From: a bacterium
GTDB lineage: Bacteria > Chloroflexota > Chloroflexia > Chloroflexales > Kallotenuaceae
Reading direction: 5' to 3'
DNA length: 34,642 nucleotides
Assembly (NCBI GenBank): GCA_016781525.1
Contig: JADDQE010000158.1
Location: 1-34,642, forward strand
The notes beneath the pieces are model-generated. The model did no database searches. It had not been told where the DNA came from and saw nothing but the letters and a program-made list of their open reading frames with translations. The position numbers and the translations under genes are program-made. Shown piece after piece: positions 1 through 34,642 of this stretch; position 1 is the first letter of the stretch, and each line of letters begins with the position of its first letter.

Positions 1-336
1 AAGTACTTCTCGCTCCTATTAGGCTTTGCGACAGAGGAAGTGATGCTTCTTTCCAAGCAACATATTACATATGGATGGTGCGAGGCCATATTATCACCAC
101 GCAACAATAACTGTCAATAGGTTTGCTATGTTCTAGTGAGGATTTAGCGAGAAATGATAGATTTGCAGGAAAAAGTAACAAATGCGCTTGTTGCTGAGTG
201 GCAAAGGAGCTGGCTGCCGAATGTCGACCAAGAGGCGGCGCTGCCGACTTCGATGCACGCTGCAGCTTGATTAAACTTTACCAAATGAAAGGCAAGCACG
301 AGCACAATGAAGCCGGCAGCGTCATAATCGGTCGCT
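1..336. other. Gene-poor left edge of window
   Basis: No recognisable gene lies here. The first 120 bases are visibly more AT-rich than the rest of the window. One short plus-strand frame (154-270, 38 codons, ATG start, GAGG about 12 nt upstream) reads like an amphipathic peptide beginning MIDLQEKVTNAL. It has no family I recognise and a poor ribosome-site spacing, so it may be a chance frame or the remnant of a larger gene cut off by decay. The stretch also lies downstream of the minus-strand phosphoesterase, and I see no clear terminator hairpin in it. Confidence 0.35.
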
Positions 337-1239
337 CTACCGTGATAGCGTCTGCTCGGGCAACCTCTGTGTTGGAATCTCTTTGCTCGTCTCCAGCACG
401 CGCTCTTGCCGTGGTAGGTAGTATGCTCCTGCTGAGCGCCGGGGAAAGACATGCTCGCTGACCGGAACGAAGCGTTCGGCCTCGCGGAGAAACATGCGCT
501 GCGAGATACGGATCACCTGATCCTCGATCTCGATGATGTTGAAGGAGTTTTTGCCGCGCATCCAACGCCGTCCGCGTGTCGAGGTTGCGGTACCGCTCTG
601 GGCGATGATTGTGCCCGACTGGAGACTAGCCGAGACTTCAAGGGTGTTGCCGATGAAGGATGTGTGGATATGGCCGCACAGCACAAGCTCGGCGCCCGCG
701 CGGTCCATGGCGGCGACTGCCTTGTCGGCGTTTACGATCGCGTGCTTTTCACGATCGCCCGGCGGCTGTAGGACGTGATGGTGCATCACGACAATCTTGC
801 AATACTGCGCTGAGAAGCTGCTAAGCGTACGCGCCATCCATTCAATCTGCTGCAGGGAAAGCTTACCGCCTTGAAGAGTGAACGAGCGGGCGGTGTTGAG
901 GCCGACGACAACTATATCCTCGCAGTGCCAGACTGGGTTCAGCACGGGTGTTATATACTTGCGGTAGCGCGCGGTTGGCCAGAAGTAGCGCGCGACCTGG
1001 TTATACTGCGGCACGTCGTGGTTGCCCATAACAATCAGCTTTGGGTCCGGAAGCCGCTGGATATATTCGCGTGCCTGCAGCCACTGCTCCTTGAAATCAG
1101 CCCGCATTACCAGGTCCCCGGCAATCACGACCAGATCCGGCTGGATTTCCTGTGCCTCACGGATAATGAGCTCACCCCGCTCGGTGTTGAAGTGCGGGCC
1201 GAGATGGATATCCGATATCTGCATCACTACCCGACGCAT
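337..1239 (-). CDS. Calcineurin-like metallophosphoesterase
   Basis: A 300-residue cytoplasmic phosphoesterase of the calcineurin-like family (Icc/CpdA-like architecture), predicted to use a two-metal centre to hydrolyse a phosphomonoester or phosphodiester; the substrate cannot be told from sequence. All family metal motifs are present in order: SDIHLG (Asp10, His12), GDLV (Asp42), GNHD (Asn73-His74-Asp75), the HHH run at 153-155 and GHIH at 189-192. No signal peptide or membrane segment is visible. The ATG directly follows the TAG of the upstream small membrane-protein gene with no spacer, so the pair is almost certainly translationally coupled. The last 40 or so residues are low-complexity and arginine/proline-rich and probably not part of the fold. 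It may act on a cyclic nucleotide, but this is only a family-level guess. Confidence 0.88.
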   Translation of the reverse strand: MRRVVMQISDIHLGPHFNTERGELIIREAQEIQPDLVVIAGDLVMRADFKEQWLQAREYIQRLPDPKLIVMGNHDVPQYNQVARYFWPTARYRKYITPVLNPVWHCEDIVVVGLNTARSFTLQGGKLSLQQIEWMARTLSSFSAQYCKIVVMHHHVLQPPGDREKHAIVNADKAVAAMDRAGAELVLCGHIHTSFIGNTLEVSASLQSGTIIAQSGTATSTRGRRWMRGKNSFNIIEIEDQVIRISQRMFLREAERFVPVSEHVFPRRSAGAYYLPRQERVLETSKEIPTQRLPEQTLSR

Positions 1240-1401
1240 CTAGCTCTGCTCCTTCTCGGCTGGCTCATCCGAGCGGAGCACCCGCCCGCGAGCCATGGGG
1301 ACGATCTCACGAAAGACTGCGATCGCGCCACCTACCATAACGCCGAGCATAATAAACTTCAATGCAGGGACAAGCACTGCCTCGGTACCAGCTAGCTCCA
1401 T
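1240..1401 (-). CDS. Small single-pass membrane protein
   Basis: A 53-residue protein with one hydrophobic segment (about residues 13-34, rich in Leu/Val/Gly/Ala) followed by a basic then acidic tail (ARGRVLRSDEPAEKEQS). I do not recognise a family. I chose the ATG at 1401 over an upstream GTG at 1464 because a strong GAAGGAG ribosome site (1408-1414) sits 6 nt before it and because a plausible -10 (TACAAT) lies inside the longer frame. The stop codon abuts the start codon of the metallophosphoesterase, so the two are co-translated. A role as membrane anchor or partner for the phosphoesterase is an inference from coupling only. Confidence 0.55.
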   Translation of the reverse strand: MELAGTEAVLVPALKFIMLGVMVGGAIAVFREIVPMARGRVLRSDEPAEKEQS

Positions 1402-1443
1402 CAAACGCTCCTTCACGTCCGCCTGGATCCACAACTTCCACTG

Positions 1444-1474
1444 ATTGTAGCATAGCTGGATCACGTGTTTTGAA
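1444..1474 (-). promoter_or_regulatory. Candidate promoter for the small membrane protein/phosphoesterase pair
   Basis: On the minus strand a TACAAT -10 (1449-1444) is preceded by a weak TTCAAA -35 (1474-1469) with a 19-bp spacer. Transcription would begin near 1437, leaving a leader of about 36 nt before the ATG at 1401. The -35 is poor, so this is tentative. Confidence 0.3.
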
Positions 1475-1591
1475 CAGATACGCTCCGTATGCTACAGGAT
1501 GGCAGACCCGTACGTAGGGAACCTGGTTCATACTCATGGGTCAGCCACCCAGACGAGGACTTCGGATATGCACTTACGTTTTGATAGTTAC

Positions 1592-1621
1592 TTGACATAC
1601 TGGTCCACAGATTGCTATAAT
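1592..1621 (+). promoter_or_regulatory. Consensus sigma-70 promoter of the TerC-family gene
   Basis: TTGACA (1592-1597) and TATAAT (1616-1621) are perfect hexamers separated by 18 bp. Predicted transcription start is about 1627-1628, which is the first base of the riboswitch. A perfect promoter feeding directly into a riboswitch/terminator fits control exerted after initiation rather than at the promoter. Confidence 0.85.
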
Positions 1622-1626
1622 AAACG

Positions 1627-1731
1627 ATGGTTGGGGAGTAGCCTGCCGGCTTGTGCCGGTGTTACTGATCGTCAATACAGCACGAAACGTGCTCGGTCAG
1701 TAGCCAGTCGACGACTGTTGGCAAGACCGCC
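1627..1731 (+). promoter_or_regulatory. yybP-ykoY (manganese) riboswitch
   Basis: The transcript begins with the family signature GGGGAGTAGCC (1633-1643, loop L1) and ends with GGCAAGACC (1720-1728, loop L3). Between them are the expected helices: a CCGGC/GCCGG hairpin near 1646-1659; an 8-bp helix ACTGATCG (1664-1671) with CGGTCAGT (1694-1701), whose inner part holds GTCAATAC and a GCACG/CGTGC hairpin; and a CAGTC/GACTG hairpin (1705-1717). The closing helix P1 pairs GGTTGG (1629-1634) with CCGCC (1727-1731), with a bulge. In this family Mn2+ is bound between L1 and L3, holding P1 together. The 3' part (CAAGACC) is shared with the terminator stem at 1721-1760, so folding of the two is mutually exclusive and metal binding should switch the downstream TerC-family gene on. 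Confidence 0.9.
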
Positions 1732-1768
1732 ACGACGTTTGTACGCCGTGGGGGGCTTGCTTTTTTTT
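1721..1768 (+). terminator. Riboswitch-controlled intrinsic terminator
   Basis: GCAAG (1721-1725) pairs with CTTGC (1756-1760), the stem continuing inward through CCACG/CGTGG, and is followed directly by eight T residues (1761-1768). The 5' arm uses the riboswitch's L3/P1 bases, the textbook arrangement for transcriptional control. It lies 53 bp before the TerC-family start codon. Confidence 0.88.
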
Positions 1769-1820
1769 CCCCGCGGCCTAGGAGAGAGGCATACGCTGCC
1801 TTTCACGGAGCACTAGGCTT

Positions 1821-2795
1821 ATGTTTGAGACCGCACCTGTGTGGTTATGGGTTGGCTTCACGATTTTTGTGCTGGGTATGTTGGCGCTCGATCTGGGCGT
1901 CTTTCACCGCAGCGCACACGCCGTTTCCCTTAAAGAGGCCGGCATCTGGAGCGCCGTTTGGATCGCGCTCTCGCTCGTCTTCAACGTCTTAGTGTATAAC
2001 TTCTACGGTGCTGAAGCGGGCCTGCAGTTCCTCACCGGCTACCTCATCGAGAAATCACTCAGCGTTGACAATATTTTTGTCTTCGTGCTGATCTTTTCAT
2101 ATTTTAGCGTCCCTGCGCAGTATCAGCACCGGGTGCTCTTCTGGGGTATTTTCGGCGCCCTGGTGATGCGCGCGGCGATGATTTTCACGGGCGCGGCCTT
2201 GCTCGAGCGCTTCCATTGGATCATCTACATCTTTGGCGCGTTCCTGATCTTCACAGGCATTCGCATGGCGTTTCACAAGGACGAGGAGCTGCACCCCGAG
2301 GCAAATCCGGTGGTCAAGCTTTTCAAGCGCTTCATGCCGGTTGCTGGGGAGTACCACGGTCAAAGCTTTTTTGTCCGGCAGGCTGGTAGGCTCTTTGCAA
2401 CGCCGCTCTTTGTGGTGCTGCTGCTGGTCGAGAGCACGGACCTGGTCTTTGCGCTTGACTCGATCCCGGCAATCTTTGCGATCACGCGCGACCCGTTCAT
2501 TGTATATACGTCGAACGTGTTTGCGATCCTAGGCCTCCGGGCGCTGTACTTCCTCTTGGCTGGCGTGATGGATATGTTCCGCTACCTCAAGATTGGGCTG
2601 TCGGTAGTGCTGGTTTTCGTCGGCACCAAAATGCTGGCGGAGGCGGTGCATATCGAGATTCCGATCCTCGTCTCCTTGGGCGTGATTGCACTGGTGCTCA
2701 CCGTGTCGGTGCTGGCGTCGCTGTGGATGAACCGGCGCGAAGCAGCCGCGGAGATCGAGGCGGGCCGCCATCACGATTTGCCGGCTAGGCACTAG
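1821..2795 (+). CDS. TerC/Alx-family integral membrane protein (probable Mn2+ exporter)
   Basis: A 324-residue membrane protein with about nine hydrophobic segments and the conserved acidic family positions inside them: EKSLSVDNIFV (Glu77, Asp83) and ESTDLVFALDSIPA (Glu203, Asp206, Asp212). Length and motif order match the Alx/TerC/YjbE group rather than short TerC forms. Members of this group have been linked to manganese efflux, and the yybP-ykoY riboswitch just upstream supports that role strongly. The historical name tellurite resistance protein should not be taken literally, since no other ter gene adjoins it. GGAG at 1807-1810 is the likely ribosome site, 10 nt from the ATG. The gene is monocistronic, ending in a long hairpin at 2827. 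The C-terminus ends in a His/Arg-rich cytoplasmic tail. Confidence 0.92.
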   Translation: MFETAPVWLWVGFTIFVLGMLALDLGVFHRSAHAVSLKEAGIWSAVWIALSLVFNVLVYNFYGAEAGLQFLTGYLIEKSLSVDNIFVFVLIFSYFSVPAQYQHRVLFWGIFGALVMRAAMIFTGAALLERFHWIIYIFGAFLIFTGIRMAFHKDEELHPEANPVVKLFKRFMPVAGEYHGQSFFVRQAGRLFATPLFVVLLLVESTDLVFALDSIPAIFAITRDPFIVYTSNVFAILGLRALYFLLAGVMDMFRYLKIGLSVVLVFVGTKMLAEAVHIEIPILVSLGVIALVLTVSVLASLWMNRREAAAEIEAGRHHDLPARH

Positions 2796-2826
2796 GGCGA
2801 GCGGTTAGCTTTCGTATTGCGGGAAG

Positions 2827-2863
2827 GAACGGACCTGGCATCTTCGCCAGGTCCGTTCTTGTT
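2827..2863. terminator. Hairpin terminator between convergent genes
   Basis: A perfect 13-bp stem (GAACGGACCTGGC at 2827-2839, GCCAGGTCCGTTC at 2846-2858) with a 6-nt loop is followed by TTGTT on the plus strand. It closes the TerC-family unit. It also lies 40 bp beyond the stop of the minus-strand SpoIID-like gene and may serve both directions, though the minus-strand tail is less T-rich. Confidence 0.75.
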
Positions 2864-2902
2864 CTCTGAAGTTGCACCGGAGCTGTCGCCTTGCCGCCGG
2901 CA

Positions 2903-4327
2903 CTACGAGCAGCTCACGCTCATGGTGGACCGGTGATGGACCAGCGGTAGCCAGACTTTGTGCGGGTAGCTAGTCGTGGACGTTACCAGAATATTCCAGA
3001 CGATCGGGCCTTTGGTCAGAGCTGTTCCATCTGGTTGCCGCGGCTCGACCGCGAGCTGATAAAAGCCGGGCTCGAGCTTGGCCGGAGCGCCGACCGTGAA
3101 GCTCCATGCGCCGCTTTGGCCTGTAGCCGCATTGGTCTGGGTGAGCGTGGCCGGACGCTCCGGGGATCTCCAGGAGGTGTGCACGAACGGCGAAACAAAC
3201 GTCGTGCTCATGGGATCGTCGGGGTCGACCACAACCAAGTCCGATACGCCCGACTGCCAGGTAGCCATCCCTGCGTTGCGCAGACAGACTGAAAGGGTAG
3301 CGGTGGCGCCTGGGGCTAGAGTTAGGTCGACAGAGCGGTGCAGGAGGAGGCCATGGTATTGAGGCGCCGTACGAATGTCAGTGACGGGGTCATAGTAATA
3401 GTGGAGAATCTCAAGCCCGCTCATGCCTCCCAGAGCTAGCTGTTGCGAGTTCTTCTGCCCCATGCAGTCGTTGGTCTTGGCCCGGTCGGTGCAGCTAAGA
3501 TCAGTGTCACGATAGAACGTGGTGATCAGTTTGTTGTCACGGATCAGGGCGGTGCCCCATATCCGTGCGACAGCTGCATCGGTTGAACTGTAGTTGGCGG
3601 TGGGACTGCGGTCCTTGTAAACTTGATCGCACGTGCTGTCGAGTATGTCGAAGGTATAGCCGTAGCGTGTCCACTTGCGGTTGATAATGGCGGTTGACCA
3701 GGCAAACTGACTCACCGCCACAGCCCCTGCATCCAACGCAGCGTCGTGCCAGCTCGTGACCCACTCATACGGCAGCACGTTGCGCACATAATCGATGAAG
3801 GGCATGCGGTCGACGCGCTGCACGTTGGTGGGAGGGTACACACAGCTGGTGCTGAAGGTCCGGCCAACGTTGATGAAATCGGGCGGTCCATCGAACGGAG
3901 TGGCTTGGCTGCTGATGGCTGCTTCAGGTTGAAATACCACCGGCTCACGCCCGAGCTCCACATGCAGCTCCACCGGGTGCCGTGCCGATAGCTCGACCCC
4001 GCTGTAGCGCCAAAGGCCAAACCCCAACGCGCGCACTTCGACGTCGACGATCTCCGTGAGGGTATTAAGCGGCACCGTCGTCGGTGGAATGTTGCCCGCG
4101 TCGTCGGTGGTAAGGAAATGCCCGCCGATTTGAACCGACGCATGGGGGATGCCTCGCTGGTTTGCGTCGCGAACCCAGCCCAAGACCTCTCCATGAGCCA
4201 TGGCTGGCTCGGCCTGTAGTGGCACACTTGCAAATGGGGCCGCGGCGATCAGGAAGAGCAGAAGCATCATGCTTGCCGATTGCAATCGAATCCGGGGTAG
4301 GCGTTGGCCAACTGAGTGATCAGGCAT
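2903..4327 (-). CDS. Secreted SpoIID/LytB-like protein with N-terminal CarboxypepD-like and C-terminal Ig-like domains
   Basis: A 474-residue exported protein. A signal sequence (hydrophobic residues 20-37, MMLLLFLIAAA) precedes a carboxypeptidase-regulatory-like beta domain (about 45-125; GWVRDANQRGIPHASVQIGG). A SpoIID-type domain follows (about 176-315; DYVRNVLPYEWVTSW, with the expected catalytic Glu188, then ALDAGAVAVSQFAWS). A C-terminal Ig-like domain (about 330-465) resembles the NBR1-type fold (LAPGATATLSVCLRN). SpoIID proteins are lytic transglycosylases acting on denuded glycan strands. Here the usual C-terminal GHGVGMSQ motif is changed to MGQKNSQQLALGG, while the following LEILHYYYDPV is kept, so catalytic activity is uncertain. 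The domain set suggests a cell-surface role. The start has no good ribosome site; Met20 or Met21 is an alternative start. Confidence 0.75.
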   Translation of the reverse strand: MPDHSVGQRLPRIRLQSASMMLLLFLIAAAPFASVPLQAEPAMAHGEVLGWVRDANQRGIPHASVQIGGHFLTTDDAGNIPPTTVPLNTLTEIVDVEVRALGFGLWRYSGVELSARHPVELHVELGREPVVFQPEAAISSQATPFDGPPDFINVGRTFSTSCVYPPTNVQRVDRMPFIDYVRNVLPYEWVTSWHDAALDAGAVAVSQFAWSTAIINRKWTRYGYTFDILDSTCDQVYKDRSPTANYSSTDAAVARIWGTALIRDNKLITTFYRDTDLSCTDRAKTNDCMGQKNSQQLALGGMSGLEILHYYYDPVTDIRTAPQYHGLLLHRSVDLTLAPGATATLSVCLRNAGMATWQSGVSDLVVVDPDDPMSTTFVSPFVHTSWRSPERPATLTQTNAATGQSGAWSFTVGAPAKLEPGFYQLAVEPRQPDGTALTKGPIVWNILVTSTTSYPHKVWLPLVHHRSTMSVSCS

Positions 4328-4744
4328 GTCCGGTATTTATCCTATTTGTTGGTATGGGGATACAGCACTGCCGCTGTGTGCTTACGTCGTTCAGCGTTCA
4401 CCGAGCTTCTCCAAGTGCAGGCTATGAACATCAAGGATGTATCACAGCTGGCCCAGGAGCGGCAGTGGGCTTCGATAAGCGGCAGAATTCTACTGGGAAT
4501 TTCCGTGGTGTACAAGTCCTGTCCTGCGTCCGGTACGTAGTGCGAGGTGCTATAGACCCGGCACTTTCGCTCCAGCCCGTTGGCTTATCCGCTGCAGGAG
4601 GAGTTGTGCGGAGCGGACCCGGTAGTCCAGCTCGGACTGCAACATTTATCGGCTGGTGGCATCAAATAGGCTAGAGCATTCGGCAGCTTCTGATTCGACG
4701 GCGTATCTGTTGTACACTACATTATCGCTGTCTCTGCGTTAGAC
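4328..4744. other. Intergenic region between divergent genes
   Basis: About 417 bp separate the SpoIID-like gene (minus) from the PP2C gene (plus). I see no conserved RNA or protein family. A short frame at 4423-4540 starts MNIKDVSQLAQERQWA, but it has no ribosome site and no match I recognise. A TTGTACACTACATTAT stretch near 4710-4724 may contain the PP2C promoter's -10 (TACACT), with no convincing -35. Both divergent promoters presumably lie here. Confidence 0.4.
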
Positions 4745-6586
4745 ATGGAGGATCAAACAACGATGCTGTGTCCGAACTGTGGCTATGAAAACGCTGAAAC
4801 GTCGCGCTTCTGCCGCCAGTGCGGGACGTCGCTCTCCGCCATTCCTGTGGCGCGAACGTATGACGTGGCCGCTACGGGCGCGCCCATGTCCGTGGAAGAC
4901 GCGGCACTGCAGGAGAATCTTGTGACACAGCCAGTCCAGCCACATACGCCTGGCATGCAGCCGACCTCGGGGACGCAACCGACGAACGTCGACGGTTCAG
5001 CAAGGGTTCAATCGGAGCCGCTGGCGGCAGGAACAAATGTCGAAGGCTATACGGTTGTCGAGCTGCGGGACGAGCGAGGTGGGAATCGTACCTACCGCGC
5101 CGAAGCACCCAATGACGTTTGCGCCCAATGCGGCACGCCCGCGAGTGATCCAAACGCACGCTTTTGTGAAGAGTGCGGTGCCGAGCTGCTTCCACGTGAT
5201 GTGCTGCTGGTGGAGCAGACAGGTGATCAACAGAATGGGACTGCGCTTGTGATCGACCTGCCCGACGAACCAATCAAGGCGCTCTTGCCACCAGTTAATG
5301 CGATTGAGCATGCTGGCAAGCGCTATCTGGTCGTCGAGGAAGTGGTGCCGGGCTGGCAATCCCTCGCCGAGCTTCTTTCTGGCCACGGCGAGGCTCCCAA
5401 TCAGCCAGCGGCGCTCGAAGACGAAGACGCGCTGCCAGTCGCGCTACAGCTCGCGCAACTGATGCAGTATCTGCACCGTAATAATCTCGCGCTGGGTGAT
5501 CTGTCACTTGCGCAGTTACTGGTCGGGCCCCAGGGTCGCATTCGTCTACGCGATGCCGCGTCAATCCAGCACTTAACGGACGCGACCCGGCAAGCAGACC
5601 TATTGCAGCTGCATCATACACTCGAAGATTTGACGCGCACGCCGCGCGAAACTCGCAAGCTTGATGCTAGCACGGTCGAGGGCCATGGCGGCCCGCCAAC
5701 TTCGCTCCAAGAGGTGCTCACCCATGCCCGTATGGGAAGCCTCGTCGATGCAGACGCGTGGGTCGCGGCCCTGCGCGCCGTTGCCGATAGCCGACGTGCC
5801 GTTGTCGGCTTCCGAACGCAGGTTGGCGCGCTATCACACGTCGGCATGGTACGCGAGCTCAACGAGGACTCGCTTGTTACAATTGACCTCAAGCTCGATA
5901 CGGCTGGCCGTCCGATCAACGCGGGCCTCTACGTCGTCGCGGATGGCATGGGCGGCCACGAGGGCGGTGAAGTAGCGAGCTCGCTCGCTGTGCAAAGCAT
6001 GGCCAATGTTGCCAATACCGCCCTGCTCGAGCTGACCGTCGACAGCGCTGATGGCCTCAACGATGCACAATTGAACGATCTCGCGCTGCAAGCAGCCGAG
6101 CGCGCCAATATGGCCGTCTATGAAGAAAGCCGTCGGCGCAATAATGACATGGGGACCACGCTCACCTTTGCCCTGGTGGTTGGCGATCGGTGTGTCGTCG
6201 GCAATGTCGGCGACTCGCGCACATATCTGCTGCGGAACGGTCAGTTCCAACGTGTTTCCAAGGATCATTCACTGGTGCAGCGTTTGGTCGACGTCGGCCA
6301 GATCCAGCCTGACGATATGTACACACACCCGCACCGCAACGCCATTCTTCGGTCGCTCGGTGAGAAGCCCCAAGTCGAGGTGGACTTGTTTCCGATTCGG
6401 CTTCAGTCGGGTGATATTATTTTCTGCTGCTCCGATGGTCAGTGGGAGATGGTGCGCGACCCCCGCATGAGTGAGATTATCCAAAGCCACGCCGACCTTC
6501 AGGCTGCCGCTGCGCAGCTTGTGGCCGAGGGCAACCAGAACGGTGGCGAGGATAATATTACGGCTGTCCTCGTGCGCTTTGAGTAG
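4745..6586 (+). CDS. Zinc-ribbon / pseudokinase / PP2C-type Ser/Thr phosphatase fusion
   Basis: A 613-residue cytoplasmic signalling protein. It opens with a zinc ribbon (Cys9, Cys12, Cys23, Cys26) and a Pro/Thr-rich linker. A protein-kinase-like region (about 99-350) follows, then a complete PP2C phosphatase domain (about 355-613). The phosphatase motifs are intact: RELNED (Asp375), VADGMGGHEGG (Asp400), GNVGDSRTYLL, CCSDGQWE (Asp564) and GGEDNIT (Asp603), so Mn/Mg-dependent phosphatase activity is expected. The kinase part keeps recognisable landmarks (GYTVVELRDERGG; RYLVVEEVVPG; LALGDLSLAQLLV; GRIRLRDAAS). It has lost the HRD His, the Asn and the DFG triplet, and a second zinc ribbon (Cys126, 129, 141, 144) replaces the ATP-lysine strand; it is a pseudokinase. 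The first VWA gene follows after 74 bp, suggesting an operon. Confidence 0.88.
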   Translation: MEDQTTMLCPNCGYENAETSRFCRQCGTSLSAIPVARTYDVAATGAPMSVEDAALQENLVTQPVQPHTPGMQPTSGTQPTNVDGSARVQSEPLAAGTNVEGYTVVELRDERGGNRTYRAEAPNDVCAQCGTPASDPNARFCEECGAELLPRDVLLVEQTGDQQNGTALVIDLPDEPIKALLPPVNAIEHAGKRYLVVEEVVPGWQSLAELLSGHGEAPNQPAALEDEDALPVALQLAQLMQYLHRNNLALGDLSLAQLLVGPQGRIRLRDAASIQHLTDATRQADLLQLHHTLEDLTRTPRETRKLDASTVEGHGGPPTSLQEVLTHARMGSLVDADAWVAALRAVADSRRAVVGFRTQVGALSHVGMVRELNEDSLVTIDLKLDTAGRPINAGLYVVADGMGGHEGGEVASSLAVQSMANVANTALLELTVDSADGLNDAQLNDLALQAAERANMAVYEESRRRNNDMGTTLTFALVVGDRCVVGNVGDSRTYLLRNGQFQRVSKDHSLVQRLVDVGQIQPDDMYTHPHRNAILRSLGEKPQVEVDLFPIRLQSGDIIFCCSDGQWEMVRDPRMSEIIQSHADLQAAAAQLVAEGNQNGGEDNITAVLVRFE

Positions 6587-6660
6587 CCACCGCTGACGTG
6601 GTGCTCGGTTTACCCGCGCCGGCCAGCGCGGTGGACGGAATGTTGATAACTGGAGTTCCT

Positions 6661-7914
6661 ATGCCAAACGATGTTCAACTAACGACTAAATGGGCTCGCT
6701 CGCCGCTCCCAGCAGGCACAGCGCAGGTCGCATATCTGTTAATCGACGCGCAGCCGCAGGTCCAACCGACGACTGCTGTGGCACCAATCAATTTCTGCAT
6801 GGTGCTGGATCGGTCGGGTTCCATGGATGGGCCCAAGATGGATAATCTGAAGCGGGCGGTTGTCGCGGTGATCGAGACGCTACGCCCGGATGACACCGTC
6901 TCGGTGATCGCTTTCGACGAAACAGCAGATGTGATCGTGCCGGCGCAGCCTGCCAGCGATAAAGCCGCGCTCAACAATCGTGTTGAGGCAATGCGCGTGC
7001 AGGGTGGCACGGCGATGTCCACCGGCCTGGAGGCGGGCGCCGCCGAGCTCCGCAAGCATATGTCGCCCGATCACGTTTCGTATCTGCTGCTGCTCACCGA
7101 TGGACAAACGTGGGGTGACGAAGATCGCTGCCGCGCCATCGCTCAGGAGCTGGGGCAGGCCGGAGTCCGAATGACAGCGCTCGGCTTGGGTGATGAGTGG
7201 AACGAGCGGCTGCTCGACGCTCTCGCCGCTGCAACGCATGGCACGTCCGACTATATCGCTAATCCGCAGGACATTGGCCAATATTTTCAGCGCGCGGCGC
7301 AAGCGGCACATAATACTGCGGTCCGTAATGCACGGCTGCTAATCCGGCTCTCGACCGGTGTTACCCCGCGTGCGGTCTACCGCGTGAAGCCGATGATTGC
7401 CAATCTTGGCTACAAGCCGATCTCGGAGCGCGAGATCAACATCGACCTAGACGATATTGAGAGCGGCACCGGCGCCTCAGTGCTGGCCGAGATCATGGTT
7501 CCAGCGCGGCCGACTGGCGAGTATCGCGTGGCGCAGGCTGAGCTGACCTATGATCTACCCCAGGAGCAACGGCTCGACCAGCGTGTACGCATCGACGTTC
7601 TCCTACAGCTGACGGCTGACGCCCAGTCGGTCGCCGTCGATCCTCCGACAATGAATCTGGTGGAGCGCGTGACCGCTTTCAAGCTACAGACGCGGGCGCT
7701 GGACGAGGCCGCTGCGGGCAATGCCGCGGGTGCTACACAGAAGCTGCGCTCGGCGGCTACACGGCTGCTTGATTTAGGCGAGCTTGAGCTAGCCGATACG
7801 ATGAACCGCGCGGCCGATGCTGTTGCACAGGGCCAGGCGCCGACGGCAGCCGACCAAAAGGAGCTAACCTATAAGACGCGGCGCTTATCGCTGCGAGAGC
7901 TGACGGATAAATAG
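6661..7914 (+). CDS. VWA-domain protein 1 (TerY/YfbK-like)
   Basis: A 417-residue protein with no signal peptide. The von Willebrand A domain spans about 42-225 with a complete metal-ion-dependent adhesion site: DRSGSMD (Asp50, Ser52, Ser54), GGTAMS (Thr118) and LLLTDGQT (Asp147). Beyond it comes a beta-rich region and an alpha-helical tail containing VTAFKLQTRALDEAAAGN. I start it at ATG 6661, with GGAG at 6652-6655, rather than the in-frame GTG at 6598, because this matches the paralogue's N-terminus (MPNDVQL here, MPGEIQL there). It is a tandem paralogue of the gene at 8327, and both follow the PP2C gene. VWA plus PP2C plus kinase gene sets are a known signalling arrangement in bacteria (TerY-P type). 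The stop codon overlaps the first heptamer of a repeat array. Confidence 0.87.
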   Translation: MPNDVQLTTKWARSPLPAGTAQVAYLLIDAQPQVQPTTAVAPINFCMVLDRSGSMDGPKMDNLKRAVVAVIETLRPDDTVSVIAFDETADVIVPAQPASDKAALNNRVEAMRVQGGTAMSTGLEAGAAELRKHMSPDHVSYLLLLTDGQTWGDEDRCRAIAQELGQAGVRMTALGLGDEWNERLLDALAAATHGTSDYIANPQDIGQYFQRAAQAAHNTAVRNARLLIRLSTGVTPRAVYRVKPMIANLGYKPISEREINIDLDDIESGTGASVLAEIMVPARPTGEYRVAQAELTYDLPQEQRLDQRVRIDVLLQLTADAQSVAVDPPTMNLVERVTAFKLQTRALDEAAAGNAAGATQKLRSAATRLLDLGELELADTMNRAADAVAQGQAPTAADQKELTYKTRRLSLRELTDK

Positions 7915-7947
7915 GTGTCAGCTACCAGGTGTCAGGTGTCAAGGACG
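7913..7947 (+). repeat. Left heptamer array (AGGTGTC unit)
   Basis: Five consecutive 7-mers in register: AGGTGTC, AGCTACC, AGGTGTC, AGGTGTC, AAGGACG. The first begins inside the TAG stop codon of VWA protein 1. An inverted array of the same unit lies at 8294-8321, so the pair brackets the dead gene between them. Confidence 0.75.
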
Positions 7948-8044
7948 CTGGAAATGTGATGCCATCATGTGTTCCCCTGACACTCGATCGGCGCGCTGAT
8001 GAGCGTGCGTTGCGCTGGATGATTGCATGAATGGAGTCCTATCT

Positions 8045-8289
8045 ATGCGGACCTTTCGGACCCTGCAGGTGTGGGTTAAGCTGCATCGGCTAACCCTGGG
8101 GTAGCAATCCAGAACTGAAACGATTTCTTCAAATTGCACTTGGATCGACGACTTGAAGATTATCTGCTACTGGCACACGATCTTTGCCTGCTCGATACAA
8201 CTACGTATGAGCTGCTGACAATGCAGGTCATTGAGGTCAAACGGATGCTGACAACGTTTGTTCAAGGCTTGAACGCGTACGGTCAGTAG
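8045..8289 (+). pseudogene. Decayed four-helix-bundle (S23/IVP-type) protein gene
   Basis: Three fragments of one family member lie in three frames. Frame a (8045-8104) has ATG with GGAG at 8033-8036 and reads MRTFRTLQVWVKLHRLTLG then TAG, the typical N-terminus of this family. Frame b (8100-8147) reads GSNPELKRFLQIALGS, the conserved start of the third helix. Frame c (about 8146-8289) reads LEDYLLLAHDLCLLD through EVKRMLTTFVQGLNAY and ends at TAG, the fourth helix. Roughly 35-40 residues that should join fragments a and b are missing, and a further 1-nt shift separates b from c. The family was first known from intervening sequences in 23S rRNA genes and also occurs as stand-alone genes of unknown role. 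The gene is dead here and is bracketed by inverted heptamer arrays. Confidence 0.85.
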
Positions 8290-8293
8290 CTCC

Positions 8294-8321
8294 AGAAACC
8301 TGAAGCCTGATACCTGAGACC
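8294..8321 (-). repeat. Right heptamer array, inverted (AGGTNTC unit)
   Basis: Four 7-mers read on the minus strand as AGGTCTC, AGGTATC, AGGCTTC, AGGTTTC (plus strand TGAGACC, TGATACC, TGAAGCC, AGAAACC, right to left). It is the inverted partner of the array at 7913-7947. It ends 5 nt before the start codon of VWA protein 2, so it occupies the place where a ribosome site would be expected. Confidence 0.75.
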
Positions 8322-8326
8322 TAGTT

Positions 8327-9589
8327 ATGCCTGGTGAAATTCAACTCCGTCAAACGCTGGCACGGCCCTATCTGCCGGCGGCGCAAACTCCGCAAGTCGC
8401 GTACGTCCTGATCGAGATTATTCCGACGCAGGTTACAGCAAACGTCCAGATGCCGGTCAATGTCGCCTTTGTGCTCGACCGTAGCGGCTCGATGCGGGGC
8501 AACAAGCTGCGTGCAATGCAGCACGCCGTGGGGTTGGCCCTTGATCGGCTAAACGACAACGACACCGTGTCGATTACGATCTTTAACCACGAGACCGCGG
8601 TGCTGGTGCCGACGACGCCCGCTAGCGAGCGTCGCCGGATTATGCGGCTGGTCGACGGGATTAAGGACGAGGGCGGCACCAAGATCAGCCGCGCCATGTA
8701 CGCTGGTCTGACAGAACTGGCGCGGGTACCGCGCGGTGGTCTTTCACGACTTGTGCTGCTGACCGACGGCGAGACCGACAAGGACGAGGCAGACTGTTTG
8801 GCATTGGCGGATCAAGCCGGTACTAATGGGGTTCCAATTACCGCCTTTGGCGTCGGTAACGAGTGGAATGACAAGCTTCTTACGGGTATTGCGCAGCGGA
8901 GCGGCGGGGAGGTCGAGCACCTCGTGCGTCCCGAGGAGATCGAGGATAATTTCCAGCAGGTGGTGCACCAGGCCCAGAGCGCAGTCTTCCAAAATACGAG
9001 CGCGACAGTGCGACTGGTCGGAGGCGTTACGCCGCGCGCTGCCTGGCAGGTGGTGCCGCTGATCAAGAACCTCGGCTACAAGCCGCTGGCGGATCGCGCC
9101 GTCGTGGTGCCGTTGGAGCAGCTAGAGAAGGATACGCGTCGGGTGCTGCTGCTGGAGCTGATGGTCGAGCCACGCGCTGCAGGGCAGTACCGGATCGGTC
9201 AGATCGAGGTTACCTACGACATCCCGCTGCTGAACATTCACGACGAGAAGGAGAAGGCCGACCTGGTGCTGACGATCACGACCGATCAAGCGCTAACACA
9301 GCAGCTCAATCCCCAGGTGATGAATATTGTCGAAAAGGTCACAGCCTTCAAGCTCCAGACGCGCGCGCTCGACGATATCGAGGCCGGGAACATCGCCGGC
9401 GCGACCCAGAAGCTGCAGGGCGCCGTGACCCGGCTGCTCAACAGCGGCGAGACCGAGCTGGCCCAGACCGTTCAGCGCGAGGCGAGCAACCTCCAACAGC
9501 AGGGCCAGCTGACCTCGGAGGGGGCTAAGACGATTCGCTTTGGTGCTCGTAAGACGGTGCGCTTGAGCGATCTGGATTTGCCAAAATAG
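8327..9589 (+). CDS. VWA-domain protein 2 (TerY/YfbK-like)
   Basis: A 420-residue paralogue of the preceding VWA gene with the same layout: VWA domain about 43-225, MIDAS residues Asp51, Ser53, Ser55 (DRSGSMR), Thr118 (GGTKIS) and Asp147 (LLTDGET), then a beta region containing NLGYKPLADR and an alpha-helical tail with VTAFKLQTRALDDIEAGN. The two are clearly a tandem duplication. There is no signal peptide. The usual ribosome site is lacking: the bases before the ATG are the inverted heptamer array of the element inserted between the paralogues. Expression may depend on read-through from upstream or on the weak GAGA at 8316-8319. A 15-bp hairpin just after the stop closes the cluster. The partner is probably the PP2C/pseudokinase protein, inferred from neighbourhood. 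Confidence 0.87.
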   Translation: MPGEIQLRQTLARPYLPAAQTPQVAYVLIEIIPTQVTANVQMPVNVAFVLDRSGSMRGNKLRAMQHAVGLALDRLNDNDTVSITIFNHETAVLVPTTPASERRRIMRLVDGIKDEGGTKISRAMYAGLTELARVPRGGLSRLVLLTDGETDKDEADCLALADQAGTNGVPITAFGVGNEWNDKLLTGIAQRSGGEVEHLVRPEEIEDNFQQVVHQAQSAVFQNTSATVRLVGGVTPRAAWQVVPLIKNLGYKPLADRAVVVPLEQLEKDTRRVLLLELMVEPRAAGQYRIGQIEVTYDIPLLNIHDEKEKADLVLTITTDQALTQQLNPQVMNIVEKVTAFKLQTRALDDIEAGNIAGATQKLQGAVTRLLNSGETELAQTVQREASNLQQQGQLTSEGAKTIRFGARKTVRLSDLDLPK

Positions 9590-9599
9590 CCTTGGCTAC

Positions 9600-9643
9600 G
9601 ACAAGCAGCTGGCCCTTCCTGGTGGGACGGCCAGCTGCTTGTC
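9600..9643. terminator. Long hairpin terminator after the VWA cluster
   Basis: A perfect 15-bp stem, GACAAGCAGCTGGCC (9600-9614) with GGCCAGCTGCTTGTC (9629-9643), and a 14-nt loop. It lies between convergent genes (VWA 2 plus, lipoprotein minus) and probably works for both; the T-tract is weak (GATTTGG). Confidence 0.7.
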
Positions 9644-9698
9644 GATTTGGCCGAAGGTATCTGTGGTGTGCCTGGAGCCCTCCGCACGATTAAACGTG

Positions 9699-10391
9699 CT
9701 AGGGCTGTTGCTTGAGCTGCAGCGTCGTCAAAATTTGATCGAAGATCGGGCGGTAGGTCGGTTGCTGCCCAGCCGCGGTGGTGAGAGTCACCACCGCCAT
9801 GTTTTTATCGTGTAACAGCAGGTACTGTTCAAGCGCAAGCTTCAACGGTTCGCCGGCCGAATCGGTAATCTGTAATGTCGACCGCAGCCGGGTTGCCGTG
9901 ACTCCGCCCAGCAGTATTGTGTCTCGTGTGACATCGCTAAATCCCGCTGTCGCTCGCAGCTCCTGCTCGTTGACATCGCTCACCGCTGCTAACGTCGGCG
10001 CTTGGGCAAATGTTTGCTGTCCAATCCGCAGGTTGGCCGGAAATCCGGAAGGATCGGCACGCTCCGCAGCAACATCGTAGGCGATGAGCTGGACCTGGCC
10101 GGAGTTGAGGGCCACACGTCCCTGCTCTAGCAGGCTTTTGAGCTGCGGATTCCGGGTGGACATCTCGGCAACCGCATCGCCCACATCGAGGTCGTCAGCA
10201 GAGGTTGTTACCCACTCGGGCGGGAGCGCTAACGAGAGCCTGGGCAGGTCTATACGCTGCCAATCCGCTGGCAGGGGTGCTGCCACGATTGTCGCCGTGG
10301 GTGTAGGAGTGCTGCTCCCGCAGCCTACGAGCAGCATTAGCAGGAGCATGGCCTGGACGAAGTCTACGCGGCGTCTCTGGTCCTTGTTCAT
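9699..10391 (-). CDS. Hypothetical lipoprotein
   Basis: A 230-residue lipoprotein. Basic residues and a hydrophobic core (MLLLMLLVGC) end in a lipobox, with Cys24 as the predicted lipidated residue, followed by a Ser/Thr/Pro linker (GSSTPTPTATI). The rest (about 40-230) is a mixed alpha/beta domain beginning with WQRIDLPRLSLALPPEWVT, a pattern like the PsbP/DcrB type of fold seen in many small bacterial lipoproteins; I cannot name a specific family. AAGGA sits about 9 nt before the ATG. It is transcribed alone, converging on the VWA 2 terminator. Function unknown. Confidence 0.72.
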   Translation of the reverse strand: MNKDQRRRVDFVQAMLLLMLLVGCGSSTPTPTATIVAAPLPADWQRIDLPRLSLALPPEWVTTSADDLDVGDAVAEMSTRNPQLKSLLEQGRVALNSGQVQLIAYDVAAERADPSGFPANLRIGQQTFAQAPTLAAVSDVNEQELRATAGFSDVTRDTILLGGVTATRLRSTLQITDSAGEPLKLALEQYLLLHDKNMAVVTLTTAAGQQPTYRPIFDQILTTLQLKQQP

Positions 10392-10643
10392 TCATACAGT
10401 CCTTTTCAAACATATTCCTCCCGAACGCGCGCCAGGATACCACAGCCACCAGCCGGCCTGTCCTAGACCTTACCGCCGAGATCGGCTACAGCCGATGTGG
10501 ACTGCCGGCCGTAGCCGACATGTTCGATGTGACATAAATTAGAACAACGTTTGCGCTTTAATGCCTGAGCAGATACCTATCGCCGTCTGTATGATGGTAC
10601 TGGGCAGCCCTGCCGGCGCGAAGAGCTGTCAGAGGAGGTTCTT

Positions 10644-11138
10644 ATGGCCGCCGATCCATCACTTGATATGGCAATCCAGGCGCTGCGCCACGGCGATCGT
10701 GACGCCGCAAGGGAAGCATTGCTTCAACTTACTGCCGCTCAGCCCTCAGTTTCCGATGTTTGGCTCTGGCTGGCAGCCGCCAGTGTTGCCCCTGACGAGA
10801 AACGAATGTATCTGCGTCAGGCTCTCGAACTTGCTCCAAAAGATCGCCGCGTCGTGGCGGCGCTGGGGAAGCTGGGCGAGACCGTCGGGGTCCCCGAGGC
10901 CCCTACAGCCACCTCTGCACCTGCGGCTATTCCAGCTGCGGCCGCTCAATCAGCTAGCACCTCTCCTGTTTTGGCGTCACCCGCAGCCGTGCTTGAAGCC
11001 CCACTCGTGACGAGCCCGCTTGCAGTAGCACGTTTCTCTGCGACTGGCGTGCAGGCTCCGCGCATGGTCCCTTGGCGGTTGATCATACTTGTTGGTGTGC
11101 TGGTGCTGTTGATCCCGCTTGGGATCTTGCTCGTCTAG
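10644..11138 (+). CDS. TPR-like protein with C-terminal membrane anchor
   Basis: A 164-residue protein. Residues 3-85 form two to three TPR-like helical pairs (MAIQALRHGDRDAAREALLQL; DVWLWLAAASVAPDEKRMY; LRQALELAPKDRRVVAAL). An Ala/Pro/Ser linker of about 55 residues follows, then one membrane segment at the very C-terminus (WRLIILVGVLVLLIPLGILL, about 144-163). It would be tail-anchored with the TPR in the cytoplasm and probably scaffolds other proteins. The start is set by a strong AGGAGG (10633-10638) 5 nt before the ATG. No family name can be given. A hairpin terminator follows directly. Confidence 0.75.
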   Translation: MAADPSLDMAIQALRHGDRDAAREALLQLTAAQPSVSDVWLWLAAASVAPDEKRMYLRQALELAPKDRRVVAALGKLGETVGVPEAPTATSAPAAIPAAAAQSASTSPVLASPAAVLEAPLVTSPLAVARFSATGVQAPRMVPWRLIILVGVLVLLIPLGILLV

Positions 11139-11159
11139 CCATCATCCCTTTTCGCCTCC

Positions 11160-11186
11160 GCACGCCAGCTCTGCCAGCTGGCGTGC
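11160..11186 (+). terminator. Hairpin terminator after the TPR gene
   Basis: GCACGCCAGCT (11160-11170) pairs with AGCTGGCGTGC (11176-11186), an 11-bp perfect stem with a 5-nt loop. There is no clear T-tract after it. Confidence 0.6.
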
Positions 11187-11324
11187 GATCGTTGGTACGG
11201 CAACAGCTCCCATCTAAATGATGCTATCATAGCCACAACCACCCGGGTGCGCAGGCTCCAGCATGTCTGGTTCCACTGCGTGCTCTGAGGGCCGAGAAGC
11301 TATGGGTATAGCGAGGGAGTAAAT

Positions 11325-12476
11325 ATGTACGGACGCAAGCTCGATCCTCAGCCCCTCGGAGCAGCCACCACGGTGCGCGAGCTCGTCGATGGGCACTTTT
11401 TTGCATACAACGCCGCGCGCCTACGTGAGGCGTGCCAGCTACTGGCGAAACGTATTCTTGCCGCCGATACAACTGTTGGCGTCACCCTCTCGGGCGCGCT
11501 CACGCCGACTGGATTGGGATACTCGTCGCTCGTGCCGCTGATCGAAGCGGGCCATATTGACTGGATCGTCTCCACGGGCGCCAATCTGTATCATGACATT
11601 CATCGTTCGCTCGGCTTTGAGCTCTTTGGCACCTCGCCGAACGTTAACGACCTCGATCTACGCGAGCGGAACATCATCCGCATCTACGACATTCTCTTTG
11701 ACCAAGACGTGCTGCTAAAATCAGATGCGTTTCTACGGCGTGTGCTTCAGGCTCCAGAGTTTCAGCGCACCATGAGCACAGCGGAGCTGCACTATAACCT
11801 TGGTAAGTACGTTCGCGAGCGTGAAAAAATGCTAGGGACAACCTATCACTCCGTCTTGGGCGCAGCGTATGAGGTGGGCGTGCCCATCTACACCTCATCG
11901 CCGGGCGACTCGACCATCGGCATGAATATCGCGGCGATGCGCCTGTCTGGGTCGGAACTACGCTTCGACGTCGAGGCAGATGTTAACGAGACCACCGCGA
12001 TCGTGCATGGCGCAAAGAGCCGCGGCGGGCAGTCGGCGGTGGTTATCTTTGGTGGAGGATCGCCCAAGAACTTTATCCTGCAGACGGAGCCGCAGATTCA
12101 AGAGATCATGGGCATTCCGGAAAAGGGCCACGACTACTTTGTCCAGTTCACGGACGCGCGGGTTGATACCGGTGGGCTGTCGGGCGCGACGCCCAGCGAG
12201 GCAATGACCTGGGGTAAAGTTGATCCGGAGCAGCTGCCGGACACTGTCGTCTGCTACACAGACTCGACCATTGCAATGCCGCTGTTGGCGGCGTATATCC
12301 TTGACGTTTGCTCGCCGCGCCCGCTCAAGCGGCTGTACGATCGCCGTGCCGAGCTTTTGAGCGGCCTCAAGGCTGCCTACGATCAACACGCACCGGTCGA
12401 TGCGGTCGCGGATCTGCCCGCCGAGGGCACTGGCGGCACCGCAGTTGGTCGCTCCCACCCGCATCCCGAAGGTTAG
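11325..12476 (+). CDS. Deoxyhypusine-synthase-like protein (bacterial DHS family)
   Basis: A 383-residue NAD-dependent enzyme of the deoxyhypusine synthase fold. Family landmarks include [12 protein letters not shown] (54-65), [15 protein letters not shown] (81-95), [11 protein letters not shown] (191-201), the glycine loop [10 protein letters not shown] (242-251) and [16 protein letters not shown] (286-301), which holds the essential lysine at position 298. The KHHI motif of eukaryotic enzymes is KNFI here, as in the bacterial branch. Bacteria lack eIF5A, so the product is more likely a polyamine or derivative than hypusine; homospermidine-type transfer of an aminobutyl group is known chemistry for this fold. 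The ureohydrolase gene just downstream supports a polyamine or agmatine link. The start is supported by GAGGGAG at 11312-11318. The C-terminal 25 residues are low complexity. Confidence 0.87.
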
Positions 12477-12512
12477 GCTCGTAATGGCCTATGAGCGAGG
12501 CGCTGAAGACGG

Positions 12513-12539
12513 GGAGCAACGGCGTTACTCCGTTGCTCC
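12513..12539. terminator. Bidirectional terminator overlapping a stop codon
   Basis: GGAGCAACGG (12513-12522) pairs with CCGTTGCTCC (12530-12539), loop CGTTACT. The loop contains the TAA stop (12527-12525) of the minus-strand coiled-coil gene. It also lies 37 bp after the DHS-like gene, so it serves the convergent pair. Confidence 0.65.
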
Positions 12540-12755
12540 GAGGCCTTCACTTGCCGGCCTCAGATGCAGCTGGCGCTCGAGGTCTTGAATACGGGCGCGC
12601 ATTTCCACGGGATTCATGGGGTTGCCATCTCGATTGGTCGGCTGCTCGCCCTCGGGCAGCGACTCGCCGGCTTCCAGTGTCTCAAGCGCCTTTTGCAGTC
12701 GCCGGCGCTCCGCAAGCATTGCCTGCCGATAGACGCGCTTTTTATCCTGAGGCAT
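12525..12755 (-). CDS. Small coiled-coil protein
   Basis: A 76-residue, highly charged, probably soluble protein. Two helical stretches (KKRVYRQAMLAERRRLQKAL and PVEMRARIQDLERQLHL) are separated by a short polar turn with TNRDGNPMNP, suggesting a helical hairpin. I do not recognise a family. The frame is supported by AAGGAGT 8 nt before the ATG and by a terminator at its end. It is convergent with the DHS-like gene and divergent from the ureohydrolase gene, so it is probably regulated separately from both. Confidence 0.65.
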   Translation of the reverse strand: MPQDKKRVYRQAMLAERRRLQKALETLEAGESLPEGEQPTNRDGNPMNPVEMRARIQDLERQLHLRPASEGLGATE

Positions 12756-12879
12756 TGATGTACTCCTTGCTTGGTCGTCAGTATATCATTCATCGCGGTC
12801 GATCTGCGAATAACGCCAGTACGAGGACAGATTCGGGCTTGTGCTCGGCTGGTTATCTTTACGTTGTGAGGACGAATCG

Positions 12880-13779
12880 ATGTCATACGAATTTTTGCCG
12901 CCGCTGAACTTTCTGGGTCTCGCCGAAGAGTACAGCAGCCTCGAGCGCAGCCGAGTGGTGGTTCTGCCTGTACCATATGAGCTAACCACGAGCTATGGCC
13001 AGGGAACTCGTAACGGGCCGCGCTCGCTGCTTGTGGCATCGCAGCAGGTGGAGCTGTACGACCGTGAGTTTGGCGGCGAGCCCGGGCTCGACTATGGCGT
13101 ACACACGTTGCCGCAGCTGGCGCCGAACTATCGCGACCCGGTCACGGCCCATGCAGAGATCGCCGCAGCGGTGGCGGCCTATGCTCCCGACAAGCTGCTT
13201 TGCGTGATCGGGGGCGAGCACTCGATCAGCGGCTCCGTCGCGCGGGGACTGCATGAGGCGTACGGCGATTTTGTGACCGTGCAGCTGGACGCTCACGCCG
13301 ATCTCCGCGATGAGTACGAGGGAACGCCCTACTCGCACGCGTCGGCGATGCGGCGCGTCATCGACAACGGCGGCGGCCCCGTGCTCCAGCTTGGGATTCG
13401 CTCGCTCAGCGTAGACGAAGCCGAGTATATCCATACCCAGCCGGACAACGTGCAGACCTATTTTGCCGAAGACGTGCATGCGGGTAAGCACATCGCGCCC
13501 CTGGCCGACTTCGTCCGCGGCAAGCAGGTCTTCTTAACGATCGACATCGACTGTTTCGACGCCGCGCTGATGCCGGCAACCGGTACACCCGAGCCAGATG
13601 GCATGACCTGGAACGAGGTGCTCGAGGCGGTTCGAATCGTGGCGCGTGCTGCCGGCCGTGTCTTGGCCTTCGACGTGATGGAGCTTGCGCCGATCGCAGG
13701 GATGCAGGCGCCCGACTATCTCGCCGCCAAGTTGACCTACAAAGTTATGAATATCCTGCTCGCGAAGGGTCGTGTATGA
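12880..13779 (+). CDS. Ureohydrolase (agmatinase/arginase family)
   Basis: A 299-residue binuclear manganese hydrolase that cleaves urea from a guanidino compound. All metal ligands are visible: GGEHS (His114), LDAHADLRDEYEG (Asp137, His139, Asp141) and TIDIDCFD (Asp222, Asp224). SHASAMRR (152-159) and ELAP follow the agmatinase pattern better than the arginase one. I chose the ATG at 12880 (GAGG at 12868-12871) over a GTG at 12841. Its neighbour DHS-like gene suggests that the substrate is agmatine or an aminoalkyl-agmatine on the way to a polyamine; that is inference. The stop codon overlaps the next gene's start (ATGA at 13776-13779), so it is co-translated with the HAD phosphatase. Confidence 0.88.
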   Translation: MSYEFLPPLNFLGLAEEYSSLERSRVVVLPVPYELTTSYGQGTRNGPRSLLVASQQVELYDREFGGEPGLDYGVHTLPQLAPNYRDPVTAHAEIAAAVAAYAPDKLLCVIGGEHSISGSVARGLHEAYGDFVTVQLDAHADLRDEYEGTPYSHASAMRRVIDNGGGPVLQLGIRSLSVDEAEYIHTQPDNVQTYFAEDVHAGKHIAPLADFVRGKQVFLTIDIDCFDAALMPATGTPEPDGMTWNEVLEAVRIVARAAGRVLAFDVMELAPIAGMQAPDYLAAKLTYKVMNILLAKGRV

Positions 13780-14456
13780 CAATTGAGGCGCTCATTTTCG
13801 ATTTCGACGGGCTGATCTTAGATACCGAGCTCCCTGCATTCGAGTCATGGCGCCGAATCTTCCGGACGCATGGCGTCGACCTCGAGCTCGCGCTCTGGCA
13901 GGCCAATATTGGGGCTGTCAATCTGTTCGATACACTGGCGCACTTGGAAGGCTTGATTGGTCGAACAATTGACCGGGCGGCGGTGTTGGAACAACGGCAA
14001 GCCCAAAAAGACGCGCTATGCGCCGATTTGGCGGTACTGCCAGGGGTACGGGAGCTACTGGAGGCAGCCACGGATGCGGGTCTACCGCTTGGCCTCGCCT
14101 CAGCGAGTGAACGGTCCTGGATCGAGCACTGGCTGCAGCAGCATGACATCGCGCGTTACTTCCGATGCGTGCGTACGCGCGATGATGTCGCGGCCCCGAA
14201 ACCAGCCCCCGATCTTTATCTAAGCGCCGCTGAATGCCTGGGTGTGCACCCCGAACGCTGCCTTGCCCTAGAAGATTCGCCTAATGGGTTGCGCGCCGCC
14301 TTGGCGGCGGGCATGCGCTGTGTCGTCATCCCGAGTGGCATCACAGCCGATCTGGCGTTTCCGGGCGCGACATTACGCCTCACTTCGCTCGCTGATGCAA
14401 CACTCCCAGAGCTCTTGGAACGAGTTGCGGTCGCTCCTGAGGACTTGCGAAGCTAA
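13776..14456 (+). CDS. HAD-superfamily phosphatase (beta-phosphoglucomutase-like)
   Basis: A 226-residue HAD hydrolase of subfamily I with a helical cap. Motif I is FDFDG (nucleophile Asp9, acid Asp11), motif II is the LASAS stretch near 106-110, motif III is APKPAPDLYL, and motif IV is ALEDSPNGLRAA. These are typical of the beta-phosphoglucomutase/phosphoglycolate/sugar-phosphatase group, whose exact substrate cannot be read from sequence. Its ATG overlaps the ureohydrolase stop by four bases, implying coupled translation. The link to polyamine metabolism may be only organisational. Confidence 0.87.
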   Translation: MTIEALIFDFDGLILDTELPAFESWRRIFRTHGVDLELALWQANIGAVNLFDTLAHLEGLIGRTIDRAAVLEQRQAQKDALCADLAVLPGVRELLEAATDAGLPLGLASASERSWIEHWLQQHDIARYFRCVRTRDDVAAPKPAPDLYLSAAECLGVHPERCLALEDSPNGLRAALAAGMRCVVIPSGITADLAFPGATLRLTSLADATLPELLERVAVAPEDLRS

Positions 14457-14522
14457 CCCTTGAGCAGCCCCTGGCATCGTGATTGCTCTCTCCATAGACA
14501 GCCTACAAGGAGGGGCTGAGCT

Positions 14523-15119
14523 ATGCTGACGAGCAATACACCGGTTGTGCTTGTCGTTGAAGACGATCCTCCTGTGCGTGGGCTTCTAAGCGACGTACTG
14601 GCGGACGAGGGATATCAGGTCGTCGCCGTGCATGATGGTCAGGCCGCGCTCAAGGTGATCGAGTCACTGAGGGTTGATCTGGTCACGCTGGACCTCGACT
14701 TACCGGGGCTTTCTGGGAGTGAGCTCCTTGAGGTGCTGCGTAAGCGGAAAGCCAAGCTTCCGCCAGTGGTCGTGGTAACCAGCACAAAGCCAATCCAGCG
14801 GCACATCAAGCAGATGGCGCAGTCGGTGATTACCAAGCCCTTCGATATCGACGAGCTGTTGTTTGCGGTGCTTGATCTCTTACCAGGCCGAATGCCACGC
14901 GCGGAAGCGAAAGTACATCAGATGGCAGCGCGCGAGGCTGCGGAGGAGCTATCGACGACAAGCCCAAATGGACCCGCGACGAGGGGCGACGCTAGTCTAG
15001 CTCGCGCGGCGGGTGAGACGGTGGAGGCGACGCCAGAGCCCGGTCGTCCACGCTCACCGCGTAGATCGCAAGCAGATCGCGACGGTGCAGATAATGGTCA
15101 GCCACCGACAGCGCGCTGA
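14523..15119 (+). CDS. Response regulator receiver protein with disordered tail
   Basis: A 198-residue protein. The receiver domain covers about 7-120, with the acidic pair Asp14/Asp15 (VVEDDPPV), the phosphoacceptor Asp57 (VTLDLDLPGLSG), Thr86 (VVVTSTKP) and Lys105 (ITKPFD). After it come about 75 residues rich in Ala, Pro, Arg and Thr with no output domain, so it may act through protein contacts. No histidine kinase lies nearby. AAGGAGG at 14507-14513 supports the start. A gap of 66 bp follows the HAD gene; transcription could continue from it, since I see no terminator between. Confidence 0.85.
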   Translation: MLTSNTPVVLVVEDDPPVRGLLSDVLADEGYQVVAVHDGQAALKVIESLRVDLVTLDLDLPGLSGSELLEVLRKRKAKLPPVVVVTSTKPIQRHIKQMAQSVITKPFDIDELLFAVLDLLPGRMPRAEAKVHQMAAREAAEELSTTSPNGPATRGDASLARAAGETVEATPEPGRPRSPRRSQADRDGADNGQPPTAR

Positions 15120-15142
15120 GAGGATGGCGTAGGCTATAAGCG

Positions 15143-15547
15143 ATGGCTGAATTTATGTCGGTGACACTCCCGCTTCCGCCGGGAGTCAATAATCAATATG
15201 CCACCGTCAATGGGCGGCGGGTGCTTAGCCCAGCCGCCCGTCGTTGGAAGCAGGAAGCCCAAAAAATTCTGGGGCGGCTTGAACCTACGGCCAGTTTTCT
15301 CGCGACTGCCCGTGCCGGTTATCTCTCGCTGTTTATCGATTTCTACTTTGAAACTCCGTTGCGCCGCGACCTGGATGGTGGGCTTAAGATCGCGCAGGAC
15401 GTGATCTGCCAGTCGCTGGGTGTCGACGATCGGCGGGTCGTTGACATTCACTTGGTCAAACGGATTGATCCGCTGCACCCACGGATCGAAGTTGAGCTGG
15501 AAGCGTTGGAAACCTGGGCTTTTGACGCGGAGCATCGAGTTTTATAG
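15143..15547 (+). CDS. RusA-type Holliday junction resolvase-like endonuclease
   Basis: A 134-residue protein of the RusA family. It has the N-terminal LPLPPGVNNQYATVNGRR signature and the catalytic block RRDLDGGLKIAQD (Asp76, Asp78, Lys82), then GVDDRRVVDIHLVK (Asp95). These match the acidic residues and lysine used by RusA to cut Holliday junctions with magnesium. RusA genes are usually carried by prophages; here it sits alone among housekeeping genes, with no phage gene in the window. Met5 is an alternative start. It begins 23 bp after the response regulator. I do not see the neighbouring ruv genes, so it could provide general recombination function. Confidence 0.8.
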   Translation: MAEFMSVTLPLPPGVNNQYATVNGRRVLSPAARRWKQEAQKILGRLEPTASFLATARAGYLSLFIDFYFETPLRRDLDGGLKIAQDVICQSLGVDDRRVVDIHLVKRIDPLHPRIEVELEALETWAFDAEHRVL

Positions 15548-15595
15548 GTAATCATCAGGTGCAAACTCGAAGGATGGTTGGTACAATTGACGCAT

Positions 15596-16039
15596 ATGAG
15601 GCAAGAGCAGCTGAGCCCTGAGGGTAAACATCGTCGCCGTCGACACCAACCTAGGTCGCTGGCCCGCCGCATTGTGGGCTGGAGCATGGTCTGTCTCGCG
15701 TTTTTTGGCTTTGTGCTGCCGTTACTTCCCGGGATAGTCTTTTTAGGAGTCGGCATTGTGCTGCTCGGCCCGCATGATCCAACACTGCGGCGAACCGCTG
15801 TCAGTGCACGAATGGTGCTGCGCCGCTGGAGCAAAACCAAACAGCGGCACCTGCGCTATGTCGGCCGTCTTGCTCGCTCTCGCTATCGCGATGCACGTCT
15901 TGCGCTAAGGGCGCACCTGCATCGGCATGAGTGTGGAAACTCGATCTGGCGCGAACATATTGCACTTCTGACGGCCACGCTAGTGGGTATGGCCGCGGTT
16001 GCGAGCGCAATGCTTGTGCTTTGGCATACGGTCCTCTAG
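15596..16039 (+). CDS. Small membrane protein (PGPGW/DUF454-like)
   Basis: A protein of 147 residues from the ATG at 15596. A TTG at 15578, closer to AAGGA, would add six residues, and I cannot decide between the two. A very basic N-terminus (KHRRRRHQPRSLARR) precedes a hydrophobic hairpin, about 27-58, with the sequence FVLPLLPGIVFLGVGIVLL. This resembles the Pro-Gly-rich turn of small PGPGW or YbaN-type membrane proteins. A basic loop and a C-terminal membrane segment (about 124-146) follow. Function unknown. Confidence 0.65.
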   Translation: MRQEQLSPEGKHRRRRHQPRSLARRIVGWSMVCLAFFGFVLPLLPGIVFLGVGIVLLGPHDPTLRRTAVSARMVLRRWSKTKQRHLRYVGRLARSRYRDARLALRAHLHRHECGNSIWREHIALLTATLVGMAAVASAMLVLWHTVL

Positions 16040-16074
16040 CCACCTGCACCCCCGGTCGACAGAGGTAATTCGTG

Positions 16075-16080
16075 TATAAT
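16075..16080 (+). promoter_or_regulatory. Candidate -10 element before the RodZ-like gene
   Basis: A perfect TATAAT, 33 bp before the ATG at 16113, but without a recognisable -35. It would put the start of transcription near 16087 and drive the RodZ-like gene and yajQ. Confidence 0.4.
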
Positions 16081-16112
16081 GGTGGCCCGATGACCACGAG
16101 GTTGAACGTCGT

Positions 16113-16952
16113 ATGAGCCAACTTGGCGGGCGATTGCGCGAAGTGCGCGAAGCGCGAGGGCTGACGCTAGCTCAGGCTGCGGCTGCCACGCGCATTTTGC
16201 CGCGTTATCTGCAAGCGCTTGAAGAAGGCGATTTTGAGCAGTTGCCGGGCGATGTGTATGCCCGTGGGTTTATTCGTAACTATGCTCAGTTTCTTGGTAT
16301 TCCAGCCGACGAGCTGATCCAGTATTACCGTGTGGAGCGTGGCGCGCCCACCGATCGCATCAAGGTCATGCCGGCAGCGGTCCCGCCGCGAACACGCTCC
16401 TGCTTGATGCCGAGCGCCTTTTTTTCATTTTTCTCGATCTTGGTGCTGCTTGGAGTACTATACTGGGTGGCCAATGTTGCCGGGCTTACCCGCATGCCGC
16501 CTGAGTTTGTCGCTGCTCCATCGCCGACCGTACCTGTTCCAACGGCGACACAGTTTCCCACCATGACGCCCCAGCCGGCTGGCGAGCCGTTGAGCCCACT
16601 TCCGCCAACACCCGCACCCATCGTCGAGCCTGGCAGCGTCGAGCCTACTCCAGAGCCCACTCCAACCTTTGAGGCCCCACTGGTTGTCGAGGTGCGGGTG
16701 GTGCCGGATGCGCCAAAAGGGTCGTGGATGACGGTTGCGGTCGACGGTGTGCCGGGACAGTTCACCGGGACCTTGCTCGCGAATGCGTCGCAGCGCTTCG
16801 CGGCGCAGCGTGAAGTCTTTCTGCACGTGGGCGATGCGTCGGTCGTCGAGCTGGTCGTCAACGGCGTCAGCCAGGGTCGGATGGGTAGCGTGCCTGGTAG
16901 TACCGCAAAAAAGACAATTCCGGTTCCTAACCCCACAGGGAGTACGCCGTAA
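16113..16952 (+). CDS. RodZ-like HTH / membrane / DUF4115 protein
   Basis: A 279-residue bitopic protein. An N-terminal helix-turn-helix of the HTH_25/RodZ type covers about 3-72 (LREVREARGLTLAQAAAAT; GDVYARGFIRNYAQFLGIP). One membrane segment lies at about 101-121. A Pro/Thr linker (about 130-188) leads to a C-terminal domain of the DUF4115 type (about 189-270; VVEVRVVPDAPKGSWMTV). RodZ links the cytoskeletal protein MreB to the membrane and shapes rod cells; the family also includes cell-length regulators of unclear role. The stop shares its last base with the yajQ start (TAATG), so the two are translationally coupled. Confidence 0.82.
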   Translation: MSQLGGRLREVREARGLTLAQAAAATRILPRYLQALEEGDFEQLPGDVYARGFIRNYAQFLGIPADELIQYYRVERGAPTDRIKVMPAAVPPRTRSCLMPSAFFSFFSILVLLGVLYWVANVAGLTRMPPEFVAAPSPTVPVPTATQFPTMTPQPAGEPLSPLPPTPAPIVEPGSVEPTPEPTPTFEAPLVVEVRVVPDAPKGSWMTVAVDGVPGQFTGTLLANASQRFAAQREVFLHVGDASVVELVVNGVSQGRMGSVPGSTAKKTIPVPNPTGSTP

Positions 16953-17449
16953 TGCCCGCTGAATCAACATTTGATATCGTTTCAGAATTTGATCGCCAGG
17001 AGCTTGCGAATGCTGTTGATCAGACTGCTCGCGAGGTTCGGACGCGCTACGATCTCAAAGACAGCAAGAGCGAGCTCGACCTGGGCGAGAACGAATTAAC
17101 CCTAACCAGCGACTCCGAGATGCATCTTGGTGCGGTCCGCGATATTCTGGAGACCAAGGCGATCCGTCGGAACTTGTCGTTAAAAATCTTTGATTACGGC
17201 GAGATCCAGGAAATTTCCGGCGGGCGGGTCAAGCAGGTCGTTACGCTCAAGCAGGGCATCAGCGATGAGCTTGCGAAAAAAATCCAAAAGCTGATCAAAG
17301 AGCATAACTCCAAAGTTCAGGCCCGCATCCAAGGTGATGCCGTCCGCGTTGGTAGCAAGAGCAAGGACGATCTGCAGTCGGTTATCCAGCTGCTCCGCGA
17401 GCGGCAGGAAGAGTTTTCGGTGCCGCTACAGTTCACGAACTATCGCTAG
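16952..17449 (+). CDS. yajQ: YajQ-family nucleotide-binding protein
   Basis: A 165-residue protein matching YajQ over its whole length (FDIVSEFDRQELANAVDQ at the N-terminus, RYDLKDSKSELDL, then KQGISDELAKKIQKLIK and SVPLQFTNYR at the end). The fold is two ferredoxin-like units. Members bind cyclic di-GMP in some species and nucleic acid or nucleotides in others; which applies here is unknown. Its start overlaps the RodZ-like stop, implying co-expression. The stop is followed within 5 bp by the first heptamer array of the second bracketed spacer. Confidence 0.93.
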   Translation: MPAESTFDIVSEFDRQELANAVDQTAREVRTRYDLKDSKSELDLGENELTLTSDSEMHLGAVRDILETKAIRRNLSLKIFDYGEIQEISGGRVKQVVTLKQGISDELAKKIQKLIKEHNSKVQARIQGDAVRVGSKSKDDLQSVIQLLRERQEEFSVPLQFTNYR

Positions 17450-17453
17450 GCAC

Positions 17454-17481
17454 AGGTATCAGGCAACAGGCATCAGGAGAA
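17454..17481 (+). repeat. Left heptamer array in the yajQ-rimO gap
   Basis: Four 7-mers in register, AGGTATC, AGGCAAC, AGGCATC, AGGAGAA, begin 5 bp after the yajQ stop. They have the same unit and orientation as the array at 7913-7947, and an inverted partner lies at 17571-17590. Confidence 0.65.
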
Positions 17482-17570
17482 ACGGATGACGGCTGAGCCG
17501 GCTCACTCGTTAAGGCTTAGGCGCAAAAGTGGTCGGGATTTGGTACCATATCGATCAAGTAACTTAAAGT

Positions 17571-17590
17571 TGAAGCTGATACTTGAGGCC
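17571..17590 (-). repeat. Right heptamer array in the yajQ-rimO gap, inverted
   Basis: Read on the minus strand it gives GGCCTCA, AGTATCA and GCTTCA, the inverted form of the unit at 17454-17481. It ends 13 bp before the rimO start codon. The roughly 90 bp between the two arrays hold no recognisable gene remnant. Confidence 0.55.
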
Positions 17591-17603
17591 TAAAACTGAC
17601 TGA

Positions 17604-19082
17604 ATGAAATACCATCTTATAACGCTGGGCTGTCCGAAAAATAATGTGGACAGCGAAGGAATGCACGGCCTGCTGCTTGCGCAGGGCCACGACGCGGTCA
17701 ACTCGCCTGAGTTGGCCGATGTTGTGATCGTTAACACCTGCTCGTTTATTCAAGCGGCGCGCGACGAGACGGTAGGCGTGCTACGTGATCTCGCGAGCGC
17801 GAAGCAGCCAGGCCAGCGGCTTGTCGCCGCCGGCTGTATGGCAGAGAGCCACCGCGACGTTCTGGCACATGATGTGCCCGAGCTTGACGCGACACTTTCG
17901 ACGAAAGAATGGATGCGGATTGGCGAGGTGGTCGGCGCAGAGGGCGTAGCTCCTGCGCGTGACGTGATCGAGCTCCTGCCAGCCGCCAATCGCCGACTTG
18001 GCGAGGGTCTGCTCCAGCTTGCATCCGCATCCGTGAGCACCACGCACACAAAGCCGATGATCGAGCTGACGCCCGCCAGTGCTCCGCTACCAGCTGCCAC
18101 ACTTGGCGTGTATGGCGACTGGCGGACCGCACCCATCAAGCGGCATGTGCAGAGCCCTTCGGCCTATCTCAAGATCTCGGACGGCTGCAACATGCGCTGC
18201 GCCTTCTGCACCATTCCCTCGTTCAAAGGCGACCTGCGCTCGAAGTCCATGGGCACGATTTTAGGTGAGGCACGCGAGCTGGTCGACGCTGGCGTACAAG
18301 AGATTATTCTGATCGCGCAGCATCTGACCGATTACGGCCGTGACCTGCGCCTTGAGGGCGGTCTCGCGGTGCTGTTGAATGAGCTCTGCCAGGTGGTGCC
18401 TGCCGATCGCTGGATCCGCCTCATGTACGCCTATCCGTCGTCGATTACGCCTGCGGTTATGCGCGCCATCGCCGATAACCCGCAGATTGCGCCATATCTT
18501 GACATGCCGCTACAGCATGCCCATCCGGATACGCTGCGCCGCATGCGGCGGCCACCCGATACCGCCAAGACCAAGCAAATTATTGCCGATCTCCGCTCCG
18601 CGGTGCCGAACATCGCTCTGCGCACGACCTTTATCGTCGGTTTCCCTGGTGAGACGCGCGACGAGTTCGATGCACTGCTGGCGTTCCTGGACGAGATGGA
18701 ATTTGATCGGGCCGGTTTCTTCAAGTACTCGGATGAGCCGGGCACCCACGCCAACACGCTTGACGGCAAGGTCAGCGAGCGGGTAAAGCAGCGGCGCTAT
18801 GAGGAAGCCGCTGCGCTACAGCAGCGGGTCTCCCTCCGCAAGAATCAGCGTTGGGCCGGACAAACGCTGCGGGTGCTGGTAGAGGGCACGGGTGAGGCCG
18901 AGGGCCGCCCGGTGGTGATTGGTCGATCATTCCGCGACGCGCCTGAGATTGACAACTTTGTGTGGGCCTTTGGCGAAGCGTCCGTCGGATCGTTCGTGGA
19001 TGTGCTGATCGAGCGTGCAACGGCCTATGATGTCTGGGGTGCCGTGGTTTCGCAGCCACAAGTGCAGCCCGTAGCTGCGTAG
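17604..19082 (+). CDS. rimO: Ribosomal protein S12 methylthiotransferase RimO
   Basis: A 492-residue radical-SAM enzyme that methylthiolates an aspartate of ribosomal protein S12. The N-terminal UPF0004 domain holds the auxiliary cluster cysteines Cys10 (LGCPKN), Cys46 (VNTCSF) and Cys78 (AAGCMAE). The radical-SAM motif is CNMRCAFC (Cys195, 199, 202). The MPLQHAHPDTLRRMRRP motif and a C-terminal TRAM domain (about 420-480) complete the family plan. It is about 50 residues longer than typical RimO because of an insert (about 125-170) between the first two domains. IAQHLTDYG replaces the usual IAQDTTRYG, a small deviation in a conserved loop. The ribosome site is poor, because the heptamer array lies where it should be. 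Confidence 0.93.
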   Translation: MKYHLITLGCPKNNVDSEGMHGLLLAQGHDAVNSPELADVVIVNTCSFIQAARDETVGVLRDLASAKQPGQRLVAAGCMAESHRDVLAHDVPELDATLSTKEWMRIGEVVGAEGVAPARDVIELLPAANRRLGEGLLQLASASVSTTHTKPMIELTPASAPLPAATLGVYGDWRTAPIKRHVQSPSAYLKISDGCNMRCAFCTIPSFKGDLRSKSMGTILGEARELVDAGVQEIILIAQHLTDYGRDLRLEGGLAVLLNELCQVVPADRWIRLMYAYPSSITPAVMRAIADNPQIAPYLDMPLQHAHPDTLRRMRRPPDTAKTKQIIADLRSAVPNIALRTTFIVGFPGETRDEFDALLAFLDEMEFDRAGFFKYSDEPGTHANTLDGKVSERVKQRRYEEAAALQQRVSLRKNQRWAGQTLRVLVEGTGEAEGRPVVIGRSFRDAPEIDNFVWAFGEASVGSFVDVLIERATAYDVWGAVVSQPQVQPVAA

Positions 19083-19090
19083 TCCGGAGC

Positions 19091-19133
19091 AAAAAGCGAG
19101 CGGCAGCGCCGGTGCTTGTGGCGCTGCCGCTCG
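19091..19133. terminator. Strong terminator between convergent rimO and BlaI-like gene
   Basis: A 14-bp perfect stem, CGAGCGGCAGCGCC (19097-19110) with GGCGCTGCCGCTCG (19120-19133). On the minus strand it is followed by CTTTTT (19096-19091), so it is a classic intrinsic terminator for the BlaI-like gene. It probably also stops rimO transcripts. Confidence 0.85.
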
Positions 19134-19164
19134 TGTGCAACTCGCGAATCACGTCTTGGTCAGC

Positions 19165-19599
19165 TCAGCCAGCCGCCCGCACCTGTAGCTCGCGCTGCAT
19201 TCGCTGAAGCCGCTGTGGGTCTTTCTTGGCGAGATAATGGAGCAGATAGTCGATTGTCTCATCTTCGTAGTCGTCCATGAGGCCGTCAAGCACGCGGCGT
19301 ACCATCATCGACTCGAAGTCGTCTTTCGTGACGGCTGGTGTGTAGACGTAGGCCAGACCGTCGCGGCGGCGGTTAAGAATGCCCTTTTCGGCGAGGCGCG
19401 TCATCGTCGTCATCACAGTCGTATAGGCAATGTCGCCGCGCTCGGGCGTGTCCTGCAGGCGCCGGTGCACGACCTTAACCGTGGTAGACTTTTCGCGCCA
19501 TACAATCTGCATAATCTTGGTTTCAAGCGGGCCGAGTACCTTGACGAGACCGCCCGCGCCGGGCTTGAAACGAAATTCAGGTTGTTTGCCCTGTGTCAT
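19165..19599 (-). CDS. BlaI/MecI/CopY-family transcriptional repressor
   Basis: A 144-residue winged-helix regulator. The DNA-binding domain covers about 22-92 (LGPLETKIMQIVWRE; AYTTVMTTMTRLAEKGIL; RDGLAYVYTP). A C-terminal helical dimerisation region (about 92-140) follows. These repressors bind as dimers to TACA-type palindromes and are often inactivated by cleavage when a partner sensor protease (BlaR, M56) is activated; no such partner is in the window. I start at ATG 19599, with AAAGGAG about 9 nt before it, rather than at 19644, which lacks a ribosome site. I see no perfect operator in the short region before the gene. It is divergent from the polyprenyl synthase and might control it. 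Confidence 0.87.
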   Translation of the reverse strand: MTQGKQPEFRFKPGAGGLVKVLGPLETKIMQIVWREKSTTVKVVHRRLQDTPERGDIAYTTVMTTMTRLAEKGILNRRRDGLAYVYTPAVTKDDFESMMVRRVLDGLMDDYEDETIDYLLHYLAKKDPQRLQRMQRELQVRAAG

Positions 19600-19712
19600 A
19601 TCCAGCGACTCCTTTAGTCGACGATGATACCAGAGTTGCACCATGTAGTGTAGCTTCGCGACGATTTGCTGTATAGCGGTCGGGATTACGACCGCATTAC
19701 AAGGTTAAGGTC

Positions 19713-20756
19713 ATGCTTGTATCTTCACCCAACGAGCAGAGCGAGCTACTGAAACGGATCGTGTCCGCGATGCGCGTGGCCTTTCCCACGCCCGATGCAG
19801 CCTTTGAGCAATTCTACGGGATGATGCACTACCACCTCGGCTGGCTCAACGAGCACTTCGAGCCGGTCGCCGCCAATAGTGGAAAGTTGCTGCGACCGCT
19901 GCTGGTGATCCATGCGAACCGAGTCTTTGGTGGGCGGGATGAGCATGCGCTGCCCCTTGCCGCCGCGATTCAGCTGCTCCATGATTTTTCGCTGCTCCAC
20001 GACGATATCGAGGACAACAGCCCGACCCGCCGTGGTCGACCTACGGTCTGGCAGATCTGGGGCTTGGCCCAGGGCATTAATACTGGCGATGGCATGTTCG
20101 CAATCGCTCACCGTGCGCTCCACGGCTTGACCGATGTGGGCGTACCTGCCGAGCGTGTTCTGCGGATCTTGCGTGAATTCGAGGAGACGATCCTGCGGCT
20201 TTGCGAGGGACAGTACCTTGATATCGCGGCGGAGGGGCGGCTCGATGTCTCAGAAGCGCAATACCTCCAGATGATTCGTGGCAAAACTGCGATGCTCGCG
20301 GCGGCATCAACTGGGCTTGGCGCTCGTCTATCCATCGACGACGAGGTTGAAATTGGGCGTCTGGCGACGTTTGGGGAAGCGCTTGGGCTGGCGTTCCAGA
20401 TTCAGGATGATATTCTGGATATTTGGGGCGATCCCGCGCTGACGGGCAAGCCCTTTGCCGCCGATCTTGTCCAGCGCAAGATGAGCTTACCCGTAATTCA
20501 TGGGTTGGGTCACGCTTCGGCGACAGACCGCGAGCGGTTTGAGGTGCTCTATCGTCAGCCAGAGCTTAGCCGTGATGATTTGGAAACCTTGCTGACGATC
20601 CTCGATCAGTGTGGTTCACGTCGCTACGCGGAGCATCTCGCGGCGGCCGAGTATGAGCGGGCGATGCAAGCGCTTGACGGAGTGGCGCCAGTAAACCAAG
20701 CAGCGCTGAATGATCTCCGTGCACTCGCACAGTCGTTGCTCGGACGCGCTCGCTAG
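19713..20756 (+). CDS. Polyprenyl (geranylgeranyl-type) diphosphate synthase
   Basis: A 347-residue trans-prenyltransferase that extends allylic diphosphates with isopentenyl diphosphate. The first aspartate-rich motif is LLHDDIEDNSPTRRG (Asp97, Asp98, Asp101) and the second is QIQDDILDIWGD (Asp232, Asp233, Asp236). GKLLRP (Gly57-Pro62) and QRKMSLPVI complete the pattern. Chain length cannot be decided from sequence with confidence; C20 is most usual for this subgroup. HMG-CoA reductase lies 3 kb downstream, so substrates may come from the mevalonate route. AAGG (19701-19704) precedes the ATG by 8 nt. The glycosyltransferase starts 3 bp after the stop, so the pair is one operon. Confidence 0.91.
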   Translation: MLVSSPNEQSELLKRIVSAMRVAFPTPDAAFEQFYGMMHYHLGWLNEHFEPVAANSGKLLRPLLVIHANRVFGGRDEHALPLAAAIQLLHDFSLLHDDIEDNSPTRRGRPTVWQIWGLAQGINTGDGMFAIAHRALHGLTDVGVPAERVLRILREFEETILRLCEGQYLDIAAEGRLDVSEAQYLQMIRGKTAMLAAASTGLGARLSIDDEVEIGRLATFGEALGLAFQIQDDILDIWGDPALTGKPFAADLVQRKMSLPVIHGLGHASATDRERFEVLYRQPELSRDDLETLLTILDQCGSRRYAEHLAAAEYERAMQALDGVAPVNQAALNDLRALAQSLLGRAR

Positions 20757-20759
20757 CGT

Positions 20760-21956
20760 ATGACCAAGCCCCTCGACATTCTTTTCGTCACCGGTGAGTA
20801 TCCCCCCGCCATCGGCGGTGTTGGGGACTATACGCGGCAGCTGGCACGTGCCCTGATAGCGCGCGGTCGCTGGGTTAGCGTGCTCAGCGGGATAGCGCCG
20901 ACGGAGGATTTTGCACCGGATGAGCCCACGCTCCTCTTCTCCGGGGCAGGCTGGGGCTGGCGCTCCTTGCGCCGGGCTGTCCGCACGACTAGCGAGCTCG
21001 CGCCGCGTATCGTGCATATCCAATATCAGACGGGTGCCTTCGGCATGCACCCGTCAATCAATCTGTTACCGTGGCGGTTACGCCGCCTGGGCAACCGGCC
21101 GGCGGTTGTTGTTACCGCGCACGATCTCCTACTGCCCTATCTCTTTCCCAAGGCCGACTCTGTTCGTGCCTGGCTGACAGCCCGGCTCTTTGAGTCGGCC
21201 GATGCGTTGGTTGTGACAAACAGCGAGGATGAGTGGCGGGTTCGGGCTCAAGGGGAAGCGACCCGAACGCTCTTCTCCCCGCGGCACGCGATCCGTACTC
21301 CAATCTACCCGATTCCAATTGGTAGCAATATTCCAGTCGAGCCGCCAGCTACCTACAATCGAGCTCATTTACGCCGACGGATTGGTGCAGGGGCCGACGA
21401 TGTGGTCGTAGCGTACTTCGGCTTGCTAAGCCGTACCAAAGGCGTGCGTGAGCTTGTGGCAGCCTTAGGGCTGCTTCCTCCGATGTTCAGGCTGCTTATA
21501 GTTGGCGGTGCGACACCGCTGCCCGACGACGCCCGATATGCCGAGGAAGTGCGCGCCGAGATTGCGGCGCGGGGTTTGTCCGAGCGGGTGTTTTTCACGG
21601 GGCCCTGCGATCCGTCTTCCGTCTCAGCATATCTTCTATCGGCTGATCTGGCTGCACTGCCGTTTAGCGATGGCGCATCGTACCGCCGCGGCAGCTTACT
21701 GGCGGCGCTTGCCCATGGCCTACCGGTCGTTACCACGGCGCCGGCGGTCTCACTCGACCCGCCGCTGGTCGATGGTCTTCACGCGCTGCTTGTGCCTCCC
21801 AGTGATGTGAGCGCTCTAGCCCGAACACTTGAAGTGCTGGCCGGTGACGGGGCGCAGCGGTCGCGACTTGCGCAGGCGGCGCGTACCCTTGCCGAAGAGT
21901 TTAGCTGGCCGATGATCGCAGCACGCCATGAATGCATGTACCATACATTGTTGTAG
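20760..21956 (+). CDS. GT4-type glycosyltransferase
   Basis: A 398-residue GT-B fold glycosyltransferase. The N-terminal domain begins with ILFVTGEYPPAIGGVGDYT, typical of the GT4 acceptor side. The C-terminal domain has YFGLLSRTKGVRELVAAL, LLIVGGATPLPDD and VFFTGPCDPSSVSAYL. The donor-side EX7E motif is altered: DGASYRRGSLLAALAHGLPVV has lost the first glutamate. That is also seen in other GT4 members, but it leaves the mechanism open. Tight linkage to the polyprenyl synthase suggests a polyprenyl-linked or membrane-lipid acceptor; this is inference. No membrane segment is present, so it is probably peripheral. Confidence 0.85.
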   Translation: MTKPLDILFVTGEYPPAIGGVGDYTRQLARALIARGRWVSVLSGIAPTEDFAPDEPTLLFSGAGWGWRSLRRAVRTTSELAPRIVHIQYQTGAFGMHPSINLLPWRLRRLGNRPAVVVTAHDLLLPYLFPKADSVRAWLTARLFESADALVVTNSEDEWRVRAQGEATRTLFSPRHAIRTPIYPIPIGSNIPVEPPATYNRAHLRRRIGAGADDVVVAYFGLLSRTKGVRELVAALGLLPPMFRLLIVGGATPLPDDARYAEEVRAEIAARGLSERVFFTGPCDPSSVSAYLLSADLAALPFSDGASYRRGSLLAALAHGLPVVTTAPAVSLDPPLVDGLHALLVPPSDVSALARTLEVLAGDGAQRSRLAQAARTLAEEFSWPMIAARHECMYHTLL

Positions 21957-22053
21957 ACTTGATCGCAGAGGCCTCGTGCTTGAGGTCCCAATACAGTCTC
22001 CATCGGCGTCTGAAGCTGCTTGACATTGAGGCTTCTACGCGGAAAGAAATGTC

Positions 22054-23823
22054 ATGATTGAGCTTCGTCGCACATTTGTAGCCGCCCTCGGGCTGACGCT
22101 AACGGTGTTGGCCCTGTTGACGGCATGTGATCTCAACGCGTCCGCTCCAGAGGCAACACCGTCGGCCGTTGCCTCGACGGTGGCTATCGCAAGTGTACCC
22201 GCGAGCACTCCGACCTCGGCACCGCCAACCCCTGAGCCCACGGAAAGCGTCCCTCAGGGTGGTGCTCTGACCATCCGGCTCCCTACGGACGTGGCCGAGC
22301 TCAAACCCTGGGATCTCCGCAGCCGCGGCGAGGAGTATGTGGCCGACTTGATGTATAACGGTCTGACGCGTCTCGACGCGCAGCTGGTGCCCCAACCCGA
22401 TCTCGCCGACGACTGGAGCGTATCGCCGGACGGCACTGTGATTACGTTTACGCTGCGTAGCGATGTGACGTGGCATGATGGTGCGCCACTAACGGCCGAG
22501 GATGTGGTCTGGACGCTCAGTACACTGCGCACGATTACGCCGACCAACGCGTTGCTCTTCGATCTGGGCTCGACGATTGAGGATGTTCGATCGACCGCGC
22601 AGCAGGCGGTTGTCGTCACGCTACAACGTCCATACGCGCCGCTGCTGGCCGAGCTTGCCGTACCGATCTTGCCCCGCCACAAGCTGCAAAATCGATCGCC
22701 CGAGGAGCTGGCCACGCTCAACTTTTGGGATGAGCCGATTGGCACCGGTCCTTTCAAGTATGCACGGCGTCAGCCCAATCAATCTATCGCCTTTACGCGT
22801 AATGAAGCCTATTTTCGGGGGGCGCCCAATTTGGACCAGGTCGCGCTGATCGTGGCTCCTGATCCCGCCGTCGCTACGACCGCAGTTGAAGAGCAGCAGC
22901 TGCTGCTCGCGGAATTTCCCGCTGCTACGGAGCCGTTGTCGTCACCGCTGGTACTTGATACTGTTGAGACCGGGGCATATCAGGAGAATGGCTGGTACGC
23001 TGTCGCCTTCAACACCCGGCCGGAGCGGCTCTTCGCGGATGGGCGGCTGCGCGAAGCGTTGGCACGAGCCGTCGACGTCGAAGCTGTAGTGGCGGCGGTA
23101 ACGGAGGGTGGTGGGCTGCCGATTGCGACGACATTGTCAACGGCGTCTGGGATGTATCCCGATGCTGTAGGGATCGCAGCTGCCGATGTGGATGCGGCCC
23201 GTGCCTTGCTGGACGAAGCTGGATGGGTGCCGGGTCCCGAGGGCGTGCGGCAAAAGGAGGGCCGCCTGCTATCGGCGCGTCTCTGGGTACGCGGCGATGA
23301 TCCGCGCCGCGTAGCTGCCGCCCAGCGGATCGCCGAGGCTGCGCAGCAGGTTGGTATGCAGCTCGAGGTTGTGCCGGCCAACTTCAATACGGTTATGCTT
23401 GCCAAGCTCGCACCGCCGTACGACTTCGACCTGCTGTTGGGTAGCTGGGTCCATGCTCCCAACTCGGCGAGCTTTCCGACGAACCGTTTCTACGACCCCG
23501 ACGATTATGCGCTGCTGCATTCGTCGCGCGTGTGGGGCGGGCAAGGCGATACGCGTACTGGTTTGCGCAACATCACGGGCTTTCGCAACCCTGAGTACGA
23601 TGCGGCGGCGGATGCTGCTCGCAGCACCTACGATCCCGCCTCACGCAAGGAAGCGATGCAGGCCGCCCAGGGGGTGCTTGCGCGTGAGCGGCCTTACCTG
23701 TTCTTGTGGGCCGACCGCATCGTGGTGGTGCTCAACGAGCGTGTCGCTACCGAAGAGGGAACCATCACACTCGACACGCCACGCTTCCTGTGGAACGTCG
23801 AGCAGTGGTATCTGACTCCCTAA
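22054..23823 (+). CDS. Peptide-type (SBP_bac_5) ABC-transporter solute-binding lipoprotein
   Basis: A 589-residue exported lipoprotein: signal (LGLTLTVLALLTAC, predicted lipidated Cys25), a Ser/Thr/Pro linker (about 30-68) and a family 5 binding domain (about 70-585). Family landmarks are LMYNGLTRLDAQLVPQPDLAD, DWSVSPDGTVITFTLRSDVTWHDGAPLTAEDV, and IGTGPFKYARRQPNQS. These proteins deliver oligopeptides, nickel or other ligands to an ABC permease. No permease or ATPase gene is adjacent, so this is an orphan component. GGAAAG (22041-22046) lies 7 nt before the ATG. A minus-strand-facing terminator hairpin follows. Confidence 0.88.
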   Translation: MIELRRTFVAALGLTLTVLALLTACDLNASAPEATPSAVASTVAIASVPASTPTSAPPTPEPTESVPQGGALTIRLPTDVAELKPWDLRSRGEEYVADLMYNGLTRLDAQLVPQPDLADDWSVSPDGTVITFTLRSDVTWHDGAPLTAEDVVWTLSTLRTITPTNALLFDLGSTIEDVRSTAQQAVVVTLQRPYAPLLAELAVPILPRHKLQNRSPEELATLNFWDEPIGTGPFKYARRQPNQSIAFTRNEAYFRGAPNLDQVALIVAPDPAVATTAVEEQQLLLAEFPAATEPLSSPLVLDTVETGAYQENGWYAVAFNTRPERLFADGRLREALARAVDVEAVVAAVTEGGGLPIATTLSTASGMYPDAVGIAAADVDAARALLDEAGWVPGPEGVRQKEGRLLSARLWVRGDDPRRVAAAQRIAEAAQQVGMQLEVVPANFNTVMLAKLAPPYDFDLLLGSWVHAPNSASFPTNRFYDPDDYALLHSSRVWGGQGDTRTGLRNITGFRNPEYDAAADAARSTYDPASRKEAMQAAQGVLARERPYLFLWADRIVVVLNERVATEEGTITLDTPRFLWNVEQWYLTP

Positions 23824-23872
23824 CCGGGTCATGCGCCTGGCATGGTGAGCCATGTGGAGCGCCGTACTTGGC

Positions 23873-23904
23873 AAACAAAACGGACGTGCATCAAGCACAT
23901 CCGT
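23873..23904 (-). terminator. Intrinsic terminator of HMG-CoA reductase gene
   Basis: Read on the minus strand, ACGGATGTGC and GCACGTCCGT pair over nine of ten positions with a 5-nt loop, followed by TTTTGTTT. It sits 22 bp past the stop of mvaA. Confidence 0.85.
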
Positions 23905-23925
23905 GAAGCAACCCGCAAGCGCGGC

Positions 23926-25224
23926 TTAGATATAAACGTCGGTGTGCTGGCGCAGCAGCTCGCTTGCACGGGCGGGCTTGATATTCCGCTCACGGACCAT
24001 CTGCTCGGCGACCAGGTCTACCAGCGTCCCACTTGCCCCCACGCTCATGGCGATCTGTCGTGCGTGCAAGGCCATATGTCCCTGCTGAATGCCTTCGGTC
24101 GCCAGGGCACGCATCGCCGCGACGTTAGAGGCGAGCCCAGCGCAGACACACACCTCGGCAAGCTCGCGCGCCGATTGGACGTTCAGCAGCTTGAGCGCAG
24201 CTTGCGCTGCTGGGTGAACCTTCGTCGCCCCGCCCACAATCCCTACCGCCAACGGCATCTCCAGCTCGCCCACGAGATTGCCAGCTTCGTCACGGCGCCA
24301 CGTGCTCAGGGAGGTGTACCGGCCGTTGCGAGCCGCGTACGCATGCGCCCCTGCTTCTACCGCCCGCCAATCTTGTCCGGTCGCAATCAGCACCGGATCG
24401 ATGCCATTGAGGATGCCTTTGTTGTGCGTGGTCGCGCGATAGGGATCGACCGCCGCAAACGCGTACGCATGAAGCATCCCCTGCACCACCTCATGGCCGG
24501 GCATATCGGGACGGGCGAGAGCAGCCGGTGGCAGGACAACCGTGGCCTTCGCAAGCCGTCGGTCGGTCAGGTTAGACAAAATTCGCAGGTAGGCTCGACC
24601 TCCTGTCAGGCGCTCTAGCATCGGTGCCACGGCTTCGGCCATCGAGTTGACCGCATTCGCGCCCATCGCGTCCAAGCAGTCGACCACCACATGCACGACC
24701 AGCATTGGTCCTGTCGGCGAGTCGGCGAAGTGCTGAACCTCAACGTCCTCGGCTCCGCCGCCCAGCTTTACCAAGGAGCTGCTTTGTGCATTGGCCAGCT
24801 CAAGAATTGCGTCGCGCTGCGCCAGTACCGCCGTTCGTGCGGCGTCCACATCGGGTACGTCGACGAGCTGGACCTGTCCAATCATCAGCGCGCGGGTGGA
24901 TGAGGTGCTAAAGCCTCCACCGGCGCGTGCGAGCTTTGCGGCAAACGATGCACCCGCGACGATCGAGGGCTCTTCGACTGCCATTGGAACAAGCTTGTCC
25001 TGGCCGTTGATCTGAAAGTTCGTTGCAATACCTAGCGGCAGCTCAAAGGTTCCCACCACATTTTCGATCATTTTGTCGGCACGTGCTACCGAGAGGATGC
25101 CGTTGCCGCCCCGCAGCATTGTGAGATCCATCTCGTTCAAGCCATCAAACGACTTGACCTCTTGCAGTCGCTGTTCTGGGGATAGCTGGTAGAAGCCGGC
25201 GATGCGCGAGTTTTTCGTGCCCAT
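23926..25224 (-). CDS. mvaA: Class II 3-hydroxy-3-methylglutaryl-CoA reductase
   Basis: A 432-residue enzyme that interconverts HMG-CoA and mevalonate, the committed step of the mevalonate route. The catalytic set is intact: VEEPSIVAGAS (Glu84 or Glu85), DAMGAN (185-190), THNKGILNGI (Lys269), ATGQDWRAVEAG (Asp285) and GHMALHARQIA (His383). VGIVGGATKVHP is the nucleotide-binding stretch. Length and C-terminus fit the soluble class II group. I start at ATG 25222-25224 (MGTKNSRIAG), 34 residues into the longer frame, since family proteins begin there. With the nearby polyprenyl synthase it argues that this organism makes isoprenoids through mevalonate; the other mevalonate enzymes are not in the window. 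Confidence 0.93.
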   Translation of the reverse strand: MGTKNSRIAGFYQLSPEQRLQEVKSFDGLNEMDLTMLRGGNGILSVARADKMIENVVGTFELPLGIATNFQINGQDKLVPMAVEEPSIVAGASFAAKLARAGGGFSTSSTRALMIGQVQLVDVPDVDAARTAVLAQRDAILELANAQSSSLVKLGGGAEDVEVQHFADSPTGPMLVVHVVVDCLDAMGANAVNSMAEAVAPMLERLTGGRAYLRILSNLTDRRLAKATVVLPPAALARPDMPGHEVVQGMLHAYAFAAVDPYRATTHNKGILNGIDPVLIATGQDWRAVEAGAHAYAARNGRYTSLSTWRRDEAGNLVGELEMPLAVGIVGGATKVHPAAQAALKLLNVQSARELAEVCVCAGLASNVAAMRALATEGIQQGHMALHARQIAMSVGASGTLVDLVAEQMVRERNIKPARASELLRQHTDVYI

Positions 25225-25374
25225 AGGTCTGCTCTTGCCTCTTGTGAAGAAATGAACGTTGTGCTGTATGTATTGTATCAACCGATGAGCCAGAGCCGGG
25301 TCTAAAAAGCCGTCAAAAGCTCTCAATGACGCTCTGGAAGCTATCCGGGAGCTGGTTGCGCCTGTGGAGTGCTC

Positions 25375-26163
25375 ATGGTAGGATGCGCCGCTATGCAGAT
25401 CCGCTTCCTATTACGCGTAGCCACTTTCGGACTTCTCCTGGCCTTGGGAACAGCATGTGCGCAGAACCGTCCGGCGCCGCTTCCCCAGGTGGCGACACAG
25501 GAGGCGAACGTAGTGGTTCCATTGCCGGCGGTACTTGATGCGCCCCAGCAATGGAGCGGCCGCACGATTACACTCATTGCGGCGGTTGAGCCTGAGACTG
25601 GAGATCGGGTTCTGACACGCTCCTCGCCGTCAGAGGGTGCTCCAGAGGCAGGAATTTGGCTTGCGCAGCCGCTGCCGGAGGATGTGCGGCGGGATCTCCA
25701 GCAGGGACCAGGTCTGCTGAAACTGCATGGCGTGCTCAGCCCACCTGGAGCCTATGGCACGGAACAGCGCTTCCCCTATCAATTCACCGCGGATAGCGCC
25801 ACTGCCCTAACCCCTGAGCGCTCAACGATTGCAAACCTTGCGCTCAACCCCCATGCGCTCGATCAGATCGTGCTCCGTCTCAGTGGAACCCTGCTCGTGC
25901 GGCCCGACGCTGCGCTCCTGGTCGACGAGGTATCCGAAGGCGGTGTACCGGCGTCTGGTGCGAGCCAGATCAAAGTGCCTCGGTCAGCGCTGGACCAGCG
26001 GCTGCTGGAAGGGTTCAAGTCGGCTGGGGATGTGCGCTGGGGAGCTGTTGAGATAGTCGGCTGGTGGCAAAATGGTGCGTTGACTCCGCTACTGATCACT
26101 AGCAGTGATGGTGCCGCTGCTACAGGTGGCGTGCTTGCTCCATCCGCCACTAGCGAGCCATGA
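25375..26163 (+). CDS. Hypothetical lipoprotein
   Basis: A 262-residue lipoprotein. The hydrophobic stretch FGLLLALGTAC ends in a lipobox. I start at ATG 25375 because GGAG (25366-25369) lies 5 nt before it; ATG 25393 is an alternative and would give a shorter signal. The mature part contains two similar beta-rich halves (about 45-130 and 150-245), each resembling a small OB-like barrel: QQWSGRTITLIAAVEP in the first and DQIVLRLSGTLLVRPD in the second. I cannot name a family. It is divergent from mvaA and followed by a hairpin. Confidence 0.68.
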   Translation: MVGCAAMQIRFLLRVATFGLLLALGTACAQNRPAPLPQVATQEANVVVPLPAVLDAPQQWSGRTITLIAAVEPETGDRVLTRSSPSEGAPEAGIWLAQPLPEDVRRDLQQGPGLLKLHGVLSPPGAYGTEQRFPYQFTADSATALTPERSTIANLALNPHALDQIVLRLSGTLLVRPDAALLVDEVSEGGVPASGASQIKVPRSALDQRLLEGFKSAGDVRWGAVEIVGWWQNGALTPLLITSSDGAAATGGVLAPSATSEP

Positions 26164-26170
26164 GTGACGA

Positions 26171-26197
26171 GCCGGCCTCTGATGCAGAGGGGCCGGC
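26171..26197 (+). terminator. Hairpin terminator after the lipoprotein gene
   Basis: GCCGGCCTCT (26171-26180) pairs with AGAGGGGCCGGC (26186-26197) with a two-base bulge, starting 7 bp after the stop codon. No T-tract follows. Confidence 0.55.
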
Positions 26198-26786
26198 ATG
26201 ATTGAGCTGCCCCATCCTGCCAGTCGGCCTTGCCGCTGCTGGGTTTCTCGCCGGCTGATAACGAGGGTTTGGGCTTAAAACGTCCGGCGGCATAGCCCAA
26301 CGGTCCGTCGTGGTGGGCAAGTACTTGCAGACACGTTTGGCCGGATGCTATGACGACGGCAAGCAGTACCCATGGTGCATTGTATGCCTGCCTTCGGCCG
26401 GGTATTCTTACACTCGTACCAAGCGATACAGGAGAGCAGCACTCACTCACATCACACATCGTGGCAGCAACGTCGTACCACATCGCGCAACCAGGCTTTG
26501 CGGCTGTCGCATCCTAGCTTTCATCGCACCCGCGTCGCAGCTGAGCCGTCATCCTTGCTCGTTGTTCCTACGTTTCACTTCGTCGCAGCTACATCGCAGC
26601 CTCTGCTTTCCTGTATTCCTTGTCCTATATATTTCTAGCCACTTTGTCGCAACAGCACTGGTCACTAGGCCGGTGCTGTTGCTTGTAACGCCCTGGATAG
26701 CATGTCAGCGTCGTCCGAGGGTTTTCAGGCGGCAGGCCAACCAGCGCGGTCCAAGTGGATTTGCCGGCTGGTCCACGCTGCTGCCC
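26198..26786. other. 590-bp region without a gene; repeated RTCGCA motifs
   Basis: No coding frame here looks real and no known RNA family is evident. Two things stand out. First, RTCGCA occurs six times (26506, 26523, 26534, 26582, 26593, 26646), two pairs being spaced exactly 11 bp apart. Second, a perfect 12-bp palindrome, GCAAGTACTTGC, lies at 26317-26328. A hairpin at 26650-26681 (CAACAGCAC with GTGCTGTTG) may terminate the minus-strand moaC transcript. Confidence 0.4.
26650..26681 (-). terminator. Hairpin downstream of the Clp_N-MoaC gene
   Basis: A 9-bp perfect stem, CAACAGCAC (26650-26658) with GTGCTGTTG (26673-26681), extended by partial pairing TGG/CCG inward. It lies 105 bp past the moaC stop and lacks a T-tract on either strand, so its role is uncertain. 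Confidence 0.4.
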
Positions 26787-27752
26787 TTACTCGAGTACGA
26801 TATCGCCGCTCTTGCCGCCGTGCTTTTCGGCAAGGCGAATATCTGTTAGCCGGATACCGCGATCCACGGCCTTACACATATCGTAGAGTGTTAATGCCGC
26901 CACCGACACGGCCGTGAGTGCTTCCATCTCGACGCCGGTCTTGCCCGTCGTGCGTACAGTCGCCTCGATTAAAAGCGCATTCCGAGGTAGATCCGGGGTG
27001 ATCTCGACGCTGACCTTGGAGAGCATCAGTGGATGACAGAGCGGAATAAGGTCGCTCGTCCTCTTCGCGGCCATGATACCGGCAATACGTGCCGTCGCTA
27101 GTACATCGCCTTTGGGTGTGCTTCCACTGAGAATCAGTGCCAGCGTCTCGGCTTGCATAATCACGCTGCCACGCGCGACTGCCTCACGCGCAGTGTCCTC
27201 TTTCGCGCCAACGTCGACCATGTGCGCCTGGCCGCGCTGGTCAAGGTGGGTTAGCTGCGGTTCGGCTGGTAGCGGCACATCGAGCGGCGTGGGCTGCCGC
27301 ATAAAGGTGAACGTACGGTCACGGAGGTATTCACGCTCGATGCCCAGCGCCTGCAAGACGCCTAGTGCGGCGTTCCCCGGAATTTCGAGCAGTGCCAGCA
27401 ACAGGTGTTCGGTGTTGATCCGCTCTTGGCCAAACGCTTGGCGCAGCCGGTCTGCCAGCTCAAACATATCTTGGGTGCGCTGCGTCCAGTTGATTTCGGC
27501 GCGTTCGGCGGGACGCCGCAGCGTGCCATGGCCGGCAAGTAGCTCTACGGCCTCGCGGAGCTTTGGCAACGTTACCCCGAAGCTCGCTAACGTCTGTGCT
27601 GCGATGCCGTTAGATGTGCGAAACAGACCTAGCAGCAAATGTTCCGTACCGATCAGCCGCTGTCGATAGGTGTTGGCCTCTTCCTGAGCCAGGCCAACGA
27701 CCTGCTGCGCCTCTTCGGCCAGCCGTTCCACCAACGTTGTGCGATCCGCCAT
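26787..27752 (-). CDS. moaC: Clp_N double-repeat / MoaC fusion (cyclic pyranopterin monophosphate synthase)
   Basis: A 321-residue fusion in one uninterrupted frame. Residues about 5-148 form a Clp N-terminal double repeat ([17 protein letters not shown] and [19 protein letters not shown]), the substrate- or adaptor-binding module of ClpA/ClpC; no AAA+ ATPase follows. Residues about 166-321 are a complete MoaC, which makes cyclic pyranopterin monophosphate in molybdenum cofactor synthesis. Its key residues are present: [13 protein letters not shown] (Lys214), LCHPL (His240), GVEMEALTA (Glu275, Glu277) and YDMCKAVD (Asp291, Lys294). The two are joined by a Pro-rich linker (about 150-165). MoaC alone is normally about 160 residues. 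I start at ATG 27752, with AGGAG four nt before it. No other moa gene is in the window. The Clp_N part may bind a protease or adaptor; this is inference. Confidence 0.9.
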
Positions 27753-27773
27753 ACAACTCCTCTGTGTGCGACG

Positions 27774-27779
27774 TATAAT
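27774..27779. promoter_or_regulatory. Candidate shared -10 in a divergent intergenic region
   Basis: TATAAT on the plus strand overlaps TATTAT on the minus strand, in the 109-bp gap between moaC (minus) and the M1-peptidase gene (plus). The plus-strand -35 (CATACA, 18-bp spacer) is weak and I see no good minus-strand -35, so use by either gene is only suggested. Confidence 0.35.
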
Positions 27780-27861
27780 AGCACACCGGTGTTTCCAGGC
27801 ACATCCGCTCGTCTCTAGGCTGCGTACATGCGATCTGAGCGCACTGCTTGAAAGGATATCC

Positions 27862-28623
27862 ATGCAACGACGGACTATCTGGATCATTGGCGGGAGCGTC
27901 GTCGGTGTACTGCTCGTGCTATGCCTTCTGGTCGGCGGGATCGCTTGGTTTATGACGCGTCAAGTGCAGCGCCAGGAGCAGGAGCTTTCCAACATACTGG
28001 CAACCATAACGGCTAATGTCGAAGCGGTCGGCGTAACCGCAACGGCCGAGCTCGACGCAGCTGGACCGAGGGCGACGTCGGGCCCGGCTGTGGAGCCCAC
28101 GGTAGGCGCCACGGCACAGGCTACTGGTCCAACCGATCTGGCGACGATCCCAGCGGAGGCAACGACGTCTGCGACGGTTACACCAGGAGGCGCGGACAAT
28201 GCGAACGTCTCAGCGGCGCTGGTACCTCAAAGCCAGCTAGCGCTCGCGGAGCAGGGCAACGCCACGCTATACCAGATCGAGGCTGTGCTCGACCCCGAGC
28301 AGCATACGGTTGCTGGCGAGCAGAGCGTACGCTTGACGAATACCGAGGATGTTGCTCTGGACGAGCTCTATTTTCGCCTCTACGTCAATGCGCCCCACTA
28401 TAACGAAGGGGGGATCATCGTCACCGCTGTTACGGTGGATGGTGTCACGGCGACGCCGGCGCTGGAAGCCGATGAGACGACGCTGCGGATCAGGCTGCCT
28501 CGGCAGCTGCAACCGGGTGCTACGACCGAGGTTGCCATGCGTTTCACCACAACGGTGCCGCAGTCGGGCGGTGGCTACGGCATTTTTAATGAAGACGAAG
28601 GCGTCTTCGCGCTTTACAACTGA
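27862..28623 (+). CDS. N-terminal part of the interrupted M1-like peptidase
   Basis: The first 253 codons. An N-terminal membrane anchor ([20 protein letters not shown], about 7-26) is followed by a Thr/Ala-rich linker (about 50-115) and the all-beta N-terminal domain of M1 peptidases (about 125-253; [20 protein letters not shown]). AAGGA (27852-27856) lies 5 nt before ATG 27862. The part made before the TGA would hold no catalytic residue. Confidence 0.75.
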
Positions 28624-28638
28624 CATCCCGAGCTAGCG

Positions 28639-29718
28639 GTGTACGAGGAGGGAGGCTGGAAGCTAAACCCCGTCACCGAGCAGGGCGACCCCACGAACAC
28701 CGACGCGGCGAACTATGAGGTTGCTTTTGGCGCCCCTAAGGGCTTTACCGTCATAACGAGCGGTACGGATGTCGGGCAGACGGACGAGAGCGGGAGCATG
28801 GTCGTACACCACAGCGTCACAGCGCTCGCTCGTAACTTTGTCGTCGTCGCCAGCGATCGGTATGAGCAGGTGTCAGGTCAGGTGGGTGAAACCCAGGTCT
28901 CCTCCTACTACCTGCCGGATGATGCCAAGGGTGGCCAAGCCGCGCTTGATACAACCCTCAAGTCCCTCGATATCTTCGGCGAAGCCTTTGGGCAGTATCC
29001 TTATACTGAGCTGGACGTCACGCAGGTTGTCCTGGGTGGCGGCGCTGCAGGCATGGAGGCGACCGGCCTCATCATGATTGGTAAGGATTTGTATGGTGGC
29101 GAAGGCCGCGATCCTCTCGGCGAGGCAGGTGGCCTCTTCGGGGGTGCCGGTGGCGCAGATGCACTCGCGTTTACAACCGCACACGAGGTTGCGCATCAGT
29201 GGTGGTATAGCGTGGTCGGGAGCGATGCTTACGAGCAGCCTTGGCTTGATGAGTCGCTGACCAACTGGTCGTCGGCCTTCTATGTTGACGAGGCGCTTGG
29301 GCCTGAGGCCGGCAGGCTCGCGCGAGACCTGTTTATCGGCCTCGGCTACCGCGTGGTCCTGGCTGAAGGCGATCAGCGCTTAGACCAGCCGGTCGACAAG
29401 TTCGACAGCCAAGCCTACGGCGGTATCGTCTACGGTAAAGGCGCCTTGATGTACGACGTGCTGCGAGCAGAGCTTGGGGATCAAAAATTCTTTGAGTTTC
29501 TGCGGCGCTACTACCGCGAGCAGCAGTTCGACCGTGCCGATAGCGACGAGTGGTTACGCACGCTCAATGCTGTCGCGGGGAAGGATATGACGCCCTTCTA
29601 TCAGAAATGGGTGGAAGGTGCCGAGATTCAGCCAGCTAACTTGCCGCCCGCTGGACCGCTAGGCGAGATGCTAAGTCGCCTCGAGAGTGCGCTGCCCGAA
29701 GGTAGCTCGGCGCCATAA
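28639..29718 (+). CDS. C-terminal catalytic part of the interrupted M1-like peptidase
   Basis: A 359-codon open frame from a GTG that is probably an internal valine. It holds the substrate-binding motif GGGAAGMEATGLI (a GAMEN-like loop) and the zinc site HEVAHQWW (29182-29205). The third ligand Glu lies 18 residues after the second His, in LDESLTNW. A helical C-terminal part follows (about 215-340, YGKGALMYDVLRAELG). It is the gluzincin core that gives aminopeptidase activity in the M1 family. Confidence 0.8.
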   Translation: MYEEGGWKLNPVTEQGDPTNTDAANYEVAFGAPKGFTVITSGTDVGQTDESGSMVVHHSVTALARNFVVVASDRYEQVSGQVGETQVSSYYLPDDAKGGQAALDTTLKSLDIFGEAFGQYPYTELDVTQVVLGGGAAGMEATGLIMIGKDLYGGEGRDPLGEAGGLFGGAGGADALAFTTAHEVAHQWWYSVVGSDAYEQPWLDESLTNWSSAFYVDEALGPEAGRLARDLFIGLGYRVVLAEGDQRLDQPVDKFDSQAYGGIVYGKGALMYDVLRAELGDQKFFEFLRRYYREQQFDRADSDEWLRTLNAVAGKDMTPFYQKWVEGAEIQPANLPPAGPLGEMLSRLESALPEGSSAP

Positions 29719-29754
29719 GTACGTCAGCCACAATTGGGGTCTACCGCCTCGACC

Positions 29755-29788
29755 GAGACGTCTCACGTACAGGTGCGTGAGACGTCTC
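29755..29788. terminator. Hairpin between convergent M1-like and hypothetical genes
   Basis: A perfect 13-bp stem, GAGACGTCTCACG (29755-29767) with CGTGAGACGTCTC (29776-29788), loop TACAGGTG. Weak T-tract (AGATTAACC). Confidence 0.65.
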
Positions 29789-29861
29789 AGATTAACCCTC
29801 AACGGGCTGTAAACGGCTAGTCTTGCGTTAGGCAGCCAACTGCGCCGATCTGCTTTTGGCT

Positions 29862-30290
29862 TTAACGTACGCTGGAGTCGTCGGCGTCGCCGGTCCGCTC
29901 GGGGTTGTCCACGCCGCGCAGCCGATTCCATAGCTGGTAGTCGACGCCCTGTTTAGGAATAATAATGTTATTGCGCCCGACCTCGATGCCTCCTGTCGGA
30001 GCTTTCGACTCTTGGCGCGTTGGCGTTGCGAGGTCGATGTAGACCGCTCCCTGCTCCAGCCGATCGCCTGGCTGCAACACGACGATCCGGTTGAGCTCGT
30101 CCTTGGTAAGCTCCGGGAGGATACGGTGCAGCTCTTTTAGGCTACCAGCCGCAGGAGCTTGCTGCTCGGGGTTTGTCCCCAGCTGCGCGTGGTTAATGCC
30201 TTGGTCCGTGTCACCGAAGAGATCGCGATCGAATTCATCCATCTCGCGATCCTTTGGCTCGGTATGTGGTGTGAATTTACGCTCGGTCAT
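29862..30290 (-). CDS. Hypothetical hydrophilic protein
   Basis: A 142-residue, acidic, probably cytoplasmic protein with no membrane segment. It begins MTERKFTPHTEPKDREMDEF and has a helical stretch (SLKELHRILPELTKDELNRI, about 50-69). A short beta part, RIVVLQPGDRLEQGAVYIDL, follows and could be a small barrel. I do not recognise a family. A strong AAGGAGGAGG lies just before the ATG. It is 107 bp downstream of the metallophosphoesterase on the same strand, so the two may be co-transcribed. Confidence 0.65.
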   Translation of the reverse strand: MTERKFTPHTEPKDREMDEFDRDLFGDTDQGINHAQLGTNPEQQAPAAGSLKELHRILPELTKDELNRIVVLQPGDRLEQGAVYIDLATPTRQESKAPTGGIEVGRNNIIIPKQGVDYQLWNRLRGVDNPERTGDADDSSVR

Positions 30291-30397
30291 TTGCTTCCTC
30301 CTCCTTGGGCCATACAGCCGTCGTCAGATACCTGTCGTTCTCGCGTCTGTTCAAATACAGCAGGATGCATACCCGCCCGCACTGCACAGCCGCGTCG

Positions 30398-31153
30398 TTA
30401 CACACTGCGTGTTTGTGCGACAGGAACTTCAAGAATGCGAAACGCAGGCTGTTCGGGATAGCTCTTTTGGAGCAGTGAGAGGGCGACGTTGTACACCGGA
30501 ATACCACCGATGGTGCGGCCCTCTGGACGGCCGTTATGCGCGTGGCCGTGGAAGATGGCGTCGACGGGGTACCGCGCGAAGGGCTCTTCCAACCGGCTAG
30601 TACCAAGCCATGGGAAAATTTCGAGCGGCTCGCCCTCGACCGTGCCCTGGACTGGAGCGTAATGCAGCACGCCGATCCGCGTCTCGGTGCGCAGCCGAGC
30701 TAGGGCAGACTCCAGCTTAAGCGCTTCGTCGAGCGCTTCCTGTACAAAGTGCTTGATGGCGGGCTCGCCCCAGAAGCCCAGCGTGCCGCGACCGAAGCCA
30801 CCGCCGAAGCCTTTGGTGCCGGCAAAACCGACGCCCTTGATCTCGCAGGTGTCGCCGTCGAGCAGCGTCATTCCCGCCTCCGTGAGGATGCTTTTGACGT
30901 CGTCGACGTAGCCAGCTTCATAGTCATGATTACCCAGCACTCCGACAATTGGCAGCTTGAACCCGGCCAAATCCTGTGCCAAAATCTCAGCCTCTTCGGG
31001 CAGTCCATAGTCGGTGAGATCACCGCAGAGCAACAATATATCTGCGCTCTCGGCAATCTCAGCGAATAAGGTCTGCAGGCTTCCCTGCGAGGTCTTGCCA
31101 TAATGAATATCGCTGACAGCTGCCAAACGGACGGTTCCCTGTGTCTCGGCCAT
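30398..31153 (-). CDS. Calcineurin-like metallophosphoesterase
   Basis: A 251-residue phosphoesterase from Met40 of the open frame, chosen because AAGGAGG lies 8 nt upstream and the family N-terminus begins RLAAVSDIHYG. Metal motifs: SDIHYG (Asp15, His17), CGDLTDYG (Asp45), GNHD (Asn75-His76-Asp77), LHYAPV (His) and HGHAHNG. It is unlike the phosphoesterase at 337-1239 in length and spacing and belongs to a YkuE/Icc-like branch. Substrate unknown. It may be co-transcribed with the hypothetical gene downstream. Confidence 0.87.
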   Translation of the reverse strand: MAETQGTVRLAAVSDIHYGKTSQGSLQTLFAEIAESADILLLCGDLTDYGLPEEAEILAQDLAGFKLPIVGVLGNHDYEAGYVDDVKSILTEAGMTLLDGDTCEIKGVGFAGTKGFGGGFGRGTLGFWGEPAIKHFVQEALDEALKLESALARLRTETRIGVLHYAPVQGTVEGEPLEIFPWLGTSRLEEPFARYPVDAIFHGHAHNGRPEGRTIGGIPVYNVALSLLQKSYPEQPAFRILEVPVAQTRSV

Positions 31154-31394
31154 TCGCCTATCCTCCTTGCTAATGCTTCGTTTCTTTACCCACGGGAGCT
31201 GCTCCCGGTCGATCTGCTGTTGTCGACGTGCGCAAGATGCGTACCCTAGTGGCACGTCTTTTGCCTCCATGATGCTTTACGCAGTGGGGCACAATCGCGT
31301 GCCTAGCTGTAGCTGTGTAGACACCCCCGGTTCAGCCCAAAAAGGACCATGTGCCAGGTTGGTTGTGGTGTTCTAACGGGTCAAGGGAGGCGAC

Positions 31395-32204
31395 ATGCCA
31401 GGTGAAATCTGGACCCAAGACGCGCTCGATCCGGAAGCGCGTGAGTTCTATTGCCGCACGCTTAGTGTGCTCAACGAGGCACAGATGCCCTATCTTGTGG
31501 GTGGCGCGTATGCATTCGAGCGCTACACCACGATCGCGCGGGATACCAAAGATCTTGATATTTTTGTGCGGCAGGCGGACTTTGATCGGGTGATGGATGT
31601 TCTGTCCGGCGCAGGCTACCGCACGGAGTTCACGTTCTCCCATTGGCTGGGCAAAGCATACTCGGGTGAACACTTTGTCGACGTCATTTTCCGGTCGGGT
31701 AATGGGGTGGCAGAGGTAGACGACAGCTGGTTCGCGCACGCAGCCGAAGCCGAGGTGCTCGGGATACCCGTTAAGCTCTGCGCGGTGGAAGATATCTTAT
31801 GGACAAAAGCCCTGATCATGGAGCGCGAGCGCTATGATGGCGCCGACGTCGCTCACTTGCTGCGAGCGTGCGCTGAAGGGCTCGACTGGAAGTATCTCGT
31901 TGCCGTCCTCGGGCCGCACTGGCGAGTGCTCCTCAGCCACCTTATTCTCTTCGGGTTTATCTATCCCGGCGAACGTACAAAAATTCCCGAGTGGGTGATG
32001 CAGGATCTGGTGGGACGCCTGCAAGCGGAGCTCGCTAGTCCGGCAGCGCAGACGAAGCTGTGCCAAGGGTCGCTGCTGTCGCGCGAGCAGTACTTGGTTG
32101 ATCTGCATCATTGGGGCTACCTGGACGCCCGGATTGAGCCGCGCGGCAACATGACGGTGGAAGAGACCGAAGCCTGGACGCGCGCGATCGACGAAGATAA
32201 ATAG
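31395..32204 (+). CDS. Nucleotidyltransferase-fold protein
   Basis: A 269-residue protein with the polymerase-beta-like nucleotidyltransferase signature near the N-terminus: LVGGAYAFER (Gly36, Gly37) and TKDLDIFV (Asp53, Asp55), which would bind metal and nucleotide. The third acidic position may be in VDVIF (about 96-100). The C-terminal half is helical (WKYLVAVLGPHWRVLLSHLI). It resembles stand-alone minimal transferases used on proteins or small molecules. No toxin-antitoxin partner is adjacent. AAGGGAGG lies just before the ATG. A terminator follows. Confidence 0.72.
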   Translation: MPGEIWTQDALDPEAREFYCRTLSVLNEAQMPYLVGGAYAFERYTTIARDTKDLDIFVRQADFDRVMDVLSGAGYRTEFTFSHWLGKAYSGEHFVDVIFRSGNGVAEVDDSWFAHAAEAEVLGIPVKLCAVEDILWTKALIMERERYDGADVAHLLRACAEGLDWKYLVAVLGPHWRVLLSHLILFGFIYPGERTKIPEWVMQDLVGRLQAELASPAAQTKLCQGSLLSREQYLVDLHHWGYLDARIEPRGNMTVEETEAWTRAIDEDK

Positions 32205-32213
32205 GCTGTTAAT

Positions 32214-32276
32214 GAGCGCAGAGCACAAAGAATAACGCAAGTACCTCATGTGCTCTACGCTCTGATCTTTAGTTTT
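32214..32276 (+). terminator. Terminator after the nucleotidyltransferase gene
   Basis: GAGCG plus AGAGCACA (32214-32227) pair with TGTGCTCT plus CGCTC (32249-32262), with one mismatch, and a T-rich tail (TGATCTTTAGTTTT) follows. The gene at 32279 ends on the other strand right after it. Confidence 0.65.
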
Positions 32277-32278
32277 CC

Positions 32279-34621
32279 TTACAAGCTTAGGCTGCGCGCG
32301 CTGCCGTCGTCATCGAAGCGCTGCGGTTCGCCTCCAGGGCCCTCGACCGTGACCTCGCGTGCCGGTGGTACGTACTGCCCTTCGCGCGCTGCGACTTCGA
32401 GCGTTGTGCGAGTGCCGTCGGAGTGAACGCGATAGGTGGTCGTGGCGAAGATACCCTGCTGATACTCGAAGGTGTGCCCGTCGTCCTCGTAGAGCGTCCA
32501 CTCGCCGCTGCCGGGATAGACCCTGAGTGTGAGCTCGTCCAGGGGCCTTTCGTCGGTGTGCTGCATCACCGGGCCTAAAGGAATGACTCCGCCGGCCCGA
32601 GCGTAGAGCGGCATTCGTTCTAACGGTGCATCCGCTAGGATCGTCGTGCTGCCCTCGAGCCGCTCGCCGCTCCACCAGTCGTACCAGATGCCCTCCGGGA
32701 GGTAAACCGCCCGGCGCTCGACACCCGGCCGCAGCACCGGGGCCGCCATGAGTGCTGGTCCCAACAGCACTTGATCATGAAGCGCGGCGGTACGCGGGTC
32801 ATACGGAAAGTGGTACACCAGCGGCCGCAGAATTGGTGCTCCCGTTAGCGTGGCCTCCCAAAAGAGCGTGTAGATGTAGGGCAGCAGCCGGTAGCGCAGC
32901 TCGAGATACTCCCGTGAGATACGCTCGACGTGCTCACCGAACACCCAGGGCTCGTGCTGCTGCGAGCCCATGACCGAGTGACCGCGCATGAATGGATACA
33001 GGATGCCGGCCTGAACCCAGCGTGCAAAGAGCTCGGCCGTAGCGTTGCCGAAAAAACCACCGACGTCGCAGCCAACAAAGGGTACCCCCGAAAAACCCAT
33101 GTTGCAGAGCATTGGAAGCGATGTTTCGAGGTGGTCCCAGACCGAGCGGTTGTCGCCCATCCAGGCCGCGGCCCAGCGCTGAATGCCGGCGCCGCCCGAG
33201 CGCGTGAGGACGAAAGGCCGCTCGTGCGGGCGTAGCCGCTCAAGCTCTTCGCGAGTAGCACGCGACATAGACTGACCGTACAAATTATGCGCCTCGGCGT
33301 GGGTTGTACGCTCGTCGAGTGGTCCTTGGGGCGCGTCCGCCGGCATAGGGATATGCTCCCCACCGGGCTCGCCAAAGGGTAAGCTCTTGATGGCCGGCTC
33401 GTTCATGTCGTTCCAGATGCCGGCAACGCCCGCACTGACAAGACCCTCGTGAAGGTTGCCCCACCATTCGCGTACCTCCGGGCGTAAAAAGTCTGGAAAG
33501 ACCGCTTTGTCCGGCCAGACGTAGCCATGGAACAGCGAGCCATCGGCCCGACGGACGAAAAAGTCGCTGGCGAGACCTTGATCGAAGGGTACGTAATCCG
33601 CATCGGGTTCGTATTTAACACCAGGGTCGATGATTGTAATCGTTTTGAAGCCGTCCGCTTTGAGGTCGTGGATCAGCTGCTCCGGATTGCCGAAGCGTTT
33701 GGTGCTCCACGTAAAGACGCGGTAGCCGCGCATATAGTCGATGTCTAGATGGATCACGTCGCACGGGATGCGCCGCTCACGAAACTGGTGGGCGAGCTCC
33801 CGCACGATCTGCTCCGATGCATAGCTCCAACGGCATTGGTGGTAGCCCAGCGCCCACCGGGGCGGCATCGCCATCCGGCCGGTGAGCTCGGTGTAGGTCC
33901 GAATGATCTGCGCTGGCTCGGGACCATAGATCAGGTAGTAATCGAGCTCCGGTCCTTCGGTCTCCATGGACCACTCGCCCGCCTGTTGTACCCCGATGTC
34001 GAACCGGCTCCAGTACGTCGTGTTGAAGAAGACGCCATAGCCGAGCTCTGGTCGCAGCGCGAGAAAGAACGGGATCGCGAGGTACATGTTGTCGGTGGCC
34101 GAGCTATAGTTGACCGCGTCGACGGTCCAATTGGTCAGCTGCTCGGAGCGGTGGTCGAGCAGCCGTGTGCGCTCGCCGAAGCCATAGAAATGCTCGTCGG
34201 CTTCGATCCGTTTCGAGCCCTCGGTTCTGGTTCTCCTCCACCTGGCACCCGTCGCGCTATCATGGGCAAAGGGCCGTCCTTGTGTATCAAAACAGAGCAC
34301 GCGGGCGGTTGAGCGCTCGACTACCACACGTAGCTGCTCAGTCTCGATCTCGACCGTCTCGGCGGTGTCACGTACCTCGAAGGGCACGATTTGCCACTCG
34401 GCGTCGTCCTTGGCCGCTGCCCAGGAGCGTCGGGGTTGCAGCTCGCCTGTTGGTGCGACACGAATCCGCAACATGTTCGACGCAAGGATGCTGATAACTA
34501 TCCGGGACCCACCACAGTCAAAGTCTAGCCTCCGCTCGTCGCGCGTCACGCCTTGAACAGCCCCGAGAGTAATCCATGTGTGCTCGCTCACCGGTAATCT
34601 GCCGAAATCGGTATCGGTCAT
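32279..34621 (-). CDS. GH31 alpha-glucosidase
   Basis: A 780-residue glycoside hydrolase of family 31. An N-terminal beta-sandwich (about 20-240) precedes the TIM-barrel (about 255-610) and C-terminal sandwich domains. The nucleophile is Asp405 in GIWNDMNEP and the acid/base is Asp490 in AWMGDNRSVWDH. DVIHLDIDYMRGYRVFTW and FVGCDVGGFFGN are further family marks. No signal peptide is visible, so it is probably intracellular and releases alpha-linked glucose from oligosaccharides. AGGGAGG lies 5 nt before the ATG. It stands alone on the minus strand. Confidence 0.92.
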   Translation of the reverse strand: MTDTDFGRLPVSEHTWITLGAVQGVTRDERRLDFDCGGSRIVISILASNMLRIRVAPTGELQPRRSWAAAKDDAEWQIVPFEVRDTAETVEIETEQLRVVVERSTARVLCFDTQGRPFAHDSATGARWRRTRTEGSKRIEADEHFYGFGERTRLLDHRSEQLTNWTVDAVNYSSATDNMYLAIPFFLALRPELGYGVFFNTTYWSRFDIGVQQAGEWSMETEGPELDYYLIYGPEPAQIIRTYTELTGRMAMPPRWALGYHQCRWSYASEQIVRELAHQFRERRIPCDVIHLDIDYMRGYRVFTWSTKRFGNPEQLIHDLKADGFKTITIIDPGVKYEPDADYVPFDQGLASDFFVRRADGSLFHGYVWPDKAVFPDFLRPEVREWWGNLHEGLVSAGVAGIWNDMNEPAIKSLPFGEPGGEHIPMPADAPQGPLDERTTHAEAHNLYGQSMSRATREELERLRPHERPFVLTRSGGAGIQRWAAAWMGDNRSVWDHLETSLPMLCNMGFSGVPFVGCDVGGFFGNATAELFARWVQAGILYPFMRGHSVMGSQQHEPWVFGEHVERISREYLELRYRLLPYIYTLFWEATLTGAPILRPLVYHFPYDPRTAALHDQVLLGPALMAAPVLRPGVERRAVYLPEGIWYDWWSGERLEGSTTILADAPLERMPLYARAGGVIPLGPVMQHTDERPLDELTLRVYPGSGEWTLYEDDGHTFEYQQGIFATTTYRVHSDGTRTTLEVAAREGQYVPPAREVTVEGPGGEPQRFDDDGSARSLSL

Positions 34622-34642
34622 ACATCCCTCCCTGCGCTGCTT

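Follow-up and report, generated by a model that had tools for sequence, protein, structure and literature searches.

The interrupted peptidase gene

The window (the whole stretch of 34,642 nucleotides that was analysed) belongs to a draft MAG of 4.9 Mb in 263 contigs, 86% complete, and carries an M1-type (gluzincin) metallopeptidase gene with a TGA codon in its reading frame. The question raised by this locus is whether the codon is decoded or is simply a lesion. The first-pass annotation had described an M1 frame broken by a single TGA with the same frame on both sides, and translation bears out both points: the TGA at 28621-28623 is the sole in-frame stop between the ATG at 27862 and the TAA at 29716-29718, and FALYN before it shares one frame with HPELAVY after it (Table 1). 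The read-through frame matches Pfam profile PF01433 (Peptidase_M1) in its C-terminal part with 69.6 bits (cut-off 27.7), and an HExxH motif with its downstream Glu (HEVAH...WLDES) can be read directly in the translation. No Pfam match was obtained for the part upstream of the TGA (27862..28620); its membrane anchor and linker were assigned by reading the sequence. The nearest solved structures by sequence are entries of ER aminopeptidase 2 (E about 2e-10). In coding-potential scans of the genome the coding signal was strong both 5' and 3' of the TGA, which ranked first among the candidates of the first scan and fourth when set among those of the second.

Table 1. Features of the peptidase locus, isolated mid-gene stops and selenocysteine codons (window positions unless a locus is named)
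Feature	Position	Strand	Basis or remark
Clp_N-MoaC fusion, divergent neighbour of the peptidase gene	26790..27752	-	Same neighbour in three congeners
M1-type (gluzincin) metallopeptidase gene with one in-frame TGA	27862..29718	+	618 residues if read through; Pfam, orthologues
Predicted product on termination: N-terminal membrane anchor, low-complexity linker, partial N-terminal beta domain	27862..28620	+	Without catalytic domain
In-frame TGA, codon 254 of 618	28621..28623	+	Isolated mid-gene stop at a Trp position; TGG/Trp in five closest orthologues
Downstream part, catalytic domain (HEVAHQWW zinc motif, WLDES)	28624..29715	+	PF01433, 71.8 bits
TGA in IS1-type transposase	L255:6261		Likely Trp position
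TAG in TPR/SARP-type regulator	L163:15946		Inspection/Pfam
TAG in membrane protein resembling a sensor kinase	L163:12368		Without Pfam support
TAG in response regulator	L199:3912		Inspection/Pfam
Sec UGA, GrdB-like protein	L171:3217		Scan and hairpin
Sec UGA, AhpC/TSA-like protein with UPHC	L177:10321		Scan and hairpin
Sec UGA, formate dehydrogenase, VENQARI-U-HSSTV	L254:11337		Identified from sequence alone, without a Pfam run

Orthologues and sequence change

The five closest orthologues (G001-G005) come from three genomes of the same genus and two of the same family. All of them have TGG at the position of the TGA and possess HEVAH or HEVGH as well as DES; identity of orthologues to the peptidase downstream of the TGA is 54-75%. 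Orthology is further supported by synteny, as the divergent Clp_N-MoaC neighbour recurs in three congeners. This neighbour combines a Clp_N domain and MoaC in one protein, and the fusion itself is conserved in the three congeners. Since the five closest orthologues keep TGG, the TGA is private to the window's genome among the genomes compared. It had been proposed that Trp is the family's residue at this site, which holds for the five closest orthologues but not for the wider family: Ala, Phe, Val, Ser or Tyr is found in homologues from further afield in the order, and Trp is conserved only locally, within the bacterial family.

A GTG codon lies at 28639, five codons past the TGA, and would suit an arrangement of two separate genes, one for a membrane-anchored N-terminal protein and the other for a re-initiated peptidase domain. 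This is highly unlikely, with the orthologues of all five closest genomes forming single frames across the site; moreover, a re-initiated half would lose the membrane anchor and start inside the beta domain.

The half of the peptidase downstream of the TGA shows no decay. It carries 12 private amino-acid changes in this genome, compared with 17 in the sister genome, and because changes are no commoner than in the sister the lesion is either recent or not real. Upstream of the TGA there are 10 private changes against 3 in the sister, a weak hint of faster change from few counts. Values of dN/dS between the window's genome and congener G002 are low (0.13 upstream, 0.06 downstream), although synonymous sites are saturated and the values thus carry little weight.

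Isolated mid-gene stops in the genome

The background of such lesions was taken from coding-potential scans of sampled stretches of the same genome, amounting to 1.55 Mb (883,678 and 667,942 bases) with 1308 called genes (736 and 572) and 6908 TGG codons (3926 and 2982). The scans list stops flanked 5' and 3' by coding signal and are blind to frameshifts; the lists were curated by eye and with Pfam. Most listed stops are boundaries between adjacent genes in the same frame, and five are isolated mid-gene stops (two TGA, three TAG; Table 1). This frequency gives an expectation of about 0.11 per 34.6-kb window, and one such stop in the window is unremarkable.

Random substitution acting on the genome's own codon usage predicts that 55% of new stops are TAG, 19-24% TGA and 21-25% TAA, with 28-48% of new TGAs arising from TGG. 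TGA at Trp positions accounts for two of the five stops against 0.3-0.6 expected, which is somewhat above expectation and not convincing. TGA does not recur at Trp positions in the 1.55 Mb, where one confirmed and one probable case stand against the 6908 TGG codons. Together the five stops amount to a background, low in frequency and mixed in kind, of nonsense lesions or errors of the consensus, and it is the scan of the genome itself that averts a false claim of recoding. Another feature of the sampled stretches, at L275:1-723, is a pair of response-regulator receivers in one frame: the first gene is complete, and the second, which follows it, lacks its N-terminal part and looks like a decayed duplicate.

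Genetic code and release factor 2

In the sampled stretches TGA terminates 277 of the 1211 called genes (about 23%); the code is standard and UGA is a normal stop. An organism-wide reading of UGA as Trp following the loss of RF2 might be suggested by the assembly, in which RF1 was found and no RF2 gene (prfB) was, although RF2 is present in all six relatives searched. The YitT-like gene that lies downstream of prfB in relatives was located at C86:30905-31774, and the contig ends 31 bases further on, at 31805, exactly where prfB is expected. As this neighbour adjoins the contig end, the missing prfB is most likely an assembly gap, and loss of RF2 was rejected. No close match was obtained in the assembly to the SIR2-like gene from the other side of prfB. 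The combination that marks reassignment of the stop to Trp, namely no UGA termination together with absence of RF2, was not found; the use of TGA as a stop and its near absence from Trp positions refute a changed code, for which the likelihood is practically nil. The only tRNA-Trp found has anticodon CCA, with none carrying UCA in an assembly that is incomplete and may have missed a gene.

Selenocysteine codons

The genome encodes SelB (312.6 bits) and a tRNA-Sec with anticodon UCA (67.7 bits), and UGA codons for selenocysteine (Sec) were identified in three genes (Table 1), each with a single long hairpin a dozen or so bases 3' of the UGA. The case for these three codons being genuine is convincing. 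The genome is in this respect like those of other bacteria with selenoproteins, with at least three selenoprotein genes besides the insertion machinery, and standard gene calling would truncate the real selenoproteins in which UGA is read as Sec. Such machinery could in principle insert Sec at the peptidase UGA. Unlike bacterial selenoproteins, the peptidase has neither a redox motif at the site nor a long single hairpin after the TGA, although fold z-scores alone do not separate the site from the Sec genes. Cys or Sec never occurs at this position in the homologues, which have Trp, Phe, Ala, Val, Ser or Tyr; insertion of Sec is for this reason extremely unlikely and was rejected.

tRNA-Trp and read-through

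The tRNA-Trp gene (anticodon CCA; C257:10085-10158) has a C31.U39 mismatch in its anticodon stem next to the loop, leaving four pairs. This form of the tRNA is common to the congeners and widespread in the order. In the window's genome eight Ns occupy the 5' end of the gene (L175:10081-10088). A tRNA-Trp with a 4-bp stem can raise UGA read-through (PMC13092985, 2026), and programmed or functionally used reading of the peptidase UGA as Trp would then yield the enzyme at a reduced and perhaps regulated level. The system of that study is similar to the present one in that CCA is kept and four pairs remain in the anticodon stem. The stems tested there were open at the top (27:43), the bottom-open class being set aside in the study, whereas the tRNA here is open at the bottom (31:39); furthermore, it occurs order-wide, including in congeners that keep TGG, while UGA still terminates genes in the normal way and is very rare at Trp positions. 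Because the mismatched tRNA-Trp is order-wide, it cannot explain a change that is private to one genome.

The intact downstream half of the peptidase would also fit functional read-through, and purifying selection on in-frame stops has been reported in bacteria (PMC7918605). That study required a stop common to at least two genomes, whereas the peptidase TGA is present in one and conserved in no relative, the five closest orthologues having TGG. Programmed read-through as Trp, one of the origins put forward in the first-pass annotation, is left unsupported: no congener has the TGA, Trp positions are not clearly enriched in TGA, TAG lesions occur alongside, no recoding hairpin follows the codon, and no UGA-decoding tRNA besides tRNA-Sec was found in the genome assembly. 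We regard it as very improbable. A variant of the idea is that the open 31:39 pair of the order's tRNA-Trp(CCA) raises UGA read-through to the extent that an occasional TGG-to-TGA change is tolerated, the peptidase being a functional tolerated site; this is decidedly improbable.

A suppressor tRNA-Trp of the Hirsh type was also considered and rejected, A9 and G24 being normal as read from the sequences (the first bases are masked in the window's genome and complete in congeners). Lowered use of UGA was examined as a sign of leaky decoding. TGA makes up 23% of stops in the window's genome and 26%, 30% and 29% in G002, G003 and G007, all with the mismatched tRNA-Trp, compared with 39% in G004 and 21% in G006, which have a 5-bp stem; in these small samples there is no clear link to the tRNA-Trp stem.

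Origin of the stop codon

The TGA is very probably an isolated TGG-to-TGA nonsense substitution with no dedicated recoding, present either as a recent mutation or as a base error in the MAG consensus. Nonsense mutation and sequencing error, the other two origins proposed at the outset, both remain, and we infer that the lesion is recent and of one or the other kind. A conserved membrane-anchored M1-type metallopeptidase gene would thus have been hit by one nonsense substitution at a Trp codon. If real, the mutation may have reached fixation in the sampled population or be polymorphic there; translation would stop after residue 253, and no zinc-peptidase domain would be produced. UGA is the leakiest stop (PMC5289835), and for this reason basal misreading by tRNA-Trp(CCA) could still supply full-length protein, at most in trace amounts. 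Several observations, the leakiness of UGA among them, count against a simple nonsense substitution. The lesion falls on a Trp codon and leaves the coding signal undamaged 5' and 3' of it, which is also what decoding as Trp would produce; a second TGA, in the IS1 transposase, occupies a likely Trp position; and the order-wide tRNA-Trp has a weakened anticodon stem.

Interrupted genes of this sort are common, and the peptidase case is ordinary. In M. smegmatis they make up 1.4% of coding capacity, and 28 of the 73 that were re-sequenced proved to be sequencing errors (PMC1852416). The present case resembles them in consisting of one isolated lesion in a conserved gene that is otherwise intact, and in the low genome-wide frequency of such lesions, with real mutations and sequencing errors mixed. 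Errors in that catalogue were sorted out by re-sequencing, whereas here there is the consensus of a draft MAG alone. A lone in-frame stop in a draft genome should be treated with caution, as expected background.

Y RNA-like elements

Next to a TROVE/Ro (Rsr) protein gene on contig C186 (10646-11330; minus strand of locus L162, 2600-3400), four tRNA-like elements were identified, each with an insert of shared motif replacing the anticodon arm. A UCA suppressor tRNA on this contig was considered and rejected, the interrupted tRNA-like genes fitting YrlA-type Y RNAs. By analogy with such RNAs (PMC8394870) they are consistent with a cluster of putative Y RNAs with tRNA-like domains, and four of them in a row may be unusual.
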